Positions 1-64,000 of a stretch of DNA of 64,000 bases are shown here, piece by piece. Location of the stretch: NCBI RefSeq assembly GCF_037977385.1, contig NZ_CP150277.1, positions 930,001-994,000 on the forward strand. Direction: 5' to 3'. The notes under the pieces were generated by a model. That model did not search any database. It was given only the letters and a program-made list of their open reading frames with translations, and was not told the origin of the DNA. The position numbers and the translations under genes were made by a program. Within the stretch, counting starts at the first letter, position 1; each line of letters begins with the position of its first letter. The stretch comes from Terribacillus sp. FSL K6-0262. GTDB taxonomy: Bacteria > Bacillota > Bacilli > Bacillales > Amphibacillaceae.

Positions 1-154
1 ATCACGTTTCTTGCCATCCGGAATATTCTATTTCCCGGCTTCGAAATCCTCCCTATAAAACTGACCATTATGCTGCATCTGCAATACGGGATCGATGCCA
101 TGTTTATGTATGGCTCAGCACGTTTCAAAAGACTTCGTCATCTCCCAACCGAAC

Positions 155-199
155 AAAAAAGACCCGGAAATCGGAAATACCACTTCCAAAATCCAGGTC
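155..199 (-). terminator. Rho-independent terminator of the dus gene
   Basis: Just after the dus stop, the minus strand has two arms of about 18 nt that pair imperfectly (GACCTGGATT with the complementary GATTTCCGGGTC region), then six T. The distal arm closely resembles the one after rlmCD at 6079-6125, which suggests a shared terminator-like repeat. Confidence 0.7.
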
Positions 200-215
200 G
201 GAACTTGTCTTGCTT

Positions 216-1196
216 TTATTCATCGGACATATCAGCACGCTCTTCCTCAAACGCATCAAGCAATGCACGTGCTTCATCGGTTGACTTTGTATTCATCAGA
301 TTATTCCTTAACTGACTTGCTCCTTTAAATCCTTTGACATAGATTTTAAAGAAGCGAGGAAGCGGCTTGAAGGGACGCTTTACGTCTTGTGAATACTTGT
401 CATGGAGATCCAAGTGCAGCCGCAAAAGATCCAGCAATTCTTTGCTCGTATGCTCTTTCGGCTCCTTTTCGAAAGCAAATGGATTTGTAAAGATACCGCG
501 CCCGATCATGATTCCATCCACACCGTATTGTTCAGCTAGTTTCAAGCCGGTTTCACGATCCGGGATATCGCCGTTGATCGTAAGAAGTGTATCTGGTGCC
601 ACCTCGTCACGAAGTTTCTTGATTTCCGGGATTAATTCCCAATGCGCATCGACCTTGCTCATTTCCGCCCTTGTACGCAGATGGATGGAAAGATTGGCAA
701 TATCCTGCTTCAAAACATGTGTCAGCCAATCACGCCATTCGTCTACCTCCGTGTAGCCAAGCCTTGTCTTCACACTTACCGGCAACCCGCCTGCTTTTGC
801 TGCTTGTATCAATTCCGCTGCAACTTCGGGACGGCAAATCAGACCGCTTCCCTTTCCATTCCCTGCCACATTCGGCACAGGGCAGCCCATATTGATATCC
901 ACACCTTTAAAGCCTTGCGCTGCCATCCCAATGCTCATTTGACGGAAGTTTTCCGGTCTGTCCCCCCATATATGCGCCACCATCGGCTGTTCATCCTCTG
1001 TGAAGGTCAAACGGCCGCGCACGCTATCCTTCCCATCCGGGTGACAATAGCTCTCCGAGTTGGTAAACTCCGTAAAGAAAACATCTGGTCTGCCAGCTTC
1101 ACTCACGACATGACGGAACACAACATCCGTCACATCTTCCATTGGCGCCAGAACAAAAAATGGTCGTGGTAAATCACGCCAGAAATTATCTTTCAT
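216..1196 (-). CDS. dus: tRNA-dihydrouridine synthase (Dus family)
   Basis: FMN-dependent reduction of uridines in the tRNA D-loop, in the cytoplasm. The protein is 326 aa. It opens with the flavin-binding APMEDVTD motif (residues 17-24), has the catalytic cysteine in NMGCPVP (Cys105), and shows the TIM-barrel phosphate-binding [10 protein letters not shown] segment in the C-terminal half. The frame is open ten codons further upstream, but AAAGGA lies 7 nt before ATG 1196, so that start is preferred. The enzyme is full length. It is transcribed alone, downstream of nanE, with its own terminator. The tRNA position it modifies cannot be read from sequence; it looks more like the DusC-like branch than classical DusB. 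Confidence 0.9.
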
Positions 1197-1258
1197 ATAT
1201 AAAATTCCTTTCATTATATATACCAATATAAAATCTTATCATATAACTCCCTGTTACA

Positions 1259-1288
1259 CTTATAGCATGCTTGAACACGCTTTATCAA
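1259..1288 (-). promoter_or_regulatory. Putative sigma-A promoter of dus
   Basis: Reading the minus strand, TTGATA (1283-1288) is followed after 18 nt by TATAAG (1259-1264), about 60 nt upstream of the dus start. The 364-nt gap between nanE and dus holds this and the nanE terminator; I saw no gene in it. Confidence 0.4.
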
Positions 1289-1505
1289 ACGACAGTAAAT
1301 TATGAACATTCCATTTTTATCATCATCAAATAAACCGTGCACTGAAAAGTTCCCCATCACACTGTTTCTTAAGGCTATATTAAAAGATGTAAGATATACT
1401 CAAAACATTATCCCATAAATAAACTAAAAGCAGATCATACATATCAAAAAAATCCAACCATATTGCAAAATTTATCCGTCGTACACTTTGCCATATATAT
1501 CCAAA

Positions 1506-1542
1506 CAAAAGTTAAAGGACAGCATCCTGCTGGATCTGTCCT
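1506..1542 (-). terminator. Rho-independent terminator of nanE
   Basis: On the minus strand, AGGACAG and CTGTCCT (1516-1542) form a hairpin with an inner ATCC/GGAT pairing, followed by a T-rich tail (TTAACTTTTG). It lies 19 nt after the nanE stop. Confidence 0.7.
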
Positions 1543-1560
1543 GATTATATAAAGCGTCAG

Positions 1561-2253
1561 CTAAACTTGGCAGCTTCGTTTCATTCCCTCCATGAACCTC
1601 TCGGTAATCTGCTGCGGTCTCGTGATCGCTCCCCCAACAACCACCGCATATGCACCAATTTGTAAGCATCGTCTTGCCATTTCCGGTGTAAGTATATTCC
1701 CTTCAGCAATGACAGGGATACTGACATTTTCAATTATCCTGCTTAGAAATTCAAAATCGTCAGCATGAAGTTTCTTGCTGCTTGTTTCTTCTGTGTAGCC
1801 ATACAAAGTGGTGGACACACAATCAAAACCAAGCTGTTCTGCTTGTTTAGCATCTTCCAAAGCTGCTGCATCCGCCATCAATTGTATAGAAGGATTCTTT
1901 TCTCGAACATATTGCACTAATTGCGCTAACCCGATGTTTTCAGGTCTTTTTCTCCTTGTAGCATCCAAGGCAATCATCTCGCAGCCGCTTTCAAGCAGCT
2001 CATCAATCTCTTTATAAGTAGGGGTAATATAAACCGTCGAATCATCATAATCACGTTTGATTATTCCAACTACTGGAAGATCCACTTCTTTTTTTATTGC
2101 AATGATATCTTCTTTGGAATTTGCCCGTATACCTTTGGCTCCCCCTTGCTTTGCAGCTAATGCCATTTTGGACATGATAAATGAACTATGCAGTGGTTCG
2201 TCCGGCAAGGCTTGGCAGGATACAATCAAATTACCTTTAACTTCGTTTAACAT
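1561..2253 (-). CDS. nanE: N-acetylmannosamine-6-phosphate 2-epimerase
   Basis: Converts N-acetylmannosamine-6-P to N-acetylglucosamine-6-P in sialic-acid/ManNAc catabolism. The 230-aa length is normal for the family. Visible hallmarks are the N-terminal CQALPDEPL motif, the catalytic lysine in GIIKRD (Lys66), the DATRRKRP loop and the catalytic glutamate in IPVIAEGNI (about Glu184) of a TIM barrel. The ORF is open 23 codons upstream, but ATG 2253 follows AGGAGG at about 7 nt spacing and matches the family N terminus. No nanA, nanK, transporter or regulator is adjacent, so it seems a solitary member of the pathway here. Confidence 0.93.
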
Positions 2254-2510
2254 GCCGGCTTTCCTCCTGATGGATTGAATGTATAGAGCCTTATTAGCAA
2301 GAACTGTTGTCGCACTCTCCAACGTACGTGTAAAAACTGGAAAATTAAGACTGCCATTAAATTGACGACACTTGGCATATCTAATTTAACAAAACATATG
2401 ATATGCAGTCAGAACGATTTATCCGGTATCTTGATAGGAAGAACAGTCTTCACGGTTTTAGAGGGAGTTAGGACAGAAGAAGAAACTAGTATACATGGCT
2501 CATCCCTTCT

Positions 2511-2849
2511 TCATTCCATACTATGATCTTCATAAGTAACCGATATCCGCTGCTCCTTCATTTCTGCCACTTGCTCATTGAATGTAGTTACAGCTTTGTT
2601 TATCTTCCTGGTAACATCTTCGCATAGTCCTTCATCATGATTCATCCGATTTGCCGTTTCCTTCTTCATGGCATCAATGATTTTTCCTTTTTGATCCCCA
2701 CCAATGATTATCTTATTTACATAAGAATAGAATTCTTCATCATTCAGTCTAATTCCATCAATCGGAGTGTTCAAAGTCTTTTTCTTATCGGAGTAATCCT
2801 TGTTAGGGATTAGCTGTTCCGTAGCTTGGAATGTGCGTTGCTGTCCCAT
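2511..2849 (-). CDS. Small helical protein downstream of the lipase toxin
   Basis: A 112-aa protein I do not recognise. It has no signal peptide or membrane segment, is rich in charged residues, and residues 40-100 are probably alpha-helical. Its ATG follows the toxin stop codon directly, and its GGAGG site lies inside the end of the toxin gene, so the two are translationally coupled. By position it could be a secretion partner/chaperone of the toxin (small helical partners accompany type VII substrates) or an immunity protein. Function is inference only. Confidence 0.7.
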   Translation of the reverse strand: MGQQRTFQATEQLIPNKDYSDKKKTLNTPIDGIRLNDEEFYSYVNKIIIGGDQKGKIIDAMKKETANRMNHDEGLCEDVTRKINKAVTTFNEQVAEMKEQRISVTYEDHSME

Positions 2850-4682
2850 TTAGAACCTCCTTGAAAAATCGAATAGCCTGGATACATTGTCCTCTTCGTC
2901 AAATAAATCCTCGATGGCCTTACGGTACTTCTCGATATACAGCTTGCCGCTTTCCACTGATTTTTTTAGTTCATGGATTTCCTCATCAAAGTCACTATTC
3001 TCCAAAGGGCAGAAGACTTCATGTACTTTGATGGACTTCATTTCCTTATTGAATGCGGGTAAGTGTCCATGCTTGGCTAATAAGTCACGGTAGCTACTTG
3101 GACTGGATTCCATACGATTGATCTCGTCCTGGACTTTTCGCTTTTCATCCTTATAACTTTCATCCAATTCCTCTTTTACCGCTTGCTCGAAATTCCGAAT
3201 CTTGGTTTCTTTTTCTTCTAGGATGGGGAGGGTCTCTCTATACATGCGGAGTGCTGCGGAGATGTTCACTTTGATAGGATCGCCCTTGGTTGCTGTGTAG
3301 ACCATATCTGCACCGAAATAGCTTTTATTTCCTTTCGACATGGCAGCAAGCAGTTCCGGAATGCTATGGCTGGCTACTATTTTATTTAGACTCTTAAAAA
3401 AACCGCTATCTTTCATGCGATCCACCGATGCCGTTAGCGATGACTTTATCCATACCAGACTTCCGCCAAATGCAGCCGTAGAGATATCTTGCAAAAATTG
3501 AACACCAGACAAACTGGAATTAGCATTCAATCCATCTTCTATCGTTGAAAGGTGCGACTCTATAAGTTCCAGTTCTTCAATCATCGTATCTTTTTCTTTT
3601 AGGGATATATAACCCGCTTCTTGTAACCGTCCAAAAATCAAGTCCTTATTATCCAAAACGACTCTGACTTTATCCAGTAAGGGCGGGACACTCTTATTTA
3701 GAGCCTTTACCGTTTCATCGAATTCTCCTTGATTAAACGTGTACCAGCTTAAGAAACTCCCGAGGCTGTTTACATCTTTTAGATAATCCATATTCACCCC
3801 AAAAAGCTGTTTAGCGACCTCTTTTGTGCCACCCGCATTATCTGCTTTTGCATAAATTAAAGCCAAGTCCTGTACATCTTTTATAACTTCAGGAGGAATG
3901 TCTTTTGCTAACTCGCCAATACCTGGAACCGATGGATTTGTATCATACACCTCCACTTCACCTATCTCTACGATTCCGGGAACATAAGTAGTTAAGCCAT
4001 TTAAAGGGTCGTCTGAAGAGATGATTTGATGGATATCATCTGATTTATCTTTGTAATAGTTCTTAGTGAACTCTTCAATTTCATCTGCTGGAACAGTATC
4101 ACGCAATTCATCTTTTAATCTCACATCGAATTCATCACTTACCGCCTTTTGAAACTCCCTGTCTAATTCAAACAATTCATACGCATTTACTTGCGCTCCA
4201 TTCATGCCATAGACTTCATCGAACGTATCAGATCCAAGAAAAGAAGTTGCGTTATTATGGTGTCCTAATGAATGCCCCCATGAGATGACCTTTGTGTCTT
4301 TATCAACTCCTAAATGTTGCTTTGCTTCAGTTACAAATGTATCTGTGGAAGCGGGTTGTACTGTAGATTCACCTGCGAATACACCTTTGGCATTAAAAGA
4401 CCAATCTGGACCATTTGTTGAGCCTTGTGAGATAACGTACAGTTCTTCTTGTTTGCCATCATCGACATATATAGCCGTTCCATCATATCCAGAGGATGCA
4501 AGTAGCTTATTATTGGAGTCAGATGTGTGGAATATCTTGATATCTGCATCTAATAACGAGCCCGTTTCTTCCAAATAAATCTGTTTTATTTTGGACTCCA
4601 TTTCCGCAGCATCCATATTCTTATATTCTTCATTGGTCAGTCTCATTGATATCGACTTATAATCGAGTATGTTTTCAGCCAT
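2850..4682 (-). CDS. Lipase-like putative type VII secreted toxin (DUF6792-like), reverse domain order
   Basis: About 610 aa. Residues 1-230 look like an alpha/beta-hydrolase with a GHSLG nucleophile elbow (Ser about 138), preceded by beta strands ending in the YVISQGS and KVISWGHS segments. The remaining roughly 380 residues are highly charged and mostly helical with coiled-coil character, and there is no classical signal peptide. A lipase domain before a helical secretion domain is the arrangement described for the staphylococcal type VII lipase toxin TslA, the reverse of ordinary LXG toxins. The start is ambiguous: GTG 4691 overlaps the lipoprotein stop, while ATG 4682 has AAAGG at about 11 nt. 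It lies between a lipoprotein gene and a 112-aa gene. Toxin function is inferred; DUF6792 is recalled, not searched. Confidence 0.75.
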   Translation of the reverse strand: MAENILDYKSISMRLTNEEYKNMDAAEMESKIKQIYLEETGSLLDADIKIFHTSDSNNKLLASSGYDGTAIYVDDGKQEELYVISQGSTNGPDWSFNAKGVFAGESTVQPASTDTFVTEAKQHLGVDKDTKVISWGHSLGHHNNATSFLGSDTFDEVYGMNGAQVNAYELFELDREFQKAVSDEFDVRLKDELRDTVPADEIEEFTKNYYKDKSDDIHQIISSDDPLNGLTTYVPGIVEIGEVEVYDTNPSVPGIGELAKDIPPEVIKDVQDLALIYAKADNAGGTKEVAKQLFGVNMDYLKDVNSLGSFLSWYTFNQGEFDETVKALNKSVPPLLDKVRVVLDNKDLIFGRLQEAGYISLKEKDTMIEELELIESHLSTIEDGLNANSSLSGVQFLQDISTAAFGGSLVWIKSSLTASVDRMKDSGFFKSLNKIVASHSIPELLAAMSKGNKSYFGADMVYTATKGDPIKVNISAALRMYRETLPILEEKETKIRNFEQAVKEELDESYKDEKRKVQDEINRMESSPSSYRDLLAKHGHLPAFNKEMKSIKVHEVFCPLENSDFDEEIHELKKSVESGKLYIEKYRKAIEDLFDEEDNVSRLFDFSRRF

Positions 4683-4687
4683 TGGAC

Positions 4688-5356
4688 TCACTTACCTTTA
4701 TTATCCAGGAATTTTATGGATTTAAATACCTCTATTACTTTTTCCCGTTCTTTATCTTGTAAAGAAGCACATTCATCTTTGTCGATATCTTTTCTACAAA
4801 TAATATTCGTAAATATCTGTGCTTGCTGGTCATTGTCATTCCAAATAAGTGCAGCTAGTGTCAAGGTAGAATCATCCGGTTTCATTTCTGCCACTTCAAT
4901 GTACTGATTCTCATAATCCGCTTCTAGTTTTTCAAAATTCAATTCCTGCCCGGCTCTTCTATTCATATAATCCTTACTCCATTCAATGTCAGATACAGGA
5001 CTAATATAGTGAATGGTGAACTCATCCATCGCTGCTATATCATTGTCTTCATAATGGAATATGAGGGATTCATATAGTTCGTCCGGCTGTGCGTTACTGG
5101 TATCATCAACAACCATATCTTCAGGGAAGTGAAGAGTGAATCCATTCGTCTTAGAGATTAATGGGTAATAACCGTCTTTAACTTGTTCAGTAGACTGCAT
5201 ATATTCTCTTGTATATTCATCTTGAAATGCCGGTACATCTGGTAAATCATTCGGATCCATCTCAGAAGGGGAGAGGGACTCTTTGCCATTACTCATATTG
5301 CATCCTCCTATAATCAGCGTTGTTAGCAAAAGAAAGATTACAAATTTAAATTTCAC
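4688..5356 (-). CDS. Lipoprotein, possible immunity protein of the lipase toxin
   Basis: A 222-aa predicted lipoprotein. A basic N terminus and hydrophobic stretch end in the lipobox IIGGC (Cys about residue 19), followed by a polar mature domain with mixed alpha/beta character. It starts at GTG 5356 with GGAGG 9 nt upstream, and its TGA overlaps the upstream GTG of the toxin. Known immunity proteins of the TslA type are lipoproteins protecting the outer membrane face, which fits here, but I recognise no domain. The alternative is an unrelated surface lipoprotein co-transcribed with the toxin. Confidence 0.8.
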   Translation of the reverse strand: MKFKFVIFLLLTTLIIGGCNMSNGKESLSPSEMDPNDLPDVPAFQDEYTREYMQSTEQVKDGYYPLISKTNGFTLHFPEDMVVDDTSNAQPDELYESLIFHYEDNDIAAMDEFTIHYISPVSDIEWSKDYMNRRAGQELNFEKLEADYENQYIEVAEMKPDDSTLTLAALIWNDNDQQAQIFTNIICRKDIDKDECASLQDKEREKVIEVFKSIKFLDNKGK

Positions 5357-5510
5357 GCAGCGATACCTCCATAAGGTTTGGATTATTGCTGTAGTCCATA
5401 AAAATTATACAAAACACATCCAATCATTCCCAACAATTGTATAGGCATTTTCAAAAACGGTTCTTTAGTCTTGGGGATATGGGGCAGTGTTATTTTCCTG
5501 ACAAATGTTA

Positions 5511-5697
5511 TTATCCTTCTTCCTCCACATTTAATGGAATAATCTTGCCATTTGGGTACTCCTTTACCAACTTGCCATCCTTCTCGTATACAATATACGT
5601 ATTATTCTTTTTTGCCTGTTCCATGGCCACTTCCCCGGTTCGTTTTATGTACTCATCCATCCCCGCATACTTCCTCTATTGTTCTTTTATCCGCCAT
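5511..5697 (-). pseudogene. Frameshifted small gene at the head of the toxin locus
   Basis: A strong GGAGG lies 8 nt before ATG 5697, which starts MADKRTIEE and then reaches a TGA within 14 codons. Shifting by one base near 5668 joins a second frame running to 5511 that encodes a compact hydrophilic segment (EYIKRTGEVAMEQAKKN then a beta-hairpin-like YIVYEKDGKLVKEYPNGKI). The combined product would be about 61 aa. An internal ATG (5660) could still give a 49-aa protein, since GAGGAAG precedes it. I do not know the family. It lies 154 nt upstream of the lipoprotein gene on the same strand. Confidence 0.55.
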
Positions 5698-5848
5698 ACT
5701 TAAGACCTCCTATCGATGCCCTTACCTTGAATAGCATAGCAATGACTCATTTTTGTTATCCCTATTTCTTCATTCTTATCTCTCACAAACACAATATCAA
5801 GGAATAATACAAGCTCAATTAAAATTCTTTTCTCTACTATGTACAACA

Positions 5849-6167
5849 ATAATAAACATTTCCTAAATAAGACCCGTCCAGCCCGTATTCCACCGTTCGA
5901 GTTAAAATAAAGATTTCCTACCGAACCCTCATTTCCACACTTTTTCTATTCAAAATCAGCTGTTTTTCACCCGCTTTTCCACCTGTTTTTTCACCCTTTT
6001 TCCTCAGTTAAAATAAAGATCTCCCAGAAAAGAAGGAAGAGAATATCGAGAAAAGTCAGTAAGGGCAAGGGATAATAGAAAAAGACCCAGAAATCGGAAT
6101 TGTTTATTTTACCGAAATCGGGGTCTTATTAGGAAAAGTTTATTTTCACTGAGAAATGTTTATTTTA
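5849..6167. repeat. Cluster of six copies of a 15-bp motif, three in each orientation
   Basis: The 467-nt space between the toxin locus and rlmCD has no convincing gene. It holds six variants of AAAATAAA(C/G)ATTTCC: plus-strand copies near 5849, 5903 and 6009, and minus-strand copies ending near 6110, 6146 and 6167. The outermost pair extends to about 25 nt each (through CCTAATAAGACCC), giving inverted ends to a roughly 300-bp unit. The last copy overlaps the rlmCD stop codon. Confidence 0.6.
6079..6125 (-). terminator. Rho-independent terminator of rlmCD
   Basis: On the minus strand, GACCCCGATTTCGG pairs with CCGATTTCTGGGTC (11 of 14 positions) across a 14-nt AT-rich loop, then five T. It lies 40 nt past the rlmCD stop and shares its distal arm with the dus terminator. 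Confidence 0.75.
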
Positions 6168-7550
6168 GTTGGACAGCTTCAACTCAATCTCTGCCACACA
6201 TTCAATGTGGCCAGTCTGTGGGAACATGTCTACAGGCTGCACTTGCTTTGTCTCGAATCCGCCATCCTCGAGGAAGCGCAAGTCACGTGCCAATGTGCTT
6301 GGGTTACAGCTTACGTAAACGATACGTTTCGGCTTCATGTCTATCATGGCTTGAAGCAGTGCTTCGTCACAGCCTTTGCGCGGTGGGTCGACGACGATGA
6401 CGTCTGGGTTAAGGCCCTGGGCTTTCCACCATGGCATGACTTCTTCGGCTTTGCCGACGTAGAATTCGGCGTTGTCCATATGATTGAGTTTGGCGTTCAT
6501 TTTGGCATCGGAAACTGCTTGCGGTACGATTTCGACGCCGTAGACTTTTCTCGCTTTTTGGGCCAGGAACAGCGAGATTGTTCCGATACCCGAGTATGCG
6601 TCGATGACCGTTTCATTGCCGCTTAGCTTCGCGTATTTCAATGCCTGATCGTACAACACCTTCGTCTGGGCCGGATTGACTTGGTAGAAGGATTGTGCGG
6701 AAATCGCGAATTTGATATCTCCGATTGTATCGTAGATGTACTCTTCGCCCCATAGTAGCTTTGTTTTACGGCCCAGGATCACGTTTGTGCGTTCCTTGTT
6801 GATGTTCTGCACGATCGATTTGATTTGCGGGTATGTCTCATGCAGCTCAGCTACAAGCTCCTTCGCATAAGGCAATTCATTTGTGCGAGTGACGAGTACG
6901 ATCATCGTTTCATTGGTCTGCTGGCCAGTTCGGACCATGATGTGACGAAGGACACCACGATGGGTTTCTTCATCATAAGCTGGGATGCCAAGGCGGCTGG
7001 CGATTCGGCGGACAGCTTCCACCATCCGGTCGTTCACTTCATCCTGGATGACGCAGGTTTCCATGTTCTCGATGATGTCATGGCTGCGTTTGCGATAGAA
7101 GCCAGTGATCATCTCACCATTTCGCTCCGCTGTCGGAATCTGGATTTTGTTCCGGTAACGCCAAGGGTCGTCCATCCCCAGTGCTGGATGGACTGGTACA
7201 TGCTCCAGATGGCCGATTTTCTTCATGGCATTCTGGACTTGCTTCTGTTTCATCTCAAGCTGCAGCTGATAGCTCATATGCTGAAGCTGGCATCCGCCGC
7301 ACTGGATATAAACATCACATGGCGGTTCCACACGGGCTGGGCTTGGTTTGGTCACTTCAAGAAGCTTACCGAAACCGAAGTTCTTCTTCGTCTTTATTAC
7401 TTTTACTTGTGCTGTCTCACCTGGCAGTGCATATGGTACAAACAATGGGTAGCCGTCGACTTTGCCGACACCGTCGCCATCATGGGTCAGGTCTTCGAAA
7501 GTCAGCTCGATTGTTTGATTCTTTTCAACTGGTGGCGCTAATTTTGCCAT
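6165..7550 (-). CDS. rlmCD: 23S rRNA (uracil-5-)-methyltransferase
   Basis: SAM-dependent methylation of 23S rRNA uridines (U747/U1939 in Gram-positives). The 461-aa protein has an N-terminal TRAM domain (residues about 10-70), an iron-sulfur cysteine set (Cys78, Cys84, Cys87 and Cys166), a Rossmann methyltransferase domain with [14 protein letters not shown], the VDPPRKG motif and the catalytic cysteine in [11 protein letters not shown]. Start 7550 is favoured because AGGA is 8 nt upstream; ATG 7556 would leave only 2 nt. It is B. subtilis YefA and follows dgkB as in that genome. Upstream dgkB ends in its own terminator, so it probably has its own promoter. Confidence 0.93.
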
Positions 7551-7640
7551 TTTCATCGTCCTTTTTGTTTTTGCTTTCAAGATTGTAACACATTGTGGCG
7601 GAAATCAGAAATCCGGGTCCATTGCCCGGGAAATATGTCG

Positions 7641-7683
7641 AAAAAAGAAACAAGACAGCTTAGTCAACTAAGCTATCTTGTTT
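7641..7683 (-). terminator. Rho-independent terminator overlapping the dgkB stop
   Basis: A nearly perfect 16-bp stem (CAAGATAGCTTAG pairing with CTAAGCTGTCTTG, single mismatch, 4-nt loop), then a T-rich tail on the minus strand. The last codons and stop of dgkB lie within the stem. Confidence 0.9.
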
Positions 7684-8577
7684 CTGGATGAATTCTTCTG
7701 TGACAAAGTATTCGATGTGCTGATGCAGATTGACGAATTCACCTGGCAGTAAGCCGCCGTATTCGCCATCGATGTTCAGCTGCATTTTATCCGCAGGCTT
7801 CACCTTGATTCGGTTCGCTCTTGTATAAAAGACAAGATCATGGTCCAAATGCGCTCCTCGGATTGCCAAGGAAGCGATACGGATAAATTCCGCAATATTG
7901 GTTTTGCGCAGGATGACCAGATCAAACAAGCCATCGTTCAGCAGCGCATCTGGTGCAAGTTTTTCAAAACCGCCGACAGAGTTCGTATTGGAAACTAGGA
8001 AAAGCATGATTTCATCCTCGAACCATTTTCCGTCATACTCGATCTCGACCTTGATAGGTCTTAGGGATGGGAGCATTTCAATGCCTTTCAAATAATAGGC
8101 CATCTGACCGAGCATTGTTTTTGTCTTGCTTGGAACATCATAGGTAAGCTCTGTCAGCTTCCCGCCGCCAGCGATATTCATGAAGTAATGATCATTGACC
8201 TTCCCGATATCTAGCTTGCGCGTCCTGCCTTCCACAATGATCTCTGCTGCTCGCTTGATATTGCGCGGAATGAATAATGCCCGGGCCAAATCATTCGTCG
8301 TACCGACCGGAATGATGCCGAGCTTCGGCCGGTTCGGCTGTTCTGCCAATCCCGAGACGACCTCGTTGACAGTACCGTCCCCGCCGCATGCAACGACAAG
8401 ATCATAGCCCCGCTCCACTGCCAAGCGTGCTGCCTTAGTTGCATCGCCTTCACATGTGGTCGCATGCGCCGAAGTCTCATAGCCTGCCTTTTCAAAGATT
8501 TCTAATACATCCGGGAGTTCCCGTCTGAACGCTTCCTTACCTGAAGTTGGATTATAAATGATCCGAGCGCGTTTCAT
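7660..8577 (-). CDS. dgkB: Diacylglycerol kinase (soluble, DgkB/YerQ)
   Basis: ATP-dependent phosphorylation of diacylglycerol to phosphatidic acid, recycling the diacylglycerol released by lipoteichoic acid synthesis at the membrane. The 305-aa protein has the DAGK catalytic signature GGDGTVNEVV (residues 65-74) and PVGTTNDLAR (about 90-99) of the NAD-kinase-like fold. ATG 8577 has GGAGG 8 nt upstream. It is a single gene between gatB and rlmCD, as in B. subtilis. The 295 nt upstream, up to the divergent methyltransferase start, show no gene. Confidence 0.93.
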   Translation of the reverse strand: MKRARIIYNPTSGKEAFRRELPDVLEIFEKAGYETSAHATTCEGDATKAARLAVERGYDLVVACGGDGTVNEVVSGLAEQPNRPKLGIIPVGTTNDLARALFIPRNIKRAAEIIVEGRTRKLDIGKVNDHYFMNIAGGGKLTELTYDVPSKTKTMLGQMAYYLKGIEMLPSLRPIKVEIEYDGKWFEDEIMLFLVSNTNSVGGFEKLAPDALLNDGLFDLVILRKTNIAEFIRIASLAIRGAHLDHDLVFYTRANRIKVKPADKMQLNIDGEYGGLLPGEFVNLHQHIEYFVTEEFIQKQDSLVD

Positions 8578-8872
8578 CTGTATTGCCTCCTACCAAACCT
8601 TACGTTCACATAGTCCATGTCCTATCATAGCTTTTTTTTCCTATTTTGAAAAGGTCTTTGCCCGCTTCAGGAAGCCTATCTCTTGTCAGTATAGGAAAAA
8701 TAAGCCGGATTTAACCCAGTCATCGGAAATTCCCCGCTCTTTTGGCTACTTGTTTTTTATTTGATTTGGCACGCCTGCATAAGCCAAAAATTCACAGTAA
8801 TCAGTCAAATCAATATATTTTCTTCTCCCCATCCGCTACACTAAAAGCATAGAAGAAGAGGGGATGAAACGT

Positions 8873-9535
8873 ATGGAAAACAGATGGGATCATGTAGATG
8901 CTTTGTTTTTAGATCATTTGCTGCTTGCCGGCGAGGACCATGATTATGTATTGACGGCGAACCGAAACGCCGGTTTGCCTCAGATCGATGTTTCTCCTCT
9001 GCAAGGGAAGCTTTTGCACTTGCTGGCGAAAATCAAGGGTGCTAAGCACATCCTGGAAATCGGCACCCTTGGCGGCTACAGCACCATTTGGCTGACCAAA
9101 GCCCTTCCCGTTTCAGGAAAATTGTACACACTGGAAGCCAATCCTGATTTTGCTGAAGTCGCCCGAAGCAATATTGCCAAAGCTGGACTGCAGGACAAAG
9201 CAGAAGTGGTAGTCGGTAAAGCTATCGATACACTGCCTGTATTGTATGACAAGCAGAAGAATGTTTTTGATTTCATCTTCCTCGATGCCGATAAACAGAG
9301 CTATCCTGAATATCTCAAATGGGCAGTGAAATTAGCAGCACCTGGGGCAGTCATCGTTGCCGATAACGTTGTCCGAAAAGGCGAAGTGGCAAATGAGCAT
9401 AGCACGGATGAGCGTGTGCAAGGCGTACAGCAGTTTCTCAAAATGCTTTCCGAAGAACCCCGCATCGAAGCCACCGCTGTGCAGACAGTCGGCAGCAAAG
9501 GCTATGATGGATTTGTCCTCGGGTATGTAAAATAA
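8873..9535 (+). CDS. SAM-dependent O-methyltransferase (class I, CCoAOMT-like)
   Basis: A 220-aa Rossmann methyltransferase of the caffeoyl-CoA/catechol O-methyltransferase family. Motif I is ILEIGTLGGYSTIWL (about residues 60-74), the acidic SAM-ribose site YTLEANPD follows, and FIFLDADKQSYPEYL carries the metal-binding aspartate typical of cation-dependent members. ATG 8873 is preferred over ATG 8864, because AGAGGGG is 9 nt upstream of the former and abuts the latter. It is divergent from dgkB, monocistronic and terminated by a strong hairpin. The acceptor substrate is unknown. Confidence 0.85.
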   Translation: MENRWDHVDALFLDHLLLAGEDHDYVLTANRNAGLPQIDVSPLQGKLLHLLAKIKGAKHILEIGTLGGYSTIWLTKALPVSGKLYTLEANPDFAEVARSNIAKAGLQDKAEVVVGKAIDTLPVLYDKQKNVFDFIFLDADKQSYPEYLKWAVKLAAPGAVIVADNVVRKGEVANEHSTDERVQGVQQFLKMLSEEPRIEATAVQTVGSKGYDGFVLGYVK

Positions 9536-9548
9536 TCGCCAGGGAAAG

Positions 9549-9579
9549 GACGCATTGATTATTTTGATGCGTCTTTTTT
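9549..9579 (+). terminator. Rho-independent terminator of the methyltransferase gene
   Basis: GACGCAT and ATGCGTC flank an 11-nt loop and are followed by six T, 14 nt after the stop codon. Confidence 0.85.
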
Positions 9580-9720
9580 ATGAAGCAATACACTTGCTGT
9601 CAGAGCTATGGCCATCAGTATGCTTTCACTGCTTGATTGCAGCTATACAAAAACAGCGATCAAAAATATAGTAAGTAAACCAAGTCGTATGGTTCCAGAT
9701 ATAGCTATCTGCCACCTGCC
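9559..9720 (-). pseudogene. Degenerate small membrane protein with an in-frame TAG
   Basis: Immediately after the hydrolase stop, one minus-strand frame encodes two hydrophobic segments: IRLGLLTIFLIAVFV, then a TAG codon, then SILMAIALTASVLLHKKDASK and TAA, all in the same frame. It looks like a two-helix membrane protein of about 50 aa broken by a nonsense codon. No ATG precedes the first segment; GGTGG stands before an ATA where a start would be expected. Its end overlaps the convergent terminator. Confidence 0.4.
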
Positions 9721-10427
9721 TCATTCACCGCTGCTTCCAAATTGCTTGCTCAGCCAAGACTTGAGCCCCTCCACCATATCATCTGTAAACTGATGATTGA
9801 CTTCATTGTAGATATCAAACGTAATATGCGGGCTGCTGCAGTGCGCGTAATACGCATATTGCCCAGAGGAATCCACTATATGATCATTATCTCCATGCAT
9901 AAGTAAAACAGGTTTGCCGCTATATGTATAATTTATCGGATCATACGCTTCAAGCATCGATCTTTCGATAGATGTCATTCTCCTTCTTCCGTCGGCACTC
10001 CTGAAAAACTCCTCCGCAACTACGAATGCGCCGGATCCATTCACATTTACCAAGCCTTGTATTTCTGGATTCTTTGCTAAAATACTGCTTGCTATAAAAC
10101 CGCCCATGGAACTGCCAATGACAAGGATGTCCTTCCTATTCACTTTCAGATCAGCTAACAAGATCTCGAATTCATCGACTTCTGGAATACTGTCTCCCAG
10201 AATAACCGCTGACGTATCTGCCCATCAAAGTAATTATCTAAAATCCCTCTGCTATCGTGATGGATTATATCTGGTAAAACCACTGTATACCCTAGTTCTT
10301 TCAGCTCGGCTGCAAGCTCATAATATCCTGCTGTACTGCCCGCCCAGCCGTGATAAATGACAAGTATGGGTGCCTTCTGGTTTGTACCTTGAAAAAAATG
10401 ATAAGGCAGTCCCTGGTTATGTACCAT
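9721..10427 (-). pseudogene. Frameshifted alpha/beta hydrolase (YitV-like)
   Basis: Two overlapping frames together make one esterase/prolyl-oligopeptidase-like hydrolase of about 235 aa. The first (ATG 10427, GGAGG 7 nt upstream) gives the YHGWAG oxyanion motif and ends at about 10155 after NYFDGQIRQRLFWETV. The second resumes at IPEVDEFEILLADLK and carries the nucleophile elbow GSSMGG, the acid in HGDNDHIV and the histidine in NHQF. One base is missing near 10187 (total length is 2 modulo 3). All catalytic elements survive, so the lesion is recent or a sequencing error. If intact, it would be a cytoplasmic esterase. Confidence 0.75.
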
Positions 10428-10506
10428 GCTTTTTCCTCCCCCCTTTTCTGATAGTCTACCAAATATCACATGCACATTGGAGACGGTAATGAAAACTTCC
10501 ATACAT

Positions 10507-10536
10507 GAAAAAGGACCTGCCCCAAAGGCAGGTCCT
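10507..10536 (-). terminator. Rho-independent terminator of gatCAB
   Basis: A perfect 9-bp stem, GGACCTGCC with GGCAGGTCC, with a short loop and then five T on the minus strand, directly after the gatB stop. Confidence 0.9.
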
Positions 10537-10541
10537 TCTCA

Positions 10542-11972
10542 TTAGCGTTTATTCATTTCCGCAATCAGGATTTTATTAACCATCGGCGGGTTGGCTTGGC
10601 CTTTTGTCTGTTTCATGACTTGGCCGACCAGGAAGCCGAGGGCACGGTCTTTCCCGTTCTTGAAGTCGATGACGGACTGTTCGTTCTGATCAAGGATCGC
10701 TGTGATGATTTCAGTCAGCTGGCCTTCATCAGAGATTTGGACAAGTCCTTTGTCTTTGACGATCTGTTCTGGATCGCCACCGTTCTCGACAAGCTCAGCG
10801 AATACCTTCTTCGCCATCTTGGAGGAAAGGGTGCCATCTTCGATCAATGTGATCATTTTTGCCAGTCCCTCCGGTGTCAATGCGATATCGGAAAGATCTT
10901 TCTGCTGCTTGTTCAAGTAGGCAGAAACCTCACCCATCAGCCAGTTGGAAGCTGCTTTCGCATCGGCGCCAGCTTTCAATGTCGCCTCGAAGAAGTCGGA
11001 CATTTCCACGCTGAGCGTCAGCACCATTGCGTCGTATGCAGGCAAGCCCAGCTCATTCACATAGCGGGCCTTCCGGGCATCCGGAAGCTCAGGGATGGAC
11101 GCACGGATGCGTTCCTTCCATTCGTCATCGATATACAACGGAACAAGATCCGGCTCTGGGAAGTAGCGATAATCGTCAGAACCTTCTTTGACACGCATCA
11201 GGACCGTCTCTTTGGTGGACTCGTCATAACGGCGTGTTTCCTGCAGGATTTCACCGCCGGCAAGCAAGACCTTCTGCTGGCGTTTTTCTTCGAATTCAAG
11301 GCCTTTTTGGACGAATGCGAAGCTGTTCAAGTTCTTCAGTTCTGCTTTTGTACCAAATTCCTCTTGTCCGATCGGACGCAGGGAAATGTTGGCGTCACAG
11401 CGCAGGGAACCTTCCTCCATTTTCACATCGGATACACCGGTGTACTGGATGATGTTGCGCAGCTTCTCAAGATACGCGTACGCCTCTGCCGGTGTGCGAA
11501 GATCCGGCTCGGACACGATCTCGATCAATGGTGTACCTTGACGGTTGTAATCGACAAGGGAGTATCCGTCGCCTGTATGGGACAGTTTACCAGCGTCCTC
11601 CTCCATGTGGATACGTGTGATACCGATTTTCTTCTTGTACCCATCCACTTCGATTTCGATCCAGCCATTCTCGCCGATCGGCTGATCGAATTGTGAAATC
11701 TGGTAAGCTTTCGGGTTATCCGGATAGAAGTAGTTCTTCCGGTCGAATTTTGTATGCGTTGCGATTTCACAGTTAAGCGCCATCGCGGCCTTCATTGCAA
11801 AGTTCACTGCTTCTTTATTCAAGACTGGAAGCACACCAGGGTACCCAAGATCGATCGGGTTGGTGTTTTCATTTGGTTCGGCACCGAATGCATTTGGGCT
11901 CGGGCTGAAAATCTTGGACTTCGTCTTCAGCTCCACGTGTACCTCGAGTCCGATGATAGTTTCGAAATTCAT
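10542..11972 (-). CDS. gatB: Aspartyl/glutamyl-tRNA amidotransferase subunit B
   Basis: The tRNA-binding kinase subunit of GatCAB, which phosphorylates and then amidates Glu-tRNA(Gln) and Asp-tRNA(Asn). It is 476 aa, normal size. The N-terminal cradle domain has [17 protein letters not shown] and [18 protein letters not shown], and the C-terminal tail domain (about residue 330 on) is the YqeY-like tRNA-recognition module. ATG 11972 overlaps the gatA stop by 4 nt, so translation is coupled. It is last in gatC-gatA-gatB. Confidence 0.97.
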
Positions 11973-13435
11973 CCTTTTACGCCTCCCAATGCCGGTTTCT
12001 GTTTGTGATGATCTGTCGCTTGCTCGAATGCATAAGCAGCGCGGTAGACCGTCGCCTCATCAAAGTGCTTCCCGATGATTTGCAAGCCGATCGGCAGCCC
12101 TTCGCTTGAGAATCCGCAAGGCAGGGAGATTCCCGGCACGCCCGCAAGGTTCACAGGGATCGTCAGGATATCGATTGCGTACATTGTCAATGGATCTTCG
12201 ACTTTTTCGCCTACTTTGAAGGCTGGTGTCGGAGTTGTCGGTCCAACGATGACATCATAATCCTCGAACACCTTGTCAAAGTCATTCTTGATCAAAGTAC
12301 GTGCCTTTTGGGCTTTCTTATAATACGCATCGTAATAGCCGGAGCTAAGCGCGAACGTACCAAGCATGATGCGACGTTTTACTTCCTCGCCGAAACCATC
12401 GCGGCGGGAATATTTGAACACGTCGATCATATTTTCCGCCTGAGTGGAGCGAACACCATAACGGACGCCGTCAAAACGCGCGAGGTTGGCAGATGCTTCA
12501 GATGAAGACAGCAAGTAGTATGCTGCCACTGCATAACGGGAATGCGGAAGGGAAACTTCTTCCCATGTTGCGCCAAGATCTTCATAAACTTTCAAGGCAG
12601 CTTTGATGGAATCACGGACTTCATCGGAAACACCTTCGCCGAGATACTCGGAAGGCACAGCGATGCGAAGTCCTTTGACATCCTGCTTCAAAGCTTCTGT
12701 GTAATTCGGGATTTCCACATCGGCACTGGTGGAATCCATTTCATCATGACCTACGATTGCCTGCAGCAGGTGTGCGTTATCTTCTACCGTACGAGTCATC
12801 GGACCGATTTGATCCAGGGAAGATGCAAATGCAACGAGACCGAAACGGGAAACAAGACCGTATGTAGGCTTCAATCCGACGACACCGCAGAATGCTGCTG
12901 GTTCACGAATGGAACCGCCTGTATCGGAACCCAGGGAGAAGAATACCTCTCCTGCAGCTACAGCAGCTGCAGACGCACCGCTGGAACCGCCTGGAACATA
13001 ATCTGTGTTCCAAGGATTGCGAGTAGTGAAGTACGCGGAGTTCTCATTGGAAGAACCCATCGCGAATTCATCCATGTTCAATTTCCCGATTGTGACAGTC
13101 TTCTTGTCCTTCAGCTTGGAAACGACCGTTGCATCGTAAAGCGGGTCCGTGAAGTTATCAAGGAACTTACTCGCACAAGTGGTGCGAAGACCTTTCGTCA
13201 CGATATTATCCTTGATACCGATCGGAATACCGAATAACGGGTTGTCGCTGTCCTGCTCGTCCAATTCCTTGGCAGCCGCCCGTGCATTTTCTTCATCAAG
13301 TGTCAAGAAAGCTTTCACTTCATCGTCTACTTCCTTGATGCGCGCATAGGAAGCATCCACAAGATCCGTAACCGTGATCTCTTTGTTATGTAGCTTTTCC
13401 TGCAATTCTTTCAATGTATAATCAAACAAAGACAT
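11969..13435 (-). CDS. gatA: Glutamyl-tRNA(Gln) amidotransferase subunit A
   Basis: Glutaminase subunit of GatCAB that supplies ammonia. It is 488 aa. Amidase-signature catalytic residues are visible: lysine in [10 protein letters not shown] (about 79), the cis-serine in [14 protein letters not shown] and the nucleophilic serine in [15 protein letters not shown]. The frame is open 31 codons upstream, inside gatC, but ATG 13435 has GGAGG at 6 nt and matches the family start [11 protein letters not shown]. It starts 11 nt after the gatC stop. Confidence 0.97.
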
Positions 13436-13446
13436 AATCTTCCTCC

Positions 13447-13737
13447 TCAGTCCAAAATCGACGGCACACGGAACTGGCCATCCTTCTGATCCGGTGCATT
13501 TTTCAATGCATCCTCCCGGTCGATCCACTTGCGCGGTTCATCTTCACGCATGACATTCTTCAAATCAAGCACGTGTGTCGTAGGTTCAACATTATCTGTA
13601 TCAAGCTCATTCAAAAGCTCGGCATATCCAATGATAGCATCGAGTTCCTTCGTCATCTTTTCCGCTTCTTCATCTGTGATTGCAAGACGCGCCAAATGCG
13701 CTACATGCAATACCTGTTCTTTTGTAATCTCTGACAT
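13447..13737 (-). CDS. gatC: Glutamyl-tRNA(Gln) amidotransferase subunit C
   Basis: Small belt-like subunit that wraps GatA and GatB and stabilises the complex. It is 96 aa, the same size as B. subtilis GatC. It begins [18 protein letters not shown] and contains the conserved [18 protein letters not shown] region. ATG 13737 is chosen because GGAGG stands 7 nt upstream; the seven-codon extension has no site. It is first gene of the operon. Confidence 0.95.
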
Positions 13738-13870
13738 ACTGTCACCTCCGGAATTCACCTTACATGTATATAAAAATGATCATAGCAAAAGGAGCTGCCG
13801 TAAAGCAACCAGACTATAACATATAACTATTTTAGCACCTTTTGACCGCCAAACAAAGCCAAGCACGATA

Positions 13871-13908
13871 AAAAGAAAAAGCCCGCCTTATCTCATGATA
13901 AAGCGAGC
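13871..13908 (-). terminator. Rho-independent terminator after the peptide-precursor gene
   Basis: On the minus strand, GCTCGCTTTATC pairs over 12 positions (two G-U) with GATAAGGCGGGC, followed by TTTTTC. It ends the regulator-peptide unit 90 nt past the peptide stop. Confidence 0.85.
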
Positions 13909-13997
13909 GATTGAGGGTCTTACTTAAGGGAAATAGTACTTAGTGTATTTATTCGGCGAAGGAATGGATTATCCTTCTAGGAAACTATAAATTAATA

Positions 13998-14132
13998 TTA
14001 GAAATTAGATAGTTTGATGGAAAGTACACCAGGAGTTGCTTCCAATGCTCCATCATTTGAATTAGAACTTCCAACTACTGTACTGATACCTAGAACTGCA
14101 ATTAGACCAGTAACTACCAATAGTTTTTTCAT
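13998..14132 (-). CDS. Putative secreted signalling-peptide precursor of the HTH-TPR regulator
   Basis: A 44-aa ORF with GGGGAG 7 nt before its ATG, starting 13 nt after the stop of the HTH-TPR regulator. It begins MKKLLVV, has a continuous hydrophobic segment to about residue 21, and ends in a polar tail (SNSNDGALEATPGVLSIKLSNF). That is the architecture of Phr, NprX and PapR pro-peptides: exported, trimmed, reimported and bound by the partner's TPR domain. The active peptide is probably in the last ten residues; ending in Phe recalls PapR. No such sequence is known to me, so the signalling role is inferred from form and position. Confidence 0.75.
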   Translation of the reverse strand: MKKLLVVTGLIAVLGISTVVGSSNSNDGALEATPGVLSIKLSNF

Positions 14133-14145
14133 AAATAATCTCCCC

Positions 14146-15411
14146 TTAAAATTTTAAAAGTTTTTGATAACTAGAACTTGCCAACTTATAGAAATGAGCA
14201 GCATTCTTATATTTCTTTAATTTTTCAAAGTGTTCTCCAATCATATTAGCATAATTAACAATGTTGGCATAATCACTTTTTTCTTCTAAGTACGGTAAAA
14301 ATTCATTAATAATTGTATGCTCAAGTTGATTGTATTCTTTATAAATTGCGTATTTGTACACATCCAACTCAAGTTTAAATGTTCGTTTGTTATGAACCGG
14401 AAGCTCTTCTACAAGTTGGTAGTTTTGTTCGAGAATTTCTTTAGCCTCATTTAATCTTCCGCTATTATAATATTCCTTAATTAAAGAAATAACTGTATTA
14501 ATTTGGGTAGCTGTAACATTACTCCCCATCGCATAAGCTTGTTCGAGATATCTTATAGCTTCCTCGCTTTCACCTAGTGTGGAGTGTAAGTATCCTAAAT
14601 TATGATTAGATAGTTGAATTACTTCCGAGTTTTCAGTTATCTCCCCGAGATGTTTCGCCATATTATATTGTTTTATTGCCATATCAATCATGTGCATTCT
14701 TCGATAGCTAATACCCAGGAGAATATGGCACTGTGCACATCTAACAAAGTTATAGTTTTGTCTAAAGACATCAAGTGCCTTATTGGCATGTTCCATTGAT
14801 TTAAGATTGTTAATCAATCTAGTATGAGTGACTGCTAAAGTATAATGGATATCGGCTATATCTGTTTCGGTCAACTCAATATTTTTTATAAGTGATTCGG
14901 CAATCTCATAATAATGAAGTGCTTTGACATTATCATCTTCATTTATTTGATAATAATTACCTAAGTACTTATTCCAAAAGAAATTTTGTTTAGAATCAAA
15001 AGAATACTCCAGATTTCTTAGCTTTTCTATTTGCTCTTTGGTTTTCTGTTCATCGTTACTAACCAAATAGTATCTAACTTTGTGAATCTCAAAAAGAATT
15101 TCGTAATCAGAATTGCTATTCTTAAATAATTGCTCTAATTCCTGGAATCTTGCTTTCTGTTCTTCTCTACTTTTCGTAACATAAAGAAGCGCAAACCATT
15201 CTTCCGCCTTCTCCTTGATCATATCCTCGTTTTCTGCATTGAGCTGAATACCGAGTCGTTCGCATAATAATGCGATGACTTCCGGGCTGGCGTCGGTTTT
15301 TTGATTTTCGATTTTGGACAGATAGGATTCTGAAACAATACCCGCTGCTAGGTCTTCTTGCGTCATGTTTTGCTTTATTCTATGTAGTTTAATTAAAGGG
15401 CCGATTTCCAT
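14146..15411 (-). CDS. HTH-TPR transcriptional regulator of the RRNPP (NprR/PlcR) type
   Basis: A 421-aa protein close to NprR in length. Residues 1-60 form an XRE-type helix-turn-helix (LIKLHRIKQNMTQEDLAAGIVSESYLSKIE). The rest is a succession of TPR-like helical pairs (for example ALHYYEIAESLI, AIKQYNMAKHLGE, AIRYLEQAYAMG). Such proteins bind DNA and a small reimported peptide. ATG 15411 is chosen for GAGGTG at 8 nt and because it begins exactly at the HTH. The gene and its peptide partner are AT-rich compared with gatC and camS on either side and interrupt the usual camS-gatC neighbourhood, suggesting acquisition. Targets are unknown beyond a likely self-operator. Confidence 0.85.
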   Translation of the reverse strand: MEIGPLIKLHRIKQNMTQEDLAAGIVSESYLSKIENQKTDASPEVIALLCERLGIQLNAENEDMIKEKAEEWFALLYVTKSREEQKARFQELEQLFKNSNSDYEILFEIHKVRYYLVSNDEQKTKEQIEKLRNLEYSFDSKQNFFWNKYLGNYYQINEDDNVKALHYYEIAESLIKNIELTETDIADIHYTLAVTHTRLINNLKSMEHANKALDVFRQNYNFVRCAQCHILLGISYRRMHMIDMAIKQYNMAKHLGEITENSEVIQLSNHNLGYLHSTLGESEEAIRYLEQAYAMGSNVTATQINTVISLIKEYYNSGRLNEAKEILEQNYQLVEELPVHNKRTFKLELDVYKYAIYKEYNQLEHTIINEFLPYLEEKSDYANIVNYANMIGEHFEKLKKYKNAAHFYKLASSSYQKLLKF

Positions 15412-15517
15412 TTGGGCTACACCTCGAAACATTTTTTTCTTTCTGAGTAAGAGCTTGTGCCCAAGACCATTGCTGGGATGTGTTCCTGCTTTCATTCTAA
15501 CATATCCCAGCTTTAAG

Positions 15518-15595
15518 TATATTGGGAAAGTAGGGATTAAAGAGTATGCTTCTGTACCTATTTCCCAATTATACTTTCCTAGTCTTGTCTTTAAA
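15518..15595 (-). promoter_or_regulatory. Promoter and inverted-repeat operator of the HTH-TPR regulator
   Basis: On the minus strand, TTTAAA (15590-15595), 16 nt, then TATAAT (15568-15573). The -10 lies in one arm of a 17-nt inverted repeat, 15557-15573 against 15518-15534 (consensus TATAATTGGGAAATAGG, 15 of 17 matching), with a 22-nt spacer. This suggests autoregulation. Confidence 0.55.
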
Positions 15596-15627
15596 TGTGA
15601 ATTTTTGTCTTTTTTTGTATGGCTTCT

Positions 15628-16842
15628 TTAATTAAGGATATACACTTCCGGTTCTTTTGTGTCTTTCTCCCTCGTAATGATTGCTTCTGTCTTATCATTG
15701 GAGGTGATGTTGATTTCCAGATCATAGTAATTCGGGAAGATGTCCATGACTTGGCTGTATGCATATTGCGTGAAAGCGACCACTTCAGCATTCCCTTCAA
15801 ATTGGATCGGGATTTCGATCGTAAGTTTTTTCAGCTCATCATCCTGATAGAATCCTCTTCCGACCATGCCGGTGTAATTCGGGAAGAAGCTGGACACCTT
15901 CGTTTCGAAAGCGGATATATATTGGCTTTCATCTGGATGATCCTTTTCTGCCGCATCGGATGGGAACAAGACATTCTCCTCATTGATCTTGTCCCAGTCC
16001 CCGACCGAGCTGCTGCCTTCTTCTACGGTTGTTTCAGCAACGAAGTTGCCTGGAACGACCGATTCCTTCTTGGCTTCCCGGTAAACGGCGATATGAATCG
16101 GAACTTCGGATAATCCATCCATTCCTCGCATTCTTTCGACAATCTTCTTGGCCATTTCGTTTGCTTGTGCAAGCATCTCATCCTCTGGGATATCCTCACG
16201 ATATGGTCCTTTGCCGCCAGTTGTGAACTGGTATTCCGACTTCATCGCAAGGGCGATGGAAACGCCGCCCAATGTGATATCGCCATTGTCATCCTCGACC
16301 ATATAGTCCTGCTCCAGGATGTGAGAAAGATATTTGGGATTTTTGCGGAAGTCCTCCTCGGAAGCTTTGTCTTCATCCAGTTCCGGATTCAGTCCAAGCT
16401 CCTTCGCTTTTTCATCCTCGGTGATTTCTCCCTTATCGTTTTCCTTGGCTTTGGCGTATCGGCCGATCCAGCTGTAAAGCGTATCGCTATCCAGCATTTG
16501 CCCTTCACGGAAATAGTAATCTTCCGGACTGAAAACATCCTTCGAATGATTCCGCAGTCCTTCTTCGACCTCATCGATATCCAAACGGTTGGCGATTTGG
16601 TTGATGATCACGCCTCGGGCAGCGCTTGTCTCATAGTTGACGACACCCTTGGATTTTCCCTTCTCATAAGGAAGCAATACTTTATATTCCTCATCCGAGT
16701 AGTTGTAGCTGGAAACGACGGATGTTTTTTCCCCGCCATCCGCCGTTTCCTGCTTGACCTCTTCTTCCCCGCCGCCAGACGGACCGCAGCTTGCCAGCAA
16801 AATGAGTGCCCCTATACTAAGAACACCTGCTAATTTCTTCAT
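15628..16842 (-). CDS. camS: CamS-family sex-pheromone lipoprotein
   Basis: A 404-aa membrane-anchored lipoprotein. The signal peptide ends in the lipobox LLASC (Cys about 19) and is followed by a Gly/Ser/Glu-rich linker and the CamS domain. In staphylococci and enterococci the processed signal peptide of this family is a conjugation pheromone; the role of the protein itself is unclear. ATG 16842 has GAGGGG 7 nt upstream. It starts 13 nt after ligA and closes the pcrB-pcrA-ligA-camS operon (B. subtilis YerH). Confidence 0.92.
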   Translation of the reverse strand: MKKLAGVLSIGALILLASCGPSGGGEEEVKQETADGGEKTSVVSSYNYSDEEYKVLLPYEKGKSKGVVNYETSAARGVIINQIANRLDIDEVEEGLRNHSKDVFSPEDYYFREGQMLDSDTLYSWIGRYAKAKENDKGEITEDEKAKELGLNPELDEDKASEEDFRKNPKYLSHILEQDYMVEDDNGDITLGGVSIALAMKSEYQFTTGGKGPYREDIPEDEMLAQANEMAKKIVERMRGMDGLSEVPIHIAVYREAKKESVVPGNFVAETTVEEGSSSVGDWDKINEENVLFPSDAAEKDHPDESQYISAFETKVSSFFPNYTGMVGRGFYQDDELKKLTIEIPIQFEGNAEVVAFTQYAYSQVMDIFPNYYDLEINITSNDKTEAIITREKDTKEPEVYILN

Positions 16843-16855
16843 GTGTTTCCCCTCT

Positions 16856-18871
<2,016 letters not shown>

Positions 18872-18875
18872 TCAG

Positions 18876-21095
18876 TTAAGCTTTTGTGATCGGTGCGAAC
18901 GAAGCAAGCAGCCGTTTGATGCCAACCGGTGCCGGGAAGGCGATATCAAGCTCCATCGCCTCTCCTTCTCCATTGACCTTCACCACTGTTCCTTCGCCCC
19001 ATTTCTTATGGACTGCCTTGTCACCAGGGCTCCATCCAAGCGCATCGGCTCCTGATTTTGGCTTCGGCTTGCGGACAATGCGCTTTTGCTCCTGCGGCTT
19101 CGGCTGTTGGCGACGGCTTTGGAGTCCGAATGGATTTTGTTTGGTTTCCTGCATGCCTTCGAGCAGCTCATTCGGAATTTCACCGATAAAACGGCTGACC
19201 GGGTTCATATTCGTCCGGCCGAACAATGTCCGCATCTTGGCATTGGTAAGGAATAGCTCCTCTTCTGCACGGGTGATGCCCACATATGCAAGACGACGCT
19301 CTTCCTCCATCTCCGTCTCATCCATTTGGGAACGGCTGTGCGGGAACACATTCTCTTCCATCCCGATCAGGAATACTACCGGAAATTCAAGCCCTTTGGC
19401 ACCATGAAGTGTCATAAGGACGACTTTATCGTCACTGGATGGGTCATCATCCATCGAATCGATATCCGCAATCAGTGCGAGATCCGTCAAAAATGCAACC
19501 AGGGACTTGTCTTCACTTGTCTGCTCGAAGTTTTTGGTCACTGTCTTGAACTCTTCCAAGTTCTCGAGACGGCTTTGGGATTCGATGCTCCGCTCTGCTT
19601 TCAGCATTTCTTCATAGCCTGAACCTTCCAGCACCTGCTCGACCATATCCGTTGCCGTCAGGAATTCCATCTGGTTGCTCCAATTGCTGATCATTGTCCC
19701 GAATTCGCTCAAGGCATTGGCCGCTTTGGCACTTACACCTGTGAAATCGACTTCCTTAAGTGTCTCGAACAAGGAAAGTTCATGCTCATTGGCATATGCC
19801 TGCAGCTTTTCAATGGAGGTTTTTCCAATGCCGCGCTTCGGCTCATTGACTACCCGCTCGAAACTGATGTCATCATCGGGGTTTGCTATCAGACGCAAGT
19901 AGGCCAGCATATCCTTGATTTCCTTGCGGTCATAGAACTTCGTGCCGCCGATCATTTGATATGGGACTCCTGCTTTTACAAACGTTTCCTCGATGGAACG
20001 GGATTGGGCATTCGTCCGGTAAAGAATCGCGATATCACGATAATGGCGTTTCTTCTCCTTCATGACCATTTCCTCGATCTTCTCGGTCACATACAATGCT
20101 TCATCGCGTTCTGTTGCTGCTTCGTAATAACGCAGCTTTGCTCCATCCGCATTATCGGTCCAAAGGTTCTTCGGCTTGCGCCCTGTATTGTTGGCAATGA
20201 CTTTATTTGCCGCATCCAGGATCGTTTTCGTCGAGCGGTAGTTCTGTTCCAGCATGACGACCTTCGCATTTGGATAATCCTTCTCGAAAGACAGGATATT
20301 GGTGATGTCGGCTCCCCGCCAGCGATAAATGGACTGATCGGAGTCCCCTACCACACAGAGGTTCTTATAACGGGAAGCGAGCTGATTCACCAAACGGTAC
20401 TGCGCATGGTTCGTATCCTGGTACTCATCCACATGGATGTATTGGAAACGGCGCTGGTAGTATTGCAGCACTTCGGGCACGCGGTCGAACAGCTGGATTG
20501 TCTGCATGATCAAATCATCGAAATCCAGTGATTGATTGCGGCGTAACGTTTTTTGATACAAGTCGAATACTTCAGCCACTTTCCGTTCATAAACACTGCC
20601 AGCTTCCTTGCTGTACTGTTCAGGCGTGATCAGTTCATTCTTTGCTGAGCTGATGGCACCAAGCATCGCGCGCGGATCATATTGCTTCGGATCCAGATTG
20701 AGCCGTTTCAGTGCTTGCTTGATGACAGATAGCTGATCGCTCGTATCAAGGATGGAAAAATTGCTATTATATCCTATTCTGTCTATATCACGGCGTAAAA
20801 TGCGCACACACATGGAGTGGAAAGTGGAAACCCATATTTGGGAACCTTCCTCCCCGACCAATTTGTGCACACGCTCCCGCATCTCACGGGCAGCTTTGTT
20901 CGTGAAAGTGATCGCCAAGATGCTGCGCGGCGATACTTCCTTCTCCCCCAGCAAATAGGCAATCCTGTTCGTCAGCACACGTGTCTTACCGCTTCCGGCA
21001 CCAGCCATGATGAGCAGCGGTCCTTCCGTGTGCTGTACCGCCTCTGCCTGTTCCTTATTCAAACCATTTATTAAATCATTCGCCAATCGGCTCAT
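18876..21095 (-). CDS. pcrA: ATP-dependent 3'-5' DNA helicase PcrA
   Basis: UvrD/Rep-type SF1A helicase in repair, plasmid replication and removal of RecA or RNA polymerase. It is 739 aa. Walker A is [11 protein letters not shown] (about residues 31-41), Walker B/motif II is VDEYQDT, motif III is [13 protein letters not shown], and motifs IV-VI follow ([37 protein letters not shown]). The C-terminal tail ends in a Tudor-like fold ([13 protein letters not shown]) that contacts RNA polymerase. It lies 13 nt after pcrB. Confidence 0.98.
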
Positions 21096-21108
21096 GTTTG
21101 CACCGCCT

Positions 21109-21798
21109 TCATTTCTTTCCTTTTACTGCTTCCACTGTCTTCAGGGCAGCCTTTATATTATCATATACGCTGTTTCCGACAATAATCACGTCTGCATACT
21201 GCTTCATTTCGGCTGCTTGCTCCGGTGAAGCGATGCCGCCCCCATAAAACAGCAATGTGTTCGAGAGCTGATTTTTCACCTTGCCGACAAGTTCCGGATC
21301 TGCATACGCGCCGCTGTTTTCCAGATAGAATATCGGGAGCTTGTACATATGCTCCGCCATATAAGCATAAGCGATGATATCCTCTTCAGACGGCATTTCG
21401 CAGTTCGTATGGGTGAAAACCTTCGCTTCCTGATTGATGACACAATAACCCTCCATCATGATCTCGTCCCAGTGCATCATATCCCGGTATGCCTTCACAG
21501 CTTCATGATGGAGCCCCATGATCCATTGCTTGTCTTTGCTGTTCATCACCATCGGCACATAATAAAAATCAAAGCCAGGTGTAATCGAGTCCATTGTGCT
21601 TATCTCCAGGATGACCGGAACTGTGTGGCGGCGGATCCGCGCCAGCAGATCGAGGACACCATCCAATGTCACATTGTCCGTACCGCCGACGATGATGGCA
21701 TCCGTTCCGGACTCACAGATTTTCTCCAGCTCTTCATCGCCGATTTCCTTAGCTGGATCGAGCTTGAATATATGTTTCCACTCTTTCATGTTATACAC
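21109..21798 (-). CDS. pcrB: Heptaprenylglyceryl phosphate synthase
   Basis: Transfers a heptaprenyl group to sn-glycerol-1-phosphate, giving an archaeal-type ether lipid precursor. It is a TIM barrel of 229 aa. Hallmarks are FKLDPAKE near the start, [12 protein letters not shown], the substrate segment YYVPMVMNS, and the phosphate-binding [16 protein letters not shown]. The start is taken as GTG 21798, because GGAGG is 8 nt upstream and it gives the family N terminus M-Y-x-x-x-EWKH; an in-frame ATG five codons earlier overlaps that site. It heads the pcrB-pcrA-ligA-camS operon. Confidence 0.95.
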
Positions 21799-21903
21799 GT
21801 ACGCATCCTCCATTACTTGCTTCCATAACGTTCATTATAGCAAAAATCGACTGGATAATTGAGTGATAACCAGGAGGAAAATACGAAGACTTTACGAACG
21901 AAG

Positions 21904-21931
21904 AAAGCCCGGCAATCTTTTGCCAGGCTTT
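21904..21931 (-). terminator. Rho-independent terminator of the oxidoreductase gene
   Basis: On the minus strand, AAGCCTGGCA and TGCCGGGCTT (one G-U pair) form a stem with a short loop, followed by TCTTCG. It lies just after the stop; the T tract is weak. Confidence 0.6.
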
Positions 21932-21936
21932 CGGTA

Positions 21937-22929
21937 TCATTGGATCCGGTCGGCCGGGAAAATCAGGCCGAACTGGATTCTTGCTTTTTCCATGATTTCC
22001 GCTACATTCAGCGCCAATTCATGTGTATTGATGGCCGATTCCCGTTTTCCGGATTGAATCAAGCTCACAAATTCCTCTATTTCATAAAACATACGATGTT
22101 CATTATCCTGCGGACCGCTGATGGTTTTCTCTGTGCTGTCATGATACTGGATCGTCACATCTTCAAAATGCCCGATATGATCGATCCGGATCGTCGCATC
22201 TTCTCCTTGTATTTCGGAAGGCTGCGTGGAGCTGGTGATTTTGGAATAGTAGACGACTGCTTCCATTCCGTCATACGTCAATGTGATCGTTGCTTGTCCA
22301 TCGACGCCCGATTCAAGCAAGGTTCCGCTTGCCTTTATCTCCTTTGGTTTGCCAAACAGCGCAACCAGCGGATATATGCAATAGATACCGATATCCATCG
22401 TTGCACCATTGCTGAGCTCGGGATTGAAGGCATTCAGGATCGTGCCTTGCCGATACGCATCATAACGGGAAGAATACTGGCAAAGCTGAGCCACATAGCG
22501 CCGCACCGTTCCGATTTCACCCAAATGTTCCTTTACCGCTTGAAAGTTCGGCAAGAATGTCGATTTCATTGCTTCCATCAACAGAACATCATGCTGTTTC
22601 GCTGTTTCAATCAAATCCTTGACTTCTGCCGTATTGGATGCCAGCGGCTTTTCGCATAATACATGAACGCCATGCTGCATGAAAATCTTCGCTTGTCCCG
22701 CATGCAAAGCATTCGGGCTCGCGATATAAACTGCATCGATCTCTCCGCTCGCTGCCATTTCTTCAATGTCAGTGAACGTATGTACTGCTTTGTGCTTCTT
22801 GGCGAATTCCTCCGCCGTTTCAGCTTTCCGGGAATAAACGGTTGTCAGTTCAAAGTCCTTTACTTTCTTTCCTGCTTCCAAAAAGGATTCCGTTATCCAA
22901 TTCGTTCCGATCACACCAAAGCGCACCAT
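21937..22929 (-). CDS. Gfo/Idh/MocA family oxidoreductase
   Basis: A 330-aa NAD(P)-dependent dehydrogenase acting on a sugar or related polyol. The N-terminal Rossmann domain starts MVRFGVIGTNWI, with the dinucleotide-binding glycines less regular than usual (GTNW). The family signature EKPLA (in VHVLCEKPLAS) carries the catalytic lysine near residue 92, and MDIGIYCIYPL matches the conserved C-terminal-domain histidine/tyrosine region. The neighbours, yerC and pcrB, give no clue to the substrate. Confidence 0.88.
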   Translation of the reverse strand: MVRFGVIGTNWITESFLEAGKKVKDFELTTVYSRKAETAEEFAKKHKAVHTFTDIEEMAASGEIDAVYIASPNALHAGQAKIFMQHGVHVLCEKPLASNTAEVKDLIETAKQHDVLLMEAMKSTFLPNFQAVKEHLGEIGTVRRYVAQLCQYSSRYDAYRQGTILNAFNPELSNGATMDIGIYCIYPLVALFGKPKEIKASGTLLESGVDGQATITLTYDGMEAVVYYSKITSSTQPSEIQGEDATIRIDHIGHFEDVTIQYHDSTEKTISGPQDNEHRMFYEIEEFVSLIQSGKRESAINTHELALNVAEIMEKARIQFGLIFPADRIQ

Positions 22930-22944
22930 CCCATGTCAGCTCCC

Positions 22945-23247
22945 TTATTCTTCTGTTTTTTCTTCCAAACGTTCAAGTACTGTATTATAGCCGTCGTTTC
23001 CATAATTGAGGCAGCGTTTCACCCGGGAAATCGTTGTCGTGGACGCACTTGTTTCCTGGACGATGCTATGATACGTCGCCCCATCACGGAGCATCTTTGC
23101 AACCTGAAGACGCTGTGTAAGCGATTGAATTTCGCTGATGGTTGCAATGTCATCGAAGAAACGATAGCATTCCTCGATATCCTTCAATGAAAGGATCGCC
23201 TTGAATAATTCATCTAAATGCTCACCACGGAGCTTGTCAAGCTGCAT
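22945..23247 (-). CDS. yerC: YerC/YecD family TrpR-like protein
   Basis: A 100-aa putative DNA-binding protein of the TrpR-related YerC family. It is all-helical, and the central TQRLQVAKMLRDGATYHSIVQETSASTTTISRVKRCL is a Trp-repressor-type helix-turn-helix. ATG 23247 has GGGAGG 8 nt upstream; the longer frame begins in unsupported sequence. It is the B. subtilis gene found near pcrB-pcrA and keeps its position here. Ligand and targets are unknown. Confidence 0.85.
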   Translation of the reverse strand: MQLDKLRGEHLDELFKAILSLKDIEECYRFFDDIATISEIQSLTQRLQVAKMLRDGATYHSIVQETSASTTTISRVKRCLNYGNDGYNTVLERLEEKTEE

Positions 23248-23414
23248 GCAGCTTCCCTCCCCCATACGCACGGATGTGCTTCTTACCTTATCCTTTATCA
23301 TACATCATCTTGAGGCTTTTGCGTAATACGACGCGCATTGGAATTTTTATACTGGCATAAACCCCTGTCATGGCAGGAAAAACTAAGCTGGCAGAAGGAA
23401 AGGGGTGCCAAAAA

Positions 23415-23639
23415 ATGAAACCGAATATGGGGCTGATCCAGGCAATGATCCGAATTGCTGCCGGCGTCAGCATGGTCGGGTATGCGACAGCTGCACTCGT
23501 CACAAAGCCAAAGCAGTTCACCGCCCATTTGGTGTTATTGGCAGGTGCAATCAAGATTGCCGAGGGTATCGTCCGATATTGCCCGAGCATGACTTTGATC
23601 AACCAATTTCGTCAAAAACAAGCTTCCAAAGAAGAATAA
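23415..23639 (+). CDS. Small DUF2892-type membrane protein
   Basis: A 74-aa protein with two hydrophobic segments (about residues 5-25 and 36-53, GLIQAMIRIAAGVSMVGYA and FTAHLVLLAGAIKIAEGI), typical of the YgaP-like DUF2892 family. An AGGGGTG site precedes ATG 23415, so the 15-codon N-terminal extension is rejected. It is the only plus-strand gene between yerC and purD, is divergent from yerC, and shares a bidirectional terminator with purD. The cellular role is not established. Confidence 0.8.
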   Translation: MKPNMGLIQAMIRIAAGVSMVGYATAALVTKPKQFTAHLVLLAGAIKIAEGIVRYCPSMTLINQFRQKQASKEE

Positions 23640-23680
23640 AAAGAAGAACTGGCCTTTATCCCAGTTCTTCTTTCGTTTTA
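23637..23680. terminator. Bidirectional terminator between the DUF2892 gene and purD
   Basis: A perfect 12-bp stem, AAGAAGAACTGG with CCAGTTCTTCTT, has T-rich tails on both strands. It ends the plus-strand membrane-protein gene and the minus-strand pur operon. Confidence 0.9.
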
Positions 23681-24931
23681 TTCCCCGAACCCGATATCCG
23701 TCCGATAATGGAAGGAAGGATTATCTTTGAAAATATCCAGCCCTTTTTTGACACTTTCCACTGCGACCGCCCGATTATGATGTACAGATCCGATGAACAA
23801 GATACGTCCGCCGCTGGAAACAAAGCCATCTGCCTTTCTTTCCGTCCCGGCGTGAATGCAGAATACATCATTCGGAAGCCCGGATAAGTCTGGTATCGGA
23901 AGCTGTTTCTCGTAGCTTCCGGGATAGCCGCTTGCAGCAATGACCGTTCCAGTCGCATAAGCGTCCTTCCACTTCAGCTTTGGATCTTCACCAGCCGTGA
24001 CATCCTGCATCACCTGCAGCAAATCATTCTCCAAAAGCGGCAGGATGACTTGTGTTTCGGGATCACCGAAGCGTGCGTTGAATTCGATTACTTTCGGACC
24101 GTTGCTTGTTTCGATGAGACCGGCGTAAAGAACACCAGTAAAGGGACGTTTCTCCTCGGCCAGGCCAGAAGCAGCAGGCTTCAGGATACGGCTGACAGCT
24201 TCGTCGATCACTGTCTGCTTCAAATCAGGAATTGGTGCAAAAGCTCCCATGCCGCCGGTGTTCGGTCCTTCATCATTATCATAAACGCGTTTATGATCCC
24301 GGGCAGGCACGAGCGGATAAACATTTTTGCCATTGACGAAAGCCATCAGTGAAAATTCCTTGCCCTCAAGGAACTCCTCTATGACAACCAGGCTGCCTGC
24401 CTGACCGAACTGATTGCCGACGAGCATGCTCTCCACAGCTTCATTTGCTTCTTCAACCGTCTGAGCGACGACAACACCTTTACCAGCTGCAAGACCATCC
24501 GCTTTGACAACGATCGGTGCACCCTGTTCGGCAATATAGGCTTTTGCTTTCTCTGCATCCGAAAAGGTTTCACTTGCAGCAGTCGGTATACCATGCGTGC
24601 ACATGAACCGCTTGGCGTAATCCTTGCTGCCTTCGATCAAAGCTGCTTCCTTTGTCGGACCGAAAACATGCAATCCCTCCTGCTGGAATGCATTGACGAC
24701 TCCTGCCAGCAAAGGAATCTCAGGTCCGACAAACGTCCAGTCGATCTGTTCTTCCTTGGCAAAGCGTACAAGCTCCTCAACAGCTGTTACATCTATCGGC
24801 ACACAAGTAGCCAAATCCGCTATGCCGCCGTTCCCAGGCGCTGCATACAGAGCAGATACCTTCGTGCTTGAAGCGAGCTTCGCGACGATGCTGTGTTCAC
24901 GGCCGCCGCTGCCTATTACAAGAACTTTCAC
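23678..24931 (-). CDS. purD: Phosphoribosylamine-glycine ligase
   Basis: Second step of purine synthesis: ATP-dependent joining of phosphoribosylamine and glycine to GAR. It is 417 aa with an ATP-grasp fold. The N terminus VLVIGSGGREHSIV is typical, GAPIVVKADGLAAGKGVVVA is the ATP-binding lysine region, and IEFNARFGDPETQVILP supplies the metal ligands. It starts at GTG 24931, 18 nt after purH, and is last gene of the operon. Confidence 0.97.
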   Translation of the reverse strand: MKVLVIGSGGREHSIVAKLASSTKVSALYAAPGNGGIADLATCVPIDVTAVEELVRFAKEEQIDWTFVGPEIPLLAGVVNAFQQEGLHVFGPTKEAALIEGSKDYAKRFMCTHGIPTAASETFSDAEKAKAYIAEQGAPIVVKADGLAAGKGVVVAQTVEEANEAVESMLVGNQFGQAGSLVVIEEFLEGKEFSLMAFVNGKNVYPLVPARDHKRVYDNDEGPNTGGMGAFAPIPDLKQTVIDEAVSRILKPAASGLAEEKRPFTGVLYAGLIETSNGPKVIEFNARFGDPETQVILPLLENDLLQVMQDVTAGEDPKLKWKDAYATGTVIAASGYPGSYEKQLPIPDLSGLPNDVFCIHAGTERKADGFVSSGGRILFIGSVHHNRAVAVESVKKGLDIFKDNPSFHYRTDIGFGE

Positions 24932-24949
24932 AATGTCTCCTCCTGACGA

Positions 24950-26476
24950 TTAATGCTTGAAGTGGCGCATATCCGTATAAACCATGGCAATATTGTGCTT
25001 GTTGCAGACAGCCACGGAATCTTCATCCCGTTTGGAGCCGCCTGGCTGGATGATAGCTGTCACACCAGCTTGCACCGCTGCTTCGACTGTATCCGGCATC
25101 GGGAAGAAAGCATCGGATGCAAGCACCGCGCCTTTCGCTTTCTCTCCGGCTTGTTCCAAGGCGATTTCAGCTGCACCGACCCTGTTCATCTGACCAGCAC
25201 CGACACCGATTGTCTGATCCTCTTTTGCGACTACGATTGCATTGGATTTCACATGCTTCACGACTTTCCAGGCAAAGAGCAGATCCTTCAGTTCTTCCTC
25301 TGTCGGCTTGCGATCGGTAGCTACTGTCAAATCCGCTTCCGTCACTGCACCTGTGTCATGATCCTGGACAAGTAAACCGCCGCTTACGCTGACGACTTTT
25401 TTCGGCTGCCGGATCTTGTCTGCTGCCAGCTCCAATAGGCGGATATTTTTCTTCTCTGTCAATAGGGCCATTGCTTCCTCCGTGAAGCTTGGTGCAATGA
25501 CAATTTCCAGGAAGATTTCTTTCAGCTGCAATGCCGTATCTCTGTCCACTTCCCGATTCAAGGCCACGATGCCGCCGAAAATGGATGTTGGATCGGCCTC
25601 GAATGCTTTGCGGAATGCATTGGAGATGGTATCGCCGATGCCGACGCCGCAAGGGTTCATATGCTTGACCGCCACCGCAGCCGGCTCCTGGAATTCCATG
25701 ACAATCTCCAGTGCCGCATTGGCATCCTGGATATTGTTATAGGACAGCTCCTTGCCATGCAGCTGCTTGGCGTTTGCAATCGAGGCACCTTTGACGATCG
25801 GCTCCTTATAAAACGCCGCTGCTTGATGCGGGTTCTCCCCATAACGCAGGGATTGGACTTTTTCATATGTAAGTGTCAGTGTTTCCGTATCTTGCTCCTC
25901 ATTCAACCCTGCAAAATAAGACGCAATCATCGCATCATAATTTGCGGTATGACGGAACACTTTTCCTGCCAGACGGCGTTTCGCTTCATAGGAAAGTTCC
26001 CCCTGCTGCAAAGCAGACAATGTCGCATCATAATCATCCGGGTCGACAAGGACTGTGACTCCAGCAAAGTTCTTTGCAGCCGAGCGAAGCATTGTCGGTC
26101 CGCCGATATCGATATTCTCAATCGCATCGGCTTCGGTCACGCCGGCTTTCTCGATTGTATTTTTGAAAGGATAAAGATTCACCACCACCAAATCGATTGG
26201 TGTGATATCGCGCTCTTTCAGCTCCTGCATATGGCTTTCGAGGTCCCTTCTCGCCAGCAGTCCGCCGTGGATGGCTGGATGGAGAGTTTTCACACGACCG
26301 TCCATGATTTCATCGAATTTTGTGACGTCGGATACTGCCATAGCCGGAATGCCTGCTTCCTGCAGCTGTTTCAATGTGCCTCCGGTAGAGATGATTTCAT
26401 AATCCAATGCTGCCAAACCTTTGGCGAACGGGATGATTCCAGTTTTATCTGATACGCTGATCAACGCACGTGGCAT
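24950..26476 (-). CDS. purH: Bifunctional AICAR formyltransferase/IMP cyclohydrolase
   Basis: The last two steps to IMP: formylation of AICAR, then ring closure. It is 508 aa. The MGS-like cyclohydrolase domain occupies about residues 1-190 ([44 protein letters not shown]). The formyltransferase domain follows, with catalytic KHMNPCGVG and C-terminal [19 protein letters not shown] 26476 is chosen for AAAGGA at about 9 nt; the frame is open 56 codons further, into purN. Confidence 0.97.
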
Positions 26477-26495
26477 TGCTTTCATTCCTTTCTCG

Positions 26496-27050
26496 TTATG
26501 TAAGTATGGATCGAATCGTTTCCGGATAAAGCCGATGCTCGATGGCTTGAATCCGTCGATGTAATGTCTGACGTGTATCTGTATCCTGTACCTGGACTGC
26601 TTCCTGGGCGATGATGGTGCCGGTATCCATGCCTGCATCAACATAATGGATTGTCACACCGCTTACTTTCACGCCTGCTGCCAAAGCTTGTCCGATGGCA
26701 TCCTTGCCGGCAAATGCAGGCAATAAGGACGGATGGATGTTCACGATCCTTCCTGGAAAAGCTTCCAGCAGTGTCGGTCCGATCAGGCGCATGTAGCCTG
26801 CCAGGAAGATCCACTCTATCTGCTTTTCTTTCAGCTTTGCGAGAATGGCTTGTTCATAGGTCTGTTTATCCGGAAAAGTCTTTGGATCGCAGACGAAAGT
26901 TTCTACATTCCAATGTTTTGCTTTTAAAATAACAGGTGCTTCCGGCTTATCACAAACGAGCACTGCAATCGAGCAAGGCAAGTCGGATGCCTGTACAATT
27001 GCTTCGGCGTTGCTGCCGCTTCCTGAAGCAAATACGGCAGCGGCAATCAT
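26496..27050 (-). CDS. purN: Phosphoribosylglycinamide formyltransferase
   Basis: 10-formyl-THF-dependent formylation of GAR. It is 184 aa. [12 protein letters not shown] near residue 10 binds the GAR phosphate; catalytic Asn, His and Asp lie in [28 protein letters not shown] 27050 overlaps the purM stop by 4 nt. Confidence 0.97.
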
Positions 27051-28072
27051 GCGGAAAACTCCACGCCTGGCTTATCCGTCACTTCCCCGATGATCCAGGC
27101 ACTTTCACCAGCGTCCCGCAGAATGGATATGACCCGCTCCGCATCATCCGGGGAAACGATAAGCGCCATGCCGATGCCTGTATTGAATACACCGAGCATA
27201 TCCTCGAAGACAAGCTGTGCTCTTTCCATCAGGAATTCGTAAACAGCCGGCAGCTCCCAGCTGTCAGTCTGAATTCGCACACCTAGATGCTCAGGTACTG
27301 CGCGGGGCAGGTTTTCATGGAAGCCGCCGCCGGTGATATGGGAGATACCATGGATATCGATCTTCTCCTGGACAGCTCGCACTGCTTTGGCGTAGATTTT
27401 GGTCGGCTCCAGCAAAACCTCCCCTAAAGGACGATCGAATGGTGCATACACTTCCTCCAAGTTCAGTCCGTTCTGCTCGATCAGACGCCTTACCAGGGAA
27501 AAGCCATTGGAATGCAGACCGCTTGATGCGATTCCGATGATCGTATCTCCCTTTTCGACACCTGCTCCGCTGATCAGCTTTTCCTTTTCGCCGATACCGA
27601 CGACAAAGCCTGCCAAGTCATATTCATCCGCTCCATACATGCCTGGCATTTCGGCCGTTTCGCCGCCGATCAGAGCAGCACCCGCTTCGACACAGCCATC
27701 GGCAATACCCTTGACGATCTGTTCGATTTTTTCCGGTTCGTTTTTGCCGCAGGCAATATAATCAAGAAAGAATAATGCTTGTGCTCCCTGCGCGATGATG
27801 TCATTCACACACATGGCGACAAGATCGATTCCGACCGTATCATGCCGATCCATCTCAAAAGCAAGCTTCAGCTTTGTGCCCACCCCGTCCGTTCCGGAAA
27901 CAAGCACCGGCTCCTTGTAGGAAAAGGACGACAAGTCAAAAAGTCCGGCAAACGCGCCGACACCGCCGATCACTTCCGGCCGGTCCGTACGCTTGATATG
28001 TTTTTTCATCAAATCCACTGCGCGATAGCCCGCTTCGACATCTACGCCGGCTTGCTTGTAAAGTTCACTCAT
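27047..28072 (-). CDS. purM: Phosphoribosylformylglycinamidine cyclo-ligase (AIR synthetase)
   Basis: ATP-dependent ring closure of FGAM to AIR. It is 341 aa with the PurM/PurL fold: [17 protein letters not shown] and [12 protein letters not shown] in the N-terminal domain, [27 protein letters not shown] and [16 protein letters not shown] 28072 has AGGAGGG 6 nt upstream. It starts 10 nt after purF; the longer frame would enter purF. Confidence 0.97.
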
Positions 28073-28082
28073 GCTTGCCCTC

Positions 28083-29495
28083 CTAACATTTGTACGCCGG
28101 AAGTACTGTATCCGGATAGATTTCGGTTGGATAGTTTCCTGTAAAGCATGCTTTGCAAATACCATGGGTCATCTTGTCGTTATCTCCGACGATGCAATCC
28201 TCCAGACCTTCAACCGTCAGGAAAGACAGGGAATCTGCTTCAATCAGCTCACGCATTTCCTCGATGCTGTGATTGGCAGCAATCAGCTCAGAGGTCGTGG
28301 ACGTATCGATTCCGTAGAAACAAGGATTCTGAATCGGCGGGGATGCGATACGCACATGCACTTCCGTCGCCCCGGCTTCCTTCAGCATCCTGACAATCCG
28401 TTTGCTTGTGGTGCCGCGTACGATGGAATCATCGACCATGACAACGCGTTTGCCTTCGACGATCCCGCGGACCGCTGACAGCTTCATTTTCACACCCTGC
28501 TCACGCAGCTCCTGTGAAGGCTGGATGAAGGTGCGGCCTACATAGCGATTTTTGATCAAACCAAGCTCATAAGGAATGCCGGTTGCTTCCGAGAATCCGA
28601 TAGCAGCCGAAATACTGGAATCCGGCACACCGGTCACGACATCGGCATCGATCGGTGCTTCCTGCGCCAGGACTTTCCCCATTTTCTTACGGGATGCATG
28701 GACATTCTGTCCGTTCAAATTGGAATCGGGACGGGAGAAGTATACATATTCCATCGAACAAAGCGACCGTTCCAGCATGGAAGAAAAACGCTGTGTATGA
28801 AGACCCGCATCGCTGATCGTAATCAACTCACCAGGCTCCACTTCGCGCACATATTCAGCTCCTGTCACATCGAAGGCACATGTTTCAGAGGAAACGACCC
28901 AAGCATCACCAAGGCGTCCAAGCGACAATGGTCGCAATCCCTTGGGATCGACAGCAACAAACAGCTGTGTTTCGGTAAGGATCGTCAGGCTGTATGCACC
29001 TTTGACCATGCTAAGCGCCGATTTGATCGCATCTTCCAATTCTATCTGTCCGCTGCGTTTGATCAGATGGGCAATCACCTCTGTATCAGATGATGTTTGC
29101 AGGATGCTGCCCTGTGCTTCCAGCTGCTGCTTCAGTCCGTATGCATTGACGAGATTTCCGTTATGGGCGATGGCCAGGCTGTCCTTTTGGGAACGGAACA
29201 GCAATGGCTGTACGTTCTCATAGCCGCCGCCCCCTGCTGTAGCATACCGGACATGACCGATGGCCGCATTGCCGTTCAGCTTGTTGAATTGGCCTTCAGA
29301 AAACACTTCATTGATCAGACCGATCCCTTTGTGCAAATGAAGATTTTCCCTGTCGGTCGTGACGATGCCAGCTCCCTCCTGCCCGCGGTGCTGCAGGGCG
29401 TGAAGGCCATAGTACGTCACTTCTGCCGCTTTTTCATGTCCCCAAATCGCAAAGACGCCGCATTCCTCATTCAAGCCTTTGATTTCAGCAAGCAT
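28083..29495 (-). CDS. purF: Amidophosphoribosyltransferase
   Basis: Committed step of purine synthesis, PRPP plus glutamine to phosphoribosylamine. It is 470 aa. An 11-residue propeptide ([11 protein letters not shown]) precedes the N-terminal nucleophile cysteine of the glutaminase domain (CGVFAIWG). The phosphoribosyltransferase domain contains the PRPP loop [18 protein letters not shown] near residue 350. Cysteine-rich positions of the Bacillus-type Fe-S form are present (ENPCFYG-like and GICKACFTG). ATG 29495 overlaps purL by 25 nt and has AAGGAGC upstream. Confidence 0.97.
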
Positions 29496-31693
29496 GGGAT
29501 AGCTCCTTTCCAAAGTGCTTCTAGTGTCGGTACAGTTTCTGAGATGATGGTCTGTCCGTCATGCTTGATGACAAGCCCTGCTTCTTCTGTCACCGCGCCG
29601 ATCTGCTTCGCACTTGGCACTGCCTGTTCGAAGGCTGCCTGATTTTCCGGAGAAACCGTCAAAAGGAAGCGGGATTGCGACTCGCTGAAGAGCGCTGCAG
29701 TTGCATCGCCGCCGATTGTCACATCAGCTCCAAGCCCTGTACCGAACAAGCTTTCCGCCAGCGCCACACCGAGGCCGCCTTCTGCAAGGTCATGGGCAGA
29801 CGCAACCAATCCTTGTTGGATGCTGGTTAATACTGCCTGCTGATTGCCGGCTTCCACATCAAGATCGATTACAGGTGCCTTGCCAAAGTAGCGACCTTCC
29901 AGGACATTCTGCAGCTCACTGCCGCCGAATTCCGCTTTTGTTTCGCCCAATAGATAAATGGCATCGCCAGCTTGCTTGAATTGGCTTGTCGTCACATGCG
30001 CCAGGTTCTCGACCAATCCGACCATCCCGACAACCGGTGTCGGGAAGATCGCCTGCTGGTTGGACTCATTGTAAAGGGACACGTTTCCGCTGATAACTGG
30101 TGTTTCCAATGCCAGGCATGCCGCACTCATACCATCGACGCTCTTCTCCATTTGCCAGAAATTCTCTGGTTTATCCGGGTTGCCGAAGTTCAAGCCATCT
30201 GTCAGCGCAAGCGGCTTGGCACCAGAGCTGACGATATTGCGGGCTGCTTCCGCCACGGCAATCTTGCCGCCTGTTTCGGGATCCAAATAGATATAACGGG
30301 AGTTGCAATCCGTTGTCATCGCAATTGCTTTCTCTGTCCCGCGCACACGAACGATAGCCGCGTCACTTCCAGGCGCCACTACTGTGCTAGCGCCAACCAT
30401 GGAATCATATTGGTCATAAACCCATTCCTTGCTGGCGATTGTCGGCTGCTGCAAAAGCTGTTTCAATGCAGCAGCATGATCTTCCACAGCGGGCTTGTAG
30501 TCGATTGTCTGGAATTCTGTATAATAATCCGGGACTTTGGAGTCCTTGTAATATACCGGTGCATCCTCAGCCAAGCTGTCGACCGGGATATCTGCTGCCA
30601 CCTCCCCGTGATGCAGGAGACGGAAACGTTTATCATCCGTCACGGTTCCGACTGCGACAGCCTGCAGTCCGTATTTTTCGAATACATCGATGATGCCCTG
30701 CTCCTGGCCTTTCTTCACGACAAGCAGCATACGCTCCTGAGACTCTGACAGCATCAGTTCATAAGGCGTCATATGCTGTTCACGCTGCGGCACGAGGTCA
30801 AGGTTCATTTCCATTCCCATGCCCGCTTTACTTGCCATTTCACTTGCACTTGATGTCAAACCAGCCGCACCCATGTCCTGGATACCGACAAGCGCCTCAT
30901 GCTGAATCACTTCCAGGCATGCTTCGATGAGAAGCTTTTCCATGAATGGATCGCCGACCTGTACAGAAGGGCGCTTCGATTCGGATTCTTCGCTAAGGTC
31001 TTCCGATGCAAATGTCGCACCGTGGATACCATCACGGCCAGTTGGTGCACCAGCGTAGATAACCGTATTGCCGACACCGGCAGCGATACCTTTTTGGATG
31101 TCCTTCTGGTCGATCAAACCGACACACATGGCATTGACTAGCGGGTTGCCTTCGTAACTATCATCGAATTGGATTTCGCCTCCGACAGTCGGTACGCCGA
31201 CACAGTTACCGTAACCGGCGATGCCGTGAACCACTTCTTCCAGCAAATATTTCACGCGCGGCGTCGTCAAGTTGCCAAAGCGCAAGGAATTCAATAAAGC
31301 GATCGGACGGGCACCCATGGAGAAGACATCACGGATGATGCCGCCGACCCCTGTGGCTGCACCTTGATAAGGCTCGACAGCCGATGGGTGGTTATGACTT
31401 TCCACTTTGAATACGACTGCTTTGTCATCGCCGATATCGACGATTCCGGCACCTTCACCAGGTCCCTGCAGCACATGCGGCCCCTTCGTCGGGAACTTGC
31501 GCAATAATGGCTTGGATGTCTTGTAGCTGCAATGCTCCGACCACATGACGGAGAAAATGCCTGTTTCCGTGAAATTCGGAAGCCTGCCGAGGATGTTTTT
31601 GACGGATTGGAATTCTTCATCCGTCAGACCCATATCCCGATACAGACGGTCCTGTTCGATTTTTTCCGGACTGATTTCAGCTTGTTGTAACAT
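29471..31693 (-). CDS. purL: FGAM synthase, large subunit
   Basis: Synthetase subunit of phosphoribosylformylglycinamidine synthase. At 740 aa it is the small Gram-positive PurL that works with separate PurQ and PurS. Conserved segments include [41 protein letters not shown] (ATP/Mg site), [12 protein letters not shown] and [20 protein letters not shown] 31693 follows GGAGG and overlaps purQ by 17 nt. Confidence 0.98.
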
Positions 31694-32360
31694 ACATTTC
31701 CCTCCAGTGATGTAGTACGGATCGGAACATCGCCAGCCCATCGCTCGAGCCGAGCAAATCCTCGACCGCCCGTTCAGGATGCGGCATCATGCCCAGCACA
31801 TTGCCTGCTTTATTGACGATTCCGGCAATATCGGCCCGGGAACCGTTCGGATTGTTCTTGTAAGTGAAAACAATCTGATTATTTTGCTTCAACTCTTCCA
31901 ATGTCGCATCGTCGCAATAATAATTCCCTTCTCCGTGAGCAATCGGAATTTGAATTTCCTGCCCTTTTTCATAGCCGGTTGTGAAAATCGTATCATCCCT
32001 TTCCACAACAAGCGTTTCATAATGGCACATGAATTTCAGCTTCTCGTTGCGCAGCATTGCACCTGGCAGCAAGCCTGTTTCCAATAGGATCTGGAAGCCA
32101 TTGCACACACCAAGGACAGGAGTGCCCGCTTCTGCCTTTTGTTTGATTTGGTTCAGAACATCGGATACAGACGCGATTGCGCCGGAACGCAGGTAGTCAC
32201 CATAGCTGAATCCTCCCGGAAGCAAAATGGCATCATAGTCTGCCAGATTGGCAGATTCATACCATACAAGATCGACTTCTTCTCCCAAGCCATCACGGAC
32301 AGCATGATACATATCACGGTCACAGTTGGAACCCGGAAAAACGATGACAGCAAATTTCAC
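31677..32360 (-). CDS. purQ: FGAM synthase, glutaminase subunit
   Basis: Class I glutamine amidotransferase that supplies ammonia to PurL. It is 227 aa. The nucleophile cysteine is in [13 protein letters not shown] (about residue 86), and the His/Glu pair is in [12 protein letters not shown] near the C terminus. [10 protein letters not shown] is the family N-terminal signature. GTG 32360 overlaps purS by 4 nt. Confidence 0.98.
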
Positions 32361-32608
32361 GAGCGTATACCCTCCTCGACTGTATAGCTGTATTCTTCCA
32401 TGACAGGATTGGCAAGCAGCTTATCGCACATCCGCTGTACTTCCAATGCCACATCAGCTTCATCCGGCAGCGTCATTTCGATGTATTTGCCGACTCGTGT
32501 GTCCGCCACATCCGGGAATCCATTTGCCCGCAATGCTTCCTGTACAGCCTTACCTTGCGGGTCGAGGACCCCTTCTTTCAGCGTGATGAAGATTTTTACC
32601 TTTTTCAT
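32357..32608 (-). CDS. purS: FGAM synthase, PurS subunit
   Basis: Small bridging subunit that assembles the PurL-PurQ complex. It is 83 aa. [27 protein letters not shown] and [10 protein letters not shown] are typical. It overlaps purC by 4 nt on one side and purQ by 4 nt on the other, so all three are translationally coupled. Confidence 0.97.
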
Positions 32609-33318
32609 TTTGCTGCCTCCAGTCGATTTAAGATTGCATCATATACGTCGATCAAGTCACCCAGGTCTTCCCGGAACACATCCTTGTCCATCTTGCCGCC
32701 ATTCTCCTTATCCCAAAGCCGGCATGTATCCGGGGAGATTTCATCGGAAAGGAGGATGGAGCCATCTTGGTCACGGCCGAATTCCAGCTTGAAATCGACC
32801 AGCTGCAGACCGACTCTGTCAAAGAATGCCTGCAGATGCTGGTTGACCTCCAAAGCCGCTTGCTTGATGAAAGCGAGCTCCTCTTCATTCAGATCCGTCA
32901 GCAGCAATGCATGCGCATCATTGATGATCGGATCATCCAAACTGTCATCCTTATAGTAAAGCTCTGTCAAAACGGGCTGGAAAACGGTCTTCTCCGGAAT
33001 ACCGAGTCTTCTCGTAATGCTGCCTGCTGCAACATTCCGAACGACCACTTCGAGCGGTACGATCGTCGTCTTCTTCACCAGCTGTTCAGTCTCGCTGAGC
33101 GGCTTGATGAAATGCGAGGAAATGCCCTGCTCCTGCAAGTATTCGAAAATATGGGTCGAGATAAGATTGTTGTAGCGGCCTTTTCCTTCGAAGCTTGCTT
33201 TCTTCTTGCCATTGAATGCTGTTGCATCATTTTTATAAGACAGCACGAGCTCCTGCTCTTTTTCTGCTGATTGAAATACTTGCTTGGCTTTTCCTTCGTA
33301 CAGCAATTTACCTTTCAC
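32605..33318 (-). CDS. purC: SAICAR synthase
   Basis: ATP-dependent condensation of CAIR with aspartate. It is 237 aa. LLYEGKAKQVF and YKNDATAFNGKKK form the ATP-binding N-terminal lobe, PLEVVVRNVAAGSITRRLG and DFKLEFGRDQDGSILLSDEISPDTCRLWD are the two family signatures. The frame is open to TTG 33339, but GTG 33318 has GGGG about 8 nt upstream and gives the normal family N terminus; the exact start is the least certain of the operon. Confidence 0.95.
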   Translation of the reverse strand: MKGKLLYEGKAKQVFQSAEKEQELVLSYKNDATAFNGKKKASFEGKGRYNNLISTHIFEYLQEQGISSHFIKPLSETEQLVKKTTIVPLEVVVRNVAAGSITRRLGIPEKTVFQPVLTELYYKDDSLDDPIINDAHALLLTDLNEEELAFIKQAALEVNQHLQAFFDRVGLQLVDFKLEFGRDQDGSILLSDEISPDTCRLWDKENGGKMDKDVFREDLGDLIDVYDAILNRLEAAK

Positions 33319-33343
33319 GTTCTCCACCCCGTTTGTCAAAGTA

Positions 33344-34639
33344 TTATTCTAGTCCGATTTTATGGAAAATCTGATCCACGTTTTTCAAGTGATACGTATA
33401 GTCGAAGCAGTCATCGATTTCTTCCTGGCTCAGGAATGCCGAGATTTCTGTTTCTGCTTCGATAAGCTGCTTGAACTGTGTTTCTGTTTCCCAGGCTTCC
33501 ATGGCCTTCGGCTGGACGATATCGTATGCTTGCTCACGGCTCATGCCTTTGTCGATCAGCGCAAGCAATACACGCTGAGAGAAAATGACGCCATATGTGC
33601 GGTCGATATTACGCTTCATGTTTTCCGGGAAGACAGTCAGGTTCTTCACGATATTCGAGAAACGATGGAGCATATAATCCAGCGCGATTGTCGCATCTGG
33701 CAAGATGACGCGCTCGGCAGATGAATGGGAAATATCGCGTTCATGCCAAAGTGCCACGTTTTCGTAAGCGGTGATCATATGGCCGCGGATCAAACGCGAC
33801 ATACCGACCATGTTTTCGGATCCGATCGGATTACGTTTATGCGGCATCGCAGAGGAACCTTTTTGACCTTTTGCAAAGAATTCTTCCACTTCGCGTGTTT
33901 CTGTTTTTTGGAGTCCGCGGATTTCTGTCGCGAATTTCTCGATGCTGGTTGCAATCAGCGCCAATGTGCTCATATATTGGGCGTGGCGGTCACGCTGCAA
34001 TGTTTGTGTGGATACCGGTGCCGGCTTTAAGCCTAGCTTTTTCGTCACATATTTCTCTACATATGGATCGATGTTTGCATATGTACCAACCGCGCCGGAA
34101 AGCTTTCCATACTGGATTGTTTCGGCAGCAGCATCGAAACGCTCCAGGTTCCGTTTCATCTCTTCATACCATAGCGCCATTTTCAAACCGAAAGTTGTCG
34201 GTTCGGCGTGGACACCATGTGTGCGGCCCATCATGACGGTATGCTTATGCTCCTTTGCTTTTGCTTCCAGGATATCGATGAAATCGACGATACCTTTGCG
34301 GATGATTTTGTTCGCTTGCAGCAAGAGATAAGATAAAGCTGTATCCACTACATCGGTGGAAGTCAGGCCGTAATGCACCCATTTGCGTTCTTCGCCCAAT
34401 GTCTCGGATACTGCACGCGTGAAGGCCACCACATCGTGACGTGTTTCTTTTTCAATCTCCAGAATGCGGTTGATATCGAAGGACGCGTTTTCACGCAATG
34501 CCTTCACATCGGATTCGGGAATGACACCTAAATCACTCCATGCTTCACATGCCAGGATTTCGACTTCAAGCCATGCCTGATATTTATTTTCATCCGTCCA
34601 GATTTTGCCCATTTCTTCTCTTGTATAACGTTCAATCAT
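33344..34639 (-). CDS. purB: Adenylosuccinate lyase
   Basis: Removes fumarate from SAICAR and from adenylosuccinate. It is 431 aa, normal length. [14 protein letters not shown] and [14 protein letters not shown] carry catalytic histidines, and the flexible signature loop is [19 protein letters not shown] 34639 overlaps the purK stop by 4 nt; the stop lies 25 nt before purC. Confidence 0.98.
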
Positions 34640-35763
34640 GCATTGTTTCCTCCTAGTGATCGTGTAAAGGCGTCGGTTTCATCCAGTAAGGATTTCCTTG
34701 ACGTTCCAACCATCGTAAAATGTCCCATTTTCCGTTTCGGCTTGGCTTCCTGCTTGCCATAATCATGAATGTGGGCAAGCGGTCTGTCAGGATGCCCCCA
34801 ATACTGGTCCAGCGCTTCTCCTAATAAATTTATCATAACGGCAGCCCCGATAAAATGGACCGGCAAAAGAGGCAGCCCGCAGATGGCGCGGATATGCTGC
34901 TCGAATTGCGAAACCGTACAAGCTTCAATCGTATAATGCCCCGAATTATGCGGTCTTGGCGCCACCTCATTCATATACAGTTCATTGCCTGATACAAACA
35001 TCTCGACGGTGAAGGTCCCGACAACACCGGCGGCTTCAGCCAGCTTACCGGCAGCGATGCGTGCTTGCTCCGCCACTTCGTCCGCGACAGCAGCCGGAGC
35101 AATGGTCCGATATAGAATATGATCCCGATGTTCATTTTCCGCTACCGGGAAATAGGTTATTTGCCCATCTTCCCCCCTCGTCAGGACAATCGATATTTCC
35201 TTATCGAAGGTGAGCCAGGCTTCCATGATACAGCGGCCGTTCTGCCGGACGAATTCCGCAGCTTCTTTCAAGTCTTCCTTCGTATTCAGTTTTAGCTGTC
35301 CCTTGCCGTCATATCCGCCGCGGCAGGTTTTTACGACAGCTGGGAAACCGATCTCCCTGATGCTTGCCAACAATTCCTTTTCGTCCGTTACGATTGCAAA
35401 AGGCGCCACCGGAAGATCCAGTTCTTTCATCAGGTTCTTTTCATTCGCACGATCTCCGCTGATTTCCAGAAGAAGCGAGCCCTGCGGGAGTTTCCCGACT
35501 TCCTCCAAAAGCTTCGCAGCTCCCAGATCGACATTCTCGAATTCATAGGTGACGACATCGCTTAAGCTTTCCAATTTTCGGATAGCGTCCCGATCATCAT
35601 AGGCCGCTTCGATATGCAAGTCCGCCACTTGCGCAGCCGGACAATCAGGCGTTGGATCAAGGACGATAATGCGGTATCCCATATGCTTGGCTGCTGTTGC
35701 CATCATACGGCCAAGCTGACCGCCGCCAAGTATGCCGATGGTGATGATATTATTTGGTCGCAA
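34636..35763 (-). CDS. purK: N5-carboxyaminoimidazole ribonucleotide synthase
   Basis: ATP and bicarbonate-dependent carboxylation of AIR to N5-CAIR. It is 375 aa of ATP-grasp type: [21 protein letters not shown] at the N terminus, [18 protein letters not shown] as the ATP-binding loop, and [19 protein letters not shown] as the metal/substrate site. The start is TTG 35763 with GAGGGA 5 nt upstream, overlapping purE by 14 nt. Confidence 0.97.
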
Positions 35764-36241
35764 GCTGATCCCTCATTTCTGCCACTTGTTCTTTCATCCC
35801 TTGCTGATAAGCTGTCAGGCGCTCGGCAATCGCTCTGTCATGGATGCCAAGCATTTGCGCTGCCAGGATACCGGCATTTTTGGCGCCGGCTTTCCCGATT
35901 GCCACCGTAGCCACCGGAACACCCCCTGGCATCTGGACGATTGATAATAAGGAATCCATCCCGTCCAGTGCCTTTGTCTGTACCGGGACACCGATCACGG
36001 GCAATGTCGTCTTGCTGGCAACCATTCCGGGCAAATGAGCTGCACCGCCTGCACCGGCAATGATCACCTTCAATCCTCTATCCCTGGCACTTGATGCATA
36101 TTCAAACATATCCTCCGGTGTCCGGTGAGCTGAGATCACTTCTTTTTCATAAGGGATATCCAGCTCTTCCAGCAGCTTGCACGCATGCTCCATCGTTTCC
36201 CAATCAGAGATGCTGCCCATGATGATTCCAATCTCCGCCAT
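35750..36241 (-). CDS. purE: N5-CAIR mutase
   Basis: Rearranges N5-CAIR to CAIR; class I PurE, paired with PurK. It is 163 aa. [30 protein letters not shown] (catalytic histidine) and [17 protein letters not shown] are visible. ATG 36241 has AGAGGGA 5 nt upstream; the 26-codon extension would run through the leader terminator. It is first gene of the purine operon, 30 nt after that terminator. Confidence 0.97.
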
Positions 36242-36269
36242 CTTATCCCTCTTTCCTATTTTTTTCCGT

Positions 36270-36317
36270 AAAAAAAGCCTATTCACCCTCCCGCTAAATG
36301 AGAGAAGACGAATAGGC
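36270..36317 (-). terminator. Attenuator terminator in the pur leader
   Basis: GCCTATTC and GAATAGGC, extended by a pyrimidine/purine-rich inner stem (TCTTCTCTC opposite GGGAGGG), are followed by seven T. It lies between the guanine aptamer and purE, as expected for riboswitch-controlled termination. Confidence 0.9.
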
Positions 36318-36357
36318 ATACAGGTGTCGTAGGCTCATAATCATGCAGTCCATCTTC

Positions 36358-36424
36358 CCTCATAGTCCGCTATTTACGGTAGCAGGTAGAGACTTCCGGA
36401 CCATATTTCCGGAAATATATGAGG
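36358..36424 (-). promoter_or_regulatory. Guanine riboswitch (purine aptamer) of the pur operon
   Basis: On the minus strand P1 is CCTCATA/TATGAGG. Core positions match the purine aptamer: ATATATTT, GGAAATATGG, GTCTCTACC and CCGTAAAT, then GGACTATG. The cytosine in GACTATG predicts guanine/hypoxanthine rather than adenine binding. Ligand binding should favour the downstream terminator. Confidence 0.95.
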
Positions 36425-36488
36425 TACGATCTATAAGCACAGCTACGTGCTATGATGTCAAAACTAGCCGTGTCTTTCATGCATGTTT

Positions 36489-36534
36489 ATGATAACAATT
36501 CTGACACACATCGTCAATGAAAAAATCGAACGAT
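36489..36534 (-). promoter_or_regulatory. pur operon promoter with a PurBox-like site
   Basis: TTGACG (36512-36517), 17 nt, then TATCAT (36489-36494) on the minus strand is a good sigma-A promoter about 65 nt before the aptamer. AAAATCGAACGAT (plus strand, 36522-36534) matches 11 of 13 positions of the PurR PurBox. A convincing second, inverted box was not found. Confidence 0.75.
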
Positions 36535-36550
36535 GATTATTTTGTTATAT

Positions 36551-36769
36551 TTAATGTTCGGTTTTTAGTAATTTTGTGTCAAAGCTTACTTTCTTTCCGA
36601 CCGGCTCTATCCTTTTACTGCCGTTCTCGACCGTTTCCCGGAAGATGGGCTCTTCCACTTTCCGGACTGGCAGATAACCCTCTGCTTTGATACGTGCAAG
36701 ACAAGCATCGATCGTCTCATTCTCACCGAGCTCAAAACGTTTCTTTGCCGGCTTCTTTTCTTTTGGCAT
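36551..36769 (-). CDS. yebG: NETI motif-containing small protein (YebG)
   Basis: A 72-aa basic protein containing the [24 protein letters not shown] segment of the NETI family. It has no signal or membrane segment. Its start overlaps the end of yebE by 38 nt, with AAAGGGAGC upstream. The order yebE-yebG-purE is as in B. subtilis. No function is established for the family. Confidence 0.88.
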
Positions 36770-37307
36770 TGCGGATACGCTCCCTTTTTACGCTTTTCAC
36801 CCAGAAACCGCCAAAAATCTGCCGCGGCTCATAGGCAATGATAAAGGCCTTCGGATCGATTCCCTTTATATCTTCGTATAGCTTCAATTCATATTTACGC
36901 GGGGTCAGGATCTGCATCGCAAGGCGGTCCCCATCCATTCCATAGGCGAACCAGCTTGTGACGCCATAGCCCTTCTCACGGAGTTTTCTCGTAAAATCGA
37001 TGCTTGGATCAGAAGATATGACATTGACGGTGATATAGCCAAGTGCCAGCTTTTCCTCTATTTTTGAACCGAGGACGACACCGATCCCAAAGCCAAGTGC
37101 ATAGGCGATCAGGTTCTGAATTTGATCCAAATTATCCAGGACCAGCCCGAGACCAATCGTATAGATCGTAATCTCAAAAACACTGACGAAGGCCGCAATA
37201 TAGCGTCTCCCTTTTAATGTCAGGATGACCCGCAAGGTATTGAGGCTCACATAAACAATATTGACGACAAAGATGATCAATACCATGACGATTGGTATCT
37301 CCAGCAA
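36732..37307 (-). CDS. yebE: UPF0316/DUF2179 membrane protein (YebE)
   Basis: A 191-aa protein with three N-terminal membrane segments (residues about 5-25, 37-58, 65-85) and a cytoplasmic DUF2179-type domain with [28 protein letters not shown]. It starts at TTG 37307 with AGGAGG 7 nt upstream. The family includes B. subtilis YebE, located in the same place; role unknown. Confidence 0.88.
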
Positions 37308-37352
37308 CTAGATTCCTCCTTCTTGCTCGTAAAAATTGCTGCTTTTGCAGTA

Positions 37353-38123
37353 TCAATAGCCGTACTGCTTGCGTTTTCTCCTCCTGATCAAATGAATCGG
37401 TATCGCAATCAGGATGATCACTGCCATGATACCGGCCACTGCTGTGATGGCCGGGAATTTATCCGCCCTGGCAGCAGCGATTGCAAAATACGCCCAGACG
37501 AATACGAGCGGATAAATACTATCACGGAATATATGCATAACGCCAATTGCCAGGATTGCACCTGCAAGAAGCAAAATGATTGTCCAAACTTCACCTGATA
37601 AAAGCCAGCCTCCTACATTATCCACCCCAAGAGACACAAATAGAATACCGACATTCAACATGGTAGCGACGGAAACCCAGCCGATATAGATGGAGAACGG
37701 AAACAAATCGAATTTCCGGCGATCGGATGAAGTCGATATTGTTTGGTACAGGATTCCCAAAGAGATGAGCAGCGCTGCCATCGGGATGATGGAGAGACTG
37801 AAGAGCTCATAATGGAAGCAGAATATCCAAGCAATATTAAAGATACAGCTGGCAATGAATGTCCCTGCAGCTTTTGCATACCATTCCGTTTCCCGTGTGG
37901 ATCGCAGAAATAAACGTATCACCCAAATCAGGACGAATAAATAGATGACACTCCAAATACTGAATGCATAGCCTGCCGGCTGGAACAATACGTCCAGCTG
38001 GTCGGATAATTGCTGCGTAGTCTTTCCGCCAAGAGGCAAGGCATTGGACAGATAATTGACGGCGATTGTTGCAATATAAGCCAGTAAGCTGAACCAAGCC
38101 AGCTTCACTGAACGATTACTCAT
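37353..38123 (-). CDS. TspO/MBR-like multi-pass membrane protein
   Basis: A 256-aa protein with about eight hydrophobic segments, resembling the longer bacterial tryptophan-rich sensory (TspO-related) proteins: FQPAGYAFSIWSVIYLFVLIW and NIAWIFCFHYE are the most typical parts. ATG 38123 follows GGAGGAGG at 7 nt; the 71-codon extension crosses the pbuG terminator and is rejected. It lies between pbuG and yebE on the same strand. Ligand and role are unknown, and the family call is moderate. Confidence 0.7.
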   Translation of the reverse strand: MSNRSVKLAWFSLLAYIATIAVNYLSNALPLGGKTTQQLSDQLDVLFQPAGYAFSIWSVIYLFVLIWVIRLFLRSTRETEWYAKAAGTFIASCIFNIAWIFCFHYELFSLSIIPMAALLISLGILYQTISTSSDRRKFDLFPFSIYIGWVSVATMLNVGILFVSLGVDNVGGWLLSGEVWTIILLLAGAILAIGVMHIFRDSIYPLVFVWAYFAIAAARADKFPAITAVAGIMAVIILIAIPIHLIRRRKRKQYGY

Positions 38124-38256
38124 GTAAATTCCTCCTCCTCGCCCGCTTGACAGACGATCATGGTCACTCGTAAGTATAATACAATTATACCCGACAGCGC
38201 CGCAATCAACGCACAAAGGTAAAATCCGACCATAAAACTGTATTTTTCGCCCATAT

Positions 38257-38284
38257 AAAAAGCCGCCCCGATCGGAGCGGCTTC
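38257..38284 (-). terminator. Rho-independent terminator of pbuG
   Basis: GCCGCTCC and GGGGCGGC form a strong stem with loop GATC, followed by TTTTTAT on the minus strand, directly at the pbuG stop. Confidence 0.9.
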
Positions 38285-38287
38285 CAG

Positions 38288-39622
38288 TCAAGCCAAAAAG
38301 ATGAAGTATAGCAGGAATACGACGAACAGGAACCACATGACTGGGTGGACTTCCTTCACGCGCCCTTTGACAAGCAAAGTAAGCGGGTAGAAGATGAATC
38401 CAATCGCAATACCGGTAGCGATGCTGCCAGTCAGCGGCATCATGAGAATCGTGAAGAAAGCTGGGACAGCGAATTCAATTTTATCCCACTCGATATCCTT
38501 CAAGGAAGAGCACATCAGTACGCCGACGACAATCAAGGCCGGTGCCGTCACTTCATTGGTGATGATGGACAGCAGCGGGCTGAAGAATAATGCCAAAAGG
38601 AAGCAAATCGCAGTGACAACTGCTGTGAAGCCTGATCTTCCGCCTGCACCGACACCAGTTGTCGATTCGACATACGCGGTAGTATTGGAAGTACCTAAAA
38701 CGGCACCCGCAACTGTCGCACCAGAATCGGCAAGCAATGCCTGTCCGGGATTGGGCAATTTACCATCCTTCATCAAGCCGGCCTTCGTAGCAACAGCAAC
38801 CAATGTGCCTGCTGTGTCAAAGAAATCGACGAATAGGAATGTCAAGATGACAGTCAGCATTTGGATGGTGAAGATATCACCAAAGTGCGCAAAGGCAGCC
38901 CCGAATGTTGGTGCAAGACTCGGCACACTTCCGACGACATCCCCGACTGCTGTCGGAGGATCAATCAAGCCGACAATCATACCAGCTACCGCTGTAATGA
39001 TCATTCCGATGAAGATTGCGGCACGGAATCCTATCACCAAAAGAATTGCCGTAACAAAGATACCAAAGATGGCCAGCAGGGCCGGACCGCTGTGGATATC
39101 CCCAAGGGCCACGACCGTATCCTCGCTCATCACTACGAGATTAGCGTTTTTCAAGCCGATGAAAGCGATGAAGAGTCCGATACCGGCCCCTACTGCCAAT
39201 TTCAAAGTCGGCGGAATGGCGTTGATCAAAAGCTCACGCAAACCAGAAAGGGAAAGAATCATGAAAATCACACCGGAAGCAAATACGCCTGCCAATGCAG
39301 TTTGCCATGGAATTCCGTAAGTAAGTACAACTGTGAAGGCAAAGAATGCATTCAATCCCATGCCAGGGGCAAGCGCTATCGGCAATTTTGCAAAGACACC
39401 CATGATCAGGGTCCCGATTGCAGAAGCGATTGCTGTGGCAGTGAAAATTGCGCCGGCATCCATACGGCCGCCATTTATTGCGCTGTCGGGCACTCCCTGG
39501 AGAGTCAGCACATTCGGATTGACGAACAGGATGTACGCCATCGACAAGAATGTCGTAATACCGGCGATTATCTCGGTGCGGTAAGATGTGTTCAATTCGT
39601 CAAAACGGAAAAAACGTTTCAT
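38288..39622 (-). CDS. pbuG: Guanine/hypoxanthine permease (PbuG, AzgA-like NCS2)
   Basis: Proton-coupled purine uptake across the membrane. It is 444 aa with about 12 to 14 membrane segments. Hallmarks are FVNPNVL near residue 35, APGMGLNAFFAFTVV (about 88-102) and the LFVDFFDTAGTLVAVATKAGL segment of the AzgA branch. A guanine riboswitch and terminator upstream imply repression when guanine or hypoxanthine is plentiful, matching its role. The order guaA...pbuG...yebE-yebG-pur follows B. subtilis. Confidence 0.95.
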   Translation of the reverse strand: MKRFFRFDELNTSYRTEIIAGITTFLSMAYILFVNPNVLTLQGVPDSAINGGRMDAGAIFTATAIASAIGTLIMGVFAKLPIALAPGMGLNAFFAFTVVLTYGIPWQTALAGVFASGVIFMILSLSGLRELLINAIPPTLKLAVGAGIGLFIAFIGLKNANLVVMSEDTVVALGDIHSGPALLAIFGIFVTAILLVIGFRAAIFIGMIITAVAGMIVGLIDPPTAVGDVVGSVPSLAPTFGAAFAHFGDIFTIQMLTVILTFLFVDFFDTAGTLVAVATKAGLMKDGKLPNPGQALLADSGATVAGAVLGTSNTTAYVESTTGVGAGGRSGFTAVVTAICFLLALFFSPLLSIITNEVTAPALIVVGVLMCSSLKDIEWDKIEFAVPAFFTILMMPLTGSIATGIAIGFIFYPLTLLVKGRVKEVHPVMWFLFVVFLLYFIFLA

Positions 39623-39672
39623 AACTTGTTACTCCTCCTGTTTCTTCGATTGGGCAGGATAAGCTTTCAAAT

Positions 39673-39705
39673 AAAAAACACTTCTGCCTGAAGCAAGAAG
39701 CGTTT
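39673..39705 (-). terminator. Attenuator terminator in the pbuG leader
   Basis: ACGCTTCT pairs with AGAAGTGT around a TGC/GGC-containing loop, followed by TTTTTTAT on the minus strand, 50 nt before pbuG and 47 nt after the aptamer. Confidence 0.8.
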
Positions 39706-39751
39706 CCTATCTACACCACATCTGCGTATGTAACCCAGATTGAAATGTCAG

Positions 39752-39814
39752 CGTAGTCAGGTTAATGACGGTAACCTGGTAGAAACTTATGGGCCATATT
39801 CCCAAAATTATACG
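39752..39814 (-). promoter_or_regulatory. Guanine riboswitch of pbuG
   Basis: The minus strand reads CGTATAATTTT, GGGAATATGG, AGTTTCTACC, P3 CAGGTT/AACCTG around ACCGTCATT, then GACTACG. P1 is CGTA/TACG. The cytosine before TACG predicts guanine. The L3 sequence CCGTCATT departs from the common CCGTAAAT. Confidence 0.93.
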
Positions 39815-39847
39815 AAGACGAAAAATATATAGTATCAATACTCTTTC

Positions 39848-39877
39848 ACTATAAAAGCATTTTGCACGCTTCGTCAA
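39848..39877 (-). promoter_or_regulatory. Sigma-A promoter of pbuG
   Basis: TTGACG (39872-39877), 18 nt, then TATAGT (39848-39853) on the minus strand, about 35 nt upstream of the aptamer. Confidence 0.7.
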
Positions 39878-39931
39878 TGTTTTTTCGGAAAATGAACCTA
39901 ATAATAGTGTTAGAAATCGTTTCCATTTCAT

Positions 39932-41443
39932 TCAGCTGATGGTGGATCGCACTTTTTCTGCATTGTGTTCTTCGAAATAGGATTGAATGACAGCATGATC
40001 GGAATGCGGCACCGCTTCCCCTCTGACAAATTGGGCACCATTGATCTGGCCGCCTGTAAGCAGGACCATGTCACCTTCTTGACTGAGATCGAGTGCAAGA
40101 CGGATACCTTCCGTTCTCGTCCGTGCTGTCGACACATTATTCACTTCATCGGAAAACCCTTTGCAGACTGCAGCAATGATGGTGTCGGGATCATGAAACC
40201 CGGGGTGATCCACGGACACGACAATTTCATCTGCCCGTCCCTCGACTGTCTGTGCCATTTTAGGCATTTTCCCGAAATCACGAATGCCGACCCCCAAGAT
40301 CATGACGATCAAACGACGATGCGGAATCGTGTTCACGGCGTCCAATAGCTGATCCAATGCCGCCGGTGTATGGGCATAATCGAGAATGATCTTTCTATTA
40401 CCGTACTGCTCCATCACCTCAAAACGCCCTTCTGGACTTTCGATTGCAGCTAAAACATCCACAATCGCCTGCAAATCGAATCCGAGCTGGATTGCCGTCC
40501 CGACAGCCGCAAGCAGATTGGCAACATTATACTTCCCATAAATCGGTGCGTGAACCGCATAGCATTCCCCATCAGCATGAAGATCGAATTGTGTGCCATG
40601 CCTGTCCGTCCGCAGGTTCCGTGCCATTAAATCAGCTCCGCTGTGCCTGTCGAGGCTATAGGTCAATATCTTCCCCTCAAACATATCCAGGATATCGCGT
40701 GACATCTCATCATCGAGGTTCACGATTGCACAAGCTGCCTGCTGGAAAAGCATCAGCTTTGCACGCTTATATTTATCCATCGTTTTATGGAATTCCAAAT
40801 GCTCAGGCGATAGATTTGTATGAATGGCCACATCGAATGTCATCGCTGCAGTACGTTTCTGCTCCAAGGCAATCGATGTCGCCTCCATGACAACGGCCTT
40901 TTCCCCGACTGATTTCAGCTGTCTGAAAAGGGCATGCAAATCCGCGGATTCCGGCGTGGTGGGTGTGCTTTTGGAAAACTCCAGTCTTTCCTTTGATGTA
41001 AATATGCCGCATGTGCCAATGGAAGTGGTCGCAAACTGGAGCTGATTCAGCAGCGAACGGACGTATGCGGCTACGGTCGTCTTCCCATTGGTGCCAGTGA
41101 CAGCGATGGTCACAAGTTTCTTCCAAGCTTCCCCTGATAATAGGACTGCCATCTGCGCCATCGCCAGCCTGGCATCCTCCACTGCAAGGAATGTACAATC
41201 CTCATGCTCGCGATAATAGGATTTCAGCAAATCTTCATCTGTGCCGACGATGATGGAAGCACCCTTTGCAATGGCATCCTCGATAAAGGCATGCCCATCA
41301 TGATTTTCTCCCTTTACACAAATGAAAACATCATTCTTGTTCACATGACGGGAATCAAATCGGACAATATTGGCTATTGTACTGGAAGCACCGTAAATCC
41401 GTTTAAATTCCACTTTATGCTGTTTCATCAAATTGATAATCAT
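39932..41443 (-). CDS. MurE-like Mur ligase with a divergent specificity motif
   Basis: A 503-aa member of the UDP-MurNAc-peptide ligase family, nearest in form to MurE (UDP-MurNAc-L-Ala-D-Glu plus a diamino acid). The N-terminal UDP-binding domain is followed by the ATP site VTGTNGKTTVAAYVR (about residue 118), TPTTPES, the carbamylated-lysine region YKRAKLMLF and DYAHTPAALDQLL. The amino-acid motif, DNPR in DAP-type MurE and DNPA in lysine-type, is here DHPG (VVSVDHPGFHDP). The gene stands alone, not in a division/cell-wall cluster, so it is probably a second copy with different substrate. ATG 41443 has GGGGGT upstream. Confidence 0.82.
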   Translation of the reverse strand: MIINLMKQHKVEFKRIYGASSTIANIVRFDSRHVNKNDVFICVKGENHDGHAFIEDAIAKGASIIVGTDEDLLKSYYREHEDCTFLAVEDARLAMAQMAVLLSGEAWKKLVTIAVTGTNGKTTVAAYVRSLLNQLQFATTSIGTCGIFTSKERLEFSKSTPTTPESADLHALFRQLKSVGEKAVVMEATSIALEQKRTAAMTFDVAIHTNLSPEHLEFHKTMDKYKRAKLMLFQQAACAIVNLDDEMSRDILDMFEGKILTYSLDRHSGADLMARNLRTDRHGTQFDLHADGECYAVHAPIYGKYNVANLLAAVGTAIQLGFDLQAIVDVLAAIESPEGRFEVMEQYGNRKIILDYAHTPAALDQLLDAVNTIPHRRLIVMILGVGIRDFGKMPKMAQTVEGRADEIVVSVDHPGFHDPDTIIAAVCKGFSDEVNNVSTARTRTEGIRLALDLSQEGDMVLLTGGQINGAQFVRGEAVPHSDHAVIQSYFEEHNAEKVRSTIS

Positions 41444-41559
41444 GGCTACCCCCTGTATTTCCGCTCCAAGTGTTTTCTTCTTTTACCCTGAAGATGCAGC
41501 GGTTATACAGTCATCATGGAAATCATGATTCGGGAACTAGGTTATTCCAGATTAAACCA

Positions 41560-41588
41560 TTGATTACCTGGTTTATCCACTTTATAAT
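41560..41588 (+). promoter_or_regulatory. Sigma-A promoter of the FUSC-type gene
   Basis: TTGATT (41560-41565), 17 nt, then TATAAT (41583-41588), 33 nt before the GTG start. Confidence 0.75.
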
Positions 41589-41621
41589 GTAAACATGCTA
41601 CATCAAAGGTGTTGACGTAAA

Positions 41622-42674
41622 GTGAAGAAATCTTTTATCGGCAGCCGTGTCCTGAAGACGGGGATTGCTGTGTTTTTTACAGCACTAGTTTGTGAAGTAT
41701 TTAACATAACACCGGCATTTGCAGTCATCGCGGCCATCGTAACGATTGAGCCGACGATCCATGCCTCTATCCAAAAAGGTCTGATACGTCTGCCAGCCAG
41801 TATGGTCGGAGCAGGTTTCTCCGTCCTTTCGATCCATTTATTCGGTGCTTCTCCGCTGACCTACACGGCAGCGGCTTTTTTGACGATTTTGGTCTGCTAT
41901 AAACTGAAGCTGCATGCGGGCTTGATTGTTGCAACGATTACAGCAGTGGCCATGATCGATGTGGAGCATACGAGCCTTTGGGCTGATTTCTGGTCCCGTC
42001 TGGGCGGGAGCATCATCGGAATCATCATTTCCACACTCGTGAATATGCTCATCTTTCCGCCTGACTACTTAAAGAAATCACGTTCACAGCTGGACGTGGT
42101 CATCACACATACCAATCAGCTGTTACAAGCATTCGTGGATTCGAGAATCAAGCAAACTGGAGTGGACCAGCCGATTCAAAGCCTGACAGGATCCTTTCGC
42201 CGACTGACCGAGGAACGACTACTGCTGGAGCAGTACATAGAGCAGCAGGAGCGGGAAATGCGTTATCATTTTCCGAACTCGAAAGCGAAAGCACTGTTGG
42301 ATGAAGAGTCCGCTTTCGCTGAGAAATTGAAGCTTATCCATTATCATCTTTGGAATCTGATCCATGCTGGCCGAAGCGGCAAACCGCTGCATTGGAGTCC
42401 GAATCAGCGCCATCGTTTCATCGAAGCTGCAGAAGCTGTCCAGCTGAATCTGCAGCATTGGACGAAAGATGGCAGTCCGACAGACGGAAGGCAGTTCCGG
42501 GAATTGTTCAAGCTGTTCTGGAGCATAGACATGCCGAAAAATCCTGAGCACGGATACTTCCCGATTGAAAGCATCTACTTGTATGAGCTGCTGTCCATCC
42601 ATCAGCTCATCGAGAGCCAGCAATCCGAAAAACACCATATGCTTACACAAAAAGAGGCCATGCCATCTGATTGA
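41622..42674 (+). CDS. Aromatic acid exporter family (FUSC/DUF939-like) membrane protein
   Basis: A 350-aa protein with about five membrane segments in residues 1-140 (TGIAVFFTALVCEVF, FAVIAAIVTIEPTIHASIQKGL, and so on) followed by a long cytoplasmic helical domain of about 200 residues. This is the layout of the small FUSC/ArAE_1 proteins (B. subtilis YqjA/YgaE-like). The start is GTG 41622 with AGGTG about 10 nt upstream. It is divergent from the MurE-like gene. Exported substrate not known. Confidence 0.78.
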   Translation: MKKSFIGSRVLKTGIAVFFTALVCEVFNITPAFAVIAAIVTIEPTIHASIQKGLIRLPASMVGAGFSVLSIHLFGASPLTYTAAAFLTILVCYKLKLHAGLIVATITAVAMIDVEHTSLWADFWSRLGGSIIGIIISTLVNMLIFPPDYLKKSRSQLDVVITHTNQLLQAFVDSRIKQTGVDQPIQSLTGSFRRLTEERLLLEQYIEQQEREMRYHFPNSKAKALLDEESAFAEKLKLIHYHLWNLIHAGRSGKPLHWSPNQRHRFIEAAEAVQLNLQHWTKDGSPTDGRQFRELFKLFWSIDMPKNPEHGYFPIESIYLYELLSIHQLIESQQSEKHHMLTQKEAMPSD

Positions 42675-42688
42675 TGGCATGGCCTCTT
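42652..42688. terminator. Hairpin at the end of the FUSC-type gene
   Basis: A perfect 16-bp inverted repeat (AAGAGGCCATGCCATC and its complement) with a 5-nt loop surrounds the stop codon. The tail is only TATATT on the plus strand, so it may act as a terminator for either convergent gene or as an mRNA stabiliser. Confidence 0.6.
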
Positions 42689-42770
42689 GGTATATTGGGA
42701 TAATTTCAATATGTATTCAAGGAATTGATATACTGAATAGCAAGCAATTTTGCTTACGTACTTCTATGAA

Positions 42771-43574
42771 TCATCTCTTCACGATCGGGTACTCCAGCCA
42801 AGAACCATCTTTCTTCTTTTCGTAGCCAGAGTATGATTTTTTATTAGCATCATACTTTAATAAAGGAATGATGTTACTTTTCACGGTTTCCCCATCTATA
42901 TAAAAATGACTCGATTTATCCCAAAAAACTCTTCCCAGATAACTTTTGTCATCCGCAACCTCTGCAGTCGATACATGACCTGCAATGATATCTTTCATGA
43001 AAATACCTGTTTCTGCAGGATATTTCCAAAAGAATTCATTCGTCCTCGTTGCTTGCTTCCAATCTTCTTCCTCACAGATACCAGCATGAACATATATTTG
43101 ATTTTCGGTTTCGTAATACGGAAGCCGTCTATTTTTTTCAGAGAGCCAATTCAACAGCTCTCCATGCTTCTCTTTTAGCATTTGTACCATATAGTGACTT
43201 ATTTCATAGTAAGAGCCTTTTGTCATCACTGGCTGTTTTTCCATCATTTCAAACTGTTCTCCGGAAAAGAAGCTTTTGATCGTAAATAAGTTAAAATCGT
43301 GTGCAAGCCATTTTGACTTATCGTCCAGTGTTGTATACCAGTCAATGAACATTTTTTCATGGTTGCCCAATAATGTGATAACTTGTTTTGGATACTTTTC
43401 CTCCAAATGTTTGATATGGTAAAGCACCTGGCAGCTGTCTGCACCGCCATCAACATAATCTCCCAAAAGTATCAATTTATTTTCCTCACCGGCATCCAAA
43501 TCAACTAAATGCAGCGTATCCATCATTGCTTCGTAACATCCATGAATGTCACTCATTGCATATAGCTTTGGCAC
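42771..43574 (-). CDS. Calcineurin-like metallophosphoesterase (PPP family)
   Basis: A 267-aa dinuclear-metal phosphatase. The PPP motifs are present in order: SDIHGCYEAM (about residues 8-17), LLGDYVDGGADS (35-46), LLGNHEKMF and AGHVSTAE, with YVHAGICEEE. It belongs to the bacterial Ser/Thr phosphatase/diadenosine tetraphosphatase-like group; the substrate cannot be assigned. GTG 43574 is preferred because GGGGG lies 7 nt upstream. It follows guaA on the same strand, but a terminator intervenes. Confidence 0.85.
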   Translation of the reverse strand: MPKLYAMSDIHGCYEAMMDTLHLVDLDAGEENKLILLGDYVDGGADSCQVLYHIKHLEEKYPKQVITLLGNHEKMFIDWYTTLDDKSKWLAHDFNLFTIKSFFSGEQFEMMEKQPVMTKGSYYEISHYMVQMLKEKHGELLNWLSEKNRRLPYYETENQIYVHAGICEEEDWKQATRTNEFFWKYPAETGIFMKDIIAGHVSTAEVADDKSYLGRVFWDKSSHFYIDGETVKSNIIPLLKYDANKKSYSGYEKKKDGSWLEYPIVKR

Positions 43575-43591
43575 TTGCACTCCCCCTTCAT

Positions 43592-43650
43592 AAAAAAACA
43601 AGCCTATTTTATAGATTCTCCTTTAAAAAGAACTCTGTAAAATAGGCTTT
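43592..43650 (-). terminator. Terminator after guaA, with a large loop
   Basis: A perfect 12-bp inverted repeat AAGCCTATTTTA / TAAAATAGGCTT separated by about 26 nt, followed on the minus strand by GTTTTTTTAT, lies 28 nt past the guaA stop. The loop contains AAAGGAG. It sits directly before the phosphoesterase start, so it could also work as a leader attenuator. Confidence 0.75.
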
Positions 43651-43677
43651 GATTTCAGTATATATTATTTGGGCTTT

Positions 43678-45216
43678 TTATTCCCACTCAATAGTCGCAG
43701 GCGGCTTGCTTGTAATGTCATACACGACGCGGTTCACATGATTCACTTCGTTGACGAAACGTACAGAAATACGTTCCAACACATCCCAAGGGATACGTGC
43801 CCAGTCGGATGTCATACCGTCGATGGAAGTTACGGCACGGATGCCAAGCGTGTAGTCATACGTACGGGCATCGCCCATCACGCCGACGCTCTTGAAGCCT
43901 GGAAGTACAGTGAAGTACTGCCAAATGTCTCGATCAAGACCAGCTTTTGCGATTTCCTCTTGCAGGATAGCATCGGATTCACGTACAATTTCAAGCTTCT
44001 CTTCCGTGATTTCACCGATTACACGGATTGCCAGACCTGGTCCCGGGAAAGGCTGGCGATGCACGATTGCATCCGGCAAGCCAAGCTGTGTTCCAAGCTC
44101 ACGTACTTCATCCTTGAACAATGTTTTCAGCGGCTCGATCAATTCAAACTGCATGTCTTCAGGCAGTCCGCCCACATTGTGGTGGGATTTGATCGTCTGT
44201 GCCGTTTCCGTCCCGCTCTCCACGATATCCGTATAAAGCGTGCCTTGTGCAAGGAAGTCCATGTTTTCAAGCTTGGAAGCTTCATCATCAAATACATAGA
44301 TGAATTCATTACCGATGATTTTCCGTTTTTGCTCCGGATCGGAAACACCTTCCAGCTTACTTAGGAAACGATCCTGTGCATGCACGGCAATCAGGTTGAT
44401 TTTGAATTCATCACGGAAAGTTTTCTCGACCATTGCACCTTCATTTTTACGCAGCAAACCGTGATCGACGAAGATACAAGTCAGCTGATCGCCGATTGCT
44501 TTATGGATAAGGGCAGCTACTACAGAGGAGTCCACTCCGCCGCTCAATGCACATAGTACATTGCGGTCACCGACTTGCTGACGGATTTTTTCGGTCTCCA
44601 TCTCGATGAAGTTTTCCATTGTCCAATCCGCTTTTGCATGACAGACGTCAAAAACGAACTGCTTGAGCAAATGATTGCCGTACTCGGAATGACGTACTTC
44701 AGGATGGTACTGCACACCGTAAAGATTGCGCTCTTTATTGCTGATTGCCGCAACTGGGGTGGACGGGCTTGTTGCATCTACGCTGAAGCCTGGTGCTGGG
44801 TCCAATACTTTATCGCCATGACTCATCCAAACAAGCTGTTTTTCCGGTGAGTCTTTGTAGATGACGGAAGGGTTTGTCAGCGTGATTTCCGCGCGGCCGT
44901 ATTCCCGGCTGTCAGCACGCTGGACATTTCCGCCGAAATGCTGTGTCATCAGCTGCATACCGTAACAGATTCCCAATACCGGGATGCCAAGTTCGAAGAT
45001 TTCTTCATCACAGCGGAAGCTGTTTTCATCATATACACTATGCGGTCCGCCGGAAAGGATGATTCCTTTCGGGTTCATCTTACGGATCTCATCTGCTGTC
45101 AGCTTGTGGGAATGCAGTTCGCTGTATACACCGAACTCCCGGATCCTTCTTGTGATCAATTGATTGTACTGGCTGCCAAAGTCCAGTACCAATATCATAT
45201 CTGTATCGATATCCAA
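43678..45216 (-). CDS. guaA: GMP synthase (glutamine-hydrolysing)
   Basis: Converts XMP to GMP with glutamine and ATP. It is 512 aa: class I glutaminase domain with [21 protein letters not shown] and nucleophile cysteine in [13 protein letters not shown]-loop ATP pyrophosphatase domain with [14 protein letters not shown], and the C-terminal dimerisation domain with [15 protein letters not shown]. The start is TTG 45216: AAGGAG is 9 nt upstream and the length matches family members; ATG 45198 would have no site. It follows yebA as in B. subtilis and has its own promoter and a structured leader. Confidence 0.97.
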
Positions 45217-45294
45217 AGTCTGTCCACTCCTTCTTTGTTCTCTAGATATAAGCAGGTCGGGTGCAAGCACCACATTTTACCTTTATCACGTCAT

Positions 45295-45343
45295 GAAAAA
45301 AACAGAAGCTGAATCCGCGCCGTGTTTCAAGGCGGAATCCAGC
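45295..45343 (-). terminator. Attenuator-like terminator in the guaA leader
   Basis: On the minus strand, GCTGGATTCCGCC pairs (with bulges) with GGCGCGGATTCAGC around TTGAAACAC, followed by TTCTGTTTTTTTC. It lies 79 nt upstream of the guaA start, inside its own transcript. Confidence 0.8.
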
Positions 45344-45357
45344 AAAGTAACGTAGTC

Positions 45358-45420
45358 GGCTCAAGCCTTCAATGGATGTCGGCAGCAGCTTGCCGCGTCT
45401 ATCTGAAGGTGCTTATTGCC
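45358..45420 (-). promoter_or_regulatory. Structured guaA leader element of unknown class
   Basis: The first roughly 60 nt of the guaA transcript can fold compactly: GGC/GCC and AAG/CTT outside, CCTTCA/TGAAGG next, then an internal loop (GATAGAC opposite GACATCCAT), capped by CGGCA/TGCCG with loop AGCTGC. It does not match the purine, PRPP, ZTP, T-box or other riboswitch cores I can recall. A terminator follows. Confidence 0.5.
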
Positions 45421-45424
45421 TCTT

Positions 45425-45453
45425 ATTCTATCAATGTGCCTAAAATGGGTCAA
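45425..45453 (-). promoter_or_regulatory. Sigma-A promoter of guaA
   Basis: TTGACC (45448-45453), 17 nt, then TAGAAT (45425-45430) on the minus strand. The -35 overlaps the stop codon of yebA, about 210 nt before the guaA start. Confidence 0.8.
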
Positions 45454-47639
45454 GATGTCGCTTGTTTAATTAAATTTTCCCACAATTCGACAGCGTTTAT
45501 CCACGCCTGGGCACTTTTTTCGTTCCGATATAATATTCGTTCATATTCGGCGGTCAGCTCGGACATATGCTTATTGCCGAACTCTTTATCGATGATCTGT
45601 GCATATTCTCTCAGCGTTTGACTTGAAGGACGGCTGAAACCTTTATGCGACAGCAGGCGCAGCAAATAACGATAAGCCTTTCCGAATGTTTCCTCGGACT
45701 GCTCCTTTCGATATTTCCGTACGTAATAGGCAGTCAGCCATCTATAACGAGTCAGATATAGGATAATTGCCAAAAGCAGCACCACGATGGACGGAATGAT
45801 CCAATACAGCGGATGAAAATCAGAGGAAGCCGCCGTCTGATTATCCTGCACAGGCGCTTCTTCCTGCTCCTCCGGCTGTTCTGGAGCCGGCTCTGGATCC
45901 TCCTGTTCAGGCGTTTCTGGTTCTGTTTCCGGCGTTTCACTTGCAGTCTCTTCCTCACTGACGAATTCCGCAGGGTTAGTGAACCCTTGTGTCGGCTCAA
46001 ACGGAACCCAGCCTGTATCCGGGAAATATACTTCCACCCAGGAATGAGCATTGGCATTTGTGACCATATAGGTTGTCATGCCATCAGGAGTGGTGAAATT
46101 CGGATTGGACGCAGCCTGTCCCTCGGTAAAGCCTTTCACCCAGCGGGCGGGGATATCCGCAGCCCGCAGGAGGACGACCATCGCAGATGAGAAGTTATCG
46201 CAATATCCGATTTTGCTTTCGAATAGGAACTGATCGACATAATCCTGATCCTCTTCCGGGACCGGGATATCCTGCGTCCGGTATTGGAAGCCATTCTGGT
46301 TGAAATATTGCTCGACAGCTTTTGCCTTATCATAACGTGTATCGCCGGCAGCAGTGATTTCATCTGCCAAATCACGTACGCGCTCCGGCAGATTTTCAGG
46401 CAGCTGGGTATAGCGGTAATGGGTATTCGCATCATCCATCCCGGAATCATTGCGCAGGTCCTCGAGATTATATTGCGGTTCCTCGAATGCTATTGTGTAA
46501 TTTTCCTCTGGATATTGAGCCCGATTGAACGTCTCCACGACACCGAAATCGGGATCCACCGCAGCAGCAACCGGGTCGCTGAAGAATGTCTGCACGCCGT
46601 AAGGATACACAAGCCTGTCCAGCACTTGATTGGGGCTCGGAAGAATGACGGCTTCCCGAGCCTCTGTCGCTACATTCCCGGTGTAAAGATCGATGCCGAC
46701 CGGTTCCCCGCTCTGGAAATTTTCTGGTTCCGCTTCCCTTGAACGTTCCCAGCCTTTTCCTGTATACACATCTTTACTATCCACTCTCCAATAACCACTG
46801 GCTTCTGTCGATGCCCAGAACGCGATTGTGTTATCTTGTTCGAATGGACCGCCCAGTCGGGAATCATCCTCCCCGTACCCGACTTTTTTGATACCGCCTT
46901 CCCCTTCCTTTTCCTCGTTGCTATTTGACATGGTCTGGATGAATGGAACTGGATCTGCCCATTGCGGCGGCAGTTTCGGCGCTGCATATCCAACTGCTGC
47001 CGAAACTGCAAGTATGACCAGGAGCGGGACGGTCCACAGCAGCAATTGCTTTGGAAACTGTTTCTTTTCCCCTCCCTGATAAAGCCTCGCAAACGCAGAG
47101 ATACCCATCGCAAAAAAGCTGATCAGAAAGACACGGACGACGGCTTCGCTGCCATCGTATGGTGTGAAAGTATCCAGTATCCCGATATAAAGGAATGTCA
47201 TGATGATGAAGAAGAAAATACGGTTGGCAACGATGAACCAGTAATAAAGCAGATAGCTCATCAGCCATAGCAGGATCAAAAACAGCAAGGTCCTGAAAAA
47301 CGGCGTAAGCGATGCAAATTCGCCAGTAAACAGCAATTGCAGATTTGCAGGGAGTTCTGTCCGGATGAACGATAGCCAGCCTCCCGCAATCAGGTTTTCT
47401 TCCATCACGGATACTTGCAGGACGATCATCAAAGCGGCAAGCTTCAGCACGAAACGTAGCCACCAGGGCATCCTGATAGCCGACAGTATGAAACAGCTCG
47501 CAGTGAAAAGGATGAAGATCGGCAAATTGCCTGTATCGCTGATCTCATCCAATGGCCGGAGCCATTCCCAGAACAAGAGGAACCCGCATACATATATCAC
47601 ATAGCGGATCCATAGCATCGGCCGGGCTCTCTTACGCAT
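45450..47639 (-). CDS. yebA: Transglutaminase-domain membrane protein (YebA, TgpA-like)
   Basis: A 729-aa protein with about six membrane segments in residues 1-200 (DUF3488 part), an extracytoplasmic transglutaminase-like domain, a Glu/Pro-rich linker (about 550-600) and a last membrane helix (WIIPSIVVLLLAIILYL) before a cytoplasmic DUF4129-type tail. The papain-like triad is visible: Cys in IGYCDNFSSAM, His in NANAHSWVEVYF, Asp in PDTGWVPFEP. ATG 47639 has GGAGGTG 7 nt upstream and overlaps yeaD by 8 nt. It is co-transcribed with the MoxR ATPase and DUF58 genes, a widespread set. Substrate unknown. Confidence 0.93.
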   Translation of the reverse strand: MRKRARPMLWIRYVIYVCGFLLFWEWLRPLDEISDTGNLPIFILFTASCFILSAIRMPWWLRFVLKLAALMIVLQVSVMEENLIAGGWLSFIRTELPANLQLLFTGEFASLTPFFRTLLFLILLWLMSYLLYYWFIVANRIFFFIIMTFLYIGILDTFTPYDGSEAVVRVFLISFFAMGISAFARLYQGGEKKQFPKQLLLWTVPLLVILAVSAAVGYAAPKLPPQWADPVPFIQTMSNSNEEKEGEGGIKKVGYGEDDSRLGGPFEQDNTIAFWASTEASGYWRVDSKDVYTGKGWERSREAEPENFQSGEPVGIDLYTGNVATEAREAVILPSPNQVLDRLVYPYGVQTFFSDPVAAAVDPDFGVVETFNRAQYPEENYTIAFEEPQYNLEDLRNDSGMDDANTHYRYTQLPENLPERVRDLADEITAAGDTRYDKAKAVEQYFNQNGFQYRTQDIPVPEEDQDYVDQFLFESKIGYCDNFSSAMVVLLRAADIPARWVKGFTEGQAASNPNFTTPDGMTTYMVTNANAHSWVEVYFPDTGWVPFEPTQGFTNPAEFVSEEETASETPETEPETPEQEDPEPAPEQPEEQEEAPVQDNQTAASSDFHPLYWIIPSIVVLLLAIILYLTRYRWLTAYYVRKYRKEQSEETFGKAYRYLLRLLSHKGFSRPSSQTLREYAQIIDKEFGNKHMSELTAEYERILYRNEKSAQAWINAVELWENLIKQATS

Positions 47640-48876
47640 TACGCTGCACCTCCGTTCGGGCAGTTTTTTGTACGGGATGGATATCCATCTGATGACCAAG
47701 CTGGCGGACTCCCTGCAAAAGGTTTTTCTCCTTTGTTCCAAGTTCCGCATGAGAGCAGATGTATAAAACCGTCAATACATAGCCGGTTTGTCTTAGCTTG
47801 CGCAGCAATGGCAGATCCCTGCTATCCAGATCGGTTGTCACATAGTAAACAGTCGAGCCCTTCGGCTGCTTTGACAGCTCTGCCGCCAATGCATGGAGAT
47901 GCGGCCGCCCCACCTCCCGGCTCACGGTAGTCAAATAGTGCTGCACGCGCTGCAGCTGGGCGCTGCCCATTGTTGCCGGCAGCCATTTAGCGTCATGGCC
48001 GAGGCTCATGAAGCCGACTTGTTCATTTCTTTTTTTCAGCTTCCGATAGACAGAAAAGGCAATGACAACTGCATATTCAAAGAGATCTTCGGCCTGCCGA
48101 TCCACTCTTCTGTCCAATGCGACAAGCACGTCCGCGCTCTTTTCCTGCTCGAATTCCTTCGTCATCATATCCTGCTTCCTTGCTGATGCTTTCCAGTCGA
48201 TCCAGCTGAATCGGTCTCCCGGCGTGTACTCCCGGATTCCAGAAACGACGCTCGTCTGCTTCGAACGCGGTGCATACGCAATAGCCGCCCCTTCCTCAAA
48301 CACACTATTCGGATTGCCGACTGTCATCTCCCTTTCAGCTGGATAGACATGAAGCTGCTGACTGATATCGAATACCGCTTCTTTTTCGATCAGCTGAAAT
48401 GGATCACCAGTACGCAGACGAATCTGATGGAAGCTGTGCTCCCCCCGAGGGAGCCTGTCCAGGACATATTGGATACGCAGATGTCTGCGGAAGCCCGGAA
48501 ACAGGATATGCTGCTTTAGCTGCCTCGATTCAGCAGCCCGCAATGTTCCATCCGGTCTGCTCATTTTCAGCAAAGTCTTGTCAAATAAATCTTCAATTTG
48601 TAAATACACAAGCGGAAATGGCAAACCTCGAGACAGTGTGATTTCGACAGTCACTTCCCCGCCGCTTTTGACATAGTACTTGGAGAACGACCTTTCCACC
48701 CTCCAGCCGTCAAGGGGGTATGCCAGCACAAGCAGCACATATAACAAAATAGGTACGTAAGCATAAAACAAGAACCAGCTGACAAAGCCACCTTGAAACA
48801 TGCTGTAACAAAACAGGATGATGGCCAGCAAAAAAATGCTCACCAGCTTAAAGGCAAAGCGCAGCTTATCTTTCAT
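47632..48876 (-). CDS. yeaD: DUF58 domain protein (YeaD)
   Basis: A 414-aa protein with two N-terminal membrane helices (about residues 7-25 and 27-47), a beta-rich middle domain and a C-terminal DUF58 domain with a vWA-like fold; GDRFSWIDWKASARK is the DUF58 signature and VLVALDRRVD the MIDAS-like strand. ATG 48876 has GAAGGA 8 nt upstream and overlaps yeaC by 11 nt. Such proteins work with the neighbouring MoxR ATPase, perhaps as its substrate adaptor. Confidence 0.92.
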   Translation of the reverse strand: MKDKLRFAFKLVSIFLLAIILFCYSMFQGGFVSWFLFYAYVPILLYVLLVLAYPLDGWRVERSFSKYYVKSGGEVTVEITLSRGLPFPLVYLQIEDLFDKTLLKMSRPDGTLRAAESRQLKQHILFPGFRRHLRIQYVLDRLPRGEHSFHQIRLRTGDPFQLIEKEAVFDISQQLHVYPAEREMTVGNPNSVFEEGAAIAYAPRSKQTSVVSGIREYTPGDRFSWIDWKASARKQDMMTKEFEQEKSADVLVALDRRVDRQAEDLFEYAVVIAFSVYRKLKKRNEQVGFMSLGHDAKWLPATMGSAQLQRVQHYLTTVSREVGRPHLHALAAELSKQPKGSTVYYVTTDLDSRDLPLLRKLRQTGYVLTVLYICSHAELGTKEKNLLQGVRQLGHQMDIHPVQKTARTEVQRNA

Positions 48877-49834
48877 GTACGGATTCCTTCTCCACTGGTA
48901 CATCCACTGCCTCGATCAGCCGCTGGACAAGCATCTCTGGCGTCAAGCCATCGTAACGCGCTTCCGAACGCAGCAAAATCCGATGGCCAAGCACGAATGG
49001 AGCCAATGTCTGTACGTCATCAGGAATGCAATAGTCGCGGTCATGGATGAATGCATACGCTTTGGCTGCCCGCATCATTGCAATGGACCCGCGGGGGCTA
49101 AGCCCTACATAAACATCGGGATGCCTGCGCGATATTTGTGCCAAATCCACAATATACTGCTGTATCTGCGGATCGACATACACATTTGCCGCTGCCTCCT
49201 GCATGCTTATCAGATCAGCTTTTGTCATGACGGATTCCACGGCGCTTATTGGGTGCTTGGTTCCGACAGCATCCAGCATCTGCATTTCTTCCTGGGCATT
49301 CGGATATCCCATCCGGATTTTCAGGAGGAAGCGATCCAACTGTGCTTCCGGCAGCGGATAAGTGCCTTCATAGTCGACTGGATTCTGGGTCGCCATGACA
49401 AAGAATGGATCAGCCAGCGGCAGGGCATTGCCCTCCACCGTGACATTCTTCTCCTCCATGGCCTCCAGCAAAGCAGATTGCGTCTTGGGAGACGTACGAT
49501 TGATCTCATCGGCAAGCACGATATTCCCCAGGATGGGCCCGGGACGGAATTCGAACTCCAGCGTTTTCGGGTTATAAATCGAAACCCCCGTCACATCAGA
49601 TGGCAAGAGATCCGGCGTGAACTGGATACGTTTGAAATCACAATCGACAGAACGGGCAAGAGAGCGGACCAGCATCGTCTTGCCGACACCAGGGACATCC
49701 TCCAATAGGACATGACCGCCGGCAAGCAACGCTGTCAGGCTAAGCACAACCGGCTCTTCTTTCCCGATGATCACTTTATTGATATTCTCTATGATCCGAG
49801 CCACTGCAGGATGATAGATTGATAGTTTGGTCAT
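48866..49834 (-). CDS. yeaC: MoxR-family AAA+ ATPase (YeaC)
   Basis: A 322-aa AAA+ chaperone-like ATPase. Walker A is DVPGVGKTMLVRSLA (about residues 42-56), Walker B is IVLADEINRTSPKTQSALLEAMEE, sensor 1 is FVMATQNPVDYEGTYPLPEAQLDRFL, and a C-terminal lid follows. It heads a tightly overlapping three-gene operon with yeaD and yebA, which suggests metal insertion or maturation of a membrane complex; that is the general inference for MoxR-DUF58-transglutaminase sets. ATG 49834 has AAGGGA upstream. Confidence 0.95.
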   Translation of the reverse strand: MTKLSIYHPAVARIIENINKVIIGKEEPVVLSLTALLAGGHVLLEDVPGVGKTMLVRSLARSVDCDFKRIQFTPDLLPSDVTGVSIYNPKTLEFEFRPGPILGNIVLADEINRTSPKTQSALLEAMEEKNVTVEGNALPLADPFFVMATQNPVDYEGTYPLPEAQLDRFLLKIRMGYPNAQEEMQMLDAVGTKHPISAVESVMTKADLISMQEAAANVYVDPQIQQYIVDLAQISRRHPDVYVGLSPRGSIAMMRAAKAYAFIHDRDYCIPDDVQTLAPFVLGHRILLRSEARYDGLTPEMLVQRLIEAVDVPVEKESVHER

Positions 49835-49948
49835 ACGAGCATTCCCTTCAAAATGGATTCGACAGAAAATTTTGGATAAGTGTTCCTTTTATGTTACCCG
49901 CCATACCGGTCATGCCGCAAGCTATTTACTTGTAAATTTATTGGAACG

Positions 49949-49981
49949 AAAAAGGAAGGTACACGGCTGTGCACCTTCCTT
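49949..49981 (-). terminator. Rho-independent terminator of the kht operon
   Basis: AAGGAAGGTGCA pairs with TGTACCTTCCTT (one G-U) and is followed by TTTC on the minus strand, 5 nt past the khtU stop. Confidence 0.9.
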
Positions 49982-49986
49982 GATGT

Positions 49987-51204
49987 TCAGGATTGACGGG
50001 CTTTTTTGGGTTTGGCTTCCTGCCATTTGAATATCTTGTTAAGGAAATGGAAGATATGCTTGGATTCCTTTGTCAACAATGGACCTAGGATCGCCAGGAT
50101 GAGCACGTACAAAGCAGAGAACGGCTGCAGTACGCCCATGAGTCCGCCGGCCATTCCTAGATTGGCCATGATGATGGAGAACTCACCCCGGGAGACGATG
50201 GTCAGACCGATATTCGTCGATGCTTTATGTGACAGGCCTGCCCGGCGCCCGGCAATCATACCAGCGACGAAGTTACCGATGATCGTGATGGCAACAGCTC
50301 CAAGTGCAAGCCAGACAGCGTCACCGAGTGTCGTTGGATCGATGCTCAGTCCGAAGCTGAAGAAGAAGATGGCCCCGAAGAAATCACGGAATGGAACGAC
50401 CATATGCTCGATTCGTTCACCTTGATCGGTCTCAGAGAATACAAGTCCGAGTAAGAGGGCGCCGATTGCTTCGGCAACGTGGATGGTTTCCGAGAAGCCG
50501 GCAATAAAGAATAGTGCTGCAAAAATGACGATGATAAATACCTCATTAGAGGAGATGCGTAGAAGCTTGCTTATAAGAGGTGCCGCTTTTCGTGCGATGA
50601 CGAAGAACAGCAGCATATAACCGAGTGCAATCAGAATGGATAGGATCGTTCCTCCCAAGGAATTGGAGTCTCCTAAAACCAAACCTGATACCGTGGATAA
50701 ATAGACAGCAAGGAAAATGTCCTCAAACATTATGATACCCAGAATCAGTTCTGTTTCCGTATTGCCGGTGCGACGCAAATCGACAAGCACCTTCGCGACA
50801 ATGGCACTGGAGCTTATCGTGATGATCCCTGCGATGATCAATGTCTCCTTGATCGGAAAGCCCAGTACAAAAGGATACAGGAATCCGAGTGCAAAGTTGA
50901 TACCGATATAGATACTGCCGCCTAAAACGATGTTTTTACCTGATTTGATCAGTTTCCCGATGGAGAATTCAAGCCCCAGATAGAACAGAAGGAACAGGAC
51001 ACCTATCCGTCCGAGGAAGGCGATGATATCCTCACTGTGGACAAACTGGAGATTGATGATGCCAAAACTGGGTGCATGCGGTCCGACCAGCATCCCGATG
51101 ATGATGAGGAACGGGATGATGGAGAAGTTTAACTTGTTGGCAAGGATGGCTGCGATTGCGACCAAGACAAGCGCAGTTCCTACTTCGAAGACTAAATGGT
51201 CCAT
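49987..51204 (-). CDS. khtU: K+/H+ antiporter subunit KhtU
   Basis: CPA2-type monovalent cation/proton antiporter, 405 aa with about 12 to 13 membrane segments. LGLEFSIGKLIKSG (about 75-90), the ISSSAIVAKVL core and FVAGMIAGRRAGLSHKAS are typical. With KhtT it extrudes K+ at alkaline pH or under methylglyoxal stress in B. subtilis. It starts 3 nt after the khtT stop. Confidence 0.92.
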   Translation of the reverse strand: MDHLVFEVGTALVLVAIAAILANKLNFSIIPFLIIIGMLVGPHAPSFGIINLQFVHSEDIIAFLGRIGVLFLLFYLGLEFSIGKLIKSGKNIVLGGSIYIGINFALGFLYPFVLGFPIKETLIIAGIITISSSAIVAKVLVDLRRTGNTETELILGIIMFEDIFLAVYLSTVSGLVLGDSNSLGGTILSILIALGYMLLFFVIARKAAPLISKLLRISSNEVFIIVIFAALFFIAGFSETIHVAEAIGALLLGLVFSETDQGERIEHMVVPFRDFFGAIFFFSFGLSIDPTTLGDAVWLALGAVAITIIGNFVAGMIAGRRAGLSHKASTNIGLTIVSRGEFSIIMANLGMAGGLMGVLQPFSALYVLILAILGPLLTKESKHIFHFLNKIFKWQEAKPKKARQS

Positions 51205-51207
51205 AGC

Positions 51208-51705
51208 CTATCCCCTTTCTTTCAAGAATAATTCACTGCTGGCACGTTTGATATCTGCGCGCTCGCCTGAAATGACGATGGTGTCACCGCTTTTGAATAT
51301 CGAATCGACACCAGGATTCAACTGTTTGGATCGATCTTTGCGAATGATCCCGATGATGTTGATATTATAGTTCTGGCGTATACCGATTTCACCGATTGTC
51401 TTTCCGATGATCGGTGCATTCGGTCCGAGCCTGAACCATTCGACCACAAGGTCATCAAAAGCGACTTCAATCGTTTCCACCGCTTTCGGCTTATAGGTCA
51501 TGCCGCCGATGATGGAAGCGAGCTGTCTTGCCTCGGAGTCGGTGAATGTCACACCGGAGATGCTTTCATCCAAATCCTCATCATCGTAATGATAAACTTC
51601 CCGACGGCCATCATCATGGATGATCACGACAACTTTATCGTCATTTTCCGTCATAAGTTCGAACTTTCTCCCGATACCCGGCAAATCTGATTCACGGATA
51701 TTCAT
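51208..51705 (-). CDS. khtT: K+/H+ antiporter regulatory subunit KhtT
   Basis: A 165-aa cytoplasmic regulatory protein with an N-terminal dimerisation domain (MNIRESDLPGIGRKFELMT) and a C-terminal RCK_C/TrkA-C domain (about residues 78-160: AFDDLVVEWFRLG through SGDTIVISGERADI) that senses nucleotide and controls KhtU. ATG 51705 has AGGAGG 7 nt upstream; this lies just after the stop of the AbrB-like gene, indicating co-transcription. Confidence 0.92.
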   Translation of the reverse strand: MNIRESDLPGIGRKFELMTENDDKVVVIIHDDGRREVYHYDDEDLDESISGVTFTDSEARQLASIIGGMTYKPKAVETIEVAFDDLVVEWFRLGPNAPIIGKTIGEIGIRQNYNINIIGIIRKDRSKQLNPGVDSIFKSGDTIVISGERADIKRASSELFLKERG

Positions 51706-51720
51706 ATCAGATACCTCCTA

Positions 51721-51936
51721 TTACAATTGTTTTGCTTTGCGGACGACTTCCTTGAACTTACTATCACTTAGTATTTCCTGCAGATCGTGGATCGAATCAA
51801 GATCCGCCTTCGCCATGAACACGATTCCGCCTTCTTCGACGAATGCTACATGTTCTCCTTCCTTGACGTTCAGGACATCCCGGATGTGTTTTGGAACGGT
51901 GATCTGCCCTTTTGAACTAAGCTTTGCTAATTCCAT
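51721..51936 (-). CDS. AbrB/MazE/SpoVT-type DNA-binding protein
   Basis: A 71-aa swapped-hairpin AbrB-family protein: MELAKLSSKGQITVPKHIRDVLNVKEGEHVAFV is the DNA-binding hairpin, and a short helical tail (LHDLQEIL-type) follows. Such proteins are antitoxins or autoregulated repressors. No toxin ORF is adjacent. It occupies the place of khtS and precedes khtT by 15 nt, so it may regulate the antiporter operon. ATG 51936 has AAGGG 8 nt upstream. Confidence 0.85.
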   Translation of the reverse strand: MELAKLSSKGQITVPKHIRDVLNVKEGEHVAFVEEGGIVFMAKADLDSIHDLQEILSDSKFKEVVRKAKQL

Positions 51937-51957
51937 GATTTCGCCCTTCTTTCAAGT

Positions 51958-51984
51958 ATTCCTTACATTCTTTACTTTCCTTAC
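51958..51984 (-). repeat. Three tandem 9-bp repeats upstream of the AbrB-like gene
   Basis: The plus strand reads ATTCCTTAC, ATTCTTTAC, TTTCCTTAC in direct succession (minus strand consensus GTAAGGAAT). They lie between a weak promoter (TTGCAT, 17 nt, TACACT on the minus strand) and the start codon. They are candidate operators for the AbrB-like protein. Confidence 0.6.
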
Positions 51985-52190
51985 AAACTAAGTGTACTAT
52001 ATATCCAGTTCCGATGCAAAGGGCGCGCTTTCATTTCCGGTAATTTTCGGCCTGCACAGTTCAATGACCTGTCACAAACAAGCACAGTCATTTTTCCAAT
52101 TTTCACTAGTCAATCCGCCGCCCTTCTTTTATAATGAATAAGAACACATGTTCCATTCATCAGATTCATACTAGGAGGACGAACACCACG

Positions 52191-52466
52191 ATGCAATTTC
52201 GATACGCATATACTGCAGGTAAGGAAGCAGTTGTCCGGCATAGTCTGGAGCGAAGCATTTCCGATTATGTAAAGGAAACAATTCCGGATGCACATCGACT
52301 CTATTCCAAGAAGACCTCTTACACCAATAAAGGGCAAGTCCGGCAGGATTGGCGCAACATCATCGATAAGAACGGGCAGGAAATCAATCAAATCTATATC
52401 GAGATGTATAAGGAGCTGCTGGATGATGCCTCCTATTATGTAGCGGATGTCGAATTGACAAAATAA
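52191..52466 (+). CDS. Uncharacterised 91-aa protein
   Basis: I do not recognise this family. The protein is hydrophilic, mixed charge, rich in Tyr, and mostly helical by appearance, with no signal peptide. The plus strand has TATAAT about 60 nt upstream. AGGAGG precedes ATG 52191 at 12-13 nt, which is longer than usual; no better in-frame start is seen. It is the only plus-strand gene between the kht operon and the amidases and shares a terminator with the first amidase. Confidence 0.65.
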   Translation: MQFRYAYTAGKEAVVRHSLERSISDYVKETIPDAHRLYSKKTSYTNKGQVRQDWRNIIDKNGQEINQIYIEMYKELLDDASYYVADVELTK

Positions 52467-52496
52467 AAAAACGATGCGGAAAAATTTCCGCATCGT
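52463..52496. terminator. Terminator between the 91-aa gene and the first amidase gene
   Basis: ACGATGCGGAAA / TTTCCGCATCGT forms a perfect 12-bp stem. The minus strand tail is TTTTTTTATTT (strong, for the amidase); the plus side is TCTATTATT (weak). Confidence 0.88.
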
Positions 52497-52503
52497 CTAT
52501 TAT

Positions 52504-53592
52504 TCATTGATAATAACCCTCGAGGCCCTTCACAATTCCTGAAGCAGCTTTTTCCTGATAACTATCAGTCGCCAAGTTGGCTGCTTCTGCCGAATTGGTG
52601 AGGTAACCAATCTCGGCTAATATGGCTGGTGAATTGGTGTTGCGCAGGACGCTGAAATCAGCAGCCTGCGTCCCCCGGTCCACCGAACCCAGCTGGGAGG
52701 TCAGGTTCTCCTGTACCGTCGAAGCAAGCTGCACACTCGTATCGCCATCAGGATAATAATATACTTCCGTTCCATTGACGAATTCTTCGGAAGTAGCGTT
52801 CAGGTGGATACTGACGAACATGGAAGCATTTGCTGCATTTGACATCGCTGCCCTTGTTTCCAAAGCAACGAATGTATCATCATCACGTGTCATGATCACA
52901 TTCGCCCCCAAGTTCTCAAGCTGCGCTTGTGTTTTCAATGCAATGGACAGGACGACTGACTTTTCATAGAAGTAATCACCAATTGCCCCGCTATCCTTCC
53001 CTCCATGACCTGCATCGATCACAATCGTTTTCCCCTTTAACGGCGAAAGGCTGTAAGATGCTTCGCTCTCGGTCGTCGAAATATAATCCATGCTCACATA
53101 ACCTGTTATACCGTTGTGCTCTATCTGTGCCCAGTTATTTTCGATGGAAAGGATCGAAACGGCATCTCCGTTATATAAACTGTCCACAACTTCAGCTGAC
53201 ATATCCGGATTCGACCTGACATTCAGCGAGGTAGCAACCTGGACATAGCCTTTGGTCGTATCGGAAGACTGGGAAGCCTGCTGTACATCAGCTTCTGCTG
53301 CTCCCGTGTCTTGGGCACCGCTGACAAATACCATACTTATGTATCCTTCTTGCCCATAATAATCTATCTTACCCCAATCATGACTGACTTCCTTGATTTC
53401 CACAGCTTGCCCGCCTTGGAGTTTGCCAATCACTTCTGCATCATCTGCAGGTTCCGCCCTTACATTGAGAGATGTCGATACATCGATTGTTCCGCTTTCC
53501 GCATAGCTCGTCACCGGTAAAAATACAACAACTGCTATAAGTGCAATAAGGACGGCCAACAATGAGCGATGCGTCAGATGTTTTTCTAGCAT
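52504..53592 (-). CDS. N-acetylmuramoyl-L-alanine amidase with two SH3b repeats
   Basis: A secreted peptidoglycan hydrolase, 362 aa. A signal peptide (residues 1-31, ending TSYA-ES) is followed by two bacterial SH3 domains (about 34-95 and 112-172, each with SLNVR and GYVSM/GYISM), then an Amidase_3 catalytic domain starting TIVIDAGHGGKDSGAIG, with zinc ligands in DAGHGG, the glutamate in VVLSIALK-preceding YEKS, SIHLNA and AEIGYLTN. ATG 53592 has AAGGGG upstream. It is closely related to the next gene. Confidence 0.92.
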   Translation of the reverse strand: MLEKHLTHRSLLAVLIALIAVVVFLPVTSYAESGTIDVSTSLNVRAEPADDAEVIGKLQGGQAVEIKEVSHDWGKIDYYGQEGYISMVFVSGAQDTGAAEADVQQASQSSDTTKGYVQVATSLNVRSNPDMSAEVVDSLYNGDAVSILSIENNWAQIEHNGITGYVSMDYISTTESEASYSLSPLKGKTIVIDAGHGGKDSGAIGDYFYEKSVVLSIALKTQAQLENLGANVIMTRDDDTFVALETRAAMSNAANASMFVSIHLNATSEEFVNGTEVYYYPDGDTSVQLASTVQENLTSQLGSVDRGTQAADFSVLRNTNSPAILAEIGYLTNSAEAANLATDSYQEKAASGIVKGLEGYYQ

Positions 53593-53755
53593 ACGTTTCC
53601 CCTTCCGCTTTTTGTGGAATTTTGTAGATTCGCCATCCATTATAGATGAATATGTTGCCAATTAATAGTCTGATAGTCTTGCCATTTAATTAACAATTGC
53701 GCTAACCCTTGAGAATCCTGTACTTTCTGCCGACAACTTGACCAAGTTTCAGAAA

Positions 53756-53787
53756 CAAAAAGGCAGCAAATACTAGATTCACTGCCT
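53756..53787 (-). terminator. Rho-independent terminator of the second amidase gene
   Basis: AGGCAG and CTGCCT close a 15-nt loop with inner pairing (GAATC/TATTTG imperfect), followed by TTTTG on the minus strand, 22 nt past the stop. Confidence 0.75.
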
Positions 53788-53809
53788 GACTGCGAAGTAA
53801 GGGAATGGA

Positions 53810-54625
53810 TTATTCCGCGTATTCTTTTACTCCTTGCACAAGTCCCGCTGCTGCTTTGTCCTGATAGGCAGCCGATGACAGCTTCTCGGCTTCGGCAGCA
53901 TTCGTGACGAATCCGATTTCGGCAAGCACTGCTGGCATGCTTGTGTTTCGAAGTACACTGAAATCAGCACTCTTGATGCCTCGATCACGTGATCCCAGCT
54001 GATTCACAAGATTGCTCTGTACACTGGAAGCCAGTGATTGACCGCTGGATGATCCCGGATAATAGTAAACCTCCGTACCGCTTGCAGATGTTGCGGAGGA
54101 AGCATTCGCATGGATACTGACGAACACATCGGCTCCAGCCGCATTCGCCTTGGCAGCACGGTCCTCCAGCTCGATGAAGGTATCCCCGGACCTTGTCATG
54201 ATCACATCGGCACCTTGTGCCTCGAGCTTCGCTTCCGTTTTTTGCGCGATAGGCAAAACGACATTCTTCTCCAGTACACCATTTGCCACAGCTCCACTGT
54301 CCTTGCCACCATGTCCGGCATCAATCGCTATTGTCTTGCCTGTAAGCGTTCCTGTCCCCGTTTGTATGTAAGTCATGCTTACATAACCTGTCCGGCCATC
54401 ATATGTAATCTTTCCCCAGTTGCCTGCAACCTCCACCAAATCAACCGAATCTCCTGGATACAAACTGCCGATGACTGCGGAAGAGGTTGACGGTTCCGCC
54501 CGGACATTCAGGGTGGTATCGACATCCACAGTTCCGCTTTGGGCAAAACTGGTCGAAGGATAGAGCAGGATGAATACGCCAAAAAGGATCAATATCCCTA
54601 TCAATAAATGTCGTTTCTTATGCAT
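53810..54625 (-). CDS. N-acetylmuramoyl-L-alanine amidase with one SH3b domain
   Basis: A second secreted Amidase_3 enzyme, 271 aa: signal peptide (1-29), one SH3b domain (about 32-92, TLNVRAEPS, GYVSMTYI) and the catalytic domain TIAIDAGHGGKDSGAVANGVLEKNVV, SIHANAS, and AEIGFVTNAAEAEKL. It is shorter than the neighbour by one SH3b repeat, and both catalytic domains are very alike (SADFSVLRNT shared), so they look like a tandem duplication. ATG 54625 has AGGAGG 6 nt upstream. Each gene has its own terminator. Confidence 0.92.
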   Translation of the reverse strand: MHKKRHLLIGILILFGVFILLYPSTSFAQSGTVDVDTTLNVRAEPSTSSAVIGSLYPGDSVDLVEVAGNWGKITYDGRTGYVSMTYIQTGTGTLTGKTIAIDAGHGGKDSGAVANGVLEKNVVLPIAQKTEAKLEAQGADVIMTRSGDTFIELEDRAAKANAAGADVFVSIHANASSATSASGTEVYYYPGSSSGQSLASSVQSNLVNQLGSRDRGIKSADFSVLRNTSMPAVLAEIGFVTNAAEAEKLSSAAYQDKAAAGLVQGVKEYAE

Positions 54626-54801
54626 GCATGTCCTCCTCTGCTGACTATAATCAGATGTTGTCACAATTATAGAGGACTTGCCTGATTGACTGATAGACCC
54701 AAACCGGTAAAGAGTGCGGACGTTCTAGCGAACATACTTGTTTTTCCAGACATGGGCACTTCCGCATAACCTTCTTCCCATTACAAAACTGCTACATACG
54801 C

Positions 54802-55275
54802 TTAACGATTCGCATATATCTGCTCTGTACTATGGGAATAGACTTCAATGATGTTGCCAAACGGATCCTGACAGTAGACAAGATGATATGCTTTCTCTTC
54901 ATCCAGGGGCCAAGCTTGGCTGATGATTTTCCCGCCGGTTCTTTCGATTTTTTTAGCCAGCCTATGCACATCTCCGTCTTCAGCCACGACACATAAGTGG
55001 AATATCCCTGGTTCCCACGGTTTCCTGACCGTCTCCCTTTCCGTTTCCGGAATGATGAACTCAAATAATTCAATGCCCACTTGATTTGCGGCACTCATAT
55101 GGACATTCCGTATATGTTTCACTTGCTGGCCTTGCAAATCGCGTGTCATATCACCTTCCTCCGTTTTCATATCGAAAGGTCCGGCAATAATCCGGAAGCC
55201 TAATGCCTCCTTATACCAATTGATTGCAGCATCCAGATTGGAAACCGTCATACCGATATGCGTTATTGCTGTCAT
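54802..55275 (-). CDS. VOC-family (glyoxalase/dioxygenase-like) protein
   Basis: A 157-aa vicinal oxygen chelate protein. Two beta-alpha-beta-beta-beta modules are visible: ITHIGMTVSNLDAAINWYKEALGFRI (first metal histidine) and PGIFHLCVVAEDGDVHRLAKKIERTGG (second), ending DPFGNIIEVYSHS (metal glutamate). It could be a lyase, a dioxygenase or a methylmalonyl-CoA epimerase-like enzyme; the substrate cannot be assigned. It is monocistronic. Confidence 0.85.
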   Translation of the reverse strand: MTAITHIGMTVSNLDAAINWYKEALGFRIIAGPFDMKTEEGDMTRDLQGQQVKHIRNVHMSAANQVGIELFEFIIPETERETVRKPWEPGIFHLCVVAEDGDVHRLAKKIERTGGKIISQAWPLDEEKAYHLVYCQDPFGNIIEVYSHSTEQIYANR

Positions 55276-55399
55276 CTCGCATCTCCCTCTCCCTGTTTTG
55301 ATTTACAAAAAATTCATATCCTTCTTCTTTTTCACTTCATAAACGTTTTTAAACACCGATTATATGAGGGAGGGGATCAATGTTCAGAGGGGGATTATC

Positions 55400-57142
55400 A
55401 TGAAAAAGAGAAATAGCTTAGCAGCAAGGTTGATGATCATGGTTGCAATGATCACGATTTTCTGCGGTGCCGCTGCCGGTACAATCAGTTATCTGACAGC
55501 CAAGAATGTGCTGATAGTTGCTGGAAAGATGGATCTGCAGCACATGGCAAACAGTGCAACCAGCGTCTTGACGCTGCTGAATGAACGCGTGGAAAATGGG
55601 GAGATGACTTTGGAGGAAGCTCAGGAAGAAGCACGTACTATCTTGAACGGCCCTATGGAAGATGGCTCCCATGACTTATCGCAATCTAATTTCAATTATA
55701 AAAATGGTGCCGGTTATATCATTGCTTATGATGACCAGGCGAATATGGTGCTGCATCCTACGGAAGAAATCGGGTCACCGCCAACAGATGACAGCACAAA
55801 GGAAAATCGGGAAAACTTGATAGTGCTGGCACAATCAAAAGATGATCATGAGAGTTTCATGAGCTACGATGACACCGACGAAAAAACGGGAGAAGTCAGG
55901 GAAAAGATGGCTTATGTGAACTACTTCCAGCCATGGAATTGGACTGTGGGCATTACTGTCTACACAGATTTGTTCTATGATGATTTGGTTAAAGTAAAAT
56001 GGATCATCATCGGGATAACCGCAGGGATCACCGTACTGACTCTCGTTCTCTTCTACTTCATGATCCGTCCGAAGCTGCTGCAGCTGAAGGCAGTGACAGA
56101 TGCAGCAGAACAGCTGGCAGCGGGCGATTTCAGGGAACAGGATCTGAAACAGACAAAAGATGAAATCGGTATCCTGAGCAAGGCTTTCATGAAGATGTCC
56201 GGGGAATTACGGAGTCTCGTGCAAAGCATCATCCAGTCCAGCGATAAAGTATCCGATGCAGCATCGGAGCTTTCCGCGGTAAGTGAAGAAACATCCGCAA
56301 GCAGTGAACAAGTCGGCGTGGCAGTGGATGACATCGCCAAAGGAGCTGGATCACAAGCATCCGATTTGGAAACGACGACATACCATTTAAGCAAGTTCAA
56401 CGATTCCATCAGAACGATGACCGCACAAAGCGACGCAATCGCTCAAGCTGCACTTCAAACAAGTGAAGCGACAACAAAAGGAAGCAATATGATGCATGAT
56501 TTGACATCGGCCAATAATGCTGCCATGCAATCGGTGGAAGCTATTTCAGCAGGCATGCAGGAACTTGATAAGAACTTGCAGCAAATCGTCCATATTACGG
56601 ATGTCATCGAAAATATCACCGAAGAGACAAATCTGCTCGCCCTCAATGCAAGCATCGAGGCAGCGCGAGCCGGGGAACACGGGAAAGGCTTTGCGGTTGT
56701 TGCAAGCGAGGTTCGAAAACTTGCTGATCAGTCCAATGCTGCCACAAAGGAAATTCAGCAAATGATCAGCTCCATCACGAAAGAAGCCGCGGAGAATGCA
56801 GCTCGAATCGAATCCAATAAGCAGCAGGCAGAACAGCTGAACCACTCTGTCGTTGCCACTGCAGCCGAGTTCGCAGCTATCGAAGCAGCTGCCGAAGCTA
56901 CGAAAAATGCCGGCAGCAGACTAATCGAGGAAATAAAGCAGGTCACTGCACAGACGAATGATATTACGGATAGCATCCAGAATGCATCCAGTGTGTCAGA
57001 AGAAACAGCTGCCAGTGTAGAAGAGATTGCAGCCTCGATTGCCGATCAAATCCAAGTGGTTGCCAATATCGCATCCTCAGCAGAAGAACTGACGCATATA
57101 AGCCGTCAGCTGAACGAATCGATTGCTGTTTTCAAGTTATAA
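55400..57142 (+). CDS. Methyl-accepting chemotaxis protein with a single Cache domain
   Basis: A 580-aa membrane chemoreceptor. A first helix (about residues 11-32), an extracellular sCache_2-type sensor (about 35-200, with [16 protein letters not shown]), a second helix (about 206-228), a HAMP domain ([21 protein letters not shown]) and a signalling domain containing the conserved hairpin tip [27 protein letters not shown]. It signals through CheA/CheW; the ligand is unknown, though this sensor type often binds small carboxylates. ATG 55400 has GGGGG 6 nt upstream and is preferred over ATG 55364. Confidence 0.94.
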
Positions 57143-57174
57143 AAAAAGCGACCCAGAGCATGGGTCGCTTTTTT
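57142..57174. terminator. Bidirectional terminator after the chemoreceptor gene
   Basis: AAGCGACCCA / TGGGTCGCTT with a 5-nt loop and T runs of six or more on both strands separates the convergent chemoreceptor and 70-aa genes. Confidence 0.95.
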
Positions 57175-57175
57175 A

Positions 57176-57388
57176 TCAGGTACAGCCTTCACATTCGTAA
57201 TAGCGTTTGCTTGCGTCCAATGTACGAAGCAAGCTGCCGATTTCGACTTCTTCTGGTTCCACGAATTCCAAATCCGCCACACGTTCCTTGATGGACTGGC
57301 GCGCTTCTTCCTCAGAAGCAGCAACATAGCTGAATTCACTTGTTTCGCCAGTTGGCAGGACTTTGTACTCGAATAGGTATCTTTGCAT
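57176..57388 (-). CDS. Uncharacterised 70-aa protein with a C-terminal CxxC
   Basis: A small acidic cytoplasmic-type protein I do not recognise. The N-terminal half looks like a beta-strand pair (RYLFEYKVLPTGE, EFSYVAASEEEARQSIKERV), and it ends YYECEGCT, a possible metal-binding or redox CxxC. GGAGG is 8 nt before ATG 57388. A good promoter with a perfect palindrome lies upstream, so it is probably tightly regulated. Confidence 0.75.
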   Translation of the reverse strand: MQRYLFEYKVLPTGETSEFSYVAASEEEARQSIKERVADLEFVEPEEVEIGSLLRTLDASKRYYECEGCT

Positions 57389-57414
57389 ATTACCGGCCTC
57401 CGTAACACAATATC

Positions 57415-57456
57415 TAGTGTACGTACACTATACACCATCCCATATATGCACGTCAA
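57415..57456 (-). promoter_or_regulatory. Promoter with a 16-bp palindromic operator
   Basis: On the minus strand, TTGACG (57451-57456), 18 nt, TATAGT (57427-57432). A perfect palindrome TAGTGTACGTACACTA (57415-57430) covers the -10 and the expected start site, a classical repressor position. GntR-type operators have similar half-sites. Confidence 0.75.
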
Positions 57457-57614
57457 TCGTAAAGATTCACCTCTGCCATATTGCTAGTTTTCTTAATAAT
57501 CTGTTTCCCTTGCCCTCCCGCTTCCGAAACGGTTTTCTGCTTATAAGGAAAATGATGTCCAGCCTTAATAAGTTTGGACAACCCAGCATACGTTATACAA
57601 AGGAGGTAGGGACG

Positions 57615-57902
57615 TTGGAATTTCCTATGATAATGACGAACTTCTGGGATGCCGTGCTTGGTGTGCCCATCGTTCTTATTTTTACCCAAATCATGAAGCA
57701 TCTCCTGCCGCTGCCCGGCAAGTACACACCAACGATTGCGTTATTGAGCGGATTGATCCTGTCTATCTTTTTCAGCCATCCTCACAATCTGATCGCTGCC
57801 ATCTTCATGGGGTATTTTTATGGCTATGCCGCGATCGGAAGCTATGCAGCCCTGCGCACCGCTTTTCGTGCTTATCGGAAAGATAAACACGATTACCGTT
57901 AA
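57615..57902 (+). CDS. Small three-helix membrane protein
   Basis: A 95-aa protein with about three hydrophobic segments (residues 8-28, 38-56, 60-80) and a basic C terminus (RAYRKDKHDYR). This is a holin-like layout, but no phage genes are nearby and I recognise no family. The start is TTG 57615 because AAAGGAGG lies 8 nt upstream; the longer frame has no site. It is convergent with the acetyltransferase gene, overlapping by 4 nt. Confidence 0.7.
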   Translation: MEFPMIMTNFWDAVLGVPIVLIFTQIMKHLLPLPGKYTPTIALLSGLILSIFFSHPHNLIAAIFMGYFYGYAAIGSYAALRTAFRAYRKDKHDYR

Positions 57903-58414
57903 CGAGATACACGGTGTTCACCATAAACCTCTTGCAGAATCATCTGTTTGACGCGATCGAATGCTACTTCGCCATAGATCGCAGGATAGCTCATAAGCTG
58001 CAGCGGAAGAGGTGCCGCTCCTACTCGCAGGGGCGGCTGTTCATATGGATAGGCATGCAGATGAAACCCGAGCTTCTCATAGAATCGCACCCGACGGGCT
58101 GCCGTCTCAGATCCGGCTGGAGGCTCCACCTCGAGTATGATCGGCTTTTCTGAAATGGCCATGACTTCCCGCATGATCTTACTGCCCATTCCCTGACCTT
58201 GAAAAGCTTCATTCACTGCAATATGTTCGATGAATGATAATTCAGGCAGAGAATAAACCGCACAAAAAGCAGCAAGCCGACCCTGTTCCTCATAAATATG
58301 GATATGATAATCCTCTCTGTCCAAGAGTGCTTTCTGCTGCCTGAAACCCCGATGCTCCTCAGGGGGGAAGGAACGACTCATCAGCTCATAGACAGATTCG
58401 AAATCGCGCATCAT
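57899..58414 (-). CDS. GNAT-family N-acetyltransferase
   Basis: A 171-aa acetyl-CoA-dependent acetyltransferase. Core motif A is SFIEHIAVNEAFQGQGMGSKIMREVM (acetyl-CoA pyrophosphate loop QGQGMG), followed by IILEVEPP and RRVRFYEKLGFHL. The acceptor is unknown. AAGGATG lies a few nt before two successive ATG codons, so the start may be 58414 or 58411. Confidence 0.88.
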   Translation of the reverse strand: MMRDFESVYELMSRSFPPEEHRGFRQQKALLDREDYHIHIYEEQGRLAAFCAVYSLPELSFIEHIAVNEAFQGQGMGSKIMREVMAISEKPIILEVEPPAGSETAARRVRFYEKLGFHLHAYPYEQPPLRVGAAPLPLQLMSYPAIYGEVAFDRVKQMILQEVYGEHRVSR

Positions 58415-58440
58415 AAAACATCCTTTTTCTACTAGTATAT

Positions 58441-58472
58441 ACGAAAGAAGCGCCGGCCGCAGCCGACGCTTC
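58441..58472 (-). terminator. Rho-independent terminator of the 38-aa gene
   Basis: GAAGCGTCGGC pairs over 11 positions (one G-U) with GCCGGCGCTTC, followed by TTTCGT on the minus strand, 8 nt past the 38-aa ORF stop. Confidence 0.75.
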
Positions 58473-58480
58473 CTTAACTG

Positions 58481-58597
58481 TCAGGATACTGCCTTGGAAA
58501 TGCCCTTCACAACCGCAAAGAATGTCACCCAAAGCGGTATGCTTAAACCTGTACCATATAGCAAACCTACGAAAAAATTATTTTCATTTTTCTTCAT
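58481..58597 (-). CDS. 38-aa single-helix membrane protein
   Basis: A very short gene with AAGGAG 10 nt before its ATG, a promoter with a cre box upstream, and a terminator just downstream. The product has a charged N terminus (MKKNENN), one hydrophobic helix (FFVGLLYGTGLSIPLWVTFFAVV) and a short basic tail. All elements of a transcription unit are present, so I consider it real. The function and family are unknown to me; one-helix proteins of this size often bind and regulate membrane complexes. Confidence 0.7.
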   Translation of the reverse strand: MKKNENNFFVGLLYGTGLSIPLWVTFFAVVKGISKAVS

Positions 58598-58661
58598 TTC
58601 TTGTCCACTCCTTCTTTCATGAGGATGCAGAACAGCTTTCCTTGCTTACATACATTTTATA

Positions 58662-58677
58662 ATGAAAGCGTTTACAA
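58662..58677 (-). promoter_or_regulatory. CcpA cre box in the promoter of the 38-aa gene
   Basis: ATGAAAGCGTTTACAA (plus strand) matches the cre consensus WTGNAARCGNWWWCAW at every position. It overlaps a minus-strand promoter (TTTACC, 16 nt, TATAAA), so glucose should repress the small membrane protein. Confidence 0.75.
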
Positions 58678-58878
58678 GGTAAAGGATTTCATTTTGCCAA
58701 ATTTCTGCACTATACGCCTTCCTACTCTTAGTTTTCCCTTAAAAATCCCAACATAAACCTTTCAGCTCACCACCGGTCCTTTGCATAACAGAAATGAGAA
58801 GGATGACCCTGCAAAAATCCAAACATATTATTTCTCTGTTTCGGGAAACTAATGAATATATGGAAGGAGGAATACAGG

Positions 58879-59103
58879 TTGGATAAATCAAAGCAAAAAG
58901 CTGCCAATGAAGTGGCTGAAAAGATGTACGATGCCCAAAATCATGATTCATCGAATCCAGTCGATAAGGGAATCTCGATCACCCATGAGCAAGTAACGGA
59001 TACGTACACAGAAGGTACTGTAGATGGAAAGATAGATAATGTGGAGAAGGATGGCTCCCTGACGAACGGAAAAGACAGGGAAATCCCCCGCGAAGGCTTT
59101 TAA
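58879..59103 (+). CDS. YozQ/DUF4025-family small protein
   Basis: A 74-aa hydrophilic acidic protein beginning MDKSKQKAANEVAEKMYDAQ, then ISITHEQVTDTYTEGTVDGKID. This is the DUF4025 (YozQ-like) pattern, as recalled. The start is TTG 58879 with AAGGAGG 8 nt upstream. It is monocistronic and hairpin-terminated. No function is known for the family. Confidence 0.8.
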   Translation: MDKSKQKAANEVAEKMYDAQNHDSSNPVDKGISITHEQVTDTYTEGTVDGKIDNVEKDGSLTNGKDREIPREGF

Positions 59104-59106
59104 ATG

Positions 59107-59136
59107 GAGAGGGCAGCTCGCGTGAGCTGTCCTCTC
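59107..59136. terminator. Hairpin between the DUF4025 gene and ydbT
   Basis: AGAGGGCAGCTC pairs with GAGCTGTCCTCT (one mismatch position) around a 4-nt loop. Flanking T tracts are short in both directions, so terminator strength is uncertain. Confidence 0.65.
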
Positions 59137-59137
59137 T

Positions 59138-60634
59138 CTATTGCCTTCGGACATCATTTGTCCGCTGATGAAACCATCTATAAAAACGATCTGCTTCTTT
59201 TTCAGGAATATCTTTCATTTTATTATGCAGCACCGGCTTTGCCCGGTTGATGGATTCGATTGTTGCCAATCCGAGCCGGCGCTGAAGCGGATTTTGATTC
59301 CTGGCAATCTCAATCATCTTATTTCTTTTTGTCACAAAAAGTTTTGTCGTAAAAGCCCCTGTCTTCATCTGGAAGAATTTTTCGCTGATCAGGTATCTGG
59401 AATGCTTGAAATTCAAATAGCGATAGCCTTCAATCAGGATCAATAGAAGGATGGACACGATCCACCAAGAAATCTGATAACCTGACACTTCCGGGCGCCA
59501 AAAGTACAAAGTGATGGTCACTGCCAGCCAGAGGATGCTTGGCTGAAGGAGACGGTAAAACAATACCTTCTGCTGCAATTCATGCATGGAGGACTTCACT
59601 TCATATTCGGGCAGTATTTCAGCAATCATTTGCTGCGCCTGTTTCAGTGAAAAATATGGATAAAGTGAATTGATCGTTTCTGTATCGTCGCTAATGTCCA
59701 GTGAACCTGTACTGATCAGCTTCACCTTTGCCAGTCCGAGTAAACGATGCAAAATCGGCTGGCTGATCTCGATTCCCTGTACTCGGTCTTTACGGATCGA
59801 ATAAGCAGATTCGCTGACCAATCCTGTCTGGATGTATATATGTGATTCATCTGAGGCCAACTCATAGTTGCCATACTTCTGCAGCACTCGCCACATTCCT
59901 GTCAAAAGGGAGACTGCCAGGATTCCGATAAGACCAAGCATCGTAATCCACCAGGTCTTCAACAATGGCAAATACGGACGGATATCGCTCCATTCAAAGA
60001 AAATATCAAATTTCAGCATAAAAGAAACCAACAGCGGCGGAACGAGCAAAAAGCTCAGGGAAGTGAATGATGCCTTGATCAGTTCCTTCTTTGTCGGCTT
60101 GAAATGGGTGATTCTATCCCCGACTTGAAATCCGGACTCTGCGTCTCCCTGCTCCGCATCATTTCCCTCGATGGTTATTTGCTCCATGTCAGATGGCTCC
60201 TGCCTGTCTGTTTTGGTCAGCTCCTCCAGCCGGAAGGCCTCCTCTTTCGTGAGCACCTTAAATTCCACGGCTTTTTCCTTCGATCCTGTCTCAAACTTGA
60301 TTGCAGTCAAACGAAGCAGCCTATGGAGGAGATTCGTATGCTTGGTTACATGTTGAACTTTCTCATACGGGACAGTGCGGCTGTTTTTTGAAAAGATGCC
60401 GCTGTATAAATGGAACGCATGCTCATCAGCTGCGTATGTTTCTGTGAACCATGTAAGAACTTCACTCACAATGGATAGCAATAGGATAGCCAGAACGACG
60501 TATTTCGCATATGTCCCCCACCAATTATCGGCATCATTGAAAACAGTGACGATTATGAGGGGTACAATCCAATTCCTGATCGCCTTTGCGATCCCAAATA
60601 GCAAAATAGCCGGATGATGACGTTTCTTCTCCAT
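59138..60634 (-). CDS. ydbT: Bacterial PH-domain membrane protein YdbT
   Basis: A 498-aa membrane protein with three bPH_2 (DUF304) domains, each following a pair of hydrophobic helices. Recognisable repeats are AFHLYSGIFSKNSRTVPYEKVQHV, HIYIQTGLVSESAYSIRKDRVQGIEI and FFQMKTGAFTTKLFVTKRNKMIEI. Its start overlaps the ydbS stop by one base (TGATG). YdbS/YdbT pairs are linked to resistance to certain membrane-active bacteriocins in Bacillus; exact function unsettled. Confidence 0.9.
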   Translation of the reverse strand: MEKKRHHPAILLFGIAKAIRNWIVPLIIVTVFNDADNWWGTYAKYVVLAILLLSIVSEVLTWFTETYAADEHAFHLYSGIFSKNSRTVPYEKVQHVTKHTNLLHRLLRLTAIKFETGSKEKAVEFKVLTKEEAFRLEELTKTDRQEPSDMEQITIEGNDAEQGDAESGFQVGDRITHFKPTKKELIKASFTSLSFLLVPPLLVSFMLKFDIFFEWSDIRPYLPLLKTWWITMLGLIGILAVSLLTGMWRVLQKYGNYELASDESHIYIQTGLVSESAYSIRKDRVQGIEISQPILHRLLGLAKVKLISTGSLDISDDTETINSLYPYFSLKQAQQMIAEILPEYEVKSSMHELQQKVLFYRLLQPSILWLAVTITLYFWRPEVSGYQISWWIVSILLLILIEGYRYLNFKHSRYLISEKFFQMKTGAFTTKLFVTKRNKMIEIARNQNPLQRRLGLATIESINRAKPVLHNKMKDIPEKEADRFYRWFHQRTNDVRRQ

Positions 60635-61128
60635 CAGTCATCCTCTTCCTTTGCCTTGGCATATGCTGCTATTTCATTCCTTAATGCATATGCCTCTATC
60701 TCCGGCAGCCCTGGGATGCTGTACTCGCCCGCCATTGTCTCGATCTCTACTTCCCGGAGCTTATATTTCCTTAAAAGCGGCCCCTGCTTCGTTTCGACGG
60801 ATTGTATTTTCGTCACGGGAATCAGCTGATCCTTTTGGAACCAGGCTCCCTGCCTCAGCTGTACATATTCCTCATCCATATCATAGCGCCAGTTACGGTG
60901 ATTGATGACAGTCGCAAAATAGCCAATGATTCCAAACGGGATGGAGATGATAAGCAATATCATAAGTACAGTCCCGATCCAGGATGGCCAGTCAAAATAA
61001 AAATCCAGCCCCAGCAACACAGCAAAAATCAAAAGCATCACCACATCAAAAATAACATCACCTATCAGTCCGACACGCAGCGATTCCTTCGGCAATTTAT
61101 GTTGAGGTTCCTTTACTTGTATCTGCAT
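60634..61128 (-). CDS. ydbS: Bacterial PH-domain membrane protein YdbS
   Basis: A 164-aa partner of YdbT: two adjacent membrane helices (about residues 25-75) and one bPH_2 domain (YVQLRQGAWFQKDQLIPVTKIQSVETKQG). ATG 61128 has GGGAGGG 7 nt upstream. The two genes form a coupled operon. The 235 nt upstream contain only a 26-codon frame that I do not accept as a gene. Confidence 0.9.
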   Translation of the reverse strand: MQIQVKEPQHKLPKESLRVGLIGDVIFDVVMLLIFAVLLGLDFYFDWPSWIGTVLMILLIISIPFGIIGYFATVINHRNWRYDMDEEYVQLRQGAWFQKDQLIPVTKIQSVETKQGPLLRKYKLREVEIETMAGEYSIPGLPEIEAYALRNEIAAYAKAKEEDD

Positions 61129-61328
61129 CGGTTTCCCTCCCTTTCTCTATGTTTCCTTTACGAAACCAAATAAGAATAGGTTCCAAAATTGTACCAAGGA
61201 AATAGTACACCTCCGAAAAAATATAACTTTGGTAAACTATTCTCAAAGGAGGAAGAACCGAAAGACATGGAAGGGAATTTGAGGCAAAGACTGAAGGAAG
61301 GGCCATTTAAAATAAAGCTGTCATCCAT

Positions 61329-61357
61329 AAAAAAACGGACCCGGTAAGACCGGATCC
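61329..61357 (-). terminator. Rho-independent terminator of the efflux operon
   Basis: GGATCCGGT pairs with ACCGGGTCC (one G-U) around CTT, followed by GTTTTTTT on the minus strand. Confidence 0.92.
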
Positions 61358-61363
61358 ATCCTC

Positions 61364-62881
61364 TTATTTTGCAGGCTCAGGATTCACCTGACCGATATCC
61401 TGCTTTTCAATTTTACTTACCGCATCTCTGCTTGTGTCCACTCGCTTCACGAACAGTGCGAGTATCAACGCTACAATATTGATTCCCAAAGCTACATAGA
61501 AGGAGGTTTGGATCCCAGTCAGCAGCGCCTTCTGTGTCATCAGAGCAGTTGCTGCCTCTGTCAATGTCGTTGGATCCACTCCTGACATCAAGCTCTCCGC
61601 TTCATTTTTAGTCGCAGAGTTCATGATTGTGACAAGAACGGCTGTACCAATGGAACCAGATACTTGCTGAGCCGTATTATTCACCGCCGTACCATGCGGG
61701 TTCAACACAGTAGGCAATTGGTTCAACCCGTTGGTCATGATCGGCATCATGACCATGGACATACCGAACATCCGTAATGTGTAGATGAAAATGATATATG
61801 CATAACTGGAATCCAGCTGCAGATGTGCAAGCATGTAAGTTGAAACTGCTGTGATCGTCAAACCGATCGCCGCCAGGACACGCGGTCCGAATTTATCGAA
61901 CAGCCGGCCAGTGATCGGTGACATGACACCCATGATGATGGCCCCTGGCAGCATCATCAACCCGGAATCCAATGGCGAAATCCCGCGTACATTCTGGACA
62001 TAAGCTGGCGTCAGGATCATTCCTGAGAACATCGCCACAGCATTTACGATGGAGATGATGGAACCAAGTGCAAACATCGGATACTTATACACGCGCAAGT
62101 CCAATAACGGTTTCTCCATGCGCAGCTGACGGATGACAAAAATGATCAAAGCAATCGCTCCGACAATCAAGGTAGTCAATACAATCGGATCTGTCCAGCC
62201 GTCGGAGCTTGCCGAACTGAAACCATAAAGCAATCCGCCGAATCCGATGGATGACAGCACAACGGAAAGATAATCAAGTGTGGCTTTCGTATTTTGCTGC
62301 ATGACATTCTTTAACTTCCAGACAGCAAGCAGCACACTGATCACTGCCAACGGAAGGATCATTTCAAACAATAGACGCCAGTCATAATATTCTACGATAT
62401 AACCAGATAATGTCGGACCGATGGCTGGTGCTGTAATCATGACCAGGCCAAAGATCCCCATTGCCGTCCCTCGTTTTTCACGCGGGAAGCTAACGAGCAT
62501 GATGTTCATCAGCAATGGCCCCATCACGGATGAGCCGGCTGCCTGGATCATCCGTCCAGTGAGCAGTATGCCAAAGTTCGGTGCAAAAGCTGCCAAGGCG
62601 GTACCTAACGTAAAGATGATCATCGCTGTAATGAAAAGCATACGGTTTGAGAACCGTGTAACTAAGAAGGCGGAGGCTGGAATCAGTACCCCGCTGACAA
62701 GCATATAACCTGTTGCAAGCCATTGAACAGTCGAATAGTCCTCGATTTTCAAGTCAACCATGATTGATGGCAAGGCAACGTTCAGCAATGAGTTATTCAA
62801 GAAGGAGACAAATGCTCCGACAAATAAAATAGCCAGCATCAAATATGGTGCTTTTCTGGGTTGTGTTGCTTCCGTGTTCAA
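61364..62881 (-). CDS. DHA2-family (14-helix) MFS drug efflux transporter
   Basis: A 505-aa proton-driven multidrug exporter of the EmrB/QacA type, with about 14 membrane segments. Motif A-like sequence after helix 2 (LVTRFSNRMLFI), motif B (LLTGRMIQAAGSSVMGPL) and motif C (GLVMITAPAIGPTLSGYIVEYYDWRLLF) are clear. LmrB-like. The start is TTG 62881 with GGGAG 8 nt upstream. It follows the TetR gene and a 37-aa ORF, so it is probably induced by the drug that inactivates TetR. Confidence 0.93.
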   Translation of the reverse strand: MNTEATQPRKAPYLMLAILFVGAFVSFLNNSLLNVALPSIMVDLKIEDYSTVQWLATGYMLVSGVLIPASAFLVTRFSNRMLFITAMIIFTLGTALAAFAPNFGILLTGRMIQAAGSSVMGPLLMNIMLVSFPREKRGTAMGIFGLVMITAPAIGPTLSGYIVEYYDWRLLFEMILPLAVISVLLAVWKLKNVMQQNTKATLDYLSVVLSSIGFGGLLYGFSSASSDGWTDPIVLTTLIVGAIALIIFVIRQLRMEKPLLDLRVYKYPMFALGSIISIVNAVAMFSGMILTPAYVQNVRGISPLDSGLMMLPGAIIMGVMSPITGRLFDKFGPRVLAAIGLTITAVSTYMLAHLQLDSSYAYIIFIYTLRMFGMSMVMMPIMTNGLNQLPTVLNPHGTAVNNTAQQVSGSIGTAVLVTIMNSATKNEAESLMSGVDPTTLTEAATALMTQKALLTGIQTSFYVALGINIVALILALFVKRVDTSRDAVSKIEKQDIGQVNPEPAK

Positions 62882-62906
62882 AATCCTATCTCCCTTTATT
62901 TAATTT

Positions 62907-63020
62907 TTAGTGCTGCAGCAGCGGCCGTTTGCAAAGGCTCGCATTGATCCCTTGTTTTTGCAGCGTCTCTGCCAGCTTCCTCAAGAAATCATCACTTTTT
63001 TTGATTACAGAATGGTACAT
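62907..63020 (-). CDS. 37-aa ORF coupled between tetR and the efflux gene
   Basis: The ATG overlaps the tetR stop by one base (TGATG), with AAGGGG 7 nt upstream, and the ORF ends 25 nt before the transporter start. The product is amphipathic and basic (KKSDDFLRKLAETLQKQG, then one cysteine and RPLLQH), with no membrane segment. It may be a real small protein or a leader whose translation sets expression of the transporter. Family unknown. Confidence 0.55.
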   Translation of the reverse strand: MYHSVIKKSDDFLRKLAETLQKQGINASLCKRPLLQH

Positions 63021-63643
63021 CAGTCGACCCCTTCTTTCTGCAGTCCTCTTTTTATCAAGCTGATCTGTGTTTCATAATCAGAAATGGCTTCTTCATCCGT
63101 GAGATCATGAACGAATACCTGAACAAGATTATGAAAAGTGATTGCCCCCACTATCCTGATGACATGCGAGAGCTCATCCTTATCCTTTATATTCAGATAA
63201 GAAGTATCCACCAATTCAAGCGTTTGGGAGCGCTCCTTTTTCATGCTCTCCTTATATATGTTGTTAGCCATAGTATTTTCTTTCCTATGGTTCATATTCA
63301 GGAAAGCATATCTGAAGAAATCCTTATGCTCCTCATCATGACGCAGGGAAATCATATATCGGAACTGTTCCGCCAAGGACTCCAATAAGTTCCCTTTCTT
63401 CTCCTTCAGGATAGCGATCAGCTTCTTATTATTCTCCTGGGCAAGCTGATTCAGCAGATAATAGTATAGATCCTCTTTATCCTCGAAATACTGATAAAAG
63501 CTTCCTCGGGGTATTCCGGCATCCTTGATGATGTTGGCAATGGACGCCTCATGCAGCGGGACCCTCGAAAATTCTTTTTTGGCGGCTTGAATCAATGTAT
63601 TCCTTTTATCTTCCGGTAAATGAAGAAAGGTTTGCTTCGGCAT
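63020..63643 (-). CDS. TetR/AcrR-family repressor of the efflux operon
   Basis: A 207-aa repressor. The N-terminal HTH is typical (RNTLIQAAKKEFSRVPLHEASIANIIKDAGIPRGSFYQYFEDKEDLYYYLL, residues about 12-62); the C-terminal ligand domain is helical. ATG 63643 has AGGAG 7 nt upstream; the longer frame runs through the operators. It heads the tetR-orf37-MFS operon and has two matching operator palindromes in its promoter region, so autoregulation is likely. Confidence 0.93.
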   Translation of the reverse strand: MPKQTFLHLPEDKRNTLIQAAKKEFSRVPLHEASIANIIKDAGIPRGSFYQYFEDKEDLYYYLLNQLAQENNKKLIAILKEKKGNLLESLAEQFRYMISLRHDEEHKDFFRYAFLNMNHRKENTMANNIYKESMKKERSQTLELVDTSYLNIKDKDELSHVIRIVGAITFHNLVQVFVHDLTDEEAISDYETQISLIKRGLQKEGVD

Positions 63644-63665
63644 ATCTTCACTCCTGCTAATCATA

Positions 63666-63724
63666 TGACACCGTGTCACAATTGATGATGAATAAATTAT
63701 ATGTGACACAGTGTCATATGTCAA
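63666..63724 (-). promoter_or_regulatory. Near-consensus promoter with two TetR operator palindromes
   Basis: On the minus strand, TTGACA (63719-63724), 17 nt, TATAAT (63696-63701). TGACACAGTGTCA (63704-63716) fills the spacer, and TGACACCGTGTCA (63666-63678) lies just upstream of the tetR ribosome site. Palindrome centres are 38 nt apart, close to an integral number of helical turns. Confidence 0.92.
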
Positions 63725-63802
63725 TACCGTTTTACTAATTATTACCATAATCATAAAAGCGAATTGTCATAGGACAACCCGCTTCCCCGGATAACGATCG
63801 AA

Positions 63803-64000
63803 TCAAGGTACATTATTGCCAGCTGCCCGGTACAATTCGTACCACTCTTCCCTGGTCAGCTGGACATCTTGCGCTTTACAGATCGACTGGATCCGTTCTG
63901 GATTCATCGAACCGACAACGGCCTGGATGTTGGCAGGGTGACGCAATATCCAGGCAATCGCGATCGCAGATTTACTTACATCATACCGTCCCGCTAATTC
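63803..64000 (-). CDS. Aldo/keto reductase, C-terminal part (cut by the window edge)
   Basis: The last 65 residues of an NAD(P)H-dependent oxidoreductase of the aldo/keto reductase family, open to the window edge. KSAIAIAWILRHPANIQAVVGSMNPERI is the conserved C-terminal cofactor-binding segment of the YdhF-like branch. The gene ends 79 nt before the efflux promoter. Substrate unknown. Confidence 0.8.
   Translation of the reverse strand, partial: ELAGRYDVSKSAIAIAWILRHPANIQAVVGSMNPERIQSICKAQDVQLTREEWYELYRAAGNNVP

Follow-up and report, generated by a model that had tools for sequence, protein, structure and literature searches.

The window analysed here is a stretch of 64,000 nucleotides from Terribacillus sp. 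FSL K6-0262, whose genome is a single contig of 3.35 Mb. On the minus strand it carries camS, a receptor gene, a short peptide gene, gatC and gatA in this order, where camS, gatC and gatA are names given from the sequence. The receptor gene (14146..15411, minus strand, ATG at 15411 and stop at 14146) encodes an NprR-like protein of 421 aa with an HTH_3 domain and a TPR part. An alternative in-frame ATG upstream, at 15495, would give a receptor of 449 aa, but we rejected it and kept the start at 15411 because the upstream start codon and the frame vary among the relatives in the alignment. The peptide ORF, a putative nprX-like pheromone precursor of 44 aa (13998..14132, minus strand; MKKLLVVTGLIAVLGISTVVGSSNSNDGALEATPGVLSIKLSNF), starts with the ATG at 14132, 13 nt beyond the receptor stop, and has a likely ribosome binding site, AAGGGGAG, at 14140..14147 on the same strand. 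It is followed by an intrinsic-terminator-like stem at 13881..13908 (minus strand, 12 pairs, 6 of them G-C), which is kept across the genus. A previous sequence-only reading of this DNA had described the two ORFs, their spacing and the terminator in the same way. It had also called the pair AT-rich, which agrees with a G+C content of 32.8% for the regulator against 47.1% for the window.

Both the profile and the fold of the receptor match NprR and Rap, and the fold search does not separate the two for the 421-aa protein. The HTH_3 domain lies at residues 7-57. The protein thus has the TPR superhelix and the HTH that define RRNPP(A) receptors other than Rap, and it differs from Rap, which is defined by the absence of an HTH. 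The homology to NprR is collinear over the full length, HTH included (E 3e-33; in a second comparison over 409 columns, E 2.4e-45). Identity to the NprR reference P0121 is 25%, and the best of 120 receptors reaches 24.9% over the TPR segment; these values refer to P0121 and not to the reference sequence used in PMC10075063, where the rule for NprR-NprX works at the level of clusters and requires an identity of at least 30%, with 80% mutual coverage, for the best cluster match to the reference.

The set of 120 receptors that we used for alignment, promoters and trees omits L149 (307 aa after a frame break) and L133 (402 aa), and it includes L155, in which a frame break in the HTH perhaps leaves the first residues non-homologous. 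Alignment A1 comprises 77 of 120 listed relatives together with the window, and alignment A2 comprises 22 of 63 listed NprR-like proteins. W79 and Y223 are found in all 120 receptors, Y410 in 116 and F225 in 110. Taking the residue roles of NprR from PMC4970707, we checked its Spo0F contacts D107, Y118, E188 and Y223. The position of Y118 is a Lys in 104/120 receptors and that of H201 a Lys or Arg in 100/120, while for D107, W167, E188 and R343 the aligned partner changes with the alignment used. An interaction of the receptor with Spo0F seems doubtful. The frame is broken in two of the ten genus receptors: one base is missing at codon 115 of L149, near the edge of the variable cassette described below, and L155 has eight extra bases at codon 35. 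These breaks reflect either a loss of the signal or an assembly error.

Behind 108 of the 122 receptors examined, counting the window's own, stands an exported-type ORF, as assessed by hydropathy. Dinucleotide shuffles of the DNA downstream, made without L110 and its masked bases, gave one in 11 of 2420 cases. Such an ORF had to start between -35 and +40 nt from the receptor stop, a range set after the first loci were inspected. The peptide ORF is also under purifying selection. Between the window and L155 dN/dS is 0.19 (20 synonymous changes on 34 sites and 18 nonsynonymous ones on 98), and between L155 and L156 or L157 it is 0.04 (13 on 34 sites and 2 on 101); for the window against L156 or L157 no value is given because synonymous sites are saturated. 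The sequence-only reading had proposed an RRNPP receptor-pheromone pair, and had named a short ORF conserved behind homologous regulators and selection on the 44-aa frame among the points on which this depends. Both are present and the receptor is of the NprR type by profile and fold, so that the proposal is supported as far as it can be computed. No peptide ORF was detectable for 14 of the 122 receptors (L108, one of two in L109, L113, L120, L123, L132, L133 and L134-L140). Several of these, among L108, L113, L120, L123 and L134-L140, still lie between camS and gatC, and it is possible that the peptide-less receptors are orphan receptors. L126 has a tandem of two peptide ORFs, similar to each other, behind its receptor.

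The precursor begins with a hydrophobic export segment of about residues 1-22 (14067..14132, minus strand), the boundary of which is estimated from sequence and hydropathy. Of the 108 precursors, 97 show a loose pattern of xxPx plus a hydrophobic residue after residue 20, mostly EPSIFS-like and counted without a separate null. At least 14 of the 108 contain the core in three or more copies and one precursor has ten. The cores in the genus are ATPGVL[ST], [ND/DS]QPxxYT, and DLQPGAF in three copies. NprX matures to SKPDIVG (PMC5641580), and in the structure it is the octapeptide SSKPDIVG (PMC4970707). Since the core is common to the relatives, repeated in multi-copy precursors and aligned with NprX, we predict ATPGVLS or EATPGVLS as the signal of the window, leaving its exact ends aside. 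ATPGVLS corresponds to residues 32-38 (14019..14039, minus strand), a position that fits SKPDIVG. An internal signal would not be unusual, because in some Phr precursors 6-18 residues extend past the active pheromone (PMC11343458). The C-terminal SIKLSNF, which had earlier been taken for the signal, loses its place to this internal core, as it is the core that is conserved and repeated.

The receptor is present in all ten genus genomes, each time with camS and gatC adjoining, and in 100 of 159 family genomes and 25 of 46 genus codes (E <= 1e-60). Within 1.5-2 kb per side of the 122 receptor places, camS and gatC flank the receptor in order in 38 cases, gatC alone in 14, camS alone in 18 and neither in 52. 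Where a genome lacks the receptor (E above 1e-60), camS is on the same strand as gatC in 38 of 57 gatC loci, 84-620 nt apart in 37, and therefore the slot between the two genes also exists empty. The pair had been described as interrupting a conserved neighbourhood. This is right in comparison with the receptor-less genomes, but not otherwise, as all ten genus genomes carry the pair there. The earlier reading had further suggested that the pair may be transferred. A recent transfer into the window genome had to be given up, given its presence in 10/10 genus genomes, the synteny with camS and gatC, and a receptor G+C below that of both flanks in 38/38 syntenic loci (mean difference -0.086, with the widest gap in the window). 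Low G+C is a family trait of the receptor locus. Over longer times the pair may have moved, since the distances of NprR and GatA are only moderately correlated (Mantel r 0.52, 51 pairs, 0/999 permutations as high).

Within 300 nt upstream of the receptor, TTTCCCAATA or TTTTCCCAAT occurs in 91 of 120 cases but in 1 of 2400 base shuffles, and the TTTCCCAAT-type sites form a word family in these 91 promoters. In the window the promoter-proximal site, found by a 12-mer search, is ACTTTCCCAATA at 15520..15531 (genome 945520-945531, minus strand). GGAAA precedes TTTCC at a distance of 54 nt in 59 loci, 53 nt in 14 and 64 nt in 12, in total 85 of the 91, and there is a second peak at 45-46 nt with 42 occurrences; in a control with one shuffle per locus every distance occurs at most once. 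The distal half-site of the window, AGGAAAGT, is at 15573..15580 (minus strand), with its GGAAA lying 54 nt before TTTCC. In 72/91 loci, counted without a null, the TTTCCCAAT-type word has a TATAAT-like word (5/6 or better) 21 nt downstream, and in the window this is TAGAAT at 15494..15499 (minus strand), 21 nt after TTTCCCAAT. The -10-like word is covered by an inverted repeat with 13-base arms and one mismatch in the window (15472..15511, minus strand; sequence and alignment A4). We suggest the paired ACTTTCC/GGAAAGT sites as a candidate autoregulatory operator. PMC4970707 describes NprX-bound NprR as a tetramer that binds DNA at two sites, and two half-sites would suit such a receptor; a DNA-binding consensus of NprR was not found in the passages of PMC4970707 and PMC3325205 consulted. 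The word is present in 90 of 107 receptors with a peptide and in 1 of 13 without, and it is missing in 17 peptide-bearing receptors, including all of L141-L148. We do not use this co-loss as proof of autoregulation: Fisher's test gives p 5e-8, but there are four changes of peptide state on the tree and independent pairs are not significant. A structured 5' leader RNA was also considered and rejected. Over about 190 nt upstream of the receptor, the nine other genus genomes have 89-92% identity to the window, and this leader folds. However, the fold has one compensatory pair in 59, and Rfam gave no match at the gathering score; we do not claim an RNA element because part of the leader is the promoter.

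Across the ten genus genomes the exact 12-mer ACTTTCCCAATA has 29 sites, against 5 for the reversed control. Neighbouring genes were assigned for 20 of them: 8 sites lie before the receptor, 5 lie 66 nt before a Rap-like gene that has a Phr-like ORF behind it, 4 before a cold-shock-type gene and 3 before others. The only other exact copy in the window genome precedes a Rap-Phr-like pair. The Rap-like gene of this pair (365 aa, genome 2403068-2404165, L232:337-1434, minus strand) has ACTTTCCCAATA 66 nt upstream and a Phr-like ORF, MTKKRIAAFLVLAALVSSVAGYSFSDQAVKGSLPNAPALTDF, behind it, and its product matches RapI, RapJ and RapF (E down to 5.6e-29) and RapH_N. The cold-shock-type gene, named from its sequence, has the word about 210 nt upstream in four genus genomes (L220, L231, L233 and L234). 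A search of 15 family genomes for the 14-mer TTTCCCAATATGAA gave 17 sites, spread over 14 of the genomes (control 1). HTH-bearing receptor ORFs follow 14 of these sites, and one of the ORFs has only 179 aa. When one mismatch was allowed in the 12-mer, 19 sites were found in the window genome against 13 for the reversed control, so that a genome-wide regulon drawn from this search was discarded as uninformative. The window genome also contains a second Rap-like TPR protein of 356 aa (L002:1330-2562, minus strand), followed by a 48-aa exported-type ORF ending FSLNILN, and it has five SBP_bac_5 genes, one of which may serve to import the peptide. Elsewhere in the window there are two purine riboswitches on the minus strand, at 36343-36442 and 39734-39835 (Rfam RF00167, 81.8 and 80.8 bits).

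Conservation of the locus is uneven in the genus, which we compared using one genome per species. Nucleotide identity of the nine genus relatives to the window is 78-86% in camS, 91-95% in gatC, 84-91% in the compared part of gatA, 85-93% in the leader, 88-93% in the HTH-coding part of the receptor (15232..15411, minus strand) and 86-93% in the spacer. A separate search with the spacer between peptide and terminator, taken as 13870-13992, gave 86-90% identity in the nine other genus genomes and no match in the other 145 family genomes searched. In the linker and TPR part, identity is 78-79% in three relatives and 56-62% in six, and in the peptide 67-71% in the close three versus 45-53% in the six others. 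The sliding-window drop in identity and the tree conflict delimit the TPR part of this variable cassette to 14146..15050 (minus strand, left edge approximate). The flank tree groups the window with L153 (99/99), L149 with L150 (100/100) and L151 with L152 and L154 (100/100). The groups of the TPR tree are instead the peptide classes, which were defined from the peptide sequence, outside the TPR columns: the window with L155, L156 and L157 (100/100), L150 with L151 (99/99), and L149 with L152, L153 and L154 (100/98). Forcing the peptide classes on the flank data is rejected by the AU test (L150+L151 p 9e-46; L149+L152+L153+L154 p 2.8e-7; the window's class p 4.6e-7). The reverse is rejected for L151+L152+L154 (p 2.6e-50) and L149+L150 (p 3.4e-90), flank groups that were chosen for this test after the identity comparison had been inspected. 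It appears that what moves is the TPR part plus the peptide, as one cassette within a conserved locus, and both exchange between lineages and a long-kept polymorphism would fit the sequences. Among Rap proteins, recombination was searched for without yielding evidence of it (PMC5199041).

We consider it very probable that the locus encodes a cytoplasmic NprR-type RRNPP receptor together with its own pheromone precursor. Homology, fold, the co-conserved peptide, purifying selection, the promoter words with their spacing and the tree conflict are observed. What we infer is that the peptide is exported, processed, imported and bound, as well as which protein occupies the operator, in which direction it regulates and what caused the tree conflict. 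The 44-aa peptide would be exported via its N-terminal segment, cut outside the cell to approximately ATPGVLS and taken up again through an oligopeptide permease, after which the TPR superhelix would bind it. The receptor would then be expected to become a DNA-binding activator, probably tetrameric. Its likely target is its own promoter, with two half-sites about 54 nt apart, or 64 in some genera, a difference of roughly one helical turn. Signalling would in this way autoinduce receptor and pheromone together. The Rap-Phr-like pair is a candidate second target.

There are other ways to read these observations. It is very improbable that the 44-aa ORF encodes an unrelated small secreted or membrane protein and no pheromone. 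Its Pfam and NCBIfam matches are indeed weak, but its position, the core motif, the tandem copies of the core and the co-segregation with the TPR part all point to a pheromone. The receptor might also be Rap-like or bifunctional, with protein binding (to Spo0F or another response regulator) as its chief output and the HTH as secondary. This seems improbable to us, as the HTH is the best conserved part of the receptor in the genus, 18 of the 47 invariant columns fall within the first 53 residues of the protein, and Y118, the residue mostly replaced by Lys, is required for the inhibition of sporulation in B. thuringiensis (PMC4970707).

It is a real possibility, although not the one we favour, that a different transcription factor, common to RRNPP promoters, occupies these sites; this could account for the same 12-mer being found before the Rap-Phr-like pair in 5/10 genus genomes and before the cold-shock-type gene in four. 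Binding by the receptor itself agrees better with the near confinement of the 14-mer to receptor promoters (14/17 exact sites in 15 genomes), and inverted half-sites at two spacings about one helical turn apart suit an oligomer. The word is also missing in 12/13 peptide-less receptors, though not significantly after tree correction. As for the cassette, the pattern could go back to old allelic lineages predating the split of the species, or simply to faster evolution of the sensor. The deep divergence of the TPR alleles (56-62% between the window's class and the others) and the sampling of one genome per species leave room for old alleles. Faster evolution alone, however, leaves the shape of a tree unchanged, whereas each peptide class forms a clade in the TPR tree and is rejected in the flank tree. 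In addition, L149 and L150 share 92-100% identity across the flank windows, with 90% in the one at the edge (15150-15001), against 54-75% within the cassette, and yet belong to different peptide classes. Taken as a whole, we regard this explanation as rather unlikely.

The pair itself is a known kind of system, because NprR has already been reported in 21 genera, Virgibacillus included (PMC9765709), and a list given for Halobacillus strains contains nprR (PMC12167742). In this respect the locus is not as unreported as it had looked, but no paper on the Terribacillus pair was found among the matches listed, judged by titles and beginnings of abstracts, supplements aside. One source already gives two relatives the name NprR. 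The NprR subfamily of PMC9765709 probably includes the receptor family of the window; the genus Terribacillus is absent from its main text. Repeated propeptides are common there, and the atypically large NprR propeptides are repeated in 17/17 cases (PMC9765709). A description of the cassette or the operator was found neither in sections 5 and 7 and further passages of PMC9765709 nor among the literature matches listed and the passages of the other cited papers. Like NprR-NprX of the Bacillus cereus group, the Terribacillus system has an HTH plus TPR receptor of the same fold and nearly the same length (421 vs 423 aa), with a short exported peptide directly downstream and a Pro third of seven in the core (SKPDIVG / ATPGVLS). 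It differs in its 25% identity, in several contact residues, Y118 of the Spo0F site among them, in its place between camS and gatC, and in the promoter sites described here. With Rap-Phr it shares the fold and the downstream exported peptide, but Rap has no HTH.

Pheromone polymorphism with exchanged receptor specificity is known from membrane-kinase systems. In agr and comQXP, the receptor sensor and the signal vary together between conserved parts as pherotype cassettes, and the receptors are membrane histidine kinases with modified peptides. The Terribacillus receptor is, by contrast, predicted to be a cytoplasmic DNA-binding protein, so that a pherotype cassette appears here in an intracellular, directly DNA-binding receptor with a constant output half. 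In the genus, the DNA-binding half and the flanks would be inherited together, and the TPR part with the pheromone would make up one cassette that determines the pherotype and is either exchangeable or a long-kept polymorphism. We put forward tentatively, with a little less than even confidence, that the DNA-binding half, the promoter and the slot are fixed and the sensor-pheromone cassette is exchangeable, with autoactivation via helically phased half-sites that feeds into Rap-Phr. If this is true, lineages can change whom they listen to while the regulated targets stay unchanged. With predicted signal classes, an operator that can be tested and ten sequenced holders of the alleles, kin recognition, the co-evolution of receptor and ligand, and the DNA target of NprR-like receptors all become open to direct experiment in environmental bacteria.
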